Assembly (NCBI RefSeq): GCF_024055635.1
Contig: NZ_JAMXMB010000025.1
Coordinates: forward strand, 124,001 to 188,000
Length of the DNA: 64,000 nucleotides
Reading direction: 5' to 3'
DNA from: Microbacterium yannicii
Lineage (GTDB): Bacteria > Actinomycetota > Actinomycetes > Actinomycetales > Microbacteriaceae
Under the pieces are notes generated by a model. It had not been told where the DNA came from, searched no databases, and saw nothing but the letters and a program-made list of their open reading frames with translations. The position numbers were made by a program, and so were the translations under genes. Positions 1 through 64,000 of the stretch are shown here, piece after piece. Numbering within the stretch: position 1 is the stretch's first letter; each line of letters opens with the position of its first letter.

Positions 1-835
1 CCTGCTTGGTCAGGTCATCGAAGATGATGAGGACGTGCTTGCCCTCGTACATCCAGTGCTGCCCGATCGCGGAGCCGGTGTACGGCGCGAGGTACTTGAA
101 GCCGGCCGGGTCGGAAGCGGGGGCCGCGACGATGGTCGTGTACTCCATCGCACCGGCGTCCTCGAGCGCGCCCTTCACGGCCGCGATCGTCGAGCCCTTC
201 TGGCCGATGGCGACATAGATGCAGCGCACCTGCTTGTCGACGTCGCCCGACTCCCAGTTCGCCTTCTGGTTGATGATCGTGTCGATCGCGATGGCGGTCT
301 TGCCGGTCTGGCGGTCGCCGATGATGAGCTGGCGCTGGCCACGGCCGACCGGGATCATCGCGTCGATCGCCTTGATGCCGGTCTGCAGCGGCTCGTGCAC
401 GCTCTTGCGCTGCATGACGCCCGGCGCCTGCAGTTCGAGGGCGCGACGGCCGGTGGTGGCGACCTCGCCGAGGCCGTCGATCGGGTTGCCGAGCGGGTCG
501 ACGACGCGGCCCAGGTAGCCCTCGCCGACGGCGACCGAGAGCACCTCGCCGGTGCGCGTCACCTGCTGGCCGGCTTCGACACCGGAGAACTCGCCGAGGA
601 CGACGACACCGATCTCGTGCTCATCGAGGTTCAGTGCGAGGCCGCTCGTGCCGTCGCCGAACGTCACGAGCTCGTTCGCCATGACACCGGGCAGGCCCTC
701 GACGTGGGCGATGCCGTCTGCGGCGTCGACGACGGTGCCGACCTCGGTGGCCGCAGCCCCGGTGGGCTCGTAGGCGGCGACGAAGTCCTTCAGCGCGTCA
801 CGGATGACGTCGGGGCTGATAGAGAGATCTGCCAT
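1..835 (-). CDS. atpA: ATP synthase F1 subunit alpha (N-terminal part, cut by window edge)
   Basis: Regulatory/catalytic alpha subunit of the F1 head of the F0F1 ATP synthase, acting on the cytoplasmic side of the membrane. The first 278 residues are visible, starting [18 protein letters not shown] at an ATG. The beta-barrel domain comes first, followed by the nucleotide-binding P-loop GDRQTGKT and a Walker B region ending IIFDDLTKQ at the window edge. It is the last visible gene of the run atpB-E-F-H-A, about 80 bases after atpH. The gamma, beta and epsilon genes are expected just outside the window. Identity is certain from the P-loop, the general alpha-subunit sequence and the operon context; the C-terminus cannot be seen. 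Confidence 0.97.
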
Positions 836-913
836 TGTTTTCCTTCGTTCATGGGGCCTCGGCCCCGAAAGCTCCGCGCGGTTCCTGTCTCGGCTCCGCG
901 TGGGAAGTCTGTG

Positions 914-1705
914 TCAGCCGGCGAGCCGCTGACGGAGGTCGGCCAGTCGCGCCGACACGCTCGCGTCGATGACGTCGTCCGCGATCTGCACGCGCAGGCC
1001 GCCGACGACCGTCGGGTCGACGATGGTGTTCAGTGACACCGGCGTCCCGTAGCGCTTGGACAGGGCGGCGGTGAGCCGCTCGCTCTGCACCGCGTTCAGG
1101 GGCGCTGCGGCCACGACCGTCGCGACGGCCCGGTTGCGCTGGTCGGCGACGATGTCGGTCGCGCGCGTCAGCAGCTGGCGGATGCGTCGCTCGCGCGGCT
1201 GCTGGACGAGGGATGCCGCGATCAGCGTCGCCCCCGCGCTCGCGCGCCCCTTGAGCAGCGTCTCGACAAGCGCGCCCTTCGCGGCGGAGTCGCCCAGCCG
1301 ACGCCCGAGCGCGAGCTCGAGCTCGGGGTTCTCTGCCACCGTGCGCGTCAGGGCGAACAGCTCGGCCTCGACATCGGCGCCCGCGTCGGCGACCGCCGCT
1401 GCGCGCACCGCGAGCTCCTCGATGCCATCGACGAGATCGTCGGCCGATGACCAGCGCTGCTCGACGGCGGTCGTCAGCAGCGACGCCGTCGTGGGCTTCA
1501 CGGCCCTGCCGAACACATCGGCGACGACCTGACGACGGGCCTCGGCCGGCGCAGCCGAGTCGGCGAGCGCGCCGCTCAGCTGCGACGAGTCGCCCACGGC
1601 GCGCGCGACGGCGAACAGCTCGCCGGCGACGTCGAGGTCGACGCCCGACGCGGCGCGCAGCGCCGCCGTCGTCGCCGCGAGGGCCTGAGTGGACGCGCTG
1701 CCCAT
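914..1705 (-). CDS. atpH: ATP synthase F1 subunit delta
   Basis: Delta (OSCP-type) subunit, which ties the top of the F1 head to the peripheral stalk formed by subunit b. The 263-residue protein is helical and Ala-rich (MGSASTQALAATTAALRAAS at the start) and ends with the family-typical stretch NTIVDPTVVGGLRVQIADDVIDASVSARL in spaced form, seen here as a VGG-L-V-I-DD-V-D-S pattern. It is longer than the roughly 180 residues of E. coli delta but normal for actinobacterial versions. Its ATG overlaps the atpF stop codon by one base (TAATG), which suggests translational coupling. Assignment rests on the C-terminal motif and operon position. Confidence 0.95.
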   Translation of the reverse strand: MGSASTQALAATTAALRAASGVDLDVAGELFAVARAVGDSSQLSGALADSAAPAEARRQVVADVFGRAVKPTTASLLTTAVEQRWSSADDLVDGIEELAVRAAAVADAGADVEAELFALTRTVAENPELELALGRRLGDSAAKGALVETLLKGRASAGATLIAASLVQQPRERRIRQLLTRATDIVADQRNRAVATVVAAAPLNAVQSERLTAALSKRYGTPVSLNTIVDPTVVGGLRVQIADDVIDASVSARLADLRQRLAG

Positions 1706-2262
1706 TACGCCTTCGCCCCTTCGGACTCTTCGAGCTCCGCGAGGAAGCGGTCGACGACGGCCTGAGCCTTCTTGTCGTCGGACAGCGTCTCACCGATCAC
1801 ACCGCCCGCGAGGTCGAGGGCGAGCGAGCCCACCTCGCTGCGCAGCGACACGAGCGCGGTCTGGCGCTCGGCCTCGATCTGGGAGTGTGCGGTCGTCGTC
1901 AGACGAGTGGCCTCCGCGGCAGCGGTCTCCCGCGCCTCGGCGACGATCTTCTTGCCGTCCTCACGGGCGGCATCGCGGATCTCACCGGCCTCCTGGCGAG
2001 CCTCGGCGAGCTGCGCGGTGTACTCCTCGAGCGCCGCCTCGGCTTTGCGCTGGGCCTCGTCGGCCTTCGCGATGTTGCCTTCGATCGCTGCGGAGCGCTC
2101 GTCGAGCAGCTTCTTCATCCGGGGAAGGGCGACCTTCCAGAAGATGACGAGGATGACGATGAAGCACACCGACGACCAGATGATGTCGTACCAGGCGGGA
2201 AGCAGAGGGTTGTGCGCTTCGGCACCCTCTTCCGCGGCGTACGTGACAAGAGCGTTCAGCAT
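1705..2262 (-). CDS. atpF: ATP synthase F0 subunit b
   Basis: Peripheral stalk subunit that holds F1 against rotation. The 185-residue protein has one N-terminal membrane helix at about residues 27-48, then a long charged, Ala/Glu/Arg-rich helix that would form the b-b coiled coil, reaching the C-terminus that binds delta. The start ATG has a strong ribosome-binding site (AAGGAG seven bases upstream on the minus strand). It lies 28 bases after atpE and runs directly into atpH. Everything expected of the family is present and nothing looks unusual. Confidence 0.96.
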   Translation of the reverse strand: MLNALVTYAAEEGAEAHNPLLPAWYDIIWSSVCFIVILVIFWKVALPRMKKLLDERSAAIEGNIAKADEAQRKAEAALEEYTAQLAEARQEAGEIRDAAREDGKKIVAEARETAAAEATRLTTTAHSQIEAERQTALVSLRSEVGSLALDLAGGVIGETLSDDKKAQAVVDRFLAELEESEGAKA

Positions 2263-2290
2263 CCTGTCTCCTTAAGACTGGTTATCGGGA

Positions 2291-3455
<1,165 letters not shown>

Positions 3456-3532
3456 GTCCTCGCAGAGCGAGTGGGCGGGCGCTCGTTCAGCCTATCAAAC
3501 TTGTGAGGTCGCTGAATCCGCGCCGGCGCGGA

Positions 3533-4021
3533 TCAGCGGGTCTCGGTGTGACCGTCGGTCCGATCCCCGGCATCGGGGTCGGTCGGCAGTTCCACATCGC
3601 TCACGTTCGGCACGCGCATCCGCAGCATCACCACGACGTCGATCGCGAGCGAGGCGAGCACGCTCGCGACGAGCGCGACGAAGAAGACGGCGGGCTCGAT
3701 CCAGGGCTGCCCGCGCAGGATGAAGAGGATGGCGATGAACACCACGAACTTCAGGATCCAGCCGCCCATCACGATCCCGAAGAAGATCGGCACGTAGAGC
3801 TCATTGCCGTACCACCGGTTGGCGATCAGGATGCTCGCGCCGGTGATGCCGAGGAAGACCGCGGCGACGAGCACGCCCGCGAGCGCGCTCCAGAGCCCGG
3901 TCGTCCCGGCGACGAGGAAGCCCACGACGGCGCCGACGACCGCGAGCACCGCCGTCACCGTCCCGGACCACACCAGGACGGTGCGAAGGATCGGGGTGCT
4001 GGATACGGGACTGGAGCTCAT
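3533..4021 (-). CDS. AtpI-like integral membrane protein at the head of the ATP synthase operon
   Basis: A 162-residue protein with four predicted membrane helices in two pairs (about residues 15-60 and 72-130) and a charged Asp-rich C-terminal tail. Position, size and topology fit the AtpI (ATP synthase protein I) family, whose members in other bacteria help assemble the c-ring or act in ion supply. The sequence itself is poorly conserved, so function is inferred from place. Its ATG overlaps the stop of the upstream WecA-type gene by four bases (ATGA). Confidence 0.75.
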   Translation of the reverse strand: MSSSPVSSTPILRTVLVWSGTVTAVLAVVGAVVGFLVAGTTGLWSALAGVLVAAVFLGITGASILIANRWYGNELYVPIFFGIVMGGWILKFVVFIAILFILRGQPWIEPAVFFVALVASVLASLAIDVVVMLRMRVPNVSDVELPTDPDAGDRTDGHTETR

Positions 4022-5235
4022 CGGGCGTCCTCCGGTGCGGGCGCAGGATCAGGCTGCGGCCGGGGCGATGCCGGCGCGACGGTCGCGCGGGCGGCCGTCG
4101 CGCGGGCGGCGCGGCGGTACGAGGGCATGAAGGTGACGACGAGGCAGGCGGCGATGCCGACCACGCCGTAGAGCACGCCGAAGAGGTAGTCGCCCGGCCA
4201 CTCCAGCGTGGTGCCGATGTACATCAGCAGCACGGAAAGGCTCACGAGCGCGGTCCATGCGTAGAAGATGAGGACGGCGTCGCGGTCGGTGTGCCCCATG
4301 TCGAGCATGCGGTGATGCAGATGCTTGCGATCGGGCGAGAACGGGGACTTGCCCCGGCTCATCCGCCGCACGACGGCCAGCCCGAAGTCCAGCAGCGGCA
4401 GCAGCACCACCACCACCGGCAGCAGGATGGGGATGAACGCACCGAGCAGCTGCGACCGGCCGAAGGCGTCGTTGTCGGCGATCATCGCGGGGTCGAAGTT
4501 GCCGGTGATCGAGATCGCCGAGCACGCCATCAGCAGCCCCAGCATGAGCGCGCCGGAGTCGCCCATGAACAGTCGCGCCGGGCTCCAGTTGAGCGGCAGG
4601 AAGCCGATGCACGCGCCGATGAGCACCGCCGCGATGAGGGACGACAGCGTGAAGTAGGTGCTCGAGCCGATGTCGCGGAAGACCATGTAGGAGTACGCGA
4701 AGAACACCACGTTGGCGATCAGGCACACGCCCGCGACGAGGCCGTCGAGCCCGTCGATGAAGTTCACCGCGTTCATCACGACGACGATCGAGAACACCGT
4801 GAGCGTGAAGCTCGCCCAGCTGGAGAAGATCGTCATGCCGCCGAGCGGCAGCGTGTAGATCTGCAGCTGGCCGAACCACGCGATGACCCCGGCGGCGAGG
4901 AACTGCGCGCCGAGCTTGATCATCCAGTCGAGGTCCCAGACGTCGTCGAGCACACCGACGACCACGATGAGCGCCGTCGCTCCCAGCAGGGCGTACATCT
5001 GCTGGGGATGCGCCCACACGATGGCGAAGTACGGATGCTGCGACGACATCGCGAACGCCGCCAGCACGCCCAGGAACATCGCGATGCCGCCGAGGCGGGG
5101 GGTCGGCGTCTTGTGGACATCCCGCTCGCGGATGCCGGGATACAGCTTGTACCGGAGGCTGACGCGCCACACCGCCCACGACAGGACGAAAGTGATCGCC
5201 GCCGTGAGGAGGATCGTGAAGACGTACTGCTTCAC
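4018..5235 (-). CDS. WecA/TagO-type polyprenyl-phosphate HexNAc-1-phosphate transferase
   Basis: Integral membrane enzyme that moves a sugar-1-phosphate, probably GlcNAc-1-P, from a UDP-sugar onto undecaprenyl phosphate, the first lipid-linked step of a cell-wall polysaccharide. The 405-residue protein has about ten membrane helices. It carries the family's acidic cluster LDDVWDLDW, the NFIDGLDGL motif and the cytoplasmic HLHHRMLDMGH histidine motif, all consistent with an active enzyme. In mycobacteria the same position between the threonylcarbamoyl-AMP synthase gene and the atp operon is occupied by rfe/wecA. Overlaps of four bases with both neighbours indicate one transcript. The C-terminal tail is low-complexity Ala/Pro/Arg. 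Confidence 0.9.
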   Translation of the reverse strand: MKQYVFTILLTAAITFVLSWAVWRVSLRYKLYPGIRERDVHKTPTPRLGGIAMFLGVLAAFAMSSQHPYFAIVWAHPQQMYALLGATALIVVVGVLDDVWDLDWMIKLGAQFLAAGVIAWFGQLQIYTLPLGGMTIFSSWASFTLTVFSIVVVMNAVNFIDGLDGLVAGVCLIANVVFFAYSYMVFRDIGSSTYFTLSSLIAAVLIGACIGFLPLNWSPARLFMGDSGALMLGLLMACSAISITGNFDPAMIADNDAFGRSQLLGAFIPILLPVVVVLLPLLDFGLAVVRRMSRGKSPFSPDRKHLHHRMLDMGHTDRDAVLIFYAWTALVSLSVLLMYIGTTLEWPGDYLFGVLYGVVGIAACLVVTFMPSYRRAARATAARATVAPASPRPQPDPAPAPEDAR

Positions 5236-6092
5236 GAGCGGCCCGGCTCCGGCGCCTCGGGCGCGGGGGCCGGTTCGGGTGCGGCATCCGTCCCCCCGCC
5301 GTCACCGATCGCGTGCGAGGTCGCAGAGACGCCGGACTCGGCGGGCTCTGCCCCCGGCTCGGGAGCGGATGAGGACTCGGGATCGGGCGACGCCCCGGAG
5401 TCCGCGGAGGCGTCGGCTTCGGAGCCCGGGTCGGGCTCGAGCAGGTCTCCGAGCACGTCGCGCAGCTGCGCGCGGCTCACCGCACCCTCCCGGAGCACCC
5501 GCACCTTCGGCTCCGTGCCGCCGATGAGGCTCGTCGCGTCGATGATCGTCGACGGGACGCCTGTCTTGGAGGGCCCGTCGCCGAGGTACACGGCGACGCT
5601 GTCCTTCAGCATCCCCTGCGCATCCTCCGCGGTGATGCCGGCGGGCTGTCCGGTGAGGTTCGCGCTCGACACGGCGAGCGGGCCGGTCTCCTCCAGGAGC
5701 TCGAGCGCGATGCGGTGAGCGGGCATGCGCACCGCCACCGTGCCGCGCGTCTCACCGAGGTCCCACGAGAGCGACGGCTGAGCAGGCAGCACGATGGTGA
5801 GACCGCCCGGCCAGAACTCCTCGATGAGACGCTCGATCGGTTCGGGAACCTCGGCGACGAGCGCACGCAGCGTCGTGACCCCGGCGACCAGCACGGGTGG
5901 CGGCGACTGACGCCCGCGCCCCTTGGCCGCGAGCAGGCGTGCGACGGCCTGGTGGTCGAAGGCGTCGGCGGCCACGCCGTAGACGGTGTCGGTGGGCAGG
6001 ACGACGAGCTCGCCCCGGGCGATGGCCTGGCGGGCCTGGCGCATGCCGGTGAGCAGCTGCGCCTCGTCACGGCAGTCGAAGATGGGGGACAT
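5232..6092 (-). CDS. tsaC: L-threonylcarbamoyladenylate synthase (Sua5/YrdC family)
   Basis: Makes threonylcarbamoyl-AMP from threonine, bicarbonate and ATP, the first step of the t6A37 modification of tRNAs reading ANN codons. The YrdC fold fills about residues 1-210, with the motif LPTDTVYGVAADA near the start and PLAVSSANLTGQPAG further on. I chose the ATG at 6092 (MSPIFDCRDEAQ) because the longer frame upstream is Arg-rich and unlike the family. The last roughly 70 residues are a low-complexity Ser/Ala/Pro/Glu tail, which replaces the Sua5 domain of longer homologues. It lies between prmC and wecA, as in other Actinobacteria. Confidence 0.92.
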   Translation of the reverse strand: MSPIFDCRDEAQLLTGMRQARQAIARGELVVLPTDTVYGVAADAFDHQAVARLLAAKGRGRQSPPPVLVAGVTTLRALVAEVPEPIERLIEEFWPGGLTIVLPAQPSLSWDLGETRGTVAVRMPAHRIALELLEETGPLAVSSANLTGQPAGITAEDAQGMLKDSVAVYLGDGPSKTGVPSTIIDATSLIGGTEPKVRVLREGAVSRAQLRDVLGDLLEPDPGSEADASADSGASPDPESSSAPEPGAEPAESGVSATSHAIGDGGGTDAAPEPAPAPEAPEPGRS

Positions 6093-6147
6093 GTCGCCCG
6101 ACAGTCTAATTGCGCGTGCCGCGCGAACGTTGCGAGACGGGAAGGGG

Positions 6148-7026
6148 TCAGGGATGCAGCGCGGTCGTGGCGCGGTCGCGCATCGTGAGGTCGGGGTGCG
6201 TCGCCGCCGCGCGCCAGCCGTCGGCCGCGAGGATCCGGCGGATCGCCTCTCCCTGCCACTCACCGTGCTCGATCACGATGGTGCCGCCGGGATGCGCCAG
6301 GCGCAGGCCGACCCGGCTCAGCACGCGGACGACGTCGAGGCCGTCCTCTCCCCCGTAGAGCGCAGCCGGAGGGTCGAACAGCCGCACCTCCGGATCCCGC
6401 GGGATCGCGGCATCCGGAACATACGGCGGGTTGGATGCCACCACCGACACGGTCCCGTCGAGCTCGGGGAATGCGCGGGCGAGGTCGATGAACGCGAGGG
6501 TCGCGTTGTCGGCGCCCACATGCGCGAAGTTCTCCTTCGTCCAGACGTAGGCGTCGACCGAGTTCTCGGCGGCGAACACCCGCGCGTGCGGCACCTCGGT
6601 CGCCATCGCGAGGGCGATCGCGCCGCTGCCGGTGCCGAGATCCACGGCAATGGGAGAAGCGGATGCCGCGGCTCGGAGTGCGTCGATCGCCAGCTGCGCG
6701 ACCATCTCCGTCTCCGGGCGCGGCACGAAGACGCCGGGCCCCACGCGCAGCTCGAGGTGGCGGAAGGGTGCGGTCCCGGTGATGTGCTGGAGCGGCTCGC
6801 GCGTGGCTCGACGCGCGACCAGCTCGTCGAGCCGGCGCTCATCCGCCTCGGCGATCAGGTCGCCGCGGAAGGCGGCGGCCTGCACTCCCCCGCGGCCGGC
6901 GTCGAGGACGAAGCCGGCCAGCAGCTCGGCGTCGACGGCGGGATCGGTGATGCCGGCGGCCGCCAGGCGCGCGGCCGCGCGACTGAGCGCGTCGGAGAGG
7001 GATGCGGGATCGTCGGGAGAAGCCAT
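6148..7026 (-). CDS. prmC: Release-factor glutamine N5-methyltransferase PrmC (HemK)
   Basis: SAM-dependent enzyme that methylates the glutamine of the GGQ motif in peptide release factors. The 292-residue protein has an N-terminal helical release-factor-binding domain followed by a Rossmann methyltransferase domain with the SAM loop [12 protein letters not shown] and the signature NPPY motif (SNPPYVPDA). The start ATG at 7026 gives [14 protein letters not shown]; a longer frame adds unconserved residues. Its substrate gene prfA is normally next door. Here they are separated by about 7.6 kb containing the cys genes and others, so the usual prfA-prmC pair is split. Confidence 0.93.
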
Positions 7027-7154
7027 GACCGCATCCACTTTAGGCCCGGCTTCCGGTGCTCCCGGTCTGCCGGACGCTCTCGCCGCGGACGTGGGACGCG
7101 TGCCCGCCTGCCGGCCGGCGCGCAAGGGTACCCGGGCACGACCAGGCTTTCGTC

Positions 7155-7196
7155 ACAGAAGGACTCACACGAAAACCCGCCCCCTAGGCTGTTGCT
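7155..7196 (+). promoter_or_regulatory. Possible cysK promoter
   Basis: A TAGGCT hexamer at 7185-7190 fits an actinobacterial -10 box and would start transcription about 30 bases before the cysK ATG. No good -35 box is visible at the right distance (GGACTC is the nearest). This is the only start signal I see in the roughly 200 bases between the divergent prmC and cysK genes. Confidence 0.35.
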
Positions 7197-7228
7197 CGAC
7201 CAGCCGTGAACCCGCGAAAGGCCCCGAC

Positions 7229-8167
7229 ATGACCGGCATCCATCCCGATATCACCTCCGCCTTCGGCAATACGCCGCTCGTGCGCCTGAACCGCGTCGCC
7301 GAGGGTGTCGGCGGGAACGTGCTGGCGAAGCTCGAGTTCTACAACCCCGCCTCCAGCGTGAAGGACCGTCTCGGCATCGCCATCGTCGACGCCGCCGAGG
7401 CATCCGGTCAGCTGCAGCCGGGCGGCACCATCGTCGAGGCCACCAGCGGCAACACCGGCATCGCGCTCGCGATGGTCGGCGCTGCCCGCGGCTACCGCGT
7501 CGTGCTGGCGATGCCCTCCTCGATGTCGATCGAGCGCCGCCTGCTCCTGAAGGGCTACGGAGCCGAGCTCGTGCTCACCGACCCCGCCGGCGGCATGAAG
7601 GGCGCGGTCGCCAAGGCCGAGGAGCTCGTCGCCGAGATCCCGGGCGCGGTGCTCGCGCGTCAGTTCGAGAACGAGGCGAACCCCGAGATCCACCGCAAGA
7701 CCACCGCCGAGGAGATCCTCCGCGACACCGACGGCCAGGTCGACTACTTCGTCGCCGGCATCGGCACGGGCGGCACGATCACCGGTGTCGGGCAGGTGCT
7801 CAAGGAGCGCGTGCCGGGCGCCAAGGTCATCGCCGTCGAGCCGGCCGATTCCCCGCTTCTCACCAAGGGCACCCCCGGGCCGCACAAGATCCAGGGCATC
7901 GGGCCGAACTTCGTGCCCGAGATCCTCGACCAGAGCGTGATCGACGAGGTCATCGACGTCGAGTTCCCCGACGCCATCTCCACCGCGCGCGCGGTCGGCG
8001 AGAAGGACGGCATCCTCGTCGGCATCTCGTCGGGCGCCGCCATCTGGGCCGCCCTGCAGGTCGCCGCCCGTCCCGAGGCGGAGGGCAAGAACATCGTCGT
8101 CATCATCCCGTCGTTCGGCGAGCGCTACTTGTCGACCGCGCTGTTCGAGGATCTGCGCGAGGATTGA
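7229..8167 (+). CDS. cysK: Cysteine synthase A (O-acetylserine sulfhydrylase), copy 1
   Basis: PLP enzyme that joins sulfide to O-acetylserine to give cysteine. The 312-residue protein has Lys45 in the SSVKDR motif as the expected PLP Schiff-base residue, the TSGNTGIAL substrate loop at about residues 72-80, the GTGGTITG phosphate-binding loop and the C-terminal SSGAAIWAA motif. The start is the ATG at 7229, after a GCGAAAGG ribosome-binding site; the longer upstream frame is an artefact of high GC. It heads a set cysK-cysK-cysE but is followed by a strong hairpin, so the second copy and cysE may be expressed at a different level. Confidence 0.95.
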
Positions 8168-8174
8168 ATCTGAC

Positions 8175-8220
8175 GACGGCGCGCCGGTCCCCCGACCCGT
8201 TCGGGCGCCGGCGCGCCGTC
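8175..8220 (+). terminator. Strong GC-rich hairpin between the two cysK genes
   Basis: A perfect 13-bp stem (GACGGCGCGCCGG at 8175-8187 against its complement at 8208-8220) with a 20-base loop lies just after the first cysK stop. It looks like an intrinsic terminator or attenuator, though the U-tract after it is weak. Confidence 0.7.
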
Positions 8221-8257
8221 GCCGTCTTCCCGCGCCGCCCGAACCGAGGAGCACCAC

Positions 8258-9211
8258 GTGCCCGGCATCCATCCCGACATCACCACCGCATTCGGAGAGA
8301 CCCCGCTGGTGCGCCTCAACGCGCTCACCGAGGGTCTCGGCGCGGAGGTGCTCGCCAAGCTGGAGTTCTACAACCCCGGATCGTCGGTCAAGGACCGCCT
8401 CGGCTACGCCCTCGTGGAGGCCGCCGAGGCGGCCGGCGAGCTGCAGCCCGGCGGCACGATCGTCGAGTCCACGAGCGGCAACACCGGCATCGCGCTCGCT
8501 CTCATCGGTGCGGCGCGCGGCTACAAGGTCATCCTCACGATGCCCGCCTCCATGTCGAAGGAGCGCCGGACTCTTCTGAAGGCCTTCGGCGCGGAGCTCG
8601 TCCTCACCGACCCGTACAAGGGCATGACCGAGGCCGTCGACGCCGCCAAGCGCATCGTCGACGAGACGCCGGGAGCGATCCTCGCCCGCCAGTTCGAGCA
8701 TGAGGCGAACGCCGCAATCCACCGCCAGACCACGGCCGAGGAGATCTGGCGCGACACGGACGGCCGCGTCGACTGGTTCGTCGCGGGCTCGGGCACGGGA
8801 GGCACCATCACCGGCGTCGGTCAGGTGCTCAAGGAGCGCAATCCCGCCGCGAAGGTCGTCCTCGTCGAGCCGAAGGACTCCCCCGTGCTCACGGAGGGCC
8901 GCGCCGGCGGCCACCGCATCCAGGGCATCGGCCCGAACTTCGTGCCGGACGTGCTCGACCGCTCCGTCGTCGACGAGATCTTCGACGTCGAGTTCGACGA
9001 CGCGATCCGCGTCGCCCGTGAGCTCGCCACCCGCGAAGGCATCCTCGCCGGGATGTCGGCGGGCGCCGCCGTCTGGGCGGCACTGCAGATCGCGGCGCGC
9101 CCGGAGGCGGCCGGTCAGCGCATCGTCGTGATCGTGCCCGACTCGGGAGAGCGCTACCTCTCGACCGCCCTGTATGCGCACCTGCGCGACCCCGAGGAGG
9201 AGTCGAAATGA
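8258..9211 (+). CDS. cysK: Cysteine synthase A, copy 2 (tandem paralogue)
   Basis: A second O-acetylserine sulfhydrylase of 317 residues, collinear with copy 1 over its whole length and sharing most residues. Lys45 in [23 protein letters not shown] and SAGAAVWAA are all intact, so both copies should be active. It starts at a GTG with GAGGAG upstream. Its last codons overlap cysE by four bases (ATGA), tying this copy rather than copy 1 to serine acetyltransferase in translation. CysE and CysK form the cysteine synthase complex; this copy ends SK after an acidic stretch. The pair most simply reflects a local tandem duplication. Confidence 0.94.
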
Positions 9212-9792
9212 CCGACGAGCGCATCGGATTCTTCGCGCGCGTGCGCGAAGACGTCGCGGCGGCGAAGCTGCGCGACCCCGCGGCGCGCGGCGGCCTCGAG
9301 ATCGCCGTGCTGTACCCGGGCCTGCACGCCATCTGGGCCCACCGCGTGTGGCACGCGCTCTGGACGCGCGACGTGCGGTTCATCGCGCGCGCCGGGTCGC
9401 AGGTCACGCGCTGGCTCACCGGCATCGAGATCCACCCCGGCGCCACCATCGGCCGCCGCTTCTTCATCGACCACGGCATGGGCGTCGTGATCGGCGAGAC
9501 CGCCGAGGTCGGCGACGACGTCATGCTCTATCACGGCGTCACCCTCGGCGGGCGCCAGCGCGAGGGCGGCAAGCGGCACCCCACGATCGAGGACGGGGTC
9601 GCGGTCGGCGCCGGCGCGAAGATCCTCGGGCCGATCACGATCGGCGCGGGATCGGTGGTCGGCGCCAACGCCGTCGTCACGAAGGACGCACCCGCCGACT
9701 CCGTGCTTGTCGGTGTGCCCGCCAAGCCGCGCGCGCGCCGCAGCGGCGACGACACGCGCGCCCTGCTGACGACGCCCGAATACCACATCTGA
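9208..9792 (+). CDS. cysE: Serine O-acetyltransferase
   Basis: Makes O-acetylserine from serine and acetyl-CoA, the substrate of CysK. The 194-residue protein is the short bacterial form: a brief N-terminal helical part (residues 1-70) followed by the left-handed beta-helix of hexapeptide repeats with the catalytic HHG-type region seen as [28 protein letters not shown] in spaced form, and the [16 protein letters not shown] loop. It overlaps the upstream cysK by ATGA and ends in TAFC-free tail [10 protein letters not shown], whose terminal Ile matches the CysE C-terminal residue that docks into the CysK active site. Product feedback by cysteine is known for the family. Confidence 0.95.
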
Positions 9793-9827
9793 CCGATCCT
9801 GCGGAGAACGGATGCCGCGGCCCGCGG

Positions 9828-9971
9828 TCCTCACGCAGCAGTGTCGTCACGCAGCAGTGTCTTCACACAGCTGTGTCGTCACGCAGCTGTGTCGTCACGC
9901 AGCTGTGTCGTCACGCAGCTGTGTCGTCACGCAGCAGTGTCGCGACCCAGCCGTGCCTTCAGGCGGCTGTG
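9828..9971. repeat. Nine-unit tandem array of a 16-bp repeat
   Basis: Nine back-to-back 16-bp units start at 9828, 9844, 9860, 9876, 9892, 9908, 9924, 9940 and 9956. The consensus is TCGTCACGCAGCTGTG; three central units are identical and the outer ones diverge. The unit contains a CAGCTG palindrome. The array fills the gap between the convergent cysE and LuxR-type genes, and the last unit covers the stop codon of the regulator. Confidence 0.95.
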
Positions 9972-12763
9972 CGCCGGTGGATCGCCGCGGCGGCGGTGCG
10001 TGAGGGTGCATCGAGCTTGCGGAGGATCGCCGTGACGTGCACCGAGACGGTCTTGGCGCTGATGTAGAGGCGCTCCGCGATCTGGCCGTTGCTCAGCCCC
10101 TCGGCGACGAGCTCGAGCACCTGCTCCTCGCGGGCGGTGAGCACTGAGCGCGACGCGTCACCCGTGAGTCCGGCATCCGTCATCACGTGCTGGGCGCGGG
10201 TGGCGAGGCCGTCGGCGCCGAGCTGATCCGCGTAGGCGGCGGCCGCCGCCAGGACGTCGCGCGCGGCCGTGCGGTCGCCGGCGGCAACGAGCTCCTCGCC
10301 GTGCCGCACCCGCGCGTACGCGCGGATGTAGGCGGGCCCGACGGCGTCGACCGCGGATTCCCAGGAGCGCTCGCCGAGCTCCGCCGCGAAGACCGCCGTC
10401 CACAGCGGCGCCACGGGCCAGTCCGCGAAGGACGCCAGCACCGCGCGGTACGGCTCGATGTCGGCATCGTCGCCGCGCGCACGGAGCATCGCGACCGCAC
10501 GGGCCGCCACAGCCGTCAGCGGCAGGGCGAGCACGCCGCCGGCGGGCGTCTCCCACGCCGCTCGCGCATGCGACAGCGCCGCGTGCGCATCGCCGCGGGC
10601 GAGCGCCAGCTCCCCCAGGTCGTAGGCCATGCCGAACCGGGTCTGGAATTCGTAGGCGCCGAACATGTCGAGTTCGCGGCGCGCGGCATCCAGAGCCGCC
10701 TCTGCGCCGTCGATGTGCCCACGCCAGATCGCCAGGCACACCAGCCGCTCGCGCAGGAATGCCGAGTACAGGCCGGGCTCGATCATCGGGAGCAGGCCGC
10801 CCAGCTCTTCGGCCTCGCGCAGCCGGCCGGAGTAGATGTGCGCCTCGATCATGTTGGCCTCGATCATCACGAGCGGGCCGAGATCCGCGACGTGGGTGCG
10901 GCCGTACTCGTGCCCCTCGCGGGCGATCGCGATCGCTTCGTCATACCGGCCGACCAGCATCAGCCCGTTGGAGTAGTTGATGTAGTAGCGCATCATCGCG
11001 CGGACGAAGCCGCCCGCCTGGGCGCGCGCCTGGGCGAACAGCGCAAGGCCGCTCGCGTCGCCGGCCGTCGTGCGGCAGGTGGCCGCGATCAGCAGCGCCT
11101 GCACCATGATCTCCGCGGCGAAGCGGTCCCCGGCGGCCGCTCCGGATTCCGCCGTGGCGGCCGCCCGCGCCGCGACCTCGGCGCCGAAGCCGTGACGCCC
11201 GTTGAGCATGTGCACACGCGCCGAATCGAGGAGCAGTCCCGCCCGCTGCACGTCGTGGCGCTGATCGTCTCCCAGGATCGCCAGCGCCTGCTCGATGCTC
11301 TCGACGCCGTGCGATACGCCGGCCTGGAACTCGATGGCGGCGAGTTCGCCGAGCATCGCGGCACGTCCGACCACGTCCTCTTCCGGCCAGAGGGCGACCG
11401 CCTCCCGTGCGAAGGCGAGCGCACGGTCGTTCCGGTTCGCCGACAGGAGCGCGGCCGCCGTGAGCCGCAGCACCTCGACGCGCGACATCCCGCTGACCGC
11501 CTCCGGATCGGCCACGGCGCTCCACAGCTCCATGGCCCGCTCCCCCGCCTCTGCTGCCGTGGACCATGCAGATGCCGCGCTCGCGGCGCGCTGCGCCGCC
11601 ACAGCCGCCGACAGCGCCCGATCGGGGACGTGCGCGGCCAGCCAGTGGTGTGCGATGTCGGCAAGGACCCGGGCGGTGGGCTCCGCTGCCTCCAGCGCCG
11701 TCGCGTACGCGGTATGCAGGCGCGTGCGCTCAGTGGGAAGGAGTTCGGCGTACACCGCCTCCTGCATGAGGGCGTGGCGGAACGCGTACGCGTCGCCCCG
11801 CACGACGACGACCTGCGCGTCGACGGCACAGCGGACCGCGGATTCCAGCTCCGACTCGTCGCCCCCGAAGACCGCCCGAAGCACGGGGTCGGGCACCTCC
11901 ACCCCGCCGGTGGCGAGTACCCGCGTGAAACGCCGGGCCTCGGCATCCAATCGCTCGTAGCGCAGCAGCAGCACATCACGCAGCGATACCGGCAGTCGCT
12001 CGTTCGAGAAGCTCGCCAGCTCCTCGACATAGAACGGGATGCCCTCGCTGCGCGCCGCGATGTCGTGCAGCACGTCGGCGGCGAGCGTGTCGCCGTGCAC
12101 CGCCGTGGCGAGCGCGCCGACCTCGGCGGGGCTGAGACGCGCGAGCGGGCGATGCGTGAGCAGCCGGGCGCGGTCGAGTTCAGCCAGCACGGGGCGCAGC
12201 GGATGCCGCCGGCCGACGTCGTCGGTGCGATACGTCAGCAGCACGAACAGCGGAAGTGCGGCAGCGCGCCGTACCAGCCGGGCAGCGATCTCGCACGTCG
12301 TGCTGTCGGACCAGTGCAGATCTTCGATGACGACGACCAGGCGGTGGGTGCGCGAGAGCTCCGAGAACAGCTCGACGACGACATCCGCGAGCCGCTCGGC
12401 ATCGCCGGCGGTCTCGGCCAGCGAGGGAACGAGCACACCGAGTGCGTCGCCGGCCGGCCCGGCCGCCTCGCGCACGGCATCCGCTCCGAGCGCATCGACG
12501 AGATCACGCAGCAGATCGGTGACGGCAGTGAGGGGCGCCGGACCCGAACCCGAGTCGACGGACGCGCCGCGCACGACGATGACCCCGTCGTCGAGCGACT
12601 CCGTGAAGTCGCGCAGAAGACGCGTCTTGCCCATGCCGGCATCACCCGACACGACGACGGCTCGCCCGCGCTCATCCACGGCGGCCATCTCGGCGCGCAG
12701 CGCATCGAGATCCGCTTGGCGACCGACGAGGGGAACGCGGCCGATCTGCATACCGCCCATCAT
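9959..12763 (-). CDS. LuxR-family transcriptional regulator with large AAA-type ATPase domain
   Basis: A 934-residue regulator of the LAL/MalT-like type. The N-terminal NTPase has Walker A GDAGMGKT at residues 40-47 and a Walker B region LVVVIEDLHWSD near 140. A long TPR-like helical middle follows, and the C-terminus carries a LuxR-type helix-turn-helix (LTAREEQVLELVAEGLSN through AKTVSVHV) that binds DNA. Ligand and target genes are unknown. The start may be the in-frame ATG four codons in (MQIGRVPLVG). It is convergent with cysE, so a role in cysteine genes is not implied by position. The last codons lie in the 16-bp repeat array, so its C-terminus may vary between strains. Confidence 0.9.
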   Translation of the reverse strand: MMGGMQIGRVPLVGRQADLDALRAEMAAVDERGRAVVVSGDAGMGKTRLLRDFTESLDDGVIVVRGASVDSGSGPAPLTAVTDLLRDLVDALGADAVREAAGPAGDALGVLVPSLAETAGDAERLADVVVELFSELSRTHRLVVVIEDLHWSDSTTCEIAARLVRRAAALPLFVLLTYRTDDVGRRHPLRPVLAELDRARLLTHRPLARLSPAEVGALATAVHGDTLAADVLHDIAARSEGIPFYVEELASFSNERLPVSLRDVLLLRYERLDAEARRFTRVLATGGVEVPDPVLRAVFGGDESELESAVRCAVDAQVVVVRGDAYAFRHALMQEAVYAELLPTERTRLHTAYATALEAAEPTARVLADIAHHWLAAHVPDRALSAAVAAQRAASAASAWSTAAEAGERAMELWSAVADPEAVSGMSRVEVLRLTAAALLSANRNDRALAFAREAVALWPEEDVVGRAAMLGELAAIEFQAGVSHGVESIEQALAILGDDQRHDVQRAGLLLDSARVHMLNGRHGFGAEVAARAAATAESGAAAGDRFAAEIMVQALLIAATCRTTAGDASGLALFAQARAQAGGFVRAMMRYYINYSNGLMLVGRYDEAIAIAREGHEYGRTHVADLGPLVMIEANMIEAHIYSGRLREAEELGGLLPMIEPGLYSAFLRERLVCLAIWRGHIDGAEAALDAARRELDMFGAYEFQTRFGMAYDLGELALARGDAHAALSHARAAWETPAGGVLALPLTAVAARAVAMLRARGDDADIEPYRAVLASFADWPVAPLWTAVFAAELGERSWESAVDAVGPAYIRAYARVRHGEELVAAGDRTAARDVLAAAAAYADQLGADGLATRAQHVMTDAGLTGDASRSVLTAREEQVLELVAEGLSNGQIAERLYISAKTVSVHVTAILRKLDAPSRTAAAAIHRRTAA

Positions 12764-12823
12764 CCCATCAGCCTGGTGCCTCAGGAGGCCGCCGGGGATC
12801 GGGAGGAATCCCTATTTTGGTCG

Positions 12824-13222
12824 TCAGCTGCGGCGGTCCTGCACCTTGTTCTTGATGAACAGGGGAGGCAACAGCCACGTCGCGAGCGCCGTCACCAGCC
12901 AGACGATGAGCGTCCCGATGATCCACGCCACGGGGCCGTTGATGCCGATGCCGGCTGCCGGGATCAGCACCGCGATGAGAAGTGCGACGAAGGTAGAGAG
13001 CAGGCCGATGCCGCCGATGAGCGCGTTGGCATGGCGCCGCGTGATCTTGAACAACCAGGGCGCCAGGATGCTCTGCAGCACCGCGAAGATCACGACCGCG
13101 AGGACGATGCCCCACCAGTCGTCCCAGTGGAGGGTGAAGCCCGGCAGGATCAGGTCGGCGACGATGAGGCCGAGCGCCGCCGACACGAGGAAGATCAGGG
13201 CGCGGATGAGGAACGTGAGCAC
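12824..13222 (-). CDS. Small integral membrane protein of the phage-holin-4-2 (PF04020-like) family
   Basis: A 132-residue protein with four membrane helices, the GFTLHWDDWWG motif after the first helix and the short charged C-terminus KNKVQDRRS. The family is widespread in chromosomes and its holin name comes from distant similarity; no lysis role is implied and no phage genes lie around it. It stands alone 60 bases upstream of the LuxR-type gene on the same strand. Function is unknown. Confidence 0.8.
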   Translation of the reverse strand: MLTFLIRALIFLVSAALGLIVADLILPGFTLHWDDWWGIVLAVVIFAVLQSILAPWLFKITRRHANALIGGIGLLSTFVALLIAVLIPAAGIGINGPVAWIIGTLIVWLVTALATWLLPPLFIKNKVQDRRS

Positions 13223-13297
13223 GCCCTCACCCTAGCGCCGCGGCATCCCTCCCCCGCAGCATCCCTCCCCCTCGGGTTCCGCCCGCTCAACCGTGTG

Positions 13298-13356
13298 TTC
13301 ATCTCCGTCGAATGACGTTGCGACAGGGCGTAGCGTGCGCAATTGACGGAGATGAA
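13298..13356. repeat. Hairpin element A, downstream of the DUF559 gene
   Basis: A 59-base inverted repeat with perfect 12-bp arms (TTCATCTCCGTC at 13298-13309 and its complement at 13345-13356) and a weaker inner pairing (TTGCG/CGCAA). The arm sequence matches that of a second element on the other side of the DUF559 gene. Confidence 0.85.
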
Positions 13357-13391
13357 GCAGGGCTTCTTGAGGTGAGGTGGAGAGGGCGGGC

Positions 13392-14366
13392 TCAGCGGTG
13401 CTGGGAGAGGGCGGCGCGGACGCGACGCACGGCCTCGCCCGGCGCCCGGTCGATGTGATGGCTGGTGAGCCGCACGATGCGCCATCCCAGCGCGGCGAGT
13501 GCTTCGTACTTGTCGATGTCGCGCTCGAGCTGCGCACGGGTCAGGTGTCCGTCGCCCTCGTACTCGATGCCCACTCGTCGGTCGGGGTAGGCGGCGTCGA
13601 GGCAGCCGACGAAGCCCAGCGGGCCGAAGACGTCGTGGTCGAGCACGGGCTCGGGAAGCCCGCCGTCGACGAGAACGAGGCGCAAGCGCGACTCCTGCCG
13701 GCTCGACGCTCCGGTGCGAGCCCGCTCGAGCGCTGCACGAAGCAGCGGCGCCCCGCGGCGCCGGCCGGCGGCGAGTGCGAACGCGAGGTCTTCTCGAGAG
13801 GCGAACGGCGCACGCTCGGGAGGCCGGAAGCCGCCCGGGTGGCGCGGCACGCGGATGAGCGCATCCGCCACCGCGACGAGGTCGTAGAGTCCGAGCGTGC
13901 CTCCGAGCGATGCCCAGGTCGTGCCCGGATCCGTCACGGGGATGCCGTGCCGCGTCACCACGCGAGCCATACGCGGAAGCACCTGCACACCACGGATGCC
14001 GGCGCGAAGCGGAGCCGTCCGGGGATGGTGGACCGCGACATGCAACCTGTCGTGGATGCCCATCGGAAGGGGCGCCTCCCAGAGATGGGCCGCGGTAGGG
14101 CCGGTGAAGAAGGCGCCCGCGGGAAGGAGCGGAAGGTACGCGGCGATCCTTCGCTCGAGGTCGTGGCGTTCGCGCACCCACGGAGGTTCGTCGTCCGCGA
14201 CGCCGAACCGCTCGCGCCGGACCCTCCCGCCGTGGAAGATCCGCTCGAGGTCGGGCGCGTCCAGGCGCGCGCGGCGGACCCCCGCACGCCGCGCCTCCCC
14301 CACGCGGAACGAGAGTCCCATCTCCTGCGGAAGGGCGTGGCGCGGCATCCCCTCACTCTCGCGCAC
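13392..14366 (-). CDS. DUF559-type (Vsr-like endonuclease fold) protein
   Basis: A 324-residue protein. The N-terminal two thirds resemble the AbiEi-like/winged-helix region found in actinobacterial DUF559 proteins (FTGPTAAHLWEAPLP is a recognisable block). The C-terminal roughly 100 residues form a restriction-like fold: DAAYPDRRVGIEYEGDGH supplies the D and E-Y-E acids, followed by RDIDKYEALAALGWRIVRLT, all typical of DUF559/Vsr-like nucleases. The start may be the ATG six codons in (MPRHALPQEM). It is monocistronic and bracketed at both ends by matching hairpin elements. Biological role unknown; family members are usually called endonuclease-domain proteins. Confidence 0.8.
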   Translation of the reverse strand: MRESEGMPRHALPQEMGLSFRVGEARRAGVRRARLDAPDLERIFHGGRVRRERFGVADDEPPWVRERHDLERRIAAYLPLLPAGAFFTGPTAAHLWEAPLPMGIHDRLHVAVHHPRTAPLRAGIRGVQVLPRMARVVTRHGIPVTDPGTTWASLGGTLGLYDLVAVADALIRVPRHPGGFRPPERAPFASREDLAFALAAGRRRGAPLLRAALERARTGASSRQESRLRLVLVDGGLPEPVLDHDVFGPLGFVGCLDAAYPDRRVGIEYEGDGHLTRAQLERDIDKYEALAALGWRIVRLTSHHIDRAPGEAVRRVRAALSQHR

Positions 14367-14486
14367 ATCCGCGCGGCCCGATCGGCGTTCTCCACAGCCC
14401 CTCTCGTCGCTGTCTTGCCCCCTGCCCTGCGTTCACCCAGGACCGGCGCGTAGGTTCGCGCGGGGCGGGGCCTCCCGGCACACCGG

Positions 14487-14548
14487 GGTTCGTCTCCGTC
14501 GAATGCCGCGGTGGAGGCGCCGCTGGCAGCGTTCGACGGAGATGAACC
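14487..14548. repeat. Hairpin element B, upstream of the DUF559 gene
   Basis: A 62-base nested palindrome with 17-bp outer arms carrying one mismatch (14487-14503 against 14532-14548) and an inner stem (TGCC at 14504 against GGCA at 14525). The core GACGGAGATGAA at 14535-14546 is identical to the right arm of element A at 13345-13356. Confidence 0.87.
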
Positions 14549-14580
14549 GCCGCGCCGGCGAACGGAGGAGAACACAGAGG

Positions 14581-14676
14581 GCGGCGCGCGTCAGGCGTCG
14601 CCGCCGGGGCGGCGCGGGTCAGGCGCCGCCGGGGCGGCGCGGCGCGGGTCAGGCGTCGCCGCCGAGGGCGGCGAGG
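14581..14676. repeat. Three near-copies of the prfA stop-codon region
   Basis: The motif GCGCGGGTCAGGCG with a following CGCCGCC run occurs three times in direct order, and the third copy contains the prfA stop codon (TCA on this strand). It looks like small-scale slippage or duplication at the 3' end of prfA in a very GC-rich stretch. Confidence 0.7.
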
Positions 14677-15743
14677 CGCGCCTCCTCGTCGGCGGCGATC
14701 GCCGACTCGATGATCGGCTCGAGGGCGCCGTCCATGACCTGGTCGAGGTTGTACGCCTTGTAGCCGGTGCGGTGGTCGGCGATGCGGTTCTCGGGGAAGT
14801 TGTACGTGCGGATGCGCTCGGACCGGTCCATGCCGCGGATCTGCGAGCGACGGGCATCGGACGCCGCCGCGTCGAGCTCCTCCTGCTGCTTGGCGAGCAG
14901 GCGTGCGCGCAGCACGCGCATGCCGGCCTCGCGGTTCTGCAGCTGCGACTTCTCGTTCTGCATCGACACGACGATCCCGCTCGGCACGTGGGTGATGCGC
15001 ACCGCCGAGTCGGTCGTGTTGACCGACTGACCGCCCGGACCCGACGAGCGGAACACGTCGATCTTTAGGTCGTTCGGGTCGATGTGGATCTCTTCGGGCT
15101 CGTCGACCTCGGGGAACACCAGCACCCCGGTGGTCGACGTGTGGATCCGCCCCTGCGACTCGGTCGCCGGCACCCGCTGCACGCGATGCACACCGCCCTC
15201 GTACTTCAGGTGCGCCCAGACGCCCTGAGCGGGATCGGACGAGGAGCCCTTGATCGCGACCTGGACGTCCTTGTAGCCGCCGAGGTCGGACTCGTTGCGC
15301 TCGAGGAGCTCGGTCTTCCAGCCCTTCGACGCGGCGTACTGCAGGTACATGCGCAGCAGATCGGCGGCGAACAGCGCCGACTCGGCGCCGCCCTCACCCT
15401 GCTTGATCTCCATGATCACGTCGCGCGCGTCATCGGGGTCGCGCGGGATCAGCAGGCGGCGGAGCCGCTCCTGCGTCTCGCCGAGGCGCGCCTCCATGGC
15501 GGGCACCTCTTCGGCGAACGCCTCGTCGTCACGGGCGAGCTCGCGGGCGGCATCCAGATCATCGGATGCCGCCAGCCAGTCCTCGTGCGCCTTCACGATG
15601 CGCGACAGCTCGGCGTAGCGCCGGTTGACGCGCTTGGCGCGCGCGGCATCGGCGTGCACCGCGGGGTCGGAGAGCTCCTCCTGCACCGCGCGGTGCTCGT
15701 CGATCAGCGCCCGGACGGAATCGAACATCGCGGGTTCGACCAT
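14649..15743 (-). CDS. prfA: Peptide chain release factor 1
   Basis: Recognises UAA and UAG stop codons and releases the finished peptide from the ribosome. The 364-residue protein carries the RF1 codon-recognition tripeptide PAT at residues 192-194 and the catalytic GGQ at 237-239 in [13 protein letters not shown]. The start may be MVEP at 15743 or MFDSV five codons in. It follows rho by only six bases. The enzyme that methylates its GGQ glutamine, PrmC, is about 7.6 kb away instead of adjacent. The C-terminal codons lie in a triplicated GC-rich repeat. Confidence 0.96.
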
Positions 15744-15749
15744 CGGGGA

Positions 15750-18020
15750 TCAGCGGATGCTGTTGTCGTCCGCGTGGCTGCGTCCGCCGCTGTGACCGGT
15801 GGTGGGAGCCGGGATCGACTTCTGCATCTGCACGAGGAACTCGACGTTCGACGACGTCTCCTTCAGCTTGCCGAGCACGACCTCGAGCGCCTGCTGCGGG
15901 TCGAGACCCGCCAGCGCGCGACGCAGCTTCCAGGTGATCTTGACCTCGTCGGGCGAGAGCAGCATCTCCTCGCGGCGGGTGCTCGACGCGTTGACGTCGA
16001 CCGCCGGGAAGATGCGCTTGTCGGCGAGCTGGCGCGACAGGCGCAGCTCGCTGTTGCCGGTGCCCTTGAACTCCTCGAAGATCACGTCGTCCATCTTGGA
16101 GCCGGTCTCGACAAGCGCGGTCGCGAGGATCGTGAGCGATCCGCCGTTCTCGATGTTGCGTGCGGCGCCGAAGAAGCGCTTGGGCGGATACAGTGCCGAC
16201 GCGTCGACGCCACCGGTGAGCACACGGCCCGAGGTGGGCGCCGAGATGTTGTACGCACGGCCCAAACGCGTGATCGAGTCCAGCAGCACGACGACATCGC
16301 GACCCAGCTCCACCAGGCGCTTCGCGCGCTCGATGGCGAGCTCGGCGACGGTGGTGTGGTCCTCGGCCGGACGGTCGAAGGTCGACGCGATGACCTCGCC
16401 CTTGACCGTGCGCTGCATGTCGGTGACCTCTTCGGGCCGCTCGTCGACCAGCACGACCATGAGGTGGACCTCGGGGTTGTTGGTCGAGATCGCGTTGGCG
16501 ATCTGCTGCAGCACGATCGTCTTGCCCGCCTTGGGCGGCGCGACGATGAGACCGCGCTGACCCTTGCCGATCGGCGCGACGAGGTCGATGATGCGCTGCG
16601 TCAGCTTCTCGGGGCCGGTCTCGAGGCGCAGACGCTCCTGCGGGTACAGCGGCGTCAGCTTGCCGAACTCCACCCGGGTCGCGGCGTCGTCGACCGACAG
16701 ACCGTTGACCGCGTCGACCTTGACGAGCGCGTTGTACTTCTGGCGACTGGACTGCTCGCCCTCGCGCGGCTGCTTGATCGCACCCACGACGGCGTCGCCC
16801 TTGCGCAGGTTGTACTTCTTGACCTGGCCGAGGGAGACGTAGACGTCGCTCGGGCCGGGCAGGTAGCCGGAGGTGCGGACGAACGCGTAGTTGTCGAGCA
16901 CGTCGAGGATGCCGGCGATCGGGATGAGGACGTCGTCCTCGCCGATCTCGGTGTCGAACTCGTCACCGGTCGCCTGCGTGCCGCGGCGCTTGTTGCGCTG
17001 GCGGCCACGCCCGTTGCCCTGCGACTGCTGGTCGTCCTCGAGGGCCTCGCCCTTGGACTCGGTCGCCGGCTGCGCGTTGTGGTTCTGACCACCCTGGGCG
17101 TTCTGCGACTGAGCGCCCTGACCGCCCTGGTTCTGGGCGTTCTGGTTCTGACCACCCTGGGCGTTCTGGTTCTGACCACCCTGGGTGTTGCGGTTGCGGC
17201 TGCGGCTCCGGCTGCGGCTGCGTCCACGACCTGACGCCTCGGCGCCGTCGTTCTCGCCCTCGCCGGACTGCTCGGCAGGCTGCTCGACGCCATCGGTCGA
17301 CTCGGCGGCGGGTGCCTCCTCGGCGGTCGCGGCCTCTGTACCCTCCGCAGACCGCGCCTGCGCGCTGCCGCGACCCTGGCGACGCCGCGGGCCGGCAGCC
17401 GCAGGGGCTGCCTCGGTGTCGGTCGGCGCGACATCGGCTGCGGCGTCCGCCTGCGCGACCTCCGCCTGTGCGACGTCGGCCTGTGCCGCCTCGGCGGGTG
17501 CCGCCTCGACCGGAGCCTCCGCGGGAGCCTCGACAGGCTCGGCCGGGGGGACATCCGAGCTCTTGGCACGGCGCGGCGCGCGCTTGCGCGGCGCCTTCGC
17601 GGGGGCCTCGGCCACCGCTTCCGCCACGACCTCGGCGGCCACGGCGTCGGCGACAGCCGCTTCAGCGACAGCCTCTTCCGCGACCGCGTCGGCGACGATC
17701 GCCTCGGCGACGGCCTCTTCGGCCACGGCCTCGGCGGCCTCGGCGGCGCCCGGATCGCCGGCATCCTCGGCGACGATCGCCTCGGCGACAGCCTCTTCGG
17801 CGACCGCTTCGGCGGCGACCGCCTCGACGACCGCCTCGTCGGCGACGGCATCAGCCACGATGGCTTCGGCCACAGCCTCTTCGACGACGGCCTCGATCAC
17901 GGCGTCGTCTGCCACGGCCTCGGCCGGGGCTTCGATGGTCTCGGCGTTCTCGACAGCCTCGGGCGCTTCCGCGCGCTCGTCGGCCGGAACGTCGGCATGG
18001 ACCTCGGAGATGGACTCCAC
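15750..18020 (-). CDS. rho: Transcription termination factor Rho with long disordered N-terminus
   Basis: Hexameric RNA helicase that ends transcription at Rho-dependent sites. The 756-residue protein is far longer than the 419 of E. coli Rho. Residues 1-about 330 are low complexity: an Ala/Glu/Val repeat (AVAEEAVAEA type), then Arg/Ser and Asn/Gln/Gly-rich repeats (QGGQNQNAQ type). The RNA-binding domain and the ATPase with P-loop APPKAGKT follow. I place the start at the GTG at 18020, which has GGGAGAA three bases upstream, rather than the longer frame. Such N-terminal extensions are usual in high-GC Actinobacteria and are thought to widen RNA binding. A roughly 200-base leader separates it from thrB. 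Confidence 0.95.
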   Translation of the reverse strand: MESISEVHADVPADERAEAPEAVENAETIEAPAEAVADDAVIEAVVEEAVAEAIVADAVADEAVVEAVAAEAVAEEAVAEAIVAEDAGDPGAAEAAEAVAEEAVAEAIVADAVAEEAVAEAAVADAVAAEVVAEAVAEAPAKAPRKRAPRRAKSSDVPPAEPVEAPAEAPVEAAPAEAAQADVAQAEVAQADAAADVAPTDTEAAPAAAGPRRRQGRGSAQARSAEGTEAATAEEAPAAESTDGVEQPAEQSGEGENDGAEASGRGRSRSRSRSRNRNTQGGQNQNAQGGQNQNAQNQGGQGAQSQNAQGGQNHNAQPATESKGEALEDDQQSQGNGRGRQRNKRRGTQATGDEFDTEIGEDDVLIPIAGILDVLDNYAFVRTSGYLPGPSDVYVSLGQVKKYNLRKGDAVVGAIKQPREGEQSSRQKYNALVKVDAVNGLSVDDAATRVEFGKLTPLYPQERLRLETGPEKLTQRIIDLVAPIGKGQRGLIVAPPKAGKTIVLQQIANAISTNNPEVHLMVVLVDERPEEVTDMQRTVKGEVIASTFDRPAEDHTTVAELAIERAKRLVELGRDVVVLLDSITRLGRAYNISAPTSGRVLTGGVDASALYPPKRFFGAARNIENGGSLTILATALVETGSKMDDVIFEEFKGTGNSELRLSRQLADKRIFPAVDVNASSTRREEMLLSPDEVKITWKLRRALAGLDPQQALEVVLGKLKETSSNVEFLVQMQKSIPAPTTGHSGGRSHADDNSIR

Positions 18021-18221
18021 GAGTTCTCCCTTGTGAAAAACGAACGATTGTGCACGATCGCACAGCACTGCGGGTGGCGTCTGCCCGTCTCGATCAGTTG
18101 TCACGCCTGTCGAAACACCCGCCGACGGGGTGAGGGACCGCGAGGGTGCTCAGCGGACGTCGGCAGGTCAGAATGCCGTGCGGTGGTTTCGCAGATTTGC
18201 GACGGAGGCCAGATTCACGTA

Positions 18222-19187
18222 TTACGTGGAACCCTCCGCGTACTCCCTCACTGTACCACCCTTGAAGTCGACGGCGAGCATGAGCGCCTCCCAGGGAGTG
18301 TCGGTCACGGCGGCCGCGAGAGCCGCCGCCTCGAGGCGCCGCCCCGGGCCGTCGGCGAGGACGAGCACGCTCGGCCCCGCCCCTGACACGACCGCCGCGA
18401 AGCCCTGCGCGCGCAGCGCCCGCACGAGACCGTCGGTCTCGGGCATGGCGCTCGCACGGTAGTTCTGGTGCAGCTTGTCCTCGGTGGCCGCCTGCAGCAG
18501 CTCGGGGCTCTGAGTGAGGGCCGCGATGAGCAGCGCCGAACGAGAGACGTTGAAGACGGCGTCCTCGCGCGGCACCTGTGTGGGCTGCAGGCTGCGCGCG
18601 AGCTTGGTCGACATCGTGAACTCGGGCACGAGCACGAGGGGCGACACTCCGCGGTGGACCAGCAGCTTCTTGTGCTGGGGTCCGCCGTCGTCGACCCAGG
18701 CGATCGTGAGACCGCCGAACAGCGCGGGCGCGACATTGTCGGGGTGGCCCTCGAGCTCGGTCGCCAGTCGCAGCAGAGCATCGGGACCGAGCTCCACATC
18801 GCCCTCGAGCAGGCCCCTGGCCGCCAGCAGGCCCGAGACCACCGCGGCACCCGAGGAGCCGAGTCCGCGCCCGTGCGGGATGACGTTGCGGGCGACGAGG
18901 CGGAGCCCCGGCATCCGTCGCCCGGCGGATTCGTACGCGTAGGCGATCGCCCGCACCACCAGGTGCGACGCGTCGCGCGGCACGTCAGCGGCGCCCGCCC
19001 CCTCGACCTCGATCTCGAGCTGCCCCTCGGGCAGCGCGGTCACGTCGAGCTCGTCGTAGAGGCTGAGCGCCAGGCCGAGCGTGTCGAAGCCCGGTCCGAG
19101 GTTCGCGCTCGTCGCCGGAACCCGCACCACGACCCGGCGCCCAGCGAGGGCACTCGAGCCGGACGCGGGCACGACGGCTGCGGTCAC
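18222..19187 (-). CDS. thrB: Homoserine kinase
   Basis: Phosphorylates homoserine with ATP on the way to threonine. The 321-residue GHMP-kinase protein has the N-terminal [12 protein letters not shown] motif, the ATP-binding [18 protein letters not shown] motif and a C-terminal [12 protein letters not shown] motif. Its ATG overlaps the thrC stop by four bases. It is the last gene of lysA-hom-thrC-thrB. A CACGTATTACGTG palindrome overlaps its stop codon within a larger inverted repeat (CGGAGG at 18202 against CCTCCG at 18234) that may end the transcript before rho. Confidence 0.95.
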
Positions 19188-20293
19188 GCCCGCGGTCCCT
19201 GGGCTTCGGCAGGCTGGGCGGCGGGCGCCAGTTCGAGGACGGATGCCACTTCCGACGTCGTGGCGTCGACCACGGTGGGCTCGACCTCCGAGCCGTCCGC
19301 GTTGCGCAGCGCCCAGTGCGGGTCCTTGAGACCGTGGCCGGTGACCGTCAGCACGACGCGAGCGCCCTGCGGCACGACGCCGGCCTCGACGCGGTCGAGG
19401 AGCCCTGCGACGCTGATCGCCGACGCCGGCTCGACGAAGATGCCGACCTCGCCTGCGAGGAGCTTCTGCGCGGCGAGGATGCGGTCGTCGTCGATGGCGC
19501 CGAAGTAGCCGTCGGTCGCGGCGCGCGCCTCGAGGGCGAGGTCCCAGGATGCGGGATTGCCGATGCGGATGGCGCTGGCCACCGTCTCGGGGTTGCGCAC
19601 GACCTCGCCGCGCACGAGCGGCGCCGAGCCCTCGGCCTGGAAGCCGAACATGCGGGGAATTCGTGTCGAGACGCCGGCGTCGGCCTCTTCGCGGTAGCCG
19701 CGCGTGTAGGCGGTGTAGTTGCCCGCGTTCCCGACGGGGATGAAGTGGAAGTCGGGCGCGTCGCCCAGCTGCTCGACGACCTCGTAGGCGGCGGTCTTCT
19801 GGCCGTCGATCCGGTCGGGATTGACCGAGTTGACCAGGTGCACCGGGTAGTTGTCGGCGAGCTCGCGTGCGATCTCGAGGCAGTCGTCGAAGTTGCCGCG
19901 GATCTGGATCAGACGGCCGTTGTGGGCGACGGCCTGGCTGAGCTTGCCCATGGCGATCTTGCCTTCAGGGACGAGCACTGCCGCCGTGATGCCGGCGTGC
20001 GCGGCGTAGGCCGCGGCCGAGGCCGACGTGTTGCCGGTCGACGCGCAGATGACGGCCCTGGCGCCGTGATCGATCGCGCGCGAGACGGCGACCGTCATGC
20101 CGCGGTCCTTGAACGAGCCCGTCGGGTTCATGCCCTCGAACTTCACCCACACGTCGGTGCCGGTGCGACGCGACAGCGCCGGGGCGGGCAGCAGCGGCGT
20201 GCCGCCCTCTCCCAGCGTGACCACGGTCGAGGTGTCCGTCACGCCGAGGCGATCTGCGTATTCGCGGAGGACTCCGCGCCAAACATGTGCCAT
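19184..20293 (-). CDS. thrC: Threonine synthase
   Basis: PLP enzyme that converts O-phosphohomoserine to threonine. The 369-residue protein has Lys62 in [10 protein letters not shown] as the PLP lysine, the [13 protein letters not shown] loop and the [11 protein letters not shown] phosphate-binding region. The start is the ATG at 20293 ([12 protein letters not shown]); a much longer open frame upstream is an antisense-type shadow over hom. It lies 20 bases after hom and overlaps thrB by ATGA. All threonine-branch enzymes after aspartate semialdehyde are therefore in one operon with lysA. Confidence 0.96.
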
Positions 20294-20313
20294 GTCAGTC
20301 TCCTTCAGACCCG

Positions 20314-21627
20314 TCAGTTGCCTTCGACCCGCAGAACCGAGACGACGCGTTCCACCACGCCGCTGGCGGCCAGTCGGTCCACCGTCTCGCTGAGGTCCTG
20401 CTCCAACGCCTTGTGCGTGCCGATCACCAGTCGGGCCACGCCGCCCTCGCCCTCGCCCGACTCCACGACCGTCTGCTCGACGGTGGCGATCGAGACGCGC
20501 CCGTCGCTGAGGATGCCGGCGACCGTCGCGAGCACTCCCGGCTGGTCGTCGACCTCGAGCGTGATCTGGTAGCGCGTGGTGACACGGCCGACGGGCACGA
20601 TGGGGAGATTCGCGAGCGTGGACTCGCCGACGCCCACCCCGCCCGCGATGTGACGGCGCGCCGCCGACACCACATCGCCGAGGACGGCCGATGCGGTCTG
20701 CACGCCGCCGGCGCCCGCGCCGTAGAACATCAGGTTGCCGGCGGCCTCGGCCTGCACGAACACCGCGTTGTTGGCGCCGTGCACGCTGGCGAGCGGGTGC
20801 GCGCGGTCGATGAGCGCGGGATAGACCCGCACCGAGATGGATTCTCCGGATGCCTCGGTGAGGCGCTCGCAGACGGCGAGCAGCTTGATGACATACCCGG
20901 CGTGGCGCGCGGCATCCATCATGGAGGAGTCGATGGCGGTGATGCCTTCGCGGTGCACCGCCTCGAGCGGGACCGTGGTGTGGAAGGCGAGGCTCGCGAG
21001 GATCGCAGCCTTCTGAGCGGCGTCGTAGCCTTCGACGTCGGCCGTCGGGTCGGACTCGGCGTACCCGAGGCGCTGCGCGTCGGCGAGCACGTCGGAGAAC
21101 TCGGCGCCCTCCGTGTCCATGCGGTCGAGGATGTAGTTCGTCGTGCCGTTGACGATGCCCATGATGCGCTGGACGCGATCGCCCGCGAGCGAGTCGCGGA
21201 GCGGGCGGATGATCGGGATCGCGCCGGCGGCTGCCGCCTCGTAGTAGACCTCGGCGCCGACCTGGTCGGCCGCGTCGAAGATCTCGGGACCGTGCGTGGC
21301 CAGGAGCGCCTTGTTGGCGGTGACGACGTCGGCACCCGAGTTGATCGCGTGCAGCAGGTAGCTGCGCGCCGGCTCGATGCCGCCCATGAGCTCGATGACG
21401 ATGTCGGAGCCGACGATCAGCGAGTCCGCGTCGGTCGTGAACAGCTCGGACGGCAGATCGACGTCGCGCTTGGCGTCGACGTCGCGCACCGCGATGCCGA
21501 CCAGCTCGAGCCGCGCTCCTGCCCGGTCGGCGAGCTCGTCGGCGTGCTGGCGCAGCAGCGCGGCGACCTGCGAGCCGACGGCTCCGGCCCCCAGCAGCGC
21601 GACGCGGAGTCGGCGGTAGTCGGTCAT
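20314..21627 (-). CDS. hom: Homoserine dehydrogenase with ACT domain
   Basis: Reduces aspartate semialdehyde to homoserine using NAD(P)H. The 437-residue protein begins with the Rossmann loop [12 protein letters not shown], has the catalytic region [11 protein letters not shown] and [17 protein letters not shown] with the active-site acids and lysine, and ends in an ACT domain (residues about 350-430, [19 protein letters not shown]) through which threonine usually inhibits the enzyme. The ATG at 21627 overlaps the lysA stop by four bases. Confidence 0.96.
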
Positions 21628-23093
21628 GCGGTCCCTTCCATCGGTGCGTCCTGAAGAGGACGCCCAGCATCGAACACGGTCGCGGCGAGGCCGGCATCGC
21701 GGGCGAGCAGATCGTCGATCGTCTCGCCGCGCACGATGACGCGCGCCTCTCCCCCGCGCAGCGCCACGATGGGCGGGCGCGGGACGTAGTTGTAGTTGTT
21801 CGCGAGCGAGAAGCAGTAGGCGCCGGTCGCGGGCACGGCGAGCAGATCGCCGGGTGACACATCGCCGGGGAGGTACTCCGCGTCGACCACGATGTCGCCC
21901 GACTCGCAGTGCTTTCCGACGACGCGCACGAGGGCGGGATCGGCGTCGCTCGCGCGCGATGCGATGCGCGCCGAGAACTGGGCGCCGTACAGGGCCGGGC
22001 GGGCGTTGTCGCTCATGCCGCCGTCGACGCTGACGTACAGGCGCGTCAGGCCGTCGCCGCTGACGTCGCCGCCGAGGGCGACCGGCTTGGTCGTGCCCAC
22101 CTCGTACAGGGTCACGCCCGCGCGGCCGACGATCGCCCTGCCCGGCTCGAACGCGAGGTTCGGAACCGGGATGCCGCGCACCTCGCACTGCTGCGCCACC
22201 GCCTCGGCGATGCCGAACGCGAGCTCCTCGATCGGCGTGGGGTCGTCGACCGACGTGTAGGCGATGCCGAAGCCGCCGCCGAGGTTGAGCACCGGCAGCT
22301 CGCCGCCCTGGCGCAGCTCGGCGTGCAGCTCGACGAGGCGCGCGGCGGACTCCTCGAAGCCGGCGGTGCCGAAGATCTGCGAGCCGATGTGACAGTGCAG
22401 GCCCACGAGCTGGAGACCGTCCAGCTCGCGGATGCGGGCGGCGGCGGCGGCGGCATCCGTCAGCGTGAAGCCGAATTTCTGGTCTTCGTGGGCCGTCGCG
22501 AGGAAGTCGTGCGTCTCGGCGTGCACGCCGCTGTTGACCCGCAGCAGCACCGCCTGCGACGCACCTCGGCGCTGGACGATGGCACCCAGCCGCTCGATCT
22601 CGATGAGGCTGTCGATGACGATGGACCCGACGCCCGCCTCGACGGCGCGCTCGAGCTCGGGCACCGACTTGTTGTTGCCGTGGAAGCCGAGTCGGGCAGG
22701 GTCGGCTCCCGCCGCCAGCGCGAGCGCCAGCTCACCGCCGGTGCAGACGTCGACGGCGAGCCCCTCGTCGGTCACCCATCGCACCACCTCGGCGGTCAGG
22801 AGCGCCTTGCCGGCGTAGTAGACGCGGGCCTGTGCGCCGTGCAGCGCGGCCGCGGCACGGAAGGCGTCCAGCGCGCGCCGCGCGGTCGCGCGCACCTCGT
22901 CTTCGTCGATGACGTAGAGCGGCGTGCCGAAGCGCTCGCGAAGCGCCGTCGCGGTGATCCCGCCGAGCTCGAGGACACCGGCCGCGTCACGGGTGGCCGC
23001 CGCCGGCCACACCGCGGGGGCGAGGGCGTTGGCGTCGTCGGGACGCTCCAGCCATGCGGGAACGACGGAGCGGGTATGCGGGTCGGCGGACAC
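21624..23093 (-). CDS. lysA: Diaminopimelate decarboxylase
   Basis: PLP enzyme for the last step of lysine synthesis, from meso-diaminopimelate. The 489-residue protein has the alanine-racemase-like barrel with the PLP lysine in [11 protein letters not shown], the glycine-rich phosphate loop [12 protein letters not shown] and the C-terminal [10 protein letters not shown] active-site cysteine motif. I chose the GTG at 23093 ([15 protein letters not shown]) because homologues usually begin near there; a GTG at 23186 is also possible. Four-base overlap with hom indicates an operon lysA-hom-thrC-thrB, joining the lysine and threonine branches. Confidence 0.94.
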
Positions 23094-23201
23094 GGTGGAC
23101 CAATCGGTGGGAGCTTCGACGCGTGGCCGTCCGGGGATGGTGGTACGGCTCTGCCTGCTGGAGGGGTCACGCTCTGGCGGTGACACGGGTCTCCGGCGGT
23201 G

Positions 23202-23213
23202 CTAGAAGTCTAG
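23202..23213 (-). promoter_or_regulatory. Possible -10 region of the lysA-hom-thrC-thrB operon
   Basis: On the minus strand TAGACT at 23212-23207 matches the actinobacterial -10 pattern and lies within the palindrome CTAGAAGTCTAG. It is about 110 bases before the preferred lysA start. No clear -35 box is seen. Confidence 0.35.
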
Positions 23214-23259
23214 GGCACACGACTCCGGCCCCTCGTGTCGTGTGACGCCGTGCGGCCGC

Positions 23260-24081
23260 TCAGGCGCAGGTGCCGTTCTCCTGCAGCGCGGGATCGGTGG
23301 CGATCGAGCCGTCGACGTCGAAATCGGCCACCAGGAGGTCGCCGTCCACCTCGACGCCCGTGAGCACCACGCCGGCCGGGAGGTACTGCGCGATGCACAC
23401 GTTCCAGTCGCGCAACACGGTGTCGGCGAGCCTGCCGAACTGGTCGCGCAGCGCGTCGGCGGTCACCTCCGAGCCGCCGAGCTGCAGCGACGCGGGCGAG
23501 AGCACGACCTGTCCGTCGGCCGCGGTCGGTGTGAGGGCGACTCCGATGGGGATCGCGACGCCGAACAGCTGGAGGTCCAGCGACATGGTGACGTTGGGAG
23601 CTGCCAGCCCGACGGTGTCGGCGGGGAAGCCCTCGACGGTCGACAGCAGCGTCTGCAGCTGCGACTCGTCGAGCGACACGGTCGCCGTGGCGCCGCTCAT
23701 CTCGCCGTCGCCCCGCACCGCCACATCGTGAGCCGTCACCGTGACGTCGCCGGTGACGCCACCGAAGGTGACGTCGTCGGACGCGATCGTGAGGTCGTCG
23801 ATGCTGCCGCCGATGAGTTGAGGGATCACCGCTCCGGCGACATCGACGTCGATCTGCTGATCGGCCGGCAGCGACAGCTGCGTGCGCACCTGGTCGCGCA
23901 CCACGCCCGTCACGATCTGACGCGCGATCGCCTCCGCCGCGAACCAGGCGGCGACCGCCAGCACGGCGACGATCGCGAAGGCCACGATCCACGGCCACAC
24001 GCGGCGCCGGGGAGCCGGCTCGGCGGCGGGCACCATTCCGTCGGGAAGGGGTTCCGTCGCCTGCGTGTCGCCGTGAGACAT
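23260..24081 (-). CDS. LmeA-like (DUF2993) phospholipid-binding membrane-anchored protein
   Basis: A 273-residue protein with a short cytoplasmic N-terminus, one membrane helix at about residues 27-48 and an extracytoplasmic beta-rich domain. Repeated patterns such as GGSIDDLTIASDDVTFGGVTGD and the final FDVDGSIATDP are typical of DUF2993/LmeA proteins, which in mycobacteria take part in envelope lipomannan elongation. The start ATG at 24081 (MSHGDTQATEP) lies two bases after the argS stop, so it is probably co-transcribed with argS. Function here is inferred from the family only. Confidence 0.78.
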   Translation of the reverse strand: MSHGDTQATEPLPDGMVPAAEPAPRRRVWPWIVAFAIVAVLAVAAWFAAEAIARQIVTGVVRDQVRTQLSLPADQQIDVDVAGAVIPQLIGGSIDDLTIASDDVTFGGVTGDVTVTAHDVAVRGDGEMSGATATVSLDESQLQTLLSTVEGFPADTVGLAAPNVTMSLDLQLFGVAIPIGVALTPTAADGQVVLSPASLQLGGSEVTADALRDQFGRLADTVLRDWNVCIAQYLPAGVVLTGVEVDGDLLVADFDVDGSIATDPALQENGTCA

Positions 24082-24083
24082 GT

Positions 24084-25751
24084 CTACATCCGTTCCGGTG
24101 CGGTGACACCGAGCAGGTCGAGCCCGTTGCGCAGAACCTGTCCCGTGGCGTCGTTGAGCCACAGACGCGTGCGATGGACGGGCTCCACGGGCTCGTCGCC
24201 CAGGGGGATCACGCGGCAGTTGTCGTACCAGCGGTGATACAGCCCGGCGAGCTCCTCGAGATAGCGGGCGACCCGGTGCGGCTCGCGCACCTCGGCCGCG
24301 AACCCCACGATGCGCGGGAACTCCTGCAGCGCGCCGAGGAGCGCCGACTCGGTCTCGTGCGTGAGCAGCTCGGGTGCGAACTGCGAGCGATCGACTCCGG
24401 ACGCCGCGGCGTGGCGTCCGACGTTGTGGGTGCGCGCATGCGCGTACTGCACGTAGAAGACCGGGTTGTCGTTCGTGCGCTTGCGGAGGATCTCGGGATC
24501 CAGGGTCAGCGGCGAGTCGGCGGGGTAGCGCGCGAGCGAGTACCGCAGCGCATCGGTGCCGATCCAGTCGCGAAGGTCGTCGAGCTCGATGATGTTGCCC
24601 GCGCGCTTGGAGAGGCGCGCCCCGTTGACCGACACGAGCTGGCCGATGAGCACCTCGATGTCCTTCTCGGGATCATCGCCTGCCGCGCCGGCGAGCGCCT
24701 TCAGACGGTGGACGTAGCCGTGGTGATCGGCGCCGAGCAGGTAGATCTTGTGCGCGAAGCCGCGGTCGCCTTTGCTGAGGTAGTAGGCCGCGTCCGCGGC
24801 GAAGTAGGTGTACTCGCCGTTGGAGCGGCGGATGACCCGGTCCTTGTCGTCGCCGAAGTCGGTGGTGCGGACCCACACGGCGCCGTCCTCGTCGAAGACG
24901 TGGCCCTGCTCGCGCAGACGGTCCACCGCCTCGTCCACGAGGCTGGGCTCGCCACCCGGTCCCTTCGCATGCAGCGTGCGCTCGCTGAAGAAGACGTCGA
25001 AGTGGACGTTGAACTTCTCCAGCGACGCCTGCAGGTCGCCGAGCTGCAGCTCGTACGCGCGGTCGCGCGCCACCGCCGCCTGTTCGTCGGCCGGGAGAGA
25101 CAGCAGGTCGGGCACCGCGGAGAGGACGCGCTGCGCCAGGTCGTCGATGTAGGAACCCGGGTAGCCGCCCTCGGGGGTCGGCTCACCCTTCGCGGCCGCC
25201 AGAACGGAGCGGCCGAACCGGTCCATCTGCGCACCGGCGTCGTTGACGTAGAACTCCCGGACGAGGGTGGCGCCGCTGGCCAGCAGCAGGCGCGCCAGGG
25301 AGTCGCCGAGCGCCGCCCACCGGGTGTGGCCGATGTGCATCGGCCCGGTCGGGTTGGCGCTGACGAACTCGAGGTTGATCGTGTTCCCGCGCTGCGACTC
25401 GTTGGTGCCGAACGCCGCGCCGGCATCGACGATGGTCTTCGCGAGCACACCGGCGGCCGCGGCATCCAGCCGGATGTTGATGAAGCCGGGACCCGCGACC
25501 TCTACACCGGCGACGCCGTCGACCGCGGCCAGGCCGGCAGCGATGTCGGCGGCGAACTCGCGCGGGTCGGCACCGACGGTCTTCGCCAGCTTGAGTGCCG
25601 CATTGGAGGACCAGTCGCCGTGGTCACGGTTCTTGGGCCGCTCGAGCGGCAGGTCGGCAGGGGTGAGCCCCTCGGCCGCACCGGGTCGTCGGGCCTCGGC
25701 GAGCGGGGCGACGACGGCGAGCAGGGCGACGGAGAGGGCTTCGGGATTCAT
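24084..25751 (-). CDS. argS: Arginyl-tRNA synthetase
   Basis: Charges tRNA-Arg with arginine in the cytoplasm. The 555-residue class I synthetase has the N-terminal ArgRS-specific domain, the HIGH motif at residues 139-142 ([15 protein letters not shown]), the KMSKS-like loop in [10 protein letters not shown] and the C-terminal DALR anticodon-binding domain ending [10 protein letters not shown]. The gene lies directly upstream of lysA's neighbour lmeA-like gene, an arrangement (argS-lysA) common in Actinobacteria. Confidence 0.97.
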
Positions 25752-25842
25752 AACCGCACCAGTCTATTCGCCGGGTCCCGAACGTTCTGTCGCGAGCGTC
25801 CGGCGCGCGTCAGCCGGCGACTCGCTCACGCCGTGCGGGGCG

Positions 25843-26733
25843 TCAGGAGATCTGCACCAGCGCGCCGAAGTCGTCGAGAGCCGGATCGGTCCAGACGCCC
25901 TCTCCGATCGCGGCCGGCGAGCCGGCCACGGCCGGCTGATCGGCCGGGAGGGCTGCCAGTCCATCGAGGGGCGCCGCATCGGGGACCGCCCATGCGTCGA
26001 CATGCAGGCGCGTCAGCCCGACGTAGCCGCCGTGGTAGCTGAGGAAGGCGCAGTCCGCGGCATCCCGTCCCGTCGCGATGCGCACCAGCGACCGCCGGTT
26101 CGACAGCCGCGTGGCGTCGATCACATACCAGGCGCCGTCCAGGTATGCCTCGGCGACGGCGTGGAAGTCCATGGGGCGCAATCCGGGCGCGTAGCAGGCG
26201 GCGTAGCGCGCCGGCATGTCCATCGCTCGCAGCAGGGCGATCACGACGTGCGCGTAATCGCGGCACACGCCCTGCCCTGTCATGAGGGTGGTCACGGCAC
26301 TGTCGGTGCCCTGGCTGAGGCCGGGGGTGTACGTCGTGCTCGTCGAGACGAACTCCGACACCGCCGCGATGAGGTCGTGGCCGGAGAGTCCCTTGAACTG
26401 CCGGCGGGCCTGCTGGAACACCTCGTCGGACTGCGCGTAGCGGCTCGGGCGGAGGTAGGTGATGGCCTCGAGGTCGCTCGTGCGGCTCGTCGACGCCTGG
26501 CCGTCGACGGTCGCTTCGTAGCGGATCTCGAGGCGACCGGGCTCGCCCGTGAGGCGGTGCAGCCTGCTCCCGGACTGGTCGACGATCTCGGTCGGCGTGT
26601 ACACGCGATCGCCCTGGGTGAACGTCAGCTGCTCGTTCGAGATCGGCACTGCCTGGGCGGCCGCGATCTGGAAGATGAGGTCGACGGATGCCCCCAGTTC
26701 GAGGTCCATCTCAGCGGTCACGACGCGTTGCAC
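25843..26733 (-). CDS. Transglutaminase-like cysteine protease-fold protein
   Basis: A 296-residue soluble protein with an N-terminal beta-rich transglutaminase-N-type domain and a C-terminal transglutaminase core. The catalytic triad is visible: Cys in GVCRDYAHVVIALLRA, His in PMDFHAVAEAYL and Asp in WYVIDATRL. Members of this family act as peptidases or amide-forming enzymes; a specific substrate cannot be told. No signal peptide is seen. It is transcribed toward argS with a 91-base gap and diverges from the SGNH hydrolase gene. Confidence 0.85.
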   Translation of the reverse strand: MQRVVTAEMDLELGASVDLIFQIAAAQAVPISNEQLTFTQGDRVYTPTEIVDQSGSRLHRLTGEPGRLEIRYEATVDGQASTSRTSDLEAITYLRPSRYAQSDEVFQQARRQFKGLSGHDLIAAVSEFVSTSTTYTPGLSQGTDSAVTTLMTGQGVCRDYAHVVIALLRAMDMPARYAACYAPGLRPMDFHAVAEAYLDGAWYVIDATRLSNRRSLVRIATGRDAADCAFLSYHGGYVGLTRLHVDAWAVPDAAPLDGLAALPADQPAVAGSPAAIGEGVWTDPALDDFGALVQIS

Positions 26734-26875
26734 CGAAGTATCCTCGCACGCCGGGAAGGCTGTCCGGCACGGAGTTCCACAGGCTCGGCGACGGGCGGCC
26801 GACCATGGTGCGGAACCTCAGGATCCGCCCCAGGGATTCCCCTGTTCACGGCGCGTGTTCGGTGTTCCCCGAACG

Positions 26876-27718
26876 ATGACTTACCCTCTTCTCATGCACG
26901 CGCCCGGCCGCACTCGCGCACGGCGGCTGTGGCTCCCCCTGCTGGGCGCTGCGCTGGCCGTCGCTGCGGTGTGCGCGGTAGCGGTCCTGCGACCCTGGGG
27001 CGCGCCCGAGCCGGTGGCCCCGGTGGCTGTGGCGGAAGGGGATGCCGCGGTCGCGGCATCCGCTCCGCCCGCCCCTCTCGTGCTCGAAGACGACGCGCGC
27101 GTGCTCGTGTTCGGCGACTCGTGGGTCTACGGGTCGGCGGCGACAGTGCCGACCCTCGGCTTCGCATACCTGCTCGCCGACGAGCTCGGCGTCGAGACCG
27201 TCGTGAACGGCGTGCGCGGCAGCGGGTACCTGAAGCCCGGCCTCGACGGTCCGGCCTACGGCGAGCGCATCGCCGCCCTCGACCCGGCGCTCGACCCCGA
27301 CCTCATCATCGTCGAAGGCTCGATCAACGACCGCAAGCTGTACCCGACCGGTTACCGGGATGCCGTGACCGCCGCGTGGGACGCGCTCGAGGCCCGCTAC
27401 CCCGAGGCCACGATCGTCGTCCTGGGCCCCTCGCCGCAGGTGCTGCCGGTCGAGAGCGCGACGCGCGCCATCGATGCCGAGCTCAGCGAGCTCGCCGCCG
27501 GACGCGGCTGGTGGTACATCTCGCCCATCGCCGAGGACTGGATCACCACGGCCAACTACCTCGACGTCATCGACACCGGCCCGATCGGGCGGGACCACCC
27601 GTCGACGGACGGCCATGCGTACCTCGCCGGGCGCGTCGCGGACGCGATCGAGCGCATGGAGCAGCAGGCCGCGGTCGTGGCCGACGCCCCGCACGACGAG
27701 GAGACCGTCGCGCCGTGA
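26876..27718 (+). CDS. Secreted or membrane-anchored SGNH/GDSL hydrolase
   Basis: A 280-residue protein with an N-terminal signal anchor (RRLWLPLLGAALAVAAVCAVAVL) and an SGNH hydrolase domain. Block I is VFGDSWVYGS with the nucleophile Ser, block II Gly is in NGVRGSGYL, block III is EGSINDRK with the oxyanion Asn, and block V is DHPSTDGHAYLAG with the catalytic Asp and His. Likely an esterase or deacetylase acting outside the membrane. The ATG at 26894 is an alternative start. The gene ends 35 bases before a bidirectional terminator that borders the integrated element. Confidence 0.83.
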   Translation: MTYPLLMHAPGRTRARRLWLPLLGAALAVAAVCAVAVLRPWGAPEPVAPVAVAEGDAAVAASAPPAPLVLEDDARVLVFGDSWVYGSAATVPTLGFAYLLADELGVETVVNGVRGSGYLKPGLDGPAYGERIAALDPALDPDLIIVEGSINDRKLYPTGYRDAVTAAWDALEARYPEATIVVLGPSPQVLPVESATRAIDAELSELAAGRGWWYISPIAEDWITTANYLDVIDTGPIGRDHPSTDGHAYLAGRVADAIERMEQQAAVVADAPHDEETVAP

Positions 27719-27752
27719 CCGGCGGGTCCGCGGCGTCGCCGCCGGATAAACG

Positions 27753-27786
27753 AAGAATCCCAGGCGAACCTGGGATTCTTTCTGTT
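27753..27786. terminator. Bidirectional intrinsic terminator at the left edge of the element
   Basis: A perfect 12-bp stem (AAGAATCCCAGG at 27753-27764, complement at 27769-27780) with a CGAA tetraloop and a T-rich tail. It ends the SGNH hydrolase gene. Before integration it would also have lain directly 3' of the tRNA-Arg gene. Confidence 0.85.
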
Positions 27787-27832
27787 GTGCCCCCGACAGG
27801 AATCGAACCTGCGACCTTTGGTACCGGAAACC
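27787..27832. repeat. attL: 46-bp copy of the tRNA-Arg 3' half
   Basis: This 46-bp stretch is identical to 49149-49194, which is the 3' part of the intact tRNA-Arg(CCG) gene from the anticodon stem to the CCA. The flanking bases differ on both sides. Here the rest of the tRNA is missing, so it is the duplicated att core left by tRNA-targeted integration. Confidence 0.95.
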
Positions 27833-27935
27833 TCTCCCGGGCCTTTCAGCCGCCGGGCGGCTCGTTGAAATCCGCGTAATTCCGGGCTTTTTCGCCCTTT
27901 CTCAATCAGGTCGATCGGGGCGATTCTGAGACGTT

Positions 27936-27955
27936 TGTTGTCAAAATGTTGTCAC
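27936..27955 (+). other. Putative integrase arm-type sites, left end
   Basis: Two direct copies of TGTTGTCA(A/C) start at 27936 and 27947, exactly 11 bases apart. The same pair with the same spacing occurs at the right end inside the integrase gene. Paired direct repeats flanking the core are typical arm sites of tyrosine integrases. Confidence 0.65.
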
Positions 27956-28007
27956 GGATGGGGCGCTCTCGACGGTGTTCGCCGAACCGCCACCGGAGCC
28001 GCACTCG

Positions 28008-29198
28008 TTAGCGCATCGCGTCTTGGATGCGGCGGTCGAGGTCATCGAGCTCCCCGAGGAGGTCGGACGCCATCCATACCCGATCCCTCTTCCTCCCGGT
28101 GATCTCACGGATCACCCCCGCTTCGACGAGGCGATCAATTGCGGCGTAGGTCTGCACAGTTTTCGTGCCCGAGTAGCGCTCGAGTTCATCCGCGTTCATC
28201 ACGGGGTGGTCGAAGAACATAGGAAGAAGGTTGCCGATCGCCGACCCCTTGCGCGGCTTCAGCTCGGCCATCCATTCCTCTGGGAGCTGCTTGATGCGCT
28301 CGATCGATGTACGTGACTCGATGGCGGCGACGTGTGCGGATCGAGTGAACAGGCCGGCGAGTGGACTTGGGTCACCGGCGCGGTACGTGGCCAGCGCGGT
28401 GAAGTAGTCGTCGCGGCGCGCGAGAATGCCGGATGCCAGCGGGATGACGGCGTTCCTGGTGACGCGGCGCCGTCGCAGCGAAGCCGAAACGAGCGCACGT
28501 CCCACACGGCCGTTGCCGTCTGTGAACGGGTGGATCGACTCGAACTGGGCATGTGCGATCGACGCCTGGACGAGCACCGGTATGTCATCGCGGTTCAAGT
28601 AGTCCAGCAGATCGCGCATCAGCGGCTCGACGCGCTCCGGTGCCGGTGGAACATGCAGCGCACCGCGAGGGGAGTAATCCGAGCCTCCGACCCAGTTCTG
28701 CATGTCCCGCATCCGACCTGCATAGTCCGCTTCGTAAGGGTCGTCCCGCATGAGCGCGCGGTGCGAATCGAGCAGATCCTCGAGTGTGAAGGTGCCGCGC
28801 TCCCCCACGACTGTCACCATGTGGTGCAATGCCGTACTCGCGGCCACCATGCTCGCGGCGGACGAATTGGCCCGGTTTCCCGCGATCGCTCGGGCGTAGT
28901 CTTCGGCGCTGGCGGTGATTCGTTCGATCTTCGATGAAGCCACCGACTCCGTGCGGATCATGAATCGACTGAGTGCCACGGAGTTGCCCTCGGCGTCGGT
29001 GTCGGCACGGGCGATCACGATGAGTGCGCTCTCGGCCGCTGAGATGAGCGCCAGTGACGGGGTGTAGTCGAGGTTCGCGATGAACGGCGGGATGGAGACG
29101 TCGACGGATTGCATCGTGCGGTCCGCGCGTGTTCCGCCGCGCGCAGTCTGGCGCCAAGGAAGACTCGCTACTCCGTGCGCGGGCCACCCATTGCTCAT
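28008..29198 (-). CDS. Fic-domain protein (probable AMP transferase) with C-terminal winged helix
   Basis: A 396-residue Fic protein. The catalytic motif HPFTDGNGRVGR is complete at residues 223-234, so it should transfer AMP (or another NMP) to a target hydroxyl. An N-terminal helix has SSKIER at 88-93, close to the class II inhibitory motif (S/T)xxxE(G/N), with Glu92 as the likely inhibitory residue but Arg in place of the final Gly/Asn. The last roughly 70 residues look like a winged helix. The ATG at 29198 follows a small CATAC/GTATG palindrome and a 13-bp inverted repeat, which suggests self-regulation. It is the first gene inside the left end of the element. Confidence 0.9.
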   Translation of the reverse strand: MSNGWPAHGVASLPWRQTARGGTRADRTMQSVDVSIPPFIANLDYTPSLALISAAESALIVIARADTDAEGNSVALSRFMIRTESVASSKIERITASAEDYARAIAGNRANSSAASMVAASTALHHMVTVVGERGTFTLEDLLDSHRALMRDDPYEADYAGRMRDMQNWVGGSDYSPRGALHVPPAPERVEPLMRDLLDYLNRDDIPVLVQASIAHAQFESIHPFTDGNGRVGRALVSASLRRRRVTRNAVIPLASGILARRDDYFTALATYRAGDPSPLAGLFTRSAHVAAIESRTSIERIKQLPEEWMAELKPRKGSAIGNLLPMFFDHPVMNADELERYSGTKTVQTYAAIDRLVEAGVIREITGRKRDRVWMASDLLGELDDLDRRIQDAMR

Positions 29199-29216
29199 AC
29201 CGAAAGTATGGCGCCT

Positions 29217-29251
29217 GTTAGTTTGGTTTTACAATGCTAAACCGAACTAAC
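29217..29251 (-). promoter_or_regulatory. Palindromic operator upstream of fic
   Basis: Inverted repeat with 13-bp arms and one mismatch (GTTAGTTTGGTTT at 29217-29229 against AAACCGAACTAAC at 29239-29251), 19 bases before the fic start. The region is unusually AT-rich (TACAAT lies in the loop) and would overlap a promoter. The Fic protein's winged helix is the obvious candidate to bind it. Confidence 0.65.
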
Positions 29252-29297
29252 GGACGCGTTACTTCGGGAACCGCCTCGGCATCTAGCGGGCGCTGGC

Positions 29298-32024
29298 TTA
29301 GCGCGACACGCCCACGTGACTTCCGCTGGTCGGGCCGTAGCCTTGCGGCCGCATCGACTCTTCTCGGGCGGTTCGTCGAACCTCTGCCTCGACCGCGCGA
29401 ATCGAGTCGTCGATGGTCACCTCGGTCGTTCCGCGCAGCATGGAGGCGGCGAGCGTGCTCCTCGCCGCGGCATCCGTCGTCGCGACAACGATGGCGCGAT
29501 TGTGGTGACGGCCACGGGTGAGCCCGACATAGAGCCCGGCGGCGTCAACATCCGGACCCACGATTGCAACCTCCGTTGTTTCGCCTTGGATCCCGTGCAC
29601 TGTCGAGGCATAGGAGAGCTGGATGTGTTCGAGCGCGTATTCGCGACTGACCCGGTGCAGTTCGCCGCTGTCGACGGGCGAGACGAGGTAGATCGCGTCG
29701 GGTTCGATCCCGGCGACGATCCACTGGGCGCGATTCTCGACACCGGTTCGTCGATCGTTTCGGCGAGTTTGCACCATGTCGCCGACCAGAAGACGCTGCT
29801 CATCGATTCCCATCGCGATGGTGCGCGGGTCGAGTTCGCCCCGGTCGATGCGGCCATCCTGAATCTGGGTGTTGACCGCGTCCGCTTCATTGTTCGTCCC
29901 GCACACAAGCGCCACCCGCTGACCGCGGGACCGGGCCGCGAAATAGCCGTTCACCATTGCTGCCCGGGACTCGTCGTTGCCGTCGACGCGTTGCACATGT
30001 CCGCGGCGCACGAGTGTGTCGGCGATCTCGAGAGCGTGGACGCGATCACGGGGAGACCTGAGCTGAAGTGTGAGGGCGGCGTAGTCGCGGTCTTGGAACC
30101 GATGCACGGTATCCAGTTCTACGGATGCCGATGCGTGGCGGATCGCGGATGCCATCGCTCCGGCGTGCCCGACAGGCAATGCTTGCAGCGGGTCGCCGAC
30201 CATCGCCATGCCGGCGCCCGTCTCGAGGACGAGTTCTGCGAGGGCGTTCGCTGTCTGCAGGTCCACCATGCCGGCTTCGTCTACGACGATGCGGTCTCCG
30301 CCGCACAGGGGGTACCTTTGCGGACCGTCGTAGGGTGCACCTGTGGTGTGGTCGACCTCATGGAGAGCGAGGCGGTGCCAGACCTGGGCGCCGGCTCCAT
30401 CGGTGGACCACCGGTACCCGTAGTCGTACAGGAGCGCGTGCAGACTCGACGCCTCGGCACCGGTTTCACGCGAGGCGACGGAGGCCCCCTTGAGGGTGGG
30501 CGCAACGATCAGCATCCGACGGCGCCGCAAGGTCAACGCGCTGTGGGCGGCGCGAAGGATCGTCGTTTTCCCCGCGCCGGCCGGACCCGTCACGGTGACG
30601 AGTCCTGCGGTTCCGGCGATCGCGCACGCGGCGGCTGTCTGAGGCGGGTCGAGATCATCGAGATCCCCGGATGCCGTTCGACGGAGTTCGTCGGGCAACA
30701 GCGAGCGGCCTGGGCTCGCGATCGCGTCGTACTGGCCAGCGAGGCGGATCTTCAGTCGCATCGTCTCAGTCGCCATCAACGACTTCACATGCTCCGGCAC
30801 ACTGATCTCCGACGACAGGCTCATGACGAGGTGATGCGCTCTGTCGACGGTGTCGTGAATGACGTCGGAGAGACTGTCGCGATTCGCAATAACGCCTGCC
30901 CGCGACAGTGCTCTGATGGCTCCAGCTCGCAAATCGTACCTACTGAAACGGCCGCTCGATCCGGTGGATCGTGCGTCGGCGTCCACGACAGCGGAAGCTG
31001 CGAGCAGGTCGATATCGAGAGTCTCGGGCGCGACGCCCGTAACGCCCGTGGGAGTGCGGGGGTTGGCGATGTTGCCGCTGATGCTCGTTAGCTCGTCGCG
31101 CACGGCCGCTTCCCAGGACTGTTCGTCGAGGAGGGCAGGCTTGTTGGGGCGCGAGACTGCCCATGCTTGGCGGTCGATCTGCTGCAGGACACCGACACTG
31201 GGCTTCAGGCCGCTGTGCGCGGCCTCCCACTGTGCGGTCAGCTGAGCGCGATTCGCTTCGATCTGTGCGGACCGGCGGGACAGGGGCGCGACCGCGGACG
31301 CCAATTCGACGATCTCCCCGTCCGCGCCGATCGTGTAGCCGTGGCGGGCGAGCGCCGCAATCCACTGGGGGTCGGTCCGTGCGGCGAGTTCCCCTTCGGC
31401 GTTGACAACCGTGTGGAACTTCATGGCTACTCGGGAGTCGACGTTGGTCCACTTGCCGTCGTCACCGCACACCTTCACGTTCAGCCACAGATGCCGATGA
31501 GCGTGCGGGTCGAGCGCGCGCGAGCGGCGGTGCTGCAGTTCGACGACCTCGAGTCGGGCGATGGACTCGCGGATGAGTCCGCCGTGGCCGCGCCGTGCGT
31601 TGAGCTCTCGTTGCCAGAGAACGATCACGCGATCGCGGATGCGGTCCTGCAGGCCTTCGAATTCGGCCGCCAACTCTGGATGCAGAAGCGCGGCGATGCT
31701 GTACGACTTGGGGTGGTTGAGCGTGCCATCCAGAAGCAGGTCGGCGTCGGCACGCAAGAGGGACTTGCCCCGCTCCTCGCCCGTGACCGGATCATGCCCG
31801 GTCAGCCAGACCCGAAGACCACCCGCGGTGAGCTCGTCGGCGCAGACTGCGCCGTTCTCGACTACGAAGCGCTGCACCATCGAGTCGCTGTAGTGCTCGA
31901 GCGCCTCGATGCTGGACGTGTGCTGCAGATGTGCGTCGCAGGTTCCTTCGAGCGCGTAGGAGATCGCGTGTCGAACCCCGCGGGAGTCGACGCCCCTCTT
32001 CCAACGCTCCAGACCACCTCGCAT
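29298..32024 (-). CDS. MobF-type (TrwC/TraI-like) conjugative relaxase with helicase domain
   Basis: A 908-residue protein. The N-terminal part is a TrwC-type relaxase: HAISYALEGTCDAHL at the start, then the metal-binding histidines His174, His176 and His178 in LDPHAHRHLW. The C-terminal half is a RecD-like SF1 helicase with Walker A GPAGAGKTT, Walker B RIVVDEAGM, GDPLQALPVG and a final helicase motif in STVHGIQGETTEVA. It would nick the origin of transfer and unwind the strand for mobilisation. No secretion or coupling genes are nearby. The N-terminus is unlike F TraI and resembles actinobacterial island relaxases; which tyrosine is catalytic is unclear (Tyr23 and Tyr45 are candidates). Confidence 0.87.
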   Translation of the reverse strand: MRGGLERWKRGVDSRGVRHAISYALEGTCDAHLQHTSSIEALEHYSDSMVQRFVVENGAVCADELTAGGLRVWLTGHDPVTGEERGKSLLRADADLLLDGTLNHPKSYSIAALLHPELAAEFEGLQDRIRDRVIVLWQRELNARRGHGGLIRESIARLEVVELQHRRSRALDPHAHRHLWLNVKVCGDDGKWTNVDSRVAMKFHTVVNAEGELAARTDPQWIAALARHGYTIGADGEIVELASAVAPLSRRSAQIEANRAQLTAQWEAAHSGLKPSVGVLQQIDRQAWAVSRPNKPALLDEQSWEAAVRDELTSISGNIANPRTPTGVTGVAPETLDIDLLAASAVVDADARSTGSSGRFSRYDLRAGAIRALSRAGVIANRDSLSDVIHDTVDRAHHLVMSLSSEISVPEHVKSLMATETMRLKIRLAGQYDAIASPGRSLLPDELRRTASGDLDDLDPPQTAAACAIAGTAGLVTVTGPAGAGKTTILRAAHSALTLRRRRMLIVAPTLKGASVASRETGAEASSLHALLYDYGYRWSTDGAGAQVWHRLALHEVDHTTGAPYDGPQRYPLCGGDRIVVDEAGMVDLQTANALAELVLETGAGMAMVGDPLQALPVGHAGAMASAIRHASASVELDTVHRFQDRDYAALTLQLRSPRDRVHALEIADTLVRRGHVQRVDGNDESRAAMVNGYFAARSRGQRVALVCGTNNEADAVNTQIQDGRIDRGELDPRTIAMGIDEQRLLVGDMVQTRRNDRRTGVENRAQWIVAGIEPDAIYLVSPVDSGELHRVSREYALEHIQLSYASTVHGIQGETTEVAIVGPDVDAAGLYVGLTRGRHHNRAIVVATTDAAARSTLAASMLRGTTEVTIDDSIRAVEAEVRRTAREESMRPQGYGPTSGSHVGVSR

Positions 32025-32479
32025 GAGATCGAGGGTACGCCGACTATTGCTTATTCTCCAGGCTGTTTCACAATGGTGCCTGCGTGCATTGCAGTTCTCT
32101 TCGCTGAGATGGTTCCTGGATCAGCGTTGGTGCTGCTTCGTGTGAGGCATCTGAGCGTGCGGATGGTCCGGGCAGGCCAAACGGGCATCTGGCGTGCGAA
32201 GCCTCTGTCGGACTTCACGGCGGCATCATCGCCGCAGCAAGCGACTCACCTTCGTACACCGCACTCCCGGGCCTGAAGGGCCCCCGAATGTCTGGCGAAT
32301 CAACCCCCGCACTGAGCGGCACAATACCGACGCTCGCCCCCTCTGAGCTGCAGCACGCTGCAGCGGCTCGCGTCGTCATCGGCGACCGAGTCGCACTAGG
32401 ACCGCCTCATTCGTCGGGCAAGCACCCTCGCCGCGGAGCCCGGTAGGGCGATCCGAGACACTCGTAGTCGTCGCCGGGC
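32025..32479. other. Gene-free region upstream of the relaxase: candidate origin of transfer
   Basis: No credible gene is seen in these 455 bases. Two compact hairpins occur: GGGCC/GGCCC at 32269-32283 and a perfect 7-bp stem GCTGCAG/CTGCAGC with a CACG loop at 32347-32364. Origins of transfer usually lie beside the relaxase gene and contain inverted repeats before the nick site, so this is the best place to look. A relaxase promoter is also expected here, but I could not define it. Confidence 0.4.
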
Positions 32480-32947
32480 CTATGCTTCCGCTCGCCCGAT
32501 GGCGGCTCGGACGTCTCGGAATATGCGGTCACGGACCGAATCCGGTGCCTCGTCCCAGACGTACCACTTGAGGTCGACCGACTCGGCCGGGTCGCCGGCG
32601 CTGACGGGCATGGTTCCGCTGTAGAAGCTCGGGTCCTTGGGTGCAGCTGAATTGACGCTGACATTGAGCCCGTCGACCATTTTCGTTCCCGGCTCAGTCC
32701 AACGCCCACCTTGGACGAAAACCGCCGGGAACAGCGCGCCGCGCTGGGCGTACAGAAGACGACGGAGCCCGCTATCGTCGAGGCGCACCATGGTCCGCGC
32801 TTGGATCGTGAGGCTCACGGGGTGGCGCGGGAAGCGTTCATTGCGCCGGTGGACCCCGGGACCAAATGTAGCCTCAGCGGGCTGCCACAGAGACCCGTCT
32901 TCGTCCACCCACAACCCACCGACTCGCCAGGCTCCCAGCGCTTCCAA
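32480..32947 (-). CDS. Hypothetical protein, divergent from the Trypco1-CHAT pair
   Basis: I do not recognise this 155-residue protein. The first part is Trp- and Gly-rich (ALGAWRVGGLWVDEDGSLW), the middle holds VSLTIQARTMVRLDDSGLRRLL, and the end WYVWDEAPDSVRDRIFRDVRAAI would form an amphipathic helix. No signal peptide or membrane segment is seen. The frame opens with a TTG and the true start could be a GTG ten codons in. It is divergent from the Trypco1 gene with a 249-base gap that could hold shared regulation, so it might be a partner or a regulator of that system. That link is only positional. Confidence 0.55.
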   Translation of the reverse strand: MEALGAWRVGGLWVDEDGSLWQPAEATFGPGVHRRNERFPRHPVSLTIQARTMVRLDDSGLRRLLYAQRGALFPAVFVQGGRWTEPGTKMVDGLNVSVNSAAPKDPSFYSGTMPVSAGDPAESVDLKWYVWDEAPDSVRDRIFRDVRAAIGRAEA

Positions 32948-33196
32948 AACGGTTCAGACCGGTCGGCTTAACAGCCTCCCGACGACTGGGCGAAGGCACC
33001 GCGCCGCCGGCTTGGCCAAATGCACGCCGGCGATGCGGCTCCCGTTCGTCGTCTGACTGTGGATCCGGCGAGCCAGAGCGGTTCTCCTCGCAGGTCTGGC
33101 GCGGGAATAATCCGTCCTAGTGTGCGCGCCACGGTCTAGCGCAGCAACTTTCACGGGTGCATCATGCATTAACGAGCGCGTGCGGGCGGGGGAAGC

Positions 33197-33523
33197 ATGG
33201 GCGATGCAATTCGATTCGACGGAGCCGACGGGGTCGGCATTCTCATAGAGGTGACATCCAGCGGTGGTGACGTGGTCCGTCGCGGGGGCATCGCCGATGG
33301 CGCCGTAGCGGACGCCGGGAAGAGCCTTAAGCAGGTCGTCGCGCAGTTGGGGCCGCTGACGGAGGCTTTCGCCGCTGAGGTGAAGCGAACCGGAAGTGGC
33401 CCTGATGAAGTGGAGGTCGAGTTCGCTGTGAAGGTGTCCGCAGACGCCAACCTCATCATCGCCAAGACCACCGGGGAAGCAAATTTTCGACTGAAGCTTC
33501 GCTGGTCCGGACCCGACAGATAG
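33197..33523 (+). CDS. Trypco1 (CU044_2847 family) protein
   Basis: A 108-residue single-domain protein matching the trypsin-co-occurring domain 1 family: an N-terminal beta hairpin (FDGADGVGILIEVTSS), a central helix ending SLKQVVAQLGPLTEAF and the family signature PDEVEVEFAVKVSADANLII followed by KTTGEANFRLKLRW. In the literature such domains sit beside trypsin-like or caspase-like effector proteases in predicted NTP-dependent bacterial conflict systems. The ATG has a strong GGGGGAAG ribosome-binding site. It is followed after eight bases by the CHAT protease gene, so the two are surely co-translated. A role as sensor or adaptor is inference. Confidence 0.85.
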   Translation: MGDAIRFDGADGVGILIEVTSSGGDVVRRGGIADGAVADAGKSLKQVVAQLGPLTEAFAAEVKRTGSGPDEVEVEFAVKVSADANLIIAKTTGEANFRLKLRWSGPDR

Positions 33524-33531
33524 GCGCAATC

Positions 33532-35508
33532 GTGGGCGTGGATTCTTACGACGAGTTATCGCTGCGGATAGACCGCATCGGAGATGGTCGATACCGGATC
33601 CTCGCTCGCACCGATGACGGCCGATCTGCCTCGTCCGCCTACGTTCCTCCGCTCAGCTACGACGAACTCGACGCGTACGTGAATGCAGTCGGGTTGGCCA
33701 AACGTCGAAGCGCCGGGATGGATCAGGGGGCAATACTGAAGGAGCTCGGCGGCCGACTATTTGCATCGGTCGCGACCGACGAAGTGGGCAGGATCGTCAC
33801 TTCCGCCCAGGCCGCGGCGTCGGGACAGGATCGTGGACTACGCATCTCGCTCCACCTGTCGGGCGCACCGGAACTCATGCGCTTTCCGTGGGAGTTGATG
33901 TACCAGCAGCCGAAGTTCTTCTCACAGTCGGAACGAACTCCTGTGGTTAGATCGCTCGACATCGGCACAGCCAGCAGGCCCGAACCCATCCAACTTCCGA
34001 TGCGCATACTCGGCATCATCAGTAATCCGACCGGGTACCCCGAGCTGGACAGTGCGAAGGAACGCAGAAAGCTGGAGAAGGCACTGAAGCCGCTCACACA
34101 GGCTGGCGTGGTGGACATCTCATGGCTACGCACCCCCACCCTGGGCGGCTTGGGCAAGCGCATTTCGGAGCCAGACGACATCCATGTGATCCACTACATC
34201 GGCCACGGCGCGTACGACGAGTCCACGGAAGCGGGCACTCTCGTGTTGGAAACTGAGCAGGGCCGGGCCCGAGATGTGTCTGGCGAGCAACTTGGAGAGA
34301 TGCTCCAAGACGAACGCAGCCTGCGGCTTGTCGTCCTCAACTCTTGCGAAGGCGCCCGGACCTCATATGTCGACCCATTCTCGGGAGTCGCGACCGCTCT
34401 CCTACACATTGACGTCCCGGCTGTCATCGCCATGCAGTTCGAAATATCCGACGTAGCAGCGGTGGCCTTCAGTGAGAGCCTGTACACCTCCCTGGCTAAC
34501 GGGAGGTCAATCGCGGCAGCCGTCGCACCGGCCAGGCGCGCCATTATCGGGGCCGAACGTCGAACGGAGTTCGCAACTCCCGTGCTGTACCTCCGGAACG
34601 GTGAAGCGAGATTGTTCGACATCATTCCCAGCGCGGCAGTGCCTCGCGACTCAGCCGTCACCAGGGAAGAGTCCGCGGAGCGGTCCGCGTCCCCAGCGCA
34701 AGAAGTACCACGGACTAGCCGGCCGGGGGCGCAGGCGGATCTCATCAGCAGCCCTGTCGCAGAGCAGCCAGCTACGAATGCTCTGAAAGTGTGGAGCGGC
34801 TCAGTGGAGTACTTCAAGTACTCCAGCGCAAAGTCGCTGACGCGCGTAACGCTTCGACTGGATCAGGACCACCAGATCGAACTGCGCGCGGACTGGGGAG
34901 TGGACGATCTGGTGGTCGACGGGCGGCGCATCTCGGGCGTGAAAGGCATTACAGAATTCTCATTGGTTGACGGCGACACGCGCCGTACGTGCCGGATGCA
35001 ACTGAAGTACATGCCCGGCTCAACCGGCGGTCTGAGGAGGATCACAACTCTCAGTGTCGACGACAGCGAGCTAACGCTTGATCAGCACCCGACAGTCGAC
35101 CCACGAACAGTTGATGTCGCGACCTCGGACACCGACGGCGCCATTCAACACGCCGACGCGCACGCTAACGAACGAGCTCTACCCGAGCAATGGCGGGGCG
35201 ACGTCGCCTATATCCAGACCTCCACAACAGCGGGCGTCGCCATCGTCAAGTTCGCCCTCCTCGACGAGCACCAACTTGTCTGCGAATCAGGCATTTTCAC
35301 AAACAAGCTAACGATCGACGGCGCAACCATCCCGCCGAAGCTGATGAACACTGTCAGCTTCAGCCTTACCGACGACGGCGAGACTGTGCCGTGCACAGTC
35401 CGGATTAGGTTTGGCGGTGACTGGCCGTCAGGTGTTCCTCGGGTTGATCTGCTGTCCGCCGCCGGAAGACCCGTTCTCCTCGCCCACGGCGAAGTCTTCC
35501 ACTCGTAG
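33532..35508 (+). CDS. CHAT-domain (caspase-like) protease with duplicated C-terminal beta module
   Basis: A 658-residue protein. Residues 1-110 form the N-terminal region common in actinobacterial CHAT proteins (YDELSLRIDRIGDGRYRILA). Residues about 110-365 are the CHAT peptidase, with catalytic His225 in HYIGHG and Cys272 in VVLNSCEGA, both present. A Ser/Ala/Pro linker (370-415) leads to two related beta-rich modules, 421-516 and 554-650, each starting W-G-V-Y and sharing VDG/IDG and FSL-DG. The start is GTG. With the upstream Trypco1 gene it forms a two-gene operon; such proteases act as effectors in defence and cell-death systems. No TPR or NTPase is present, which is unusual for CHAT partners. 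Substrate unknown. Confidence 0.88.
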   Translation: MGVDSYDELSLRIDRIGDGRYRILARTDDGRSASSAYVPPLSYDELDAYVNAVGLAKRRSAGMDQGAILKELGGRLFASVATDEVGRIVTSAQAAASGQDRGLRISLHLSGAPELMRFPWELMYQQPKFFSQSERTPVVRSLDIGTASRPEPIQLPMRILGIISNPTGYPELDSAKERRKLEKALKPLTQAGVVDISWLRTPTLGGLGKRISEPDDIHVIHYIGHGAYDESTEAGTLVLETEQGRARDVSGEQLGEMLQDERSLRLVVLNSCEGARTSYVDPFSGVATALLHIDVPAVIAMQFEISDVAAVAFSESLYTSLANGRSIAAAVAPARRAIIGAERRTEFATPVLYLRNGEARLFDIIPSAAVPRDSAVTREESAERSASPAQEVPRTSRPGAQADLISSPVAEQPATNALKVWSGSVEYFKYSSAKSLTRVTLRLDQDHQIELRADWGVDDLVVDGRRISGVKGITEFSLVDGDTRRTCRMQLKYMPGSTGGLRRITTLSVDDSELTLDQHPTVDPRTVDVATSDTDGAIQHADAHANERALPEQWRGDVAYIQTSTTAGVAIVKFALLDEHQLVCESGIFTNKLTIDGATIPPKLMNTVSFSLTDDGETVPCTVRIRFGGDWPSGVPRVDLLSAAGRPVLLAHGEVFHS

Positions 35509-36033
35509 CCCTCAATTTTGGACGTTCTGCTAACCGGCAACTATCTAGATGCAAGACTCGCGGGGCTGTACCCGAAGCACCCCACCTGGACCCGATCGAG
35601 CGTCGAAACGCACACTTGGACAGCTGTGACACCGGGACGACAGCGAACGCGCTGCGTCGGACTGCACGGGGACCGTTGCCGGCGCTACCTGTCGGCACTG
35701 GTGCACTGCGCGCGACCGCCGTCGTGCTAAATCGCCTAGGCAGTCCAGTCTGGTCAGAGCGCGTGGCCGTGGCCACCGGCCGGACTCGGGATCGCTGCTC
35801 GCACGATGCGCCGCGGCCCAAACGCTCCCACTGCACGCATGCGGGTCCCTTTCGTGCTTGTGGTCAGTTAGGGACCGTCCTGCGGGCCGTGGTCGAGAGC
35901 CCTGCGAGCTAACCGAATGGCGCCGCCCGATTAACGTCGTACTGTCGGGATCGGATCCGCGGAGGCCAGCTCGAACGGAGCAGAGGCTCCCGCGAATCAG
36001 GAGCGACGCTCCCCGCGTGCTTGCTATGGCTGG
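35509..36033. other. 525-base gap without a recognisable gene
   Basis: This lies between the convergent CHAT and PAP2 genes. Open frames exist on both strands, but they are Arg/Ser/Thr-rich with no family resemblance and no ribosome-binding sites, so I reject them. I see no strong terminator hairpin and no repeat. It could be decayed cargo at a junction between the two cargo blocks. Confidence 0.5.
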
Positions 36034-36777
36034 TTAGTGTGAGCTGTCTCCGGGCTGCTCGATCCGCGCTGCGCGAGTGGCAACCTTCACCCAAATCGGC
36101 GGATGTGGTTTGCGGCGCTCGCGATAGAGCACGAACGCAAACGGGGCCCATATGATCACCGCAAGGCCGACTCCGACGAGCATCCCGCCGACGGTGTCGG
36201 ATATCCAATGCGCTCCGAGGTAGGTGCGGCTCAGCATCATCAGGAGTGTGTAGGCGGCTCCCACGATCCATACCCACGTGCGCCAGAAGATGATTCCCAG
36301 CGTCGTGGCCATGAGCGCTGCGTTCGCACTGTGGCCGGACGGGAACGAGCCCACGTCGGCGGTGACGAGGATATCGGTCGGACGCGGACGACCAACGAGG
36401 TTCTTGACGACGAGCACCACCAGCGCGCTCGCGATGGTGGCACAGACGAAATAGAGCGCCGCCCACGGCCGTCGCCAGATGACCAGGCCGGCGATGACAA
36501 CGAGCGGCACAATGACGACTCCGCTGATGCCCCCGCCGATCCAGTTCAAGACGAGAGCGGGGACCGTGAACACCGGCGCGCGAGCCTCGACCAGTTCGCC
36601 CATCCACTCCACCTCGAAACCGAACGGCTTGTCCGCCTGGCGATAGAAGATCACCGCGCCGAGCAGGACGACAAGCAGCAGCGCGGCAGCCGCGGAGACC
36701 ACCCACCACAGGCGAGCGATCTTCACCGGCGCAGGAGCTGGGCCCCCGACAAGCTCCGAGACGTCTTCGTCATCCAT
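36034..36777 (-). CDS. PAP2-family membrane phosphatase, copy 1
   Basis: A 247-residue integral membrane phosphatase with about six helices. The three PAP2 signature blocks are intact: KNLVGRPRP, PSGHSANAALM and SRTYLGAHWISDTVGG. Likely substrates are polyprenyl (undecaprenyl) pyrophosphate or a phospholipid phosphate. It is separated by 273 bases from the histidine kinase gene on the same strand, so it may have its own promoter. With the glycosyltransferases nearby a role in recycling lipid carriers is likely, but this is inference. Confidence 0.88.
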   Translation of the reverse strand: MDDEDVSELVGGPAPAPVKIARLWWVVSAAAALLLVVLLGAVIFYRQADKPFGFEVEWMGELVEARAPVFTVPALVLNWIGGGISGVVIVPLVVIAGLVIWRRPWAALYFVCATIASALVVLVVKNLVGRPRPTDILVTADVGSFPSGHSANAALMATTLGIIFWRTWVWIVGAAYTLLMMLSRTYLGAHWISDTVGGMLVGVGLAVIIWAPFAFVLYRERRKPHPPIWVKVATRAARIEQPGDSSH

Positions 36778-37050
36778 CTGCTGATAGTACGTTCAACAGG
36801 CGCGGCGACGGCCGGCGGACACGGACGACCATCCACCACACGACGTCCCCGCTCCGCGGCGCGGTCAGGGGCATCGTCCGGCACGCAATGCGATCCCCGC
36901 TGGACTCCGATCAGGCGTCTGGGTCGTAGCCAGCGAGTCTGCAACTACACGAATCGATGCCCCTTCCAACTACAGCTCGCCCACGAGTTGACTGCGTTCA
37001 CCTACCGACGTCAGGGCATCCTCCAGTGGCTCGTCCCGGAAGCGGCGCTC

Positions 37051-38412
37051 TCACGTCGAGCTTCTCGCGGCGAAGGGGAACGTCACGTGGACGCAAAGTC
37101 CGATCCCGGGTCGATTGTCTAGCTCGACCGACCCACCCGACAGTGTCGCGATGCCGGCTACCAGTGGCAGGCCGAGGCCGGCGCCGCCACGTGTTCGCGC
37201 GTCGCTCTGTCTCGAGAACCGGTCGAACGCGAGCGGCACATACGCCTCATCCATCCCGCCGCCGTCGTCGCGGACGGTGAGCAGGACCTGTTGGGCTTCT
37301 TGGGTGAGCGTGAGCTCGATGATGCCCGATTTGGCGATCGCCGCGAGCGCGTTGTTGACGAGGTTGTCGCACACTCGGCCGAAGTCCATCTCGCTGACAG
37401 CGACATCGTGGCCGCTGTCGTCGACCTGATCGGAGTATTCGATGCGGATGTCGCGACCGCCGACTCGATGCCGGCCGCGGTCAGCTGCGTCGGCCAGTTC
37501 GGCGGCGAGTTCCGCGATGGTGGCGCGACCCGGCTCCTCCTGTGCATCGATGCGCGAGAGCTCAAGCATGGAGGTCGCCAGTGAGGAGAGTCGCGCCAGC
37601 GTGCGCTGCGCGGCGGTGACGTCCGCTTTCATCTCGTCCAGGGTGCCGGCTTCGCGCTGCGCCAGTTCGAGCCGCGTCTGGATGATCGCGAGCGGGGTGC
37701 GGAACTCATGGCTGGCATCCGAGACGATCTGCCGCTCACGCTCCGCCGAGGCACGCAGACCGCCGATGAGCTCGTTGAGGGTGGTCGCGAGGTCTGCGAT
37801 CTCATCCTGCGCGGGACCCACGGGGAGCAGTTCGGCGCTCGGCGCGGAGACCAGTTCCTCCGCGCTGCGTCGCAGGCGTGTCACGGGCCTGAGAGCTGCG
37901 GACCCGATCCACCAGGACGCGACCCCGAATCCGATGTTGATGACCGCGATGCTGACGATGAGGAGGATCGCCACGTCGTTGAGCACCTCGTCGTCACTCG
38001 TGCTCGCCGTGATGACGCGCCAGGTGCCGTCTGTCGCGGCGACGGACGTCGACTGAACGAGGAACTCCGAAGAGTTGGTCTCTACGTCGCGGACTCCGTC
38101 GGGTTGGGCTGCGAGCTCGGGCACTTGATCCGTGAGCCCGTCCGGAAGCGTGTCGAGCATGACCGCACCAGATGGATCTACGAGCGCGACGAACTGGCCG
38201 GGACCCGGAAGGTCGGGCTCCTCGGTGTCGCCGTCGTTGATTGCCGTGACGTATTGTCCCTCGATGCCTTCGAGCACCCGCACTTGCCCCTCGTTGACGA
38301 TGCGCTGGACTTGGTTGTAGATCAGTACACCGGCGGCGATCGAAATCAGGATGGCGATCATCAGGCTTCCGCCGGTGATCCGTGCGCGGATGCCGAGCCG
38401 CGAAAAGTTCAT
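37051..38412 (-). CDS. Sensor histidine kinase (HAMP type)
   Basis: A 453-residue membrane sensor kinase. One membrane helix near residues 15-35, an extracytoplasmic sensor region of roughly 110 residues, a second helix near 150-175, a HAMP linker, the phospho-accepting His in SDASHEFRTPLAII and an ATPase domain with DNLVNNALAAI, DDGGGMDE and GGAGLGLPLV. It phosphorylates the response regulator encoded just upstream, whose stop it overlaps by four bases. The signal is unknown; the acidic sensor loop might bind cations or cationic peptides. Confidence 0.92.
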   Translation of the reverse strand: MNFSRLGIRARITGGSLMIAILISIAAGVLIYNQVQRIVNEGQVRVLEGIEGQYVTAINDGDTEEPDLPGPGQFVALVDPSGAVMLDTLPDGLTDQVPELAAQPDGVRDVETNSSEFLVQSTSVAATDGTWRVITASTSDDEVLNDVAILLIVSIAVINIGFGVASWWIGSAALRPVTRLRRSAEELVSAPSAELLPVGPAQDEIADLATTLNELIGGLRASAERERQIVSDASHEFRTPLAIIQTRLELAQREAGTLDEMKADVTAAQRTLARLSSLATSMLELSRIDAQEEPGRATIAELAAELADAADRGRHRVGGRDIRIEYSDQVDDSGHDVAVSEMDFGRVCDNLVNNALAAIAKSGIIELTLTQEAQQVLLTVRDDGGGMDEAYVPLAFDRFSRQSDARTRGGAGLGLPLVAGIATLSGGSVELDNRPGIGLCVHVTFPFAARSST

Positions 38413-39089
38413 TGCTCGGCCGTGATCAGTTCATAGCCGACACCACGAGTCGTGGCGATCCGCACCGGGGCGCCCACGGCATCCAGTTTGCGGCGCACAT
38501 AGCTCACGTACTGGTCGACGATGTTCGGATCGATGTGGGCACCTGAACCCCAGATCGACTCCATGATCTCCGCTCGCGGCATGACCTGGCCCAGATTGAG
38601 GGCGAGCAGTCGCAGCAGGTCGAACTCGGTGCGGCTCAACCGGAGCTCGCGTCCTCCCGCCGAAATCTCGTGTCTCAGCATGTCGATCTGCAGGCCGCCG
38701 ATGTCGAGTTTCGAAGAGCCGATCGCGTCGCGGCGGCGGAGAGCGCGAAGCCGCGCGGCGAGCTCCGCGAACTCGAAGGGCTTGGTCAGGTAGTCGTCGG
38801 CTCCGGCATCCAGTCCCCGCACACGATCGTCGACTGCATCGCGCGCGGTGAGCACGATGATCGCCAGTCCGGGGTGCTGCCGGCGCATCCACCGACACAC
38901 CTCGAAACCCGACATTCCGGGGAGCATGACGTCGAGCACTGCAATGTCATGCTCGGCGGCGTTCGCGAGTGTCAGGGCATCGAGACCGTTCTCGGCGACG
39001 TCGACGACGTACCCCTCGCCACGAAGGCCGCGCGCGAGAAGGTCGGCCATCTCCGGCTCGTCCTCGACGATCAGGATTCGCAATGCCAC
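38409..39089 (-). CDS. OmpR/PhoB-type response regulator
   Basis: A 226-residue two-domain regulator. The receiver has the acid pair in VEDEPEMA, the phospho-acceptor Asp in IAVLDVMLPGMSG and Lys in YLTKPFEF. The C-terminal winged helix ends SYVRRKLDAVGAPVRIATTRGVGYEL, the PhoB-type signature. It pairs with the kinase that follows it. The COG4705-like membrane gene 27 bases upstream on the same strand is probably in the same transcript. Confidence 0.94.
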   Translation of the reverse strand: MALRILIVEDEPEMADLLARGLRGEGYVVDVAENGLDALTLANAAEHDIAVLDVMLPGMSGFEVCRWMRRQHPGLAIIVLTARDAVDDRVRGLDAGADDYLTKPFEFAELAARLRALRRRDAIGSSKLDIGGLQIDMLRHEISAGGRELRLSRTEFDLLRLLALNLGQVMPRAEIMESIWGSGAHIDPNIVDQYVSYVRRKLDAVGAPVRIATTRGVGYELITAEQ

Positions 39090-39116
39090 ACGGACGTCCC
39101 CTTTCGTGGTGCGATC

Positions 39117-39935
39117 CTACGGGGCGACCGGGGCCAGCCCGCCGGCGAACTCCCGGGCAGCCGCAGCCCGCTGCCGGCGCACTTTGATGCCCAGGTAAGT
39201 CGCGACCGTGACGATCACTACGAGGAACACGACACTCGTGATGGTGGTGCCGAGACCGAGTCCGCCGTCGGCGGGGCTCTGAGACAGCAGATCGCCGATG
39301 GATGCGCCGAGCGGCCGGGTCAGCACGTACGCCGCCCAGAAGCAGAACACGATGTTCGCCTTGAACGCGAAGCGGGCGATCGCGATCACACCGATCAACG
39401 ATGCGAACAGGATCGTCCCGAACATGTAGCCGAGTCCCATCCCCTCGGAGATCAGGTCGCCGGCGGCAGTTCCGAGCGCGAACGTGAGCAGGACCGCCAC
39501 CCAGTAGAACGCTTCCCGACGCCGGCTGAAGATCGTGTGGATCGACAGCGTGCGCTCGCGGAAGAACCAGACACTGAAGGTCGCCGCCAGCAGGAGGCTG
39601 AACACCAGAGTGCTTACCCACAGCTCGACGCCGAGCACGTCGGTCATGATGTCGGTGAGCAGCGTTCCGACGATGCTGATCAGTACCACGACCGTCCAGT
39701 AGACGCCCGACCTGTAGCGCTTGGTGGCGAACTGTGCGACGAGGGCGACGATGAGCAGCGCACTCATGATCCAGGTGGTGGTCGACAGGCCGAGTCCGAG
39801 ATCGACATTCAAGTAGTCGGCGAAGGTCTCACCGGTCGTTGTCGAGAGGATCTTGATCACCCAGAAGGCGAACGTTACCTCCGGCACCCTGTTGAACAAG
39901 ATGGTGCGGATGTGCTCGGGCATCGTGTTTGTCAT
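39117..39935 (-). CDS. COG4705-like integral membrane protein
   Basis: A 272-residue protein with eight or more membrane helices, built as two similar halves: VTFAFWVIKILSTTTGETFADYL in the first and FYWVAVLLTFALGTAAGDLI in the second, plus RPLGASIGDLLSQS near the end. These match the COG4705 family of uncharacterised membrane proteins. It precedes the response regulator by 27 bases and diverges from the GT-C gene across a region with an 11-bp inverted repeat. Function unknown; the family often accompanies two-component systems. Confidence 0.75.
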   Translation of the reverse strand: MTNTMPEHIRTILFNRVPEVTFAFWVIKILSTTTGETFADYLNVDLGLGLSTTTWIMSALLIVALVAQFATKRYRSGVYWTVVVLISIVGTLLTDIMTDVLGVELWVSTLVFSLLLAATFSVWFFRERTLSIHTIFSRRREAFYWVAVLLTFALGTAAGDLISEGMGLGYMFGTILFASLIGVIAIARFAFKANIVFCFWAAYVLTRPLGASIGDLLSQSPADGGLGLGTTITSVVFLVVIVTVATYLGIKVRRQRAAAAREFAGGLAPVAP

Positions 39936-39998
39936 GCGCCCAGATTCCTGAGCCCGGCTTGGCGTTCGCAGGCATTCGCAACCCTCGGCCTGAGTCTT

Positions 39999-40034
39999 CT
40001 CTCAGGAACCGGCTGTTCGTGCCGTTCCTGAGAG
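39999..40034. promoter_or_regulatory. Palindrome in the divergent control region of the envelope block
   Basis: Perfect 11-bp arms CTCTCAGGAAC (39999-40009) and GTTCCTGAGAG (40024-40034), followed by TCTCAGACTC. The CTGAGA/TCTCAG core recurs before the second two-component system. It lies between divergent genes, as a response-regulator site would. Confidence 0.6.
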
Positions 40035-40129
40035 GCTTCTCAGACTCACCGGCCGCAAATAGATGACCCTCCGATCCTCGGTCGCGATGGTGACGACAAC
40101 GCCGCGCCGCTCGTCGAAGGAGGAATCGG

Positions 40130-41638
40130 ATGCTGCAGCTCGAGTCACCTGACGCAAACGCCGCACCGATCCCCCGGGTGGGGCGTATGCACCCCGCCCT
40201 GATCGTCGGCGTCATCGGGACCGTGATCGGGTTCGCGGGGTCATGGATCCCTTCCTATTGGGGTGACGAGGCCGCCAGCGTGCTCTCGGCCTCGCGGACC
40301 TGGCCGAGTCTCGGCGCGATGCTGCTCCAGATCGACGGCGTGCACGGGCTGTACTACGGGTTCCTCAAGGTGTGGACAGCGCTCTTCGGCACATCCGAAG
40401 CGGCGACGCGGGCCCCGAGCGCGATCGCCGTCGGATTCATGGTCGCCGGCACGGTCGTACTCGCAAGGAGGTTCGTCGGCACCCGGATCGCCGTGATCGC
40501 CGGGATCATCGCGGCGGTCCTCCCACGGGCCACCTACATGGCGGGCGAGACCCGCTCTTACGCGATCGGTGCCGCAGCGGCGGTGTGGATCACGGTGCTC
40601 CTCGTCCGCACGGTGCGGCCTGACGCATCAAGACGTCTGTGGCTGGTGTACGGACTCGCGTGCGCCGCGGCGATGTACCTCTTCCTGTATCTGGGGCTGG
40701 TGCTCGTGGTCCACGGCATCGTCGTGGCCCTGCTCTCGCGGGCGCGATGGCGGATGTGGGCACGAGCCGCAGGGTTCGCGCTTCTGCTCGCGGTGCCGAT
40801 CCTGGTGGTCGGGGCGATCCAACGCGAGCAGATCGGCTTCCTCGCGCGGCGTCACTACGCGACCGCCGCCAACATCCTCACGAAGCAGTGGTTCGGGTAT
40901 CCCCTCCTGGCAGTCGCCGCATGGCTGCTCATCCTGACGGCGGCCGCCTGGCTGATTCTCGCCCTTGTCGGGCGACGGCCGCTCGGTGCGCGGATGCGGC
41001 TGACGGTTCTCACGCTGACGTGGCTCGTCGCTCCGACCGTGCTTCTGCTCATCGGCAACGCCTTGCTGGCGCCGATGTACAACGTCCGCTACCTGTCGTT
41101 CTGCGCTCCGGCCGCGGCTGTGCTTGTCGCGCTCGGCATCGCGACGATCGGCGAAACAGTGGTGTCGCACTGGCGGCCCGCGCTCACCGCGGTCATCGCG
41201 ACGGCCCTGGTGGCGGCATCCATCCCCGTCTACATCGGCCAGCGCGCGCCCTGGGCGAAGGATGGCGGCAGCGACTGGCGCGCCGTGGCCGAGTACGTCC
41301 AGCGGAACGCGTCCGGTGGGGTGGTGCTGTTCGACCAGACGACCAAGCCCTCGCGTGACCCGCGGCTCGCGCTCGACATCTACCCGAGGGCGTTCGCAGC
41401 CCTCGACGACATCGCCCTCGAAGCGCCGTTCGTCGCCCGGACCCGACTCTGGGATCGTGTCGCCGACAACGCCGACGTCACGTCGGAGATCACCGGTGCC
41501 TCACAGGCGTGGGCTGTCGAGGCACGACACGGCACCGCGACGCCGCCGGATGTTGCATTGCTGGAGGGACTTGACTACCACGTCGAGTCCGCTGTTCTGA
41601 TCCACCGAATCACCGTTTACCACCTGTCGAAGGAGTGA
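40130..41638 (+). CDS. GT-C family (GT39/ArnT-like) polyprenyl-phosphate-sugar glycosyltransferase
   Basis: A 502-residue membrane protein with about eleven helices. The first extracytoplasmic loop has the acidic pair in SYWGDEAASVLSA, the motif that marks PMT/ArnT-type GT-C enzymes, followed by GLYYGFLKVW. Such enzymes take a sugar from a polyprenyl phosphate and place it on a protein, lipid or glycan outside the membrane. A soluble C-terminal region follows the last helix. The donor is plausibly made by the GT2 encoded four bases downstream. Acceptor unknown. Confidence 0.85.
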   Translation: MLQLESPDANAAPIPRVGRMHPALIVGVIGTVIGFAGSWIPSYWGDEAASVLSASRTWPSLGAMLLQIDGVHGLYYGFLKVWTALFGTSEAATRAPSAIAVGFMVAGTVVLARRFVGTRIAVIAGIIAAVLPRATYMAGETRSYAIGAAAAVWITVLLVRTVRPDASRRLWLVYGLACAAAMYLFLYLGLVLVVHGIVVALLSRARWRMWARAAGFALLLAVPILVVGAIQREQIGFLARRHYATAANILTKQWFGYPLLAVAAWLLILTAAAWLILALVGRRPLGARMRLTVLTLTWLVAPTVLLLIGNALLAPMYNVRYLSFCAPAAAVLVALGIATIGETVVSHWRPALTAVIATALVAASIPVYIGQRAPWAKDGGSDWRAVAEYVQRNASGGVVLFDQTTKPSRDPRLALDIYPRAFAALDDIALEAPFVARTRLWDRVADNADVTSEITGASQAWAVEARHGTATPPDVALLEGLDYHVESAVLIHRITVYHLSKE

Positions 41639-41642
41639 ACCC

Positions 41643-42386
41643 ATGACCACGCTCGCGATCCTGCCGACGTACAACGAACTCGAGAGCCTCGAGGGCGTGG
41701 TGCGCCGATTCCGACGCAGCGTCCCGGACGTCGAGGTCCTGATCGTCGACGACGACTCGCCTGACGGCACCGGACGACTCGCGGACCGGCTCGCCGACGA
41801 CCGCCCGAACGTGCACGTCATACATCGAGCCGTCAGGACCGGACTCGGCGGGGCCTATCTCGAGGGTTTCGCCTGGGCGCTGCGCGAAGGCTTCGACGTC
41901 ATCGTCGAATGCGACGCCGACGGTTCGCATCGCCCGGAGGAGCTCCCACGGCTCCTGGCCGCGATCGAGACGAGCGATGTGGTGGTCGGTTCGCGGTGGA
42001 CAGCGGGTGGAGCGGTCGAGAAGAACTGGCCGCTGTCGCGCCGACTGCTCTCGCGGGGCGGCAGCGCCTACGCGCGGCTGATGCTCCGCATCCGTCAGAA
42101 GGACGCCACAGGCGGCTACCGCGCGTATCGTGCGGCCGCCCTGCGGGCTCTCGAACTCGAGAGTGTGAGCAGCCAGGGCTACTGCTTCCAGATCGAACTG
42201 CTCTGGCGGGCCAACCGAAGCGGCCTTCGGATCACAGAGGTGCCGATCACGTTCAGCGACCGTACGCTCGGGGTCTCGAAGATGCGCGGTCGCATCGTCG
42301 CAGAGGCCATGTGGCGGGTCACGAGGTGGGGCCTTGCCACTGTGCTCGACCCGGGCTCGTCGCCGGTACTGGTCAACCATGCCTGA
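41643..42386 (+). CDS. Polyprenol-phosphate mannose synthase-like GT2 (Dpm1/Ppm1 type)
   Basis: A 247-residue cytoplasmic GT2 enzyme that should move a hexose from a nucleotide sugar to polyprenyl phosphate. It shows LPTYNELESLEGVV at the start, VDDDSPDGTG, the metal-binding ECDADGSHRPEE (DXD), GSRWTAGGAV, and the acceptor loop ATGGYRAYR. No membrane helices are attached, as in bacterial Ppm1 catalytic domains. Stop and start signals place it between the GT-C enzyme and the GtrA protein in one operon. Confidence 0.9.
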   Translation: MTTLAILPTYNELESLEGVVRRFRRSVPDVEVLIVDDDSPDGTGRLADRLADDRPNVHVIHRAVRTGLGGAYLEGFAWALREGFDVIVECDADGSHRPEELPRLLAAIETSDVVVGSRWTAGGAVEKNWPLSRRLLSRGGSAYARLMLRIRQKDATGGYRAYRAAALRALELESVSSQGYCFQIELLWRANRSGLRITEVPITFSDRTLGVSKMRGRIVAEAMWRVTRWGLATVLDPGSSPVLVNHA

Positions 42387-42870
42387 CGAGCGTCTTCGCG
42401 CCCAGGTGCGCGATCTGGCGAGGTTCGCCGTCGTCGGCGGGTTCGGGGTCGTCGTCGACCTGACGGTCTTCAACCTGCTTCGAGTGTCGCTCCTGGCCGA
42501 CGACCGGGTCGCAGGGGCGGCCCTGATCGCGAAGTCGATCGCGGTGATCGTCGCCATCCTCACCAACTGGGCCGGCAACCGCTGGTGGACCTTCCGCACC
42601 CAGCGGGGCACGAGGCTTGTCTCCGAAGCCGCGAAGTTCTTCGTGGTCAGTCTTGCCGGCAGTGGCATCACCCTGCTGTGCCTTGCCTTCAGCCACTACG
42701 TCCTCGACCTCACGTCCGGGCTGGCCGACAACATCTCGGCGAATGTCGTCGGGCTGGTGCTCGGCTCCGCCTTCCGCTTCGTCGTCGCGAGGACCTGGAT
42801 CTTCCGCAGCGGCCCCGGAGCGCCGACCGTGAGCGTTCTCTCAGGCGCGGTCTCTCCGCGTCACCTCTGA
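42379..42870 (+). CDS. GtrA-family membrane protein (probable lipid-linked sugar flippase)
   Basis: A 163-residue protein with four membrane helices and the GtrA signature RFAVVGGFGVVVDLTVFNLL at the start and NRWWTFRTQ after the second helix, ending SAFRFVVARTWIFRS. GtrA proteins are thought to move polyprenyl-phosphate sugars across the membrane. Its ATG overlaps the GT2 gene by eight bases, and its stop overlaps the next ATG by one (TGATG), so the four genes are tightly coupled. Confidence 0.88.
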   Translation: MPDERLRAQVRDLARFAVVGGFGVVVDLTVFNLLRVSLLADDRVAGAALIAKSIAVIVAILTNWAGNRWWTFRTQRGTRLVSEAAKFFVVSLAGSGITLLCLAFSHYVLDLTSGLADNISANVVGLVLGSAFRFVVARTWIFRSGPGAPTVSVLSGAVSPRHL

Positions 42871-43604
42871 TGAGCGGACGGGCTCCTTGGCCTCGAAGTC
42901 ACGAACCAGGACGGATGGTCCTCTTGCACACGCCTGCCGGCACCGCTCGCGTCGTCGCACTGTTCGGCGCGCTGACCGGCATCGGTCTCGTCGTGCTGCT
43001 CGGGACTGTCACTCGCACGCTCGGCAACGGACCGCTCACGATCGATCAGTGGTGGCACGATCTCATGCTCGACTGGCGCACGCCGGTCGGGCTCACCTTC
43101 GCCCACGTACTCGAGTTCGTCGGCGGCCCGTTGCCGATGATCATCGTGTCCGTCGTCGTCGTCGGCCTGTTCCTGCTCTTCAGACGCCCCTGGGACGCCC
43201 TCGTCGTCGCCGCCACGCTCGCGGTGTCGGAGGCGATCGCCGGGATTCTCAAGGTCGCCTTCAACCGCCCCCGCCCGGACGATTCGCTGACGAACACGGC
43301 GATGACCTCATACCCATCAGGGCACACGACTCTCGCTGCAGCCACCGCGATCTCGCTGGGGCTCGTCCTCGCGCGAGCCATCGTCTGGGTTCTCGCCGTC
43401 GCCTGGACGGTCCTGATGGCGTGGAGTCGGACATATCTCGGGGCACATTGGCTGACGGATGTCGTGGGCGGAGTGCTGCTCGGCGCATCGGTCGCTCTCG
43501 TGATGTGGGTGATCGTGGCCAAGATCCGAGATCGGGAGGAACTGCGCCACGGTGGCGCGGCGCTGGAACCGCTGCTCGCAGGCAGAGGTCGTGACCCGCT
43601 CTGA
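42870..43604 (+). CDS. PAP2-family membrane phosphatase, copy 2
   Basis: A 244-residue membrane phosphatase with six helices and intact motifs KVAFNRPRP, YPSGHTTLAAA and SRTYLGAHWLTDVVGG. It is the last gene of the operon GT-C, GT2, GtrA, PAP2 and could dephosphorylate the polyprenyl carrier released by the GT-C reaction. The ATG at 42870 is chosen because of the TGATG overlap with gtrA. The element carries two PAP2 genes of different sequence, so they are not a recent duplicate. Confidence 0.88.
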   Translation: MSGRAPWPRSHEPGRMVLLHTPAGTARVVALFGALTGIGLVVLLGTVTRTLGNGPLTIDQWWHDLMLDWRTPVGLTFAHVLEFVGGPLPMIIVSVVVVGLFLLFRRPWDALVVAATLAVSEAIAGILKVAFNRPRPDDSLTNTAMTSYPSGHTTLAAATAISLGLVLARAIVWVLAVAWTVLMAWSRTYLGAHWLTDVVGGVLLGASVALVMWVIVAKIRDREELRHGGAALEPLLAGRGRDPL

Positions 43605-43629
43605 GCGAGCGGGTCACGTATGGAGGCTG

Positions 43630-43956
43630 CTACGGGGCTGCCGGCCCGTCGTCGGCGGTCTCGCCGTCGCTCGTGCCGTCCTCGATGCCTTCATCGTCGG
43701 CGGTCTCGCCGTCATTTGTGCCGTCTTCGACCTCCTGGTCGTCGGCGGTCTCGCCGTCATTCGTGCCGTCCTCGACACCCTGGTCGTCGGCGGTCTCGCC
43801 GTCGTTCGTGCCGTCCTCGACAGAGGTCCCTGAGGGGCTGGGCGAGGATGCCTGAGCGATGACCGGGATGCCGAGGGCCAGCCCGCCAGCGACGACGACT
43901 GCGGCGATTGCCGACCCCACGGCGATGCGGGTCTTCTTCCTCTTCTCGGCGTCCAT
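43630..43956 (-). CDS. Small acidic 15-residue-repeat protein, membrane-anchored or secreted
   Basis: A 108-residue protein with a signal or anchor helix (TRIAVGSAIAAVVVAGGLALG) and four repeats of a 15-residue acidic unit, EDGTNDGETADDQ with a two-residue joiner, ending DDGPAAP. The DNA repeat has a 45-base period starting at 43653. The exposed chain is almost only Asp, Glu, Gly and Thr, so it could bind divalent cations or cationic peptides. It lies 13 bases before the second histidine kinase gene on the same strand's downstream side, so co-transcription is likely. I know no family for it. Confidence 0.72.
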   Translation of the reverse strand: MDAEKRKKTRIAVGSAIAAVVVAGGLALGIPVIAQASSPSPSGTSVEDGTNDGETADDQGVEDGTNDGETADDQEVEDGTNDGETADDEGIEDGTSDGETADDGPAAP

Positions 43957-43969
43957 GTTCTGCTTCCTT

Positions 43970-44944
43970 TCAGACGGGATGTGCCGTCATATCGACGGTA
44001 CGGCGGGCATCGTGAGATGAACGTGAGAGCGGCAGGCTCATGCCGACCGTCGTGCCGGCACCGGGGTTCGACGAGATGGAGACCTTGCCACCGACGGACG
44101 CACAGATGTCGCGAACGATCGAGAGGCCCAGGCCGCTCCCCTCGGCGCTTCGGGATGGGTCGGCCTGCCAGAACCTGTCGAAGGCGTGCCGCGCCTCGTC
44201 TGCGCTCATGCCGACGCCTCGATCCACGACGTCTACGAGTCCCCAGTGGCCTCTGCTCGAGACACGCACTGAGACGAGACTCGCCGGATCGGAGTACCGG
44301 CAGGCGTTCACGAGCACGTTGACGAGCGCACGCTGAGCGGCGGCATCCGATATCGCGACCATCGGACGCGACACGACCTCGATCTCCACGCGAGTGGGGT
44401 CCGGGAGCAGGGCGACGGCGCGGCCGACCGCGCCGGCCAGTTCGACAGATTGATCGCCGCGCTTCGCATGGATGCCCTCGGACGAGGCGATGAGATCGGC
44501 GGCGATGGCGGCGAGGGCATGGGTCGCATCGAGCGCCGTCTCACAAGCCTGGCGGTACTCCTCGGCGCTGCGGGGCCGCAACAGCGCGAGCTCGAGCTGG
44601 GCTTGGATCGCCGTGAGCGGCGTCCTCAGCTCATGCGACGCATCGTCGACGAACCGGCGCTGGGCTTCGAGAGTGGCGGCGACGGGCCGCATCGCCACCC
44701 CGGCGAGGACCCAGCTCGACACGGGCGCAACAACGAGCAAACCGATGAAGGCGAGCAGGAGGGCCGACTGCAGGGTCGCGAATCCGGCCTCGGCGGTCTG
44801 CGGTGGTCCGCTGTCCTCGGTGCCGTCGAAGTCGAAAGTCGACGTGACGTACATGTATACCGCTATCGCGAACATGGCGTAGGTCAGCAGTTGGACGGCG
44901 GTGAACCCGAGCGTCAGCCGCCAGCGGGCGCGACGAACGATCAC
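43970..44944 (-). CDS. Sensor histidine kinase of the second two-component system
   Basis: A 324-residue kinase with two membrane helices around residues 15-30 and 60-80 and a short extracytoplasmic loop rich in Asp and Glu (TSTFDFDGTEDSGPPQ). The phospho-accepting His is in DDASHELRTPLTAI, and the ATPase has NVLVNACRYS, DRGVGMS and GSGLGLSIV. I set the start at the GTG at 44944 (IVRRARWRLTLGF follows), which overlaps the response regulator stop as GTGA. The acidic loop and adjacent acidic repeat protein suggest cation or peptide sensing, which is inference. Confidence 0.92.
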   Translation of the reverse strand: MIVRRARWRLTLGFTAVQLLTYAMFAIAVYMYVTSTFDFDGTEDSGPPQTAEAGFATLQSALLLAFIGLLVVAPVSSWVLAGVAMRPVAATLEAQRRFVDDASHELRTPLTAIQAQLELALLRPRSAEEYRQACETALDATHALAAIAADLIASSEGIHAKRGDQSVELAGAVGRAVALLPDPTRVEIEVVSRPMVAISDAAAQRALVNVLVNACRYSDPASLVSVRVSSRGHWGLVDVVDRGVGMSADEARHAFDRFWQADPSRSAEGSGLGLSIVRDICASVGGKVSISSNPGAGTTVGMSLPLSRSSHDARRTVDMTAHPV

Positions 44945-45624
44945 GCGGGCCCGCTCGAGACCGAATAGCCGGCCCCGCGATGTGTGCGGATCGGGTCGCT
45001 CTCGCCCGGCACGGCGAGCTTGCGACGGAGGTACCGGATGTAGGTCGGCACCACGTTGCTGTATCCCTCGTAGTTGCGATCCCAGGCGTGGTCGATCAGC
45101 TCGCTGCTCGCCACCACGGAGTCGGGATGCCGCATCAGATATTCGAGCACCGAGAACTCCTTCGGGCTGAGCGGGATCGTCCGTCCTCGGCGCTGGACCG
45201 ACCGCTGGCTGGGGTCCAGGGTGAGCGAGCCGACAGTGAGGCGAGGCGGCACCGCGGTGGGCGTGCGCCGCAGCAGCGCCCGCACCCGAGCGAGCAGCTC
45301 CTCGACGTGGAAGGGTTTGACGAGATAGTCGTCGGCACCGGCATCCAGGCACTGCACGATCGTGGCGCGCGCACCGATCGCCGTCAGCATGAGGATCGGT
45401 GTGCCGGGAGAATGATCACGGATGCGGCGACACAGCTCGACCCCGCCACCGGGCATCCCGGGAAGCCGCACGTCGAGGATCAGGAGATCTTCGGGCTCTA
45501 TCTCGAAGGCCGTCAGCCCGTCGCCGGCGTCGGCCTCGACATCCACCGCGTAGCCCGCCTCGCGCAGCAGCTGTGCGACCGTGGTGGCTACTCGTTGATC
45601 GTCCTCGACAACAAGGATGCGCAT
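44941..45624 (-). CDS. OmpR-type response regulator of the second two-component system
   Basis: A 227-residue regulator with receiver motifs VEDDQRVA, phospho-Asp in LLILDVRLPGMPG and Lys in YLVKPFHV, and a winged-helix DNA-binding domain ending YIRYLRRKL and THRGAGYSVS. It precedes its kinase with a GTGA overlap. A GTCTGA-n8-TCAGAC palindrome lies about 60 bases upstream and could be its own binding site. It may control the acidic repeat gene and the FetB-like permease gene further upstream. Confidence 0.93.
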   Translation of the reverse strand: MRILVVEDDQRVATTVAQLLREAGYAVDVEADAGDGLTAFEIEPEDLLILDVRLPGMPGGGVELCRRIRDHSPGTPILMLTAIGARATIVQCLDAGADDYLVKPFHVEELLARVRALLRRTPTAVPPRLTVGSLTLDPSQRSVQRRGRTIPLSPKEFSVLEYLMRHPDSVVASSELIDHAWDRNYEGYSNVVPTYIRYLRRKLAVPGESDPIRTHRGAGYSVSSGPA

Positions 45625-45685
45625 GAGACCTCCGCCACGATTCTCGGGGTGGATGCTGGGGGCGGGCGGTGCTCCGCGCCAGCGG

Positions 45686-45705
45686 GTCTGAGACTCTCTT
45701 CAGAC
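45686..45705. promoter_or_regulatory. CTGAGA-type palindrome before the second two-component system
   Basis: GTCTGA at 45686-45691 and TCAGAC at 45700-45705 form an inverted repeat around GACTCTCT. The same CTGAGA/TCTCAG words occur at 39999-40044 before the first system and the glycosyltransferase operon. Confidence 0.5.
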
Positions 45706-45724
45706 TTCGGTGCCCTCGACCGTT

Positions 45725-46474
45725 TTAGCGCGGCGGGGCTGGCTTCACGCGCACACGTCCCATCCATCCGACGACGAGGACGGCGGTGATGGAGCCGGCG
45801 GCCATGATGGCAGCGAGGACGATGATCTGAAACCGTCCTGCCTCAAGCGGTGACAGGCCGCCGAAGATCGCGCCGATGAACGCTCCCGGCAGGACGACCA
45901 GGCCGGTGGTCTTGGTCTGATCGATCGCCGGGATCAAGGCGTCTCGAACCGAGCGTCGTGCGAGCTGGAGAGTGGAGGTCCGTGGAGAGGCGCCGAGTGC
46001 GAGCCATCCCTCCACCTCGTCCCAGTGATCGATGACCGTGGTGGTGAACATCCGCCCGCTGAGCGTCGCGATGCTCATCGTGTTGCCGATGACGATCGCG
46101 CCGATCGCGAGGGCATACCTGCTCGTGAACTGGAGTGCACCCGAGGCGAACACTGCCGCGCCGGCAACGGCCACCCCTGCGGCCATGGACGATGCCATGA
46201 TCGCGACACCGTGCGGCGACCACCCGATCCGGCTGGTCGCGACGGAGACGGCGATGCCGAACATCACGGTAAGCGCAATCGCGATCCATCCCGGGCTGGC
46301 GATGATGCCGGTGAGGACGACACTGATCAGCGCGAGCTGCACGGTGCCGCGCGCTATGGCGACAGCCGGAGACCAACCGCGCGGCACGCCGAACGCGAGA
46401 AGGACGACCGTCGTGATGACCGCCAGGATCGCCACGGCGATGAGCGTGGGTGCGATGTCGGCGAGCGGAGCCAC
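45725..46474 (-). CDS. FetB/UPF0014-type ABC transporter permease without an ATPase partner
   Basis: A 249-residue membrane protein with about seven helices. GNTMSIATLSGRMFTT and the block EGWLALGASPRTSTLQLARRSVRDALIP, followed by TKTTGLVVLPGAFIGAIFGG, match the FetB family, which with the ATPase FetA exports iron in E. coli. No ATPase gene is adjacent, and it lies at the end of the cargo block about 100 bases upstream of the second response regulator. It could use a chromosomal ATPase or have lost its partner. Confidence 0.78.
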   Translation of the reverse strand: MAPLADIAPTLIAVAILAVITTVVLLAFGVPRGWSPAVAIARGTVQLALISVVLTGIIASPGWIAIALTVMFGIAVSVATSRIGWSPHGVAIMASSMAAGVAVAGAAVFASGALQFTSRYALAIGAIVIGNTMSIATLSGRMFTTTVIDHWDEVEGWLALGASPRTSTLQLARRSVRDALIPAIDQTKTTGLVVLPGAFIGAIFGGLSPLEAGRFQIIVLAAIMAAGSITAVLVVGWMGRVRVKPAPPR

Positions 46475-47053
46475 GGTCGCGAGCCTACCGGCGGCGGTGC
46501 GCCGACCTCTTCGGTTCCGAGCACTGGCCTGTTAGCTGAGCATCGTCGATGTGAGTTGCGACAAGTGGCTCGGCGAGGGCGTTGTCCTCACCGTTGAGTT
46601 CACCGCAGTTGATGAGTCCGCCACGAGTGAGCCGTGAGCTGCGAGCGCGGCACCGTCGCTGTTCTTCGATGATGCGCACTCGCTCACGAGTGAGAAGGCC
46701 ATGTATCACCCGGACCCCTCGGACGACCGCTGCGGGACTGGCTCTCGGGCGGTCAAACCCCACAGCTCCAGTCAGGTGCTCTCCGATCTCACCTCAGTCT
46801 TCGCCGCTGCTGCGACATTCAGCGATCACGCGGGCGGAGATGGCGCAGTGCACGGAGTGAGCGGTGCTAAGCGGAGCTCGGAGCGCAGCGGAGAGCGGAG
46901 TCTGCAAATAGCGAGCGGCGGGAACGGAGCCGTCGATGACCGCTACACTCTCGCCGTCGGAGAAGGGGTGACATCAACCGAAGCGAGAGCGTGTCCCAAG
47001 TCAGTTTGGGATGCTGCGGTCTCGACCTTGCGGCTTGCGCGGAGTAGCACCCG
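46475..47053. other. 580-base region without a convincing gene
   Basis: Short frames on both strands lack ribosome-binding sites and family resemblance. Features seen are two CACGAGTGAG words (46622 and 46684) and a purine-rich stretch around 46855-46920 in which AGCGGAG-type words recur five or more times. It might hold an RNA, a site used in excision or transfer, or decayed DNA. I cannot choose between these. Confidence 0.4.
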
Positions 47054-47290
47054 TCATTGTCCGTGGGAGGCCTGCGGCGTTTCCACGCCGGAACCCGCGA
47101 TCCGCTCTTCGACTTCGTCGAGTGCGTACACCACTTTGCGGCCGAGTTTGTAGTACCTCGGTCCTTTGTGCTCGTATCGCCACATCGCGAGCGTGCCCTT
47201 GGTTACGCCCGGGAGGAGTTCTGCGACCTGCTCTGGGCTCAAGTAGTGATGGCTCAGCTGCGCGGCTTCGGTTCCGGCGAGAGTCGTCAT
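47054..47290 (-). CDS. Excisionase-like helix-turn-helix protein
   Basis: A 78-residue protein of the MerR/AlpA-like excisionase type: YLSPEQVAELLPGVTKGTLAMWRYEHKGPRY forms the winged-helix core, followed by KLGRKVVYALDEVEERI. The ATG at 47290 (MTTLAGTEAAQLS) has GAGGTGG upstream; a longer frame exists but lacks a ribosome-binding site. Such proteins direct excision or control the integrase. It diverges from the gene upstream of the integrase across a 60-120 base control region. Confidence 0.85.
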   Translation of the reverse strand: MTTLAGTEAAQLSHHYLSPEQVAELLPGVTKGTLAMWRYEHKGPRYYKLGRKVVYALDEVEERIAGSGVETPQASHGQ

Positions 47291-47322
47291 GATCCACCTC
47301 ATTTGCGTATAACCAGACCTGA

Positions 47323-47351
47323 TTGACACAAGTACACGCCTAAGTCATGAT
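47323..47351 (+). promoter_or_regulatory. Promoter for the HTH-integrase operon
   Basis: A perfect -35 box TTGACA at 47323-47328 with a CATGAT -10-like hexamer 17 bases later (47346-47351). If used, transcription begins after the ATG at 47347, so the downstream gene would start at an internal GTG. Confidence 0.55.
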
Positions 47352-47988
47352 GTTCGTCAAGAGCAATCTGCGAATTGGCGCAGCGAACAGGCAAACTGGT
47401 CAGGTGAAGGTCAAAGTGACGACGCTCGAGGGCAAGAAGATGACCGCGCGCGGCACCACCGTGCCGATCGGGTCCGGGTTGCGGATCGCGCCGGGCTTCG
47501 TCGCGAGCGCTGTCGATGAAGAGTCCGGCATTGAGACCGCCCTCGAAGCGCATTACCGGCGGGATGAGGGCCGATACATCGTCACGACCGTCGTGAACCG
47601 AGCGGTGAGGGACGAGTTCGACTCGGAAGCGCTCCGACGTTTGTCGTCCTCGGCGATTCTGCAGGCTGCGATCCCCGAGTGCATCGCGATCGACGTCTTC
47701 GATAACGACAGGTGGACCACGGTGGCGAATATCAGCGCGGTCGAGGGTCGCCTCATCCCGGAGTGGATGGCCAAAGAGGTGATCAAGCGCGGGCAGACCG
47801 AGGCGCGCATGGATGTGATCGAGATCCTCTATGGCGCCTCCGCTCTTGCCGGGCTGCCGCCCGTCAAGGCTGTGCAGCGTGAATTGAATGTTCCGCATCG
47901 GACCGCCTCGGACTGGATCATGAAGGCGCGCAAAGCCGGTCGCCTCGAGGGTATGAACTACGCCGTCGGCCGGCAGGCCGAAGGTTAG
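47347..47988 (+). CDS. Hypothetical protein with C-terminal HTH, upstream of the integrase
   Basis: A protein of up to 213 residues that I do not recognise by name. The body (about residues 20-165) is a mixed fold with RIAPGFVASAVDEESGIETAL and WTTVANISAVEGRLIPEWM. The C-terminus VKAVQRELNVPHRTASDWIMKARKAGRLEGMNY looks like a helix-turn-helix that would bind DNA. From the promoter position the real start may be the GTG at 47416, which has AAGG five bases upstream, rather than the ATG at 47347. It ends nine bases before the integrase ATG, so it is probably co-expressed and may control integration or copy. Confidence 0.7.
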   Translation: MMFVKSNLRIGAANRQTGQVKVKVTTLEGKKMTARGTTVPIGSGLRIAPGFVASAVDEESGIETALEAHYRRDEGRYIVTTVVNRAVRDEFDSEALRRLSSSAILQAAIPECIAIDVFDNDRWTTVANISAVEGRLIPEWMAKEVIKRGQTEARMDVIEILYGASALAGLPPVKAVQRELNVPHRTASDWIMKARKAGRLEGMNYAVGRQAEG

Positions 47989-47997
47989 GCAGATGCC

Positions 47998-49122
47998 ATG
48001 GGCAGCGTTCACCCGTACACGACGGCCGGCGGGAAGAAGCTCTACCGGATTCATTACCGCCGCCCGGATCATCGCCAGACGAGCGAGCGAGGATTCAAGA
48101 CCAAACGCGACGCCGAGCTTCGGCTCGCCGAAGTCGAGATCTCCAAAGCCCGCGGCGAGTACGTCGATCCCAGTACGGCGATCATCACCGTCGGCACACT
48201 CGGCGCGCAGTGGCTGGATCAGCGTCGGGGCGTCCTGAAGCCGTCGTCGTTTCGACCACTCGAGTCTGCGTGGCGGAAGCACGTCGAGCCGAAGTGGGGT
48301 GGTCGCAGGATCGGCAGCATCCGGCACTCCGAAGTGCAAGCATGGATCTCGGGTCTCGAAGGCGGGTCGACCACGGTCCGACGAGCTCATGGTGTTCTGG
48401 CCGGCATTCTCGACGGCGCCGTGCACGACCGACGGTTATCCCGCAATGTCGCCAGAGAGGTCGACCTCCCAGCGAAGAATCACGATGCGCGGAGGCACTA
48501 TCTGACGCACGCGCAGGTGCAGACGCTCGCCGACCATGCGCGACATCCCACGCTGATCCTCTTCCTCGCGTACACGGGTCTCCGGTGGGGCGAGGCGACC
48601 GCGCTGCGGGTGCGGCACGTCGACATGCTCAGGCGGCGCGTGAGCGTCCAGGAGAACGCCGTACTCGTCTCCTCGTACGTTCATGTCGGGACGCCGAAGA
48701 CGCATAGGTCACGCTCCGTCCCGTTTCCCGAGTTTCTCGCAGCCCCGCTGGCGAAGCTCGCCGAAGGGAAGGCGCGCGAACAGTTGCTGTTCGGTGACGG
48801 CGAAGAGCATGTGAAGCTGCCGGCGTCCCGCAACGGATGGTTCACGGCGGCCGTGCGCGATGCTCAGGCGGTCGACGAGCACTTCCCGAGAGTCACACCT
48901 CACGACCTGCGGCACACCGCAGCCTCCCTGGCCGTGCAGGCGGGGGCGCACGTGAAGGCCGTGCAGCGGATGCTCGGCCACGCCAGCGCCGCGATGACGC
49001 TCGACGTGTACGCGGACCTGTTCGACGACGATCTGGATGCCGTGGCGACCGCTCTCGATCAGGCGAAGCGCTCTTCAAGTGTTGTCACGGTGTTGTCACG
49101 AGCAAGGGATCGCGTGTCCTGA
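47998..49122 (+). CDS. Tyrosine site-specific integrase
   Basis: A 374-residue phage-type integrase. The N-terminal arm-binding domain (RIHYRRPDHRQTSERGFKTKRDAELRLAEVE in pieces) precedes the core-binding domain and a complete catalytic set: Arg196 in TGLRWGEA, His302 and Arg305 in HDLRHTAAS, His328 in LGHASAAMT and the nucleophile Tyr338. It should recombine attP with the tRNA-Arg gene. The final codons contain two TGTTGTCAC repeats, probably its own arm sites, and the stop codon lies inside the terminator hairpin shared with the tRNA. It ends 25 bases from the intact tRNA. Confidence 0.95.
   Translation: MGSVHPYTTAGGKKLYRIHYRRPDHRQTSERGFKTKRDAELRLAEVEISKARGEYVDPSTAIITVGTLGAQWLDQRRGVLKPSSFRPLESAWRKHVEPKWGGRRIGSIRHSEVQAWISGLEGGSTTVRRAHGVLAGILDGAVHDRRLSRNVAREVDLPAKNHDARRHYLTHAQVQTLADHARHPTLILFLAYTGLRWGEATALRVRHVDMLRRRVSVQENAVLVSSYVHVGTPKTHRSRSVPFPEFLAAPLAKLAEGKAREQLLFGDGEEHVKLPASRNGWFTAAVRDAQAVDEHFPRVTPHDLRHTAASLAVQAGAHVKAVQRMLGHASAAMTLDVYADLFDDDLDAVATALDQAKRSSSVVTVLSRARDRVS
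49080..49099 (+). other. Putative integrase arm-type sites, right end
   Basis: Two perfect direct copies of TGTTGTCAC start at 49080 and 49091, 11 bases apart, inside the 3' end of the integrase gene. They match the pair at 27936/27947 in sequence, spacing and orientation. Confidence 0.65.
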
Positions 49123-49139
49123 AGACCCGCGATCCCTTG
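49103..49139. terminator. Element-borne terminator for integrase and tRNA-Arg
   Basis: Perfect 12-bp stem CAAGGGATCGCG (49103-49114) with CGCGATCCCTTG (49128-49139) and a 13-base loop that includes the integrase stop codon. On the minus strand it lies eight bases after the tRNA CCA end, so it replaces the original terminator now stranded at 27753-27780. Confidence 0.8.
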
Positions 49140-49146
49140 TCCCGTA

Positions 49147-49222
49147 TGGTGCCCCCGACAGGAATCGAACCTGCGACCTTTGGTACCGGAAACCAACGCT
49201 CTATCCCCTGAGCTACGGAGGC
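49147..49222 (-). tRNA. tRNA-Arg (anticodon CCG)
   Basis: The reverse complement folds into a complete cloverleaf: acceptor GCCTCCG paired with CGGGGGC, a D-arm GCTCAGGGGATAGAGC, anticodon loop TTCCGGT with anticodon CCG, and the T-arm GCAGG-TTCGAAT-CCTGT. The discriminator is A and CCA is encoded. It reads CGG. The gene is regenerated by the element, whose 46-bp att core supplies its 3' part from the anticodon stem onward. Confidence 0.96.
49149..49194. repeat. attR: 46-bp att core within tRNA-Arg
   Basis: Identical to 27787-27832. It covers the tRNA from the anticodon stem to the second C of CCA. Confidence 0.95.
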
Positions 49223-49477
49223 GTACCGATCGAGACTATCATCCCGTCCGCGCCGTCCATCCACGGTGGCCACCGCCCTGAACCGGCGTCGGACCGCTCG
49301 AGCGCCGCCGGCCGAGGCATCCGACGCGGGGCCGCATGGTGCATACGGTGGCGGCTGTCAAGGGCTGGCCGCCCAGCAGTGTCCCGCGCGAGGATCGGAG
49401 GTGTACCTGATCGGCGTCCGCCTCGCAGTCACAACTCCCCGCTTCGTTCGCCGACAGTCTCAGAACGGAGACGCACG

Positions 49478-49816
49478 ATGGGCAAACTGACCTACGAGGG
49501 GACGGTGAAGGTCGATTTCGACGACCGCACACTCGCCCACCTGCAGTTGGTGATCGGCACCAAGCTGCGGCGCGGGGAGCCGTTCCACTTCACGTGGCGC
49601 GACGACCTCAGCATCGGTGACGGACGCACCACCATCTGGGTGCACCCCCGCTGCGCCCTCGTCTACAAGTTCTACGGCAGCCGGACGCCCCAGTTGAATC
49701 CGGCATGGATCGACGCCCTCGCGCACACCGCGAACTCGCCGTCCGGACTGTATCTCGTTCCCGAGCCCGCCCCGCCCGCGCCGGCGGCCGAGGCGCAGGA
49801 GGATCTCCTCGGCTGA
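49478..49816 (+). CDS. Small protein of the DUF7882 type, often mislabelled ATP-dependent DNA ligase
   Basis: A 112-residue soluble protein: a beta-strand start (KLTYEGTVKVDFDDRTLAHLQLVIGTKLRRGEPF), the block TTIWVHPRCALVYKF and an HTANSPSGLYLVPEP end with an acidic tail. This small family is common in Microbacteriaceae and is sometimes annotated as DNA ligase, but it has no ligase motifs and is far too short. Function unknown. It is the first gene to the right of the tRNA, with a 255-base gap that holds no recognisable gene. Confidence 0.7.
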   Translation: MGKLTYEGTVKVDFDDRTLAHLQLVIGTKLRRGEPFHFTWRDDLSIGDGRTTIWVHPRCALVYKFYGSRTPQLNPAWIDALAHTANSPSGLYLVPEPAPPAPAAEAQEDLLG

Positions 49817-49905
49817 AGGGGTTACGCCACCCCCGAGACCTTGTCAAGGCGTTGGCGGTCGAGCCACACACGGTGCGACGGTGTAACCCGCGGACGGGAG
49901 CGCTC

Positions 49906-50169
49906 ATGAAGCGGATCGACATCTACTACGGCGGGGACCATTACAGCGTCGGAGGGCGCCGTCTCGAGGATCTCCGAGCGGAGATCGAGGCGGGACTCGA
50001 CGCCGGCGTCTACTGGCTGGAGGTCAACGACGGCGAAGGAGAGATGCGCGCTGCCCATCTGCTGCTGACGCCGGGGGTTGCGCTGACGGTGGTGCCGGTG
50101 CCCGACGAGGAGCCCGGAACCGCGCCGGACCAGAACTGGTCGGAGGGCATCGCGCAGGTGAGCGACTGA
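49906..50169 (+). CDS. Hypothetical small protein
   Basis: An 87-residue protein starting MKRIDIYYGGDHYSVGGRRL, with a helix LEDLRAEIEAGLDAG, a strand WLEVNDGEGEMRAAHLLLTP and an acidic, Pro-rich tail. No membrane segment. The ATG has GGGAG upstream. Similar short proteins occur near DUF7882 genes in this family of bacteria. I cannot assign a function. Confidence 0.68.
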   Translation: MKRIDIYYGGDHYSVGGRRLEDLRAEIEAGLDAGVYWLEVNDGEGEMRAAHLLLTPGVALTVVPVPDEEPGTAPDQNWSEGIAQVSD

Positions 50170-50208
50170 TTGAGCCGTACGCCGACGCCGGCGCCTCCGG
50201 AGGGCGCT

Positions 50209-51198
50209 TCAGGCCTCGCGATGCGACTCCCGGCGCGTGGCCGGCTCGGCTTCGTCAGGAAGGCTGGCCGTCACGATGACCACCACGTCCTGCACCTTCC
50301 AGTCGAGCCGCGCGACAGTGGAGCGGACGTCTTCGATGTCGTCCAGGCGCACGTCGTCGCGGGTCGGCACGACGAAGACCTCCACGTGGAACACCTGACC
50401 CATGTCGCGCATGCGCACGGCGCTCTCGCGCACCCATGAGAACTCCTCCACCCGGTTCGCGATGCGCGCGATGAGAGGGTGCGGTCGGGCGTCGTCCTCA
50501 GTGCGTGCGCGCTGATCGATGAGATCGCGCACCGCCGCGCGCGAGTTGCGCCAGCCGTCCCAGAGGATGCCGAGCGAGATGAACAGCGCCGCCGCGCCGT
50601 CCAGCCACCAGAGGCCGATGCCGACGCCCAGCACCCCCACGATCGAGGCCACCGTGGAGGTCCAGTCGGCCTTGGCCATGTCGGCATCCGCATACAGCAC
50701 TTTGTTGTGCAGCTTCGGGGCGAGCTTGGCTTTCGCATTCCCGTAGAAGAATGGGCCGATCACGATCACGCTCATCACAGCGACCATGAACCAGCCGAGC
50801 CAGATGGTCTGACCGAAGATGTACACCGTGCCGATGGAGGGGTGCTCGCCGGCCACGAGGCCGCTGATCGCCTCGTACGCGAGGTCGCCGCCGACCGCGA
50901 GCAGGGCGACACCGGCCACCAGATGCCCGACGCCCATCACGCGGTGCAGGCCGAAGGGGAAGGCGCGCGTCGGGCGACGCCGGATGAAGAGGAGCGCCAC
51001 GAGGAAGGAGATCTGCGGGATCAGCGAGAGCATGTCCTCGATCCACGCGGTCTTCATCGCCTGGGAGCCGCCGACCACGAGCGCGATCACGCCGATCGTC
51101 ACGGCCGTGTAGGCGATGGTGAACCATTCCCACCGGATCGCGCTGCGGAGCGCGTTCTGCTGCTCCGGGGGCAGGTCGGTGCGTCCCATGGACTTCAT
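50209..51198 (-). CDS. Cation diffusion facilitator (CDF) family metal transporter
   Basis: A 329-residue membrane protein with about six helices and a cytoplasmic C-terminal domain. The CDF metal-site pattern is partly visible: AWIEDMLSLIPQ in the second helix and LYADADMAKADWTST in the fifth, each with acidic residues in place of the classic HxxxD. It probably exports a divalent metal such as zinc, iron or manganese, but the missing His argues against typical zinc selectivity. The start overlaps the lipoprotein gene stop by four bases. Confidence 0.8.
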   Translation of the reverse strand: MKSMGRTDLPPEQQNALRSAIRWEWFTIAYTAVTIGVIALVVGGSQAMKTAWIEDMLSLIPQISFLVALLFIRRRPTRAFPFGLHRVMGVGHLVAGVALLAVGGDLAYEAISGLVAGEHPSIGTVYIFGQTIWLGWFMVAVMSVIVIGPFFYGNAKAKLAPKLHNKVLYADADMAKADWTSTVASIVGVLGVGIGLWWLDGAAALFISLGILWDGWRNSRAAVRDLIDQRARTEDDARPHPLIARIANRVEEFSWVRESAVRMRDMGQVFHVEVFVVPTRDDVRLDDIEDVRSTVARLDWKVQDVVVIVTASLPDEAEPATRRESHREA

Positions 51199-51665
51199 GG
51201 CGCGGCCTCCTCATCGAGGTAGCCCTCTATGGCGGCCTGCCACGCGTTCTCCCCCAGCGGGAGCAGCAGCACGACCGGACCGCGTGCACCGGGAATGGTG
51301 TAGTAGGCCCGCGTCACCGCCACACGGGCGGACCACGGCGTCGCGTCGGTCATCCCGCCGATCGCGAGATCGATGTCCCCGGTCTCCAGATCGTCGACGA
51401 GGTCCTCCTCGCTGCCGACCGTCCACTCGACCTCGGCATCGAGCGACTCGGCGAGACCCTCGACGAGCTCGGCCAGGGACCCGCCGACCTCCGAGCCGTC
51501 GACGGTGACGAGTTCACCGGAGGCCGACGCGCCCGCGTGGAGCACTCCCCCGCGCACGTGGTCGAGCGTGCCCTGCGGGTCGCTCGGCACGGTGAGCCCG
51601 CAGCCCGCGAGGCAGAGCGCAATCGCCAGCAGGGGCACGAGACACGCGCGTCGCCACCGATCCAT
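51195..51665 (-). CDS. Lipoprotein related to periplasmic solute-binding proteins
   Basis: A 156-residue protein with a lipobox (LLAIALCLAGCG) and a short mature domain. GGVLHAGASASGELVTVDGSEVGGSLAELVEGLAESLDAEVEW and DDLETGDIDLAIGGMTDATPWSARVAVTRAYY resemble one lobe of the family 3 solute-binding fold, at half the usual length. The ATG at 51665 gives a proper signal peptide. It is translationally coupled to the CDF transporter, so it may bind the same metal or sense its effect. Confidence 0.72.
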   Translation of the reverse strand: MDRWRRACLVPLLAIALCLAGCGLTVPSDPQGTLDHVRGGVLHAGASASGELVTVDGSEVGGSLAELVEGLAESLDAEVEWTVGSEEDLVDDLETGDIDLAIGGMTDATPWSARVAVTRAYYTIPGARGPVVLLLPLGENAWQAAIEGYLDEEAAP

Positions 51666-51768
51666 GCTTCGAGTCTTGCCGACCACTCCACCCGCGGGGA
51701 GCGCCTTGACCCTCTCTGACAGGCCTGGTACGACGCCCGAGGGCCGTACACGCACCGGCAGGAACGCG

Positions 51769-51802
51769 GAGAGCCGGCATCGCCGAAGCGATGCCGGCTC
51801 TC
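51769..51802 (-). terminator. Intrinsic terminator after the alkylsulfatase gene
   Basis: A perfect 15-bp stem (51769-51783 with 51788-51802) and a CGAA loop, 12 bases after the stop codon. It separates the sulfatase transcript from the downstream lipoprotein gene. Confidence 0.85.
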
Positions 51803-51814
51803 GGCTGCACGCCG

Positions 51815-53686
51815 CTAGGGCAGGACGATCTCGAAGTTCGGATCGGCCTCGTCGAGCACGCCGAGGATCTGCTGCAGGACGCCCGCCTCGCCGCGAATCT
51901 CGATGCCCGCGCTCTGGGTGTCACCGCCCGCCATCTGGATCAGGCGCGCCTTCGACAGGCTGAGCTGCAGCGGCGTGGCGGGATCGGGATCGCGCTCGAC
52001 GTAGATCAGCACCCCGTTGCGCAGCGTCAGGTGGAAGCTGCGGCCGAGGTCGGTGAGCGTCAGGTCCACCGCGAGGTCGAGATCCCATGCCTTCGGGCCG
52101 TTGACGCGGATGGCGAGAGCGTCGAGGAGCTGCTCCGGCGTGAGCTGGGCGATGATGAGCGGCGCCGCTGTCACCGTCGGGGTGCCGAAGTTGCCCTCGC
52201 GCAGCTCCGTGGCGCCTGAGAGGTAGAAGTTGCGCCACGTGCCGTTCTCGGCGCCGTAGGCGAGCTGTTCGAGCGTGTCGGCGTACAGTCCGCGCGCCGC
52301 GGCGTGGTCGGCGTCGGCGAACACGGCGTGATCGAGCAGCGTCGCCGCCCACCGGAAGTCGCCGGCGTCGAACGCCGTCTGAGCGAGCTCCACCACTCGG
52401 TCGACTCCGCCGATCGCCTCGACGTAGCGCTCCGCCAGCGCCTCGGGCGGGTGCGGCCACAGCCGCGCAGGGTTGCCGTCGAACCAGCCCATGTAGCGCT
52501 GGTAGATCGCCTTGACGTTATGGCTCACCGAGCCGTAGTAGCCGTGGGTGCTCCAGGATGCCTCGAGCGCCGGCGGCAGCTGGATCAACTCGGCGATCTC
52601 GGCGCCGTTGTAGCCCTGGTTGAGCAGACGCAGCGTCTGGTCGTGGAGGTAGCCGTACAGGTCGCGCTGGATCGCGAGGAACCCGTTCACGGCGTCGTTG
52701 CCCCAGGTCGGCCAGTGGTGCGACGCGAACACCACCTCCGCCTCATCGCCGTAGCGCTCGATCGCCTCGGTGAGGTACTGCGACCAGATGTGCGGGTCCC
52801 GAACAACGGCACCGCGGAGCGTCAGCAGGTTGTGGAGGGTGTGGGTGGCATTCTCCGCCATGCACAGCGCCCGGTAGCGCGGCAGATAGAAATGCATCTC
52901 CGACGGCGCCTCGGTGCCGGGCGCCATCTGGAACTCGAACTCCACGCCGTCGATCGTGTGCGTCTCGCCCGTTGTCTTGACCTCCAGCGTCGGCGGCAGG
53001 ATCGTCGGGTTGCCGGTCGAGGTCGTCTGCCCGAGTCCGGCGCCCACCTGGCCGCGAGGCCCCCGGTCGAGCGCTGCGCCGTACATGTACCCGGCGCGGC
53101 GCCCCATCGCCGTGCCCGCATACACGTTCTCGGCCACCGAGTGCTCGAGGAATCCCTCGGGCACCACGATCTGGACCTTGCCGGCGTCGACGTCGTCCTG
53201 GCTGACGATGCCGAGCACGCCACCGAAGTGGTCGATGTGGCTGTGCGAGTGGATCACGGCGTGGATGGGCCGGTCACCGCGATGCCGGCGGTACAGCGCC
53301 ATCGCGGCCGCCGCGGTCTCGACCGAGATCAGCGGGTCCACGACGATGACGCCGGTGTCGCCCTCGATGACGGACATCACCGAGAGGTCGAGTCCACGCA
53401 GCTGATAGATGCCCGGAACGACCTCGAAGAGGCCGTGCTTGGCGACGAGCTTCGACTGCCGCCAGAGACTCGGGTGGACGGAGTCGGGAGCGTCGCCGTG
53501 CACGAAGTCGTAGGTGGAGGCATCCCACACCACGTCTCCCTTGTCGTTGCGGATCTTCGGGTCGTCGAGCGTGCCGAGGAACCCGCGCTCCACCGCGGCG
53601 AAGTCGTCCACGTCGTCGAACGGCAGGGACGCGAGGGCCTTCGCCTGGGCCTGCCTGATCGATGCCGCCGGTTCGCGCTGCTGCAT
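51815..53686 (-). CDS. Linear primary alkylsulfatase (SdsA/BDS1-type metallo-beta-lactamase fold)
   Basis: A 623-residue enzyme that hydrolyses alkyl sulfates such as dodecyl sulfate to alcohol and sulfate. The metal-binding motif HSHSHIDHFGG is at residues 146-156, the second site includes HHWPTWG, a helical dimerisation region follows, and the C-terminal SCP2-like domain ends FEIVLP. I use the ATG at 53686, which has GGGAGAAG upstream. There is no signal peptide, so it should act in the cytoplasm. Directly upstream is a SulP-type anion transporter, which fits uptake or export of the sulfate species. Confidence 0.9.
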   Translation of the reverse strand: MQQREPAASIRQAQAKALASLPFDDVDDFAAVERGFLGTLDDPKIRNDKGDVVWDASTYDFVHGDAPDSVHPSLWRQSKLVAKHGLFEVVPGIYQLRGLDLSVMSVIEGDTGVIVVDPLISVETAAAAMALYRRHRGDRPIHAVIHSHSHIDHFGGVLGIVSQDDVDAGKVQIVVPEGFLEHSVAENVYAGTAMGRRAGYMYGAALDRGPRGQVGAGLGQTTSTGNPTILPPTLEVKTTGETHTIDGVEFEFQMAPGTEAPSEMHFYLPRYRALCMAENATHTLHNLLTLRGAVVRDPHIWSQYLTEAIERYGDEAEVVFASHHWPTWGNDAVNGFLAIQRDLYGYLHDQTLRLLNQGYNGAEIAELIQLPPALEASWSTHGYYGSVSHNVKAIYQRYMGWFDGNPARLWPHPPEALAERYVEAIGGVDRVVELAQTAFDAGDFRWAATLLDHAVFADADHAAARGLYADTLEQLAYGAENGTWRNFYLSGATELREGNFGTPTVTAAPLIIAQLTPEQLLDALAIRVNGPKAWDLDLAVDLTLTDLGRSFHLTLRNGVLIYVERDPDPATPLQLSLSKARLIQMAGGDTQSAGIEIRGEAGVLQQILGVLDEADPNFEIVLP

Positions 53687-53724
53687 GTGCTTCTCCCTTT
53701 CCTGCCGGCCGGATGGCCGGCTCC

Positions 53725-55383
53725 TCAGTCTTTCGAAACGCCACCGCGATCGGCAAGCGCCGCCACCGCGGCGCGGTTGGTGGCGAAGAACGCTTGACCC
53801 GACAAGAGTCCGAGCTCCTCCAGACGTGCTCTGGTGGGCGGCCGGACGCGGCTGAAGGAGAGCGTCACGTCGTGGTCGTGGAGCCACTGCTCGAGGGATT
53901 CGAACGCCTCGGCGCCCGTCACGTCGATGTCGCTGACGGCCTCCATGTCGATCACGACGTGGCGCACGGGCTGGTCGGCGCCGGTGACGGCGCGCTTGAC
54001 CGCCTCGGTGAACACGGCGCCGTTGGCGAAGAACAGCGGGGCTGCCATCCGCACCACGACGAGGCCCGGTGCGGTCGTGGCGCCGGTGGGGGCGCCCTCC
54101 AGCAGCGACTGCTTGGCATCGTCGTCCGCCTCGAGCACATCGATGGCCGGGTTCGCGGCGCGTTTGGCGAGGTTGATCAGGGCGAGGACGAAGGCGACCA
54201 GGATGCCGGGGATGGCGCCCACGAACAGGGTCACCAGGAAGCACGTGGCGGCGACGGCGAACTCGAACCGGTCCTGGCGCCACAGCTGGCCGAACTCGCG
54301 GATGCCGAGAAGCGGCAGGATCGCGACGCCGACGACGGCGCCGATGGCGGGCGACGGGATGTCGGCGAGCAGGGCGGTGCCGAACAGCAGGAGGAGCAGC
54401 GTCCCCACGGCGAGGACGAGCGAGGGCAGCTGGGTGCGCGAGCCTGCCTGATCCATCGCGGCCGTGCGCGACGTCGACGAGCCCATCGCGAAGCTGCCCT
54501 GCGCACCGGCGGCGATGTTGCCGAGGCCGAAGGCGAACAGGTCTCGGTTCGCGTGGAACGGATAGCCGTTCTTCTCGGCGTAGGAGCGCGAGACGAGCAG
54601 CCCTTCGGCGGTCGTCACGAGGGTGAGCGTGATCGCGGACGGCACCAGCGCCAGCCACATCGTCCAGTCGAGGACCGGCCACGTGAAGGTCGGCGGACCC
54701 GCGGGCACCTCGCCGAGCACATCGACGCCCTCGTCGGCGAGATCGGCCCACACGACCACGATGGTCGAGACGATCAGCACCACGAGCGCCCACGGGATCT
54801 TCGGCAGGAACCGCCGTCCGAGCAGCAGCACCGCCACCGAGACGGCCGCCACCGCGAGCGACCACGCGTTGAAGGTGTTCAGTCCGAGCACGAGGCCCGA
54901 CACCTTGTCGAGGAACTCGCCGCCGGAATCGATCTTGACCCCGAGCATCTTGGCGATCTGGCTCACCAGGATGTCGAGCGCCAGACCGCCCACGAACCCG
55001 ACGAGGATCGGCTTCGAGAGGAAGCTGGCGAGGAAGCCGAGCTTGAACACCGCCATGAGCAGGAACAGGATGCCGCTGATGATCGCCTGCGCAAGCGCCA
55101 GGGTCGCATAGCCGGCGCTGCCTGCGGCCGCGAGCCCGCCGATCGACGAGGCCACCAGTGCTGCGGCTGCGGCATCGGGCGACACCACGAGCTGCCGGGA
55201 CGACACGAGCAGGGCGTAGATGACGGTCGGGACGATGAGCGCGTACAGCCCTGCCGTCGGCGGAAGGCCGGCGATCTGCGCGTACCCGATGTTCAGCGGG
55301 ATCGCGATAGCGAGCAGTGTGACCCCCGCGGTGAGCTCGGTGACGAGATTGCGCGGGGTCAGTCCCGCGAGAGGTCGTTGCAT
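53725..55383 (-). CDS. SulP-family (SLC26-like) anion transporter with STAS domain
   Basis: A 552-residue membrane transporter with twelve or more helices. The family blocks SRQLVVSPDAAAAALVAS and NIAAGAQGSFAMGSSTSRTAAM are present, and the C-terminal cytoplasmic STAS domain (about residues 430-545) has HVVIDMEAVSDIDVTGAEAF. Substrate is likely sulfate, bicarbonate or another anion. The ATG at 55383 (MQRPLAGLTPRNL) is preferred because the longer frame adds basic unconserved residues. It precedes the alkylsulfatase by 38 bases. Confidence 0.87.
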   Translation of the reverse strand: MQRPLAGLTPRNLVTELTAGVTLLAIAIPLNIGYAQIAGLPPTAGLYALIVPTVIYALLVSSRQLVVSPDAAAAALVASSIGGLAAAGSAGYATLALAQAIISGILFLLMAVFKLGFLASFLSKPILVGFVGGLALDILVSQIAKMLGVKIDSGGEFLDKVSGLVLGLNTFNAWSLAVAAVSVAVLLLGRRFLPKIPWALVVLIVSTIVVVWADLADEGVDVLGEVPAGPPTFTWPVLDWTMWLALVPSAITLTLVTTAEGLLVSRSYAEKNGYPFHANRDLFAFGLGNIAAGAQGSFAMGSSTSRTAAMDQAGSRTQLPSLVLAVGTLLLLLFGTALLADIPSPAIGAVVGVAILPLLGIREFGQLWRQDRFEFAVAATCFLVTLFVGAIPGILVAFVLALINLAKRAANPAIDVLEADDDAKQSLLEGAPTGATTAPGLVVVRMAAPLFFANGAVFTEAVKRAVTGADQPVRHVVIDMEAVSDIDVTGAEAFESLEQWLHDHDVTLSFSRVRPPTRARLEELGLLSGQAFFATNRAAVAALADRGGVSKD

Positions 55384-55932
55384 GCCGGCTCCTGGGAGGC
55401 GTGGGGCGGAAACGGTCGTGTCCACCTTGGCACGGCGTCCGCGCTTCCCACCCGATCGCCCGGCACGAGGCGCGGTCCCCCGGGTTCCCTCGTGACGGTC
55501 GCCGTCCACCCCCACTCCGCCAGGCTCGCCGTCAGCCCCGCCACCACCGCCGAGGGCACGCCGAGAGCGGCGCCGGTGTTCAGGAACGTGGTGGATTCGA
55601 CCCTGTCGGGATACGAGCGGGGCCGCCGTCGCCGGGCCAGCCTCGCCGGGGCTCCGGCTTCGTGGACGAGCCCCGGCGACGCCCGGCAGACAGCGATGAT
55701 CCCCTCGGTGCCGAAGCGCCGGGGGGATCGTCAGTGCGAAGTGTGGTTTCCGTGTCCGGTTCCCTTTCGGGTTCCTCGTCTCCGTATTCTCTTCGCACCA
55801 CCGAATGTGCTCCCCCGTGCGCCCCGCGTCAAGAGTTCATCCGGAAGTCACCTCGACGTCAGGTTGAGAGTGAGACGGCGGGCGACGGATGCCGCGGCAT
55901 CCCGTCCGGTTCTCATCACGGGGTGCGCGGCC
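55384..55932. other. 550-base gap with one large hairpin
   Basis: No credible gene: the long plus-strand frame here is Arg-rich and runs antisense over neighbours. A perfect 12-bp hairpin, TCGCCGGGGCTC (55643-55654) with its complement (55668-55679), lies in the middle and could end transcription of the SMR gene. The rest likely holds the SulP promoter, which I could not pin down. Confidence 0.5.
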
Positions 55933-56253
55933 TCAGTCGTGGCCGACCAGCTTGAGGCCGACGACGCAGCCCACGAGGCCGAGGATCAGCAGCATCCTGA
56001 CGATCGAGAACGCCTCGTCGCCCGTGATCATGGCGTACGCGACTGTCAGCGATGCGCCGATCCCGACCCAGACCGCGTATGCGGTGCCGGTGGAGATGTC
56101 GCGCATGGCCCAGGCGAGACCACCCATGCTCAGCGCGAGAGAGACCGCGAAGACGACGGTCGGCCACAGCTTGGTGAAGCCCTCGCTCTTGCCGAGGGCG
56201 GTGGCCCAGACGGCCTCGAGTACTCCGGACACGATCAGGACGATCCACGACAT
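55933..56253 (-). CDS. SMR-family exporter (SugE/Gdx-like)
   Basis: A 106-residue protein with four membrane helices and the catalytic Glu in the first (VLIVSGVLEAVWATALGKSEG). The sequence, including TAYAVWVGIGA, is closest to the SugE/Gdx branch, whose members export guanidinium, rather than the EmrE multidrug branch. It stands alone. Its 5' leader has two small hairpins but no recognisable guanidine riboswitch. Confidence 0.87.
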   Translation of the reverse strand: MSWIVLIVSGVLEAVWATALGKSEGFTKLWPTVVFAVSLALSMGGLAWAMRDISTGTAYAVWVGIGASLTVAYAMITGDEAFSIVRMLLILGLVGCVVGLKLVGHD

Positions 56254-56382
56254 GACGATGCTCCTGGCCAGTCTTGTCGCTCACCGGGTACTGATCCGTC
56301 GTCCGGGGATCCGGTCGAGGATCCGCGCACCACCTTACCGACCGCCGCTGGGCACGGCCTGGGCAGCGGCCACAGCCGGCGG

Positions 56383-57348
56383 TCACACGAGGAAGAGCCG
56401 ATCCAGCAGTCCGGGGTTGTGCGCGTGGACGAGCACCAGGAACACCACGGCGTCGAAGAGCAGATGCACCGTCACGACGTAGGCGAGTGAACGCGTCCTC
56501 ATGAAGATGAAGCCCTGCAGCAGGGCGAACGGGATCGTCAGGAGCGGCCCCCAGGCCTGATAGCCGAGCTCCCAGAGGAACGAGACGAACACCACCGACT
56601 GCAGCACGTTGGCCTGCCAGAACGGGAAGTGCCGGCGCAGCAGCGCCAGGCACGTGCAGATGAAGAACAGCTCGTCCCAGATCCCCACCGCGCCGACGCC
56701 GACGAAGAGGCGGGCGATCAGCTCGGGTGTGTCGACGACGGGCCAGTTGAGGTAGACGCCCGAGGTGATGAAGTAGAACGGCAGGATCAGCCACCCGAGC
56801 AGCAGCACCGCGACAAGCCACGTCCATTGGAACCGGGTCCAGCGCCCGCCGCCCCGCCACGGGAAGCGGATCGCGCCTCGCCCTCCCACCCCGTCGCGAT
56901 ACACCCAGCGCGAGATCGCATAGGGCACCGCCACCGCGCCGCCGAGCGCGAGGGCGAACCGCAGGATCGCGAGGTTGTCGAGCTCTGCCTTCAGCGGGAT
57001 GGCGCTCACGATGAGCAGCCCCACGGCGATGAGAGACAGGTCGCGCAGGAGCGACGGGGAACGGATGCCGGCGGTCGTGGCCGTGCCGGATCCGGAGACG
57101 GCGCGGTCGGCGATTTCTCGACCCGGATCCGCGCGACCGGAGACCGAGGCACGGCCGTCCTCGCCGGCATCCGCGCGCGCGATCAGCACCGCGACCGCCA
57201 GCCCCGCTGCCAGCAGCGCCCAGCCGAGCCACGGCACCCGCACGACGAAGAAGGCCGGCGCGGCCAGGCACACCAGGAGCGCGGGGACCACGTCCCACGA
57301 CCAGGCGGCGACGACCGGCGCGGGTGGGGCGTCAGGGTGTGCGGGCAT
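56383..57348 (-). CDS. CPBP-family intramembrane protein (Abi/CAAX protease-like)
   Basis: A 321-residue protein with about eight membrane helices and a disordered stretch near residues 60-95. The C-terminal CPBP domain has the last motif VTVHLLFDA intact and a first motif IWDELFFICTCLALLRR, in which the usual Glu-Glu pair is Asp-Glu. The change may alter or remove peptidase activity. Related proteins modify prenylated or signal peptides or serve in self-immunity. It starts 33 bases after the MFS gene ends on the same strand. Confidence 0.8.
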   Translation of the reverse strand: MPAHPDAPPAPVVAAWSWDVVPALLVCLAAPAFFVVRVPWLGWALLAAGLAVAVLIARADAGEDGRASVSGRADPGREIADRAVSGSGTATTAGIRSPSLLRDLSLIAVGLLIVSAIPLKAELDNLAILRFALALGGAVAVPYAISRWVYRDGVGGRGAIRFPWRGGGRWTRFQWTWLVAVLLLGWLILPFYFITSGVYLNWPVVDTPELIARLFVGVGAVGIWDELFFICTCLALLRRHFPFWQANVLQSVVFVSFLWELGYQAWGPLLTIPFALLQGFIFMRTRSLAYVVTVHLLFDAVVFLVLVHAHNPGLLDRLFLV

Positions 57349-57381
57349 GCGGGCGGCTCCGGAGACGGGGCGGACGGGGGG

Positions 57382-58761
57382 TCAGTGATCGAGCGGGTGC
57401 GCGATCTCATCCTTCGCCATCCCGGCCACCAGGTAGGCCAGCACGCCGAGCACGAGCGGGATCACACCTGCGGCGAGGAAGATCGCCTCGATGGGCACCA
57501 CTTCGGCGAGCGGGCCCGCCAGAGCCATCGACAGCGGCATGAGCGCGAGCGACACGAAGAAGTCGAGGCTCGAGATGCGCCCGAGCATGCGCCGGGGCAC
57601 GCGGCGCTGCAGCAGCGTCCCCCAGATCACCTGCCCGTAACTGAATGCGAAGCCGACGACGAACAGGCACAGCGCCATCAGCCAGTACTGATGGGTGATC
57701 CCGACGACGGCGAACGGCAGGGAGCCCACGCCCCAGACGCCGATCATCACCGTCAGATACCGGCGCGGCAGCTTCAGCGACGAGACGACGATCGAGCCCA
57801 GCACGCCGCCGACGCCGTAGATCGCGAGCAGGAAGCCGAACAGCCGCGGATCCTCTCCCACGCGCTCGCGGGTGACGAACGGCAGCAGCACCTCCTCCGG
57901 GCCGATGAACACCAGCGCCCACCCCGTTGCGAACAGCAGTGTCCACAGCAGCCACGGCGTGCGGACGGTGAACTGGACAGCCTCACGCAGATCGTGCAGC
58001 ACACCGCGCACGCCCTCGGGCGCGTCCCGCTGCTCGGAGTCCGTCGTCGGCGGCTCGGGACGCACGAACATCAGCAGCAGCAGCGCCAGCGCGTGCGCCG
58101 CCACGACGCCCCATGCGGCGTGCGCCGGCGCGATCACGGCTGCGACGAGCACGCCCGCTGCGGCGGGGCCGGCGGCCTGCTGCAGGGCGGGTCGGATCGC
58201 ACCCTCGAGGCCGTTGGCCGCGAGCAGCTGCGCGGGCGGCAGGATGCGGGGCAGGATCGCGCTGTACGCCGGGAAGAAGAATCCGGCGCCCGCCCCGAGC
58301 ACGAAGGCGGCGATCGCGAGGTGCGGGATCGTCACCGCGCCGAGCGCCCCCGCGATGGCCACCGATGAGATCGCCAGCAGGTTGAGCAGTTCGACGACGC
58401 GCAGGATCAGCCGGCGCGGAATGCGGTCGGCCGCGATGCCGCCCGGGATGGCGCACGCGAGCAGTCCGACCGCGTTGGAGGCGGCGACCACCGAGAGATC
58501 GAGCGGCCCACCGCCGGCGCCGATGACCGTGTACACCATGACCACGGCCCACATGCCGGCGCCGAAGATCGACAGCACGACCGCGCCGAACAGCATGCGG
58601 AAGTCACGGTGCGCCAGCGGACGGAGGAAACGCCACCGGTCGCGGCGGGCGGGCCCTGCGCCGGTGCCGGCACCGAGCGAAACGTCGCCGCCGGGCGCGG
58701 CGGCGGGAACGGGATCGGGCGTGGGATCGGGCGCGGCGGCAGGCCGCGGACCTGAGCTCAT
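57382..58761 (-). CDS. Major facilitator superfamily exporter
   Basis: A 459-residue transporter with twelve helices. An N-terminal Pro/Ala/Gly-rich tail (residues 1-45) precedes the first helix, and GGIAADRIPRRLIL is the conserved loop after helix 2. It resembles drug or macrolide-type exporters of the MFS (EntS-like), but no substrate can be given. The ATG at 58761 overlaps the trmB stop by four bases, so it is coupled to trmB. Confidence 0.85.
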   Translation of the reverse strand: MSSGPRPAAAPDPTPDPVPAAAPGGDVSLGAGTGAGPARRDRWRFLRPLAHRDFRMLFGAVVLSIFGAGMWAVVMVYTVIGAGGGPLDLSVVAASNAVGLLACAIPGGIAADRIPRRLILRVVELLNLLAISSVAIAGALGAVTIPHLAIAAFVLGAGAGFFFPAYSAILPRILPPAQLLAANGLEGAIRPALQQAAGPAAAGVLVAAVIAPAHAAWGVVAAHALALLLLMFVRPEPPTTDSEQRDAPEGVRGVLHDLREAVQFTVRTPWLLWTLLFATGWALVFIGPEEVLLPFVTRERVGEDPRLFGFLLAIYGVGGVLGSIVVSSLKLPRRYLTVMIGVWGVGSLPFAVVGITHQYWLMALCLFVVGFAFSYGQVIWGTLLQRRVPRRMLGRISSLDFFVSLALMPLSMALAGPLAEVVPIEAIFLAAGVIPLVLGVLAYLVAGMAKDEIAHPLDH

Positions 58762-59504
58762 GACCTCGCGACGCGCCGGTACGACAGATCGCGGATGTCG
58801 CGTCCCACGCGTGCGCCCTTGCGCTCGAACGCGGTGAGCACCCGGCCCTCGAAGCGGGGCGCCCACTCCCCCTCGAACGCCGGTGCGAACTCCGGCGCCG
58901 CGCCCAGGACGACGCGCATCTGCAGCGCGTAGTCCTCCCAGTCCGTCGCCAGGCGCAGCACGCCGCCGTCCTTCAGCACGCCGGCCGCGATCGCCGCGAA
59001 CCCGTCCGCGACGAGACGCCGCTTGGTGTGCTTCTTCTTGTGCCACGGGTCGGGGAAGAACACCCACAGCTCGTCGACGGATGCCGGCGGCAGCAGGTGC
59101 TGCAGCACCTCCGGCGCGTTCGCCTCGACCAGACGCAGGTTGCGTGCTCCGGCGCGGTCGGCGTCCAGCATGGTGCGGGCGAGTCCAGCCCGGAAGACCT
59201 CGATGGCCAGGAAGTCGGTGTCGGGGTGGGAAGTGGCGGCATGCACGATCGCGTGGCCCTGCCCCGAGCCGATCTCGACGACGAGTGGTGCCTCCCGCCC
59301 CCACACCGCCACCGGGTCGATCGACGACCCCGGCAGGATGCTGGTGGCGGCGAGATCGCGCGGCGCCTCGATCACGTACTGCGGGGCGAGCTCGATCCAG
59401 GCGCGATCCTGGGCCTCCGACATCCGTCCGCTCCGGCGCACGAACGACACCGGCTTCTCACGGAAGGTGCGGGTCTCAGGGTTCGGCGGGGCGGCATCGG
59501 TCAC
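58758..59504 (-). CDS. trmB: tRNA (guanine-N7-)-methyltransferase
   Basis: Methylates G46 in the variable loop of tRNAs using SAM. The 248-residue protein shows the SAM loop VVEIGSGQGHAIVHAA, the LWVFFPDPWHKKKHTKRRLV motif that marks TrmB, and the C-terminal TAFERKGARVGRDIRDL. Complete in length. It overlaps the downstream MFS gene by ATGA. Confidence 0.95.
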   Translation of the reverse strand: MTDAAPPNPETRTFREKPVSFVRRSGRMSEAQDRAWIELAPQYVIEAPRDLAATSILPGSSIDPVAVWGREAPLVVEIGSGQGHAIVHAATSHPDTDFLAIEVFRAGLARTMLDADRAGARNLRLVEANAPEVLQHLLPPASVDELWVFFPDPWHKKKHTKRRLVADGFAAIAAGVLKDGGVLRLATDWEDYALQMRVVLGAAPEFAPAFEGEWAPRFEGRVLTAFERKGARVGRDIRDLSYRRVARS

Positions 59505-59614
59505 TCGTCCAGGCTACCGAGCGCACCGGACGCTGCAGATTCCTACGAGCGCGGCGGTTGGCGACGCCGCGGCCGCCGGAGACTGCCGCGTTCGGAAACC
59601 GATGCGCGATGCCG

Positions 59615-60457
59615 CTACTGCGGCACCGTGACGAAGTCGATCAGCTCCTCGACCCGGCCCAGGAACGCCGGCTCCAGGTCGCGGTAGCTCTTCACCGACG
59701 ACAGGATGCGCTGCCACGCCCGCGCGATGTCGGCCTGGTCGCGCGCCGGCCAGCCGAGCGCGCGGCATACGCCGACCTTGAACTCGGTGCCGCGCGGCAC
59801 CTCCGGCCAGCGCTCGATGCCCATGGCGCGCGGCGTCACGCACTGCCAGACGTCGATCCAGGGGTGCCCCACGATGAGCACGTGAGCGCCGTGGCGTCCG
59901 CGCGCGATCGTGTCGGCGATGCGCGACTCCTTGGATCCGGGCACGAGGTGGTCGACGAGCACGCCGTAGCGACGCTCGGCGGTCGGCGGCTCCTCGTCGA
60001 GCGCGGCATCCAGCAGATCGATGCCCTGCAGGTACTCGACGACGACGCCCTCGGCGCGCAGGTCGTCGCCCCATACCCGCTCCACGAGTTCGGCATCGTG
60101 CCGGCCCTCGACGAGGATGCGGCTCGCCCGTGCGGTGCGCGCGCGGGCGTCGGCGGCGGCGAACGAGCCCGACGCCGTCCGCTGCGGGCCGGTGCGAGCC
60201 GGCGCTGCGACGGGCGGCCCGAGCACGACATCCCTGCCCTCGATGAGGAAGCCCGGCCCGAGCGGGAAGAGCCGGCGGCGACCGGTGCGGTCCTCGAGCT
60301 CGACCAGCCCGCCCGAGACGGCGACGACGGCCCCGCAGAACCCGTCGTCGGCCACCTCGACGACCAGATCGCGGGATGCCGCGACCCGCGGCACCTCGCG
60401 AACCCCGTGGCCCTTCCACCCCGTGGCCAGCACGTCGGCGCCGTAGCGATCGTCCAT
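59615..60457 (-). CDS. DUF3097-family protein
   Basis: A 280-residue soluble protein of the actinobacterial DUF3097 family, starting MDDRYGADVLATGWKGHG. The core has RILVEGRHDAELVERVWGDDLR followed by GVLVDHLVPGSKESRIAD and LIVGHPWIDVWQCV, the pattern of a TOPRIM-like nucleotide-binding fold with E and DxD-type acids. The function is not known. The ATG at 60457 is supported by family starts; a longer frame is not. Confidence 0.8.
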   Translation of the reverse strand: MDDRYGADVLATGWKGHGVREVPRVAASRDLVVEVADDGFCGAVVAVSGGLVELEDRTGRRRLFPLGPGFLIEGRDVVLGPPVAAPARTGPQRTASGSFAAADARARTARASRILVEGRHDAELVERVWGDDLRAEGVVVEYLQGIDLLDAALDEEPPTAERRYGVLVDHLVPGSKESRIADTIARGRHGAHVLIVGHPWIDVWQCVTPRAMGIERWPEVPRGTEFKVGVCRALGWPARDQADIARAWQRILSSVKSYRDLEPAFLGRVEELIDFVTVPQ

Positions 60458-60804
60458 CGTTCTCCTCCGGATGGGCAGGCTACCCGTTCGCCACCCCGAC
60501 GCCGCGCAGCGACCCGCACCGCACCGCCGGCCGGCGCACCCGCCCTTCCCTCTGCGGATGTGGCTCCGCCCCCCTCTGTTGACTTGCCTCAGATGTACGC
60601 GGCGCGCCGCGCTGGGCGTACATGTACGCCAAGTCAACCGGGGCAATGGTGGGTGGAGAGGGGCGCGGTAGGGGGCGCGGTGGCGGGAGCATGGATACGT
60701 TCTCGGCGAACACACATGCACGGCCGGGGCCGTGGGCTATCGTCGTATCCCCGCGGCTGAATAGACTCGCCGGAGGGGTATCCCGAATCCCAGAGGGGGG
60801 ATCG
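60458..60804. other. Divergent intergenic region with a nested palindrome
   Basis: No gene is seen. The region holds the 61-bp palindrome described separately and must contain the promoters of the divergent DUF3097 and TPM-domain genes. Confidence 0.6.
60578..60638. repeat. 61-bp nested palindrome (hairpin element C)
   Basis: Outer arms GTTGACTTG (60578-60586) and CAAGTCAAC (60630-60638) are perfect, and inner arms ATGTACGC (60593-60600) and GCGTACAT (60616-60623) are perfect too. Its size and nested design resemble elements A and B, but the sequence is different. Confidence 0.85.
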
Positions 60805-62838
60805 ATGCGACTGCGATGGGCTGCAGCGCTGGCGTCCGCTGCGGTGGTCGCGGTCACGGCGATCGGCGGCACGGCCGCACTGGCGACTCCCCCGGTGTCG
60901 CTCGGCTCGAACCACATCCTGGACGACTCCGGCGTGCTCTCGTCGAGCGAGGAAGCCGAAGCAGAGGCTCGTCTCGAGCAGCTCTCGTCCGAGACGGACG
61001 TCGACCTCTGGGTCGTCTATGTCGACGAGTTCAGCGACCCCTCGAACTCGGCCGACTGGGCCAACCAGACCGCCGAGGACAACGGGCTCGGCCCCACGCA
61101 GTACCTGCTCGCCGTCGCCACCGACGGGCGGCAGTTCTACCTCTCCGGCGACTCCGCCGGTCCCCTCACCCAGGACCAGCTCGCCACGATCGAGCAGCAG
61201 CAGATCCAGCCCGCGCTCGCGCAGGACGACTGGCTGGGCGCTGTCGACGCCGCGGCGGACGGCCTGACCGATGCCGTCGGCGGCGGATCCGGCGCCGTGG
61301 ACTCGGGCTCATCCGGGGGGTCGTGGTTCACGTGGCTCCTGGTCATCGTCGCCGTGGGCGTCGGCATCGTGCTGCTCGTGATGTTCCTGCGTCGTCGGCG
61401 CACCCGCGCGGCGGTGCCGGGCGGACCGAGCGGTCCGCCGCAGCCGAGCATCGAAGACCTCGAACGACGCGCGTCGTCGCTCCTCGTCGAGACGGACGAT
61501 GCGCTCAAGACCAGTTCGCAGGAGCTGGGCTTCGCCAAGGCGCAGTTCGGGGATGCCGCGACCACAGAGTTCGAGGCGGCGCTGACGACCGCACAGCAGA
61601 GCCTCGATGAGGCGTTCGGGCTCAAGCAGCGACTCGACGACGCCGAACCCGACTCGGAGGCCGACGTCCGCGCCTGGAACGAGCGCATCATCGCCCTCTG
61701 CGAGGCCGCGAACGCGCTGCTCGATGAGAAGGCGGCCGCGTTCGATGAGCTGCGCAAGCTCGAGCAGAACGCCCCGGAGGCGCTCGCCCGGCTGCAGGAC
61801 GAGCGGGCGAAGGCCGCCGCGGCCCTCGACCAGGCGACCGCGCGACTGCAGGAGCTGCAGACTGCCTACGCCCCCGAGGCGCTCGCGACCGTCGCCGACA
61901 ACCCGGCGCAGGCGCGCCAGCGTCTGGCGTTCGCCGATGAGCAGCTCGCCGCCGCGCAGACCGCCATCGGCGCGGGCCACGGCGGCGAGGCCGCGGTCGG
62001 CATCCGGGCCGCGGAAGAGTCTGTGGGCCAGGCGAAGCTGCTCGAGGACGCGATCGAGAAGCTCGCGACCGACCTCGCCGCCGGCGAACGCAACGCCGCC
62101 GCCCTGGTCACCGAGCTCGAGAGCGACATCGCTGCCGCATCCGCGCTGCCCGATGCGGACGGGCGGATCGCGAGCGTCATCGCGGCCACGCGACAGCAGC
62201 TCGACGCGGCGCGCACGCAGCTGACAGGCCCGGCTCGCCGCCCGCTGGCCGCACTGCAGAGCCTCGAGGCGGCCAATGCGCAGATCGACTCCCTCCTGCA
62301 GGGCGTGCGGGATGCCGCAGCCCAGGCCGAGCGCGCACGCCAGATGGTCGGCCAGGTCATGATGCAGGCGCAGGCGCAGGTGTCGGCCGCGGAGGACTAC
62401 ATCATGGCGCGCCGCGGGGCCGTCGGAGCGCAGGCCCGCACGCGCTTGGCGGAGGCGGGCGCGTCGCTGGCCCGTGCTCAGGCGCTGCAGGCGAGCGACC
62501 CGCAGCAGGCGATGCAGCAGGCGCAGCGCGCCGATCAGCTCGCGGGACAGGCGATCCAACTGGCACAGGACGACGTCGGCGCGTTCGACGGCGGTGGAAT
62601 GGGCGGCATGTTCGGCGGCGGGTCGCAGGGAGGCCAGTCCGGCGGCGGGATGCTCGGCGCCGTCCTCGGCGGCATCGTGCTCAATTCGGTGCTGAGCGGC
62701 GGACGCTCCTCAGGTGGCGGGCTCGGCGGCCTCGGCGGCATGCTCGGCGGAGGCGGCGGTCGGTCGTCCGGCGGCATGCGACCCGGTAGCTTCGGAGGCG
62801 GCGGCACCCGCGCCCGCCGAGGAGGTGGCCGCTTCTGA
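60805..62838 (+). CDS. TPM-domain membrane protein with long coiled-coil and Gly-rich tail
   Basis: A 677-residue protein. Signal sequence (residues 1-28), then an extracytoplasmic TPM domain (about 35-150) with ILDDSGVLSSSEEAEAEARL and WVVYVDEFSDPSNSADWANQTAEDN, then one membrane helix (about 170-192), a long helical, Ala/Gln-rich cytoplasmic region that would form coiled coils, and a Gly/Ser-rich end (GGMLGGGGGRSSGGM). TPM domains in other bacteria take part in photosystem repair or act as acid phosphatases; the role here is unknown. The ATG has a strong AGAGGGGGG site. It is followed by PspA, so it is likely part of a membrane-stress pair. Confidence 0.85.
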   Translation: MRLRWAAALASAAVVAVTAIGGTAALATPPVSLGSNHILDDSGVLSSSEEAEAEARLEQLSSETDVDLWVVYVDEFSDPSNSADWANQTAEDNGLGPTQYLLAVATDGRQFYLSGDSAGPLTQDQLATIEQQQIQPALAQDDWLGAVDAAADGLTDAVGGGSGAVDSGSSGGSWFTWLLVIVAVGVGIVLLVMFLRRRRTRAAVPGGPSGPPQPSIEDLERRASSLLVETDDALKTSSQELGFAKAQFGDAATTEFEAALTTAQQSLDEAFGLKQRLDDAEPDSEADVRAWNERIIALCEAANALLDEKAAAFDELRKLEQNAPEALARLQDERAKAAAALDQATARLQELQTAYAPEALATVADNPAQARQRLAFADEQLAAAQTAIGAGHGGEAAVGIRAAEESVGQAKLLEDAIEKLATDLAAGERNAAALVTELESDIAAASALPDADGRIASVIAATRQQLDAARTQLTGPARRPLAALQSLEAANAQIDSLLQGVRDAAAQAERARQMVGQVMMQAQAQVSAAEDYIMARRGAVGAQARTRLAEAGASLARAQALQASDPQQAMQQAQRADQLAGQAIQLAQDDVGAFDGGGMGGMFGGGSQGGQSGGGMLGAVLGGIVLNSVLSGGRSSGGGLGGLGGMLGGGGGRSSGGMRPGSFGGGGTRARRGGGRF

Positions 62839-62936
62839 CCCCTCCACGCGGAGCCGCCCGTGGAGCTCGCGCGCAGCATCCATCCCCAGACCTGACTCAC
62901 CGACCCAGAACTGAAGTCCGATAGGAAGGAAATCCG

Positions 62937-63677
62937 ATGGCGAAGCAGTCCATCTTCGGTCGCATCTCGACCCTCATGAAGGCGAACATCAACGCACTCC
63001 TCGACTCCGCAGAGGACCCGCAGAAGATGCTCGACCAGCTCGTGCGCGATTACACGAACTCGATCGCCGACGCCGAATCGGCCATCGCCGAGACGATCGG
63101 CAACCTGCGCCTGCTCGAGCGCGACCACCAGGAGGACATCCAGGCGGCCACCGAGTGGGGCAACAAGGCTCTCGCCGCCAGCCGCAAGGCCGACGAGCTG
63201 CGCAAGGCCGGGAACACCACGGACGCCGACAAGTTCGACAACCTCGCCAAGATCGCGCTGCAGCGCCAGATCAGCGAGGAGAACGAGGCGCGGGCGATCG
63301 CGCCGACCATCGCGACGCAGAACGAGGTCGTCGAGAAGCTCAAAGAGGGCCTCAACGGCATGAAGCAGAAGCTGGAGCAGCTGCGGTCCAAGCGCTCCGA
63401 ACTGCTCGCGCGCGCCAAGACCGCCGAGGCCCAGAACAAGGTGCACGACGCCGTCAAGTCGATCGACGTGCTCGACCCGACGAGCGAGCTCGGCCGGTTC
63501 GAAGACAAGGTGCGCCGCCAGGAGGCACTGGCCGCCGGCAAGCAGGAGCTCGCCGCGTCGAGCCTCGACGCCCAGTTCAATGCCCTCGAGGACGTCGGCG
63601 AGCTGACCGAGGTCGAGGCTCGCCTGGCCGCGCTGAAGACCGGCGGCGCGCCGGTGCAGGCCGCGATCGAGAACTGA
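62937..63677 (+). CDS. pspA: PspA/IM30-family membrane-remodelling protein
   Basis: A 246-residue ESCRT-III-like protein that coats stressed membranes. The amphipathic N-terminal helix MAKQSIFGRISTLMKANINALL and the signature DPQKMLDQLVRDY are present, followed by long alpha-helices to the C-terminus. The start has AAGGAA upstream. About 100 bases after the TPM gene, on the same strand, suggesting one stress operon. It ends before a hairpin terminator. Confidence 0.93.
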   Translation: MAKQSIFGRISTLMKANINALLDSAEDPQKMLDQLVRDYTNSIADAESAIAETIGNLRLLERDHQEDIQAATEWGNKALAASRKADELRKAGNTTDADKFDNLAKIALQRQISEENEARAIAPTIATQNEVVEKLKEGLNGMKQKLEQLRSKRSELLARAKTAEAQNKVHDAVKSIDVLDPTSELGRFEDKVRRQEALAAGKQELAASSLDAQFNALEDVGELTEVEARLAALKTGGAPVQAAIEN

Positions 63678-63694
63678 CCCCTTCGGGGTGAGGA

Positions 63695-63724
63695 GGGCGC
63701 CGGGTCCGTGAGGATCCGGCGCCC
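63695..63724 (+). terminator. Intrinsic terminator after pspA
   Basis: 13-bp stem with one G-T wobble (63695-63707 with 63712-63724) and a GTGA loop; the T tail is short. Confidence 0.75.
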
Positions 63725-63831
63725 TTCGCCGTCCCGCGTCGCCGTCGGCATGCAGCGTGTTCGCCGTCGGCATGCGCCCTGCTTCCGGTCAACGGATGCC
63801 GCGGCCCGACGCGGTGCGCGAAGATGAGGGG

Positions 63832-64000
63832 ATGACCCGATACCTCGTCGTTCCGCAGTGGCAGGGAAGCCCGTCCTCGCGCGCGATGCAGCTCATCGAC
63901 GGCGCTCAGGCGATCGCGGGAGACCTGCCGCGCTCCTCGACGACGGTCCTGGACGTGCCCATGGAGGCCGGCGAGTCGCTGGGCACCGGCATCCATCGGC
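63832..64000 (+). CDS. Arginase/agmatinase-family protein (N-terminal part, cut by window edge)
   Basis: Only the first 56 residues are visible: MTRYLVVPQWQGSPSSRAMQ, then LIDGAQAIAGDLPRSSTTVL and the start of a Gly-rich segment. This matches the N-terminus of actinobacterial arginase-family (ureohydrolase) proteins, which cleave arginine, agmatine or a guanidino acid. The metal-binding motifs lie outside the window, so the substrate cannot be told. Confidence 0.7.
   Translation, partial: MTRYLVVPQWQGSPSSRAMQLIDGAQAIAGDLPRSSTTVLDVPMEAGESLGTGIHR

Follow-up and report, generated by a model that had tools for sequence, protein, structure and literature searches.

A nuclease gene bracketed by matching hairpins in Microbacterium yannicii: a candidate REPIN-like system with an unrelated nuclease

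Why would a single gene lie between two palindromes written in the same letters? The question is raised by a locus of Microbacterium yannicii, for which we analyzed a window of 64,000 nucleotides (coordinates below are counted from its first letter). Read along the minus strand, this locus displays a class-I release factor gene (prfA-like, 14649..15743; Pfam PCRF 8.5e-62 and RF-1 3.3e-40), hairpin B (14487..14548), a gene of 324 residues (13392..14366), hairpin A (13298..13356) and the gene of a small membrane protein (12824..13222) whose likeness to holins of the 4_2 type stays below the cut-off (Phage_holin_4_2, 1.5e-4). All three genes are on the minus strand; no strand is assigned to the hairpins. 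The release factor gene is the conserved upstream neighbor and adjoins the nuclease gene in orthologous loci, and the holin-like gene is the conserved downstream one; in genomes lacking the nuclease gene, the latter directly adjoins the release factor gene. A first-pass annotation had described the central gene as a DUF559 gene for a Vsr-like nuclease, had compared the ensemble with REP palindromes and their RAYT transposases, and had proposed a mobile or selfish unit.

The two hairpins do match each other. The arms of hairpin A (13298-13314 and 13340-13356), located downstream of the nuclease gene, are 17 nt long with a complementarity of 88%, and those of hairpin B (14487-14509 and 14526-14548), located upstream, are 23 nt long with a complementarity of 87%. 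Positions 13297-13312, in the left arm of A, are the exact reverse complement of a 16-nt stretch found in 14532-14547, in the right arm of B, and the 12-mer GACGGAGATGAA is present without mismatch in three of the four arms (starts 13298, 13345 and 14535), the fourth one carrying GACGGAGACGAA at 14489 with a single mismatch. The bracketing of one gene by two matching hairpins is therefore borne out. When folded as single-stranded DNA, both sequences performed better than every one of 200 shuffles (z -3.6 for A and -5.9 for B). A common nested design had also been attributed to them, and both are indeed hairpins, but the inner stem is strong in B and weak in A. No Rfam family matched either of them up to E 1, and a known RNA was discarded as their identity on this basis.

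The AlphaFold model of the protein is confident (mean pLDDT 95.3) and predicts a fusion of two parts, namely an AbiEi-like N-terminal part (residues 8-217, 13716..14345 on the minus strand), which we propose to be the arm-binding one, and a C-terminal nuclease domain of Vsr/EDxHD fold (residues 222-324, 13395..13703 on the minus strand). With VIA-align, the former was superimposed on AbiEi (6y8q_A, Z 8.4, rmsd 5.7 over 175 residues) and on Rv2827c (1zel_B, Z 6.9), and the latter on I-Bth0305I (3r3p_A, Z 10.1), 3hrl (Z 9.3) and Vsr (1cw0_A, Z 8.1). The AbiEi likeness, which comes from this second aligner and not from Foldseek, is likely but not proven, its Z being near the level of chance matches. 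Foldseek itself returned no match to the model at E 0.001 or better, its best one being 3r3p (I-Bth0305I) at 0.015, and a sequence profile of 47 relatives gave weak matches to 3r3p (E 0.023) and 3hrl (E 0.088). In these 47 relatives, E225, E268, H274 and D283 are invariant and D257 is conserved at 90% or more; read across from the alignment with Vsr, these five residues are putative active-site residues. As for the family name, the predicted fold is Vsr-like as had been announced, whereas the C-terminus reaches only 17.4 of the 20.6 bits asked for by the DUF559 model and 29 of the 38.2 bits of MTES_1575, both below cut-off. The MTES_1575 cut-off is passed by relatives in 54 of 119 genomes of the genus, some of them in frames of more than 2000 aa, and among the 47 members Pfam detected MTES_1575 in 43, DUF559 in 35 and no other family at E 0.01. 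Pfam found no match in residues 8-217 and no transposase in the gene.

Do the hairpins belong to a repeat family spread over the genome? The first-pass annotation had suggested searching for the 12-bp core in inverted pairs. Such pairs exist at the gene but they are not dispersed: the 12-mer has four copies in the whole 4.44-Mb genome, three of them at the window locus and the fourth (contig C36) a single arm with no nearby partner, and the hairpin pattern TCTCCGTCRAN{15,45}YGACGGAGA matches twice, both times at the window locus (reversed control, 0). Across the genus this pattern is present in 6 of 198 genomes, and in two of them, G040 and G017, the outer arms do not extend. On the other hand, the window's genome holds five other family matches at E 0.1 or better, and three of these have hairpins with other letters: TTCTGCCCGG at L015, CTCGCTCGCTCAACGACCGG at L016, and at L018 an array of TTGGCGAGTCGCC with a spacing of 39-40 bp. 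Nothing striking was seen at L014 and L019 in the first hairpin scan; a laxer comparison then revealed matching arms on both sides of the gene of L014 (L112), with the core CAACTCCTCA. The idea that DUF559 genes are surrounded by one and the same repeat family was thus rejected, since the window 12-mer is nearly unique in its genome, its pattern is found in few genomes and other genes have other arms.

We then asked how often relatives of the gene are flanked by a sequence of their own, taking the longest word common to both gene flanks, on either strand, with a threshold of 14 nt. The first sample consisted of 80 loci, that is 75 places down the genus-wide E-value list (frames of about 280-500 aa, some passed over) and the five family genes of the window's own genome, three of which were already known to bear hairpins; L110, with a much longer frame, was dropped. 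In this Microbacterium sample, the threshold is reached at 38 of 79 loci, compared with 0 of 80 control genes taken from these loci, and at 37 of 75 once the remaining four own-genome loci are removed. For the second sample, named genomes were scanned, 251 relatives were confirmed, the best 80 of the 251 were kept and five of these were skipped. The 75 usable loci come from Microbacterium, Mycetocola, Leucobacter, Curtobacterium, Herbiconiux, Agromyces, Cryobacterium, Pseudoclavibacter and others; 42 of them reach the threshold of 14 nt. In the controls, it is reached by 3 of 111 other genes, at 8 of 292 shifted positions and in 3% of 800 cross-locus pairs. Three of these loci overlap with the first sample and 13 with the 120 loci of the survey described below; the count becomes 41/72 without the three, and 9/20 for records titled with another genus. 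Finally, a search over the order, with genomes of the same genus counted, detected relatives in 165 of 297 genomes, belonging to 51 of 92 genera. For the other genera it covered, a shared word is present in 5 of 8 loci from the same family and in 4 of 10 from other families of the order, counts that come with no control genes and were drawn from 28 loci minus the duplicates L248 and L251, the broken frame of L272 being kept as a miss.

Hairpins of at least 14 matched pairs are also concentrated around the genes, their density being 0.86 per kb in the 250 bp upstream and 1.27 per kb in the 250 bp downstream, compared with 0.11 and 0.07 beyond 1 kb, which is 8 to 17 times denser. We nevertheless preferred the shared word as a measure, because part of this excess stems from the flanks being intergenic. 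No common word of at least 14 nt was found in 55 of 120 loci, and hairpin arms match on both sides at a score of at least 9 in only 29 of 102 loci (L110, the four contig-edge loci L140, L149, L151 and L158 and three duplicates being excluded). For gene starts we relied on the longest frame, and for the calling of control genes on GC3 alone. Among the shared words, some are GC-rich and terminator-like or are not hairpin arms (for example L299, L303, L061, L056 and L264), a noise that the controls of both samples carry as well. Altogether, about half of the surveyed family genes are flanked on both sides by words particular to the gene, many of which are arms of inverted repeats, and the association between gene and palindrome is strong in Microbacterium and its relatives.

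One would also wonder whether these hairpins could be ordinary terminators or mRNA stabilizers, unrelated to the gene between them. Their position would suit this role, hairpin A lying about 35 nt past the stop of the nuclease gene and hairpin B about 100 nt past that of the release factor gene, and the dispersed copies described below often lie tens of bases from gene ends. But terminators leave unexplained a private word that is found on both flanks and changes with the protein, and we disfavor this explanation, which is scarcely credible. Palindromes that are probably terminators do recur near gene ends in the genus, at 13238-13269 and at many other loci (such as L112, L299 and L303): they resemble GGATGCCGCGGC and add noise to the flank test.

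The next question is whether gene and hairpins travel together. An insertion-sequence-like unit with terminal inverted repeats would have matching inverted arms on both sides, as seen here, and would leave empty orthologous slots, which do exist: out of 30 loci containing the holin-like gene, 16 have the release factor gene about 30-200 bp off with no nuclease gene between them, and 3 further ones have a gap of 0.4-0.9 kb with no nuclease match. The closest relatives, however, keep the same neighbors. The slot between prfA and the holin-like gene is common to 13 other genomes of the survey by linkage, with both neighbors matching directly in 11, and protein pairs are syntenic in 13 of 13 cases at a relative score of at least 0.7 and in 11 of 12 at 0.6-0.7. 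Furthermore, no transposase was found by Pfam, and the family has just three weak matches in the plasmid collection and one in the phage collection. An insertion sequence was rejected on the basis of synteny, and the mobile unit initially proposed now appears very improbable. The gene rather seems to be mostly inherited in place while the arms change, and its dN/dS, 0.12-0.20 in nine pairs, is as under purifying selection.

The two findings that the first-pass annotation had named as refuting its proposal, hairpins occurring widely without DUF559 genes and syntenic DUF559 orthologues lacking hairpins, give a mixed picture. Three of 14 syntenic orthologues have no flank word of at least 14 nt in common, the rest sharing one. 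Hairpins of the window's type, rare as their pattern is, also occur without the gene: G045 possesses two such elements with no cognate gene beside them and an empty prfA-holin slot, one of the two being located between two genes that we take for dnaJ and hspR (these names, like ilvE and helicase-like for other genes, are our reading of the translations and not the result of a family search). As a side observation, a lone hairpin, ATTCGCGACGAGAC..GTCTCGTCGCGAAT, was seen by eye in the empty slot of G017 (L223).

A comparison between the window's genome and G049 illustrates how variable the slot can be. The release factors are 97.5% identical and the holin-like proteins 97%, and the nuclease just 44%; the arms differ between the two genomes, yet they are matched on both sides of each gene. 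Such a contrast, together with the emptiness of the slot in some genomes, could fit a self/non-self or addiction device, in which the protein would attack DNA carrying, or lacking, the sites and the slot would vary like restriction specificities. Against this idea, none of the PADLOC and NCBIfam defence models fits (best E-values of 0.05-0.1, touching the nuclease domain only), and Pfam identifies neither of the two neighbors as a methylase or an antitoxin. We therefore regard such a device as improbable.

Arms and proteins diverge together. In a survey of 120 loci, from which 11 duplicates had been removed, arm similarity and protein similarity are correlated in the 82 hairpin-bearing ones (Mantel r 0.18, the largest of 1000 permutations giving 0.08). 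Starting from the protein P0001 of G049, the arm goes from GTTCACTTGCGCTGAACGTACG at 100% protein identity to GTTCACTTGCCCTGTTTGTACG at 68%, GTGACTTGGCGTATATGTACG at 58-59% (two genomes), TTCGTTCGTCGCAGATGTACG at 50% and finally GTTCATCTCCGTCGAA, that of the window, at 44%. Likewise, in three syntenic classes the two flanks of a same gene share at least 14 nt in 32 of 46 loci, compared with 56 of 662 pairs (12 of them via L130) when the upstream flank is confronted with the downstream flank of another orthologue. Since nearly all close protein relatives are found in synteny, the correlation may arise in part because the loci descend from a common ancestor; among non-syntenic pairs at a relative score of 0.5-0.6, arms are alike (score of at least 10) in 1 of 19. 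Because the letters of the palindrome are private to the gene and drift with the protein, these sequence comparisons suggest that each protein recognizes its own DNA sign.

In one lineage the element is found far from the gene. Copies of GTTCACTTGCSCTG number 9-34 in six of the 198 genomes and 1-2 in three, and there are none in 189. The six rich genomes lie among the 11 that have a near-full-length match to P0001 of at least 51% identity, three more genomes having partial matches of 51-52%, and many of their copies are arranged as inverted doublets. In four genomes, 30 of 32 dispersed elements measure 61 bp and two 62 bp. Aligned without gaps at 61 bp, 49 elements from six genomes show outer 14 bp that are near-invariant except at position 11 (G or C), variable positions 15-17 and an unconserved 17-bp center; the exact 14-nt seed of the search favors elements with intact outer arms. 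Pairing is seen in 93% of the stem positions, and 22 of the 49 elements have variable triplets that are concordant in both arms (shuffle mean 10.3), although within lineages this agreement gives P 0.02 and 0.14 only and does not separate a hairpin from a binding site in double-stranded DNA.

Many of the dispersed elements occupy orthologous sites and are thus old and inherited. Some sites differ between genomes: the element at G052:4129561 is missing in G049, the one at G191:1352157 is missing in G174, and the one at G049:1601550 is missing in the window's genome and present but diverged in G052. None of the present/absent sites compared offered a clean insertion junction, and at the empty G049 site there is still a string resembling the end of an element, which may be a remnant, so that insertion and deletion cannot be told apart.

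The pairing of arm and gene is not strict, given that the GTTCACTTGCGCTG arm is present in 9-18 copies in G028, G052 and G101, whose hairpins at the prfA-locus gene bear another one. Together with G045 and the loci without a shared word, these misfits could be old families whose gene has been lost or replaced, or could reflect a loose recognition. In G101, copies of the GTTCACTTGCGCTG arm were also noticed at contig ends (C1:6-19 and C23:6-19), where one would expect repeats that interrupt an assembly.

The dispersed elements bear on another explanation, according to which all of them are operators, the upstream one serving the AbiEi-like part to repress its own gene and the dispersed ones to regulate a small regulon, with the nuclease being secondary. 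AbiEi and Rv2827c are described as autoregulating through inverted repeats (PMC7319586), the element has a constant length, and its outer 14 bp are near-invariant even at orthologous sites, though the exact 14-nt search favors such copies. An operator hardly accounts, on the other hand, for the matching element downstream of the gene or for the conservation of the residues that align with the Vsr active site. Moreover, according to rough gene calls, 12 of the 32 dispersed elements lie between convergent genes and only 5 between divergent ones, the others being between codirectional genes (13) or inside a called frame (2); an earlier count, on partly the same sites, gave 5 convergent and 1 divergent of 23. 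We consider this explanation rather unlikely, even if it deserves more credit than those discussed above.

A parallel can be drawn with REPINs and RAYTs (REPtrons), in which palindromic arms arranged as inverted doublets are dispersed between genes and a dedicated nuclease gene lies near or between the same repeats. This likeness, already noticed by the first-pass annotation, has gained weight from the relatives, about half of which are flanked by their own matching words, and from the lineage whose element is dispersed as 61-bp inverted doublets. RAYTs are described as single-copy genes unable to move themselves (PMC3116915). As with REPINs and RAYTs, the nuclease gene has the repeats on either side, in the window as in about half of its relatives. 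Dispersal varies, with two hairpins, both at the gene, for the window's arm, dispersed copies of GTTCACTTGCSCTG in six genomes, and 76 occurrences of TTGGCGAGTCGCC in the window's genome (mostly clustered; reversed control, 3). Movement would correspond here to presence or absence at orthologous sites. Unlike RAYTs, which are tyrosine/HUH transposases, the protein joins a Vsr/EDxHD-like nuclease fold to an AbiEi-like part, and unlike REPINs the copy numbers are low and, by eye, no GTAG tag is seen in the arms. The system would work like REPINs with RAYTs without being a member of this group, because its enzyme is unrelated.

Other known systems resemble it in part. The C-terminal 100 residues have the fold of I-Bth0305I and of E. 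coli Vsr, and we know of no repeat family belonging to either. A homing endonuclease gene inserts into the homologous empty site once this has been cleaved; slots without the gene exist here in some genomes. These two enzymes differ from the present one, I-Bth0305I being presented as a homing endonuclease of phage origin (PMC3943268) and Vsr as a mismatch-repair enzyme (PMC12907096). With AbiEi and Rv2827c the protein would share the fold of residues 8-217, and these antitoxins also bind inverted repeats; they differ in that they belong to toxin-antitoxin operons, exert their action on their own promoter and are described as two-domain proteins, with no nuclease domain (PMC7319586). The CGTC-tagged REPs are likewise palindromic repeats found in dimers and, as presented in PMC3733652, seem to be without a dedicated transposase. 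They differ by their distribution, mostly in alpha-proteobacteria, and by their stems of 8-9 bp and loops of 4-5 nt (PMC3733652), and the term DUF559 is absent from that paper.

We thus propose, as a reading that we find modestly probable, a system resembling REPINs whose nuclease is unrelated and recognizes its cognate arms, and in which cutting and repair homogenize the elements and the gene is transmitted vertically. We infer the recognition, the cutting and the spread of the repeats as follows. The AbiEi-like part would bind the arms, one protein per arm and two per element, and the Vsr/EDxHD-like part would nick or cut at the element, its substrate being either duplex DNA or an extruded hairpin. 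Subsequent repair or replication would copy and homogenize the elements, so that gene flanks and dispersed copies stay alike; like a RAYT gene, the nuclease gene would stay where it is and be inherited vertically, with turnover confined to the repeats. With arms of about 14-23 bp on either side of a free center and a total of about 60 bp, an element would leave room for two proteins with their nuclease domains over the center. Published descriptions are in line with such an arrangement, AbiEi binding two 23-bp inverted repeats and Rv2827c pairs of repeats with a 13-bp gap (PMC7319586), and I-Bth0305I dimerizing on a target of nearly 60 bp (PMC3943268). The window is then the minimal case, with one gene and two elements.

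For some dispersed palindromic repeats of bacteria, no enzyme is known. In the present case, statistics tie a nuclease family unrelated to RAYTs to its repeats, a tie which holds in two nearly separate samples and is weaker in the other genera of the order. In the literature that we searched, which included few subscription papers, no link of DUF559 to palindromic repeats was found; PMC12907096 deals with a DUF559 Vsr-like protein of Caulobacter, in passages where repeats are not mentioned. As many genes bring their own arm, they form natural pairs of protein and site from which recognition rules could be read, and a domain of unknown function becomes testable, its likely substrate being written beside the gene. 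A broader hypothesis, possible but one that we would not yet count on, is that of a repeat class with its own enzyme across the Micrococcales: many AbiEi-Vsr lineages would each have private "addresses" of about 45-65 bp kept alike by cutting and repair, and the prfA-holin slot would be swapped between species like a specificity locus. If so, a REPIN-like system would have evolved independently on an unrelated nuclease fold, and the order would harbor a natural library of protein-DNA recognition pairs.

Further repeats were noticed in the course of this work. The TTGGCGAGTCGCC clusters (L111, G000:C39:92233-93957, and about a dozen others of G000, the window's genome) have in several cases the 39-40-bp spacing, and one of them surrounds another family gene; the palindrome looks like a repeat array with variable spacers. 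At L016:1912-2169, at a contig end (G000:C41), a 128-nt unit with the hairpin CTCGCTCGCTCAACGACCG is present in two near-identical tandem copies, following a long frame, helicase-like by eye, that has an MTES_1575 match near its end. In the window itself, 14581-14667 holds three imperfect GC-rich tandem copies of 28-30 nt, at and just past the release factor stop, which look like a repeated end of the release factor gene.
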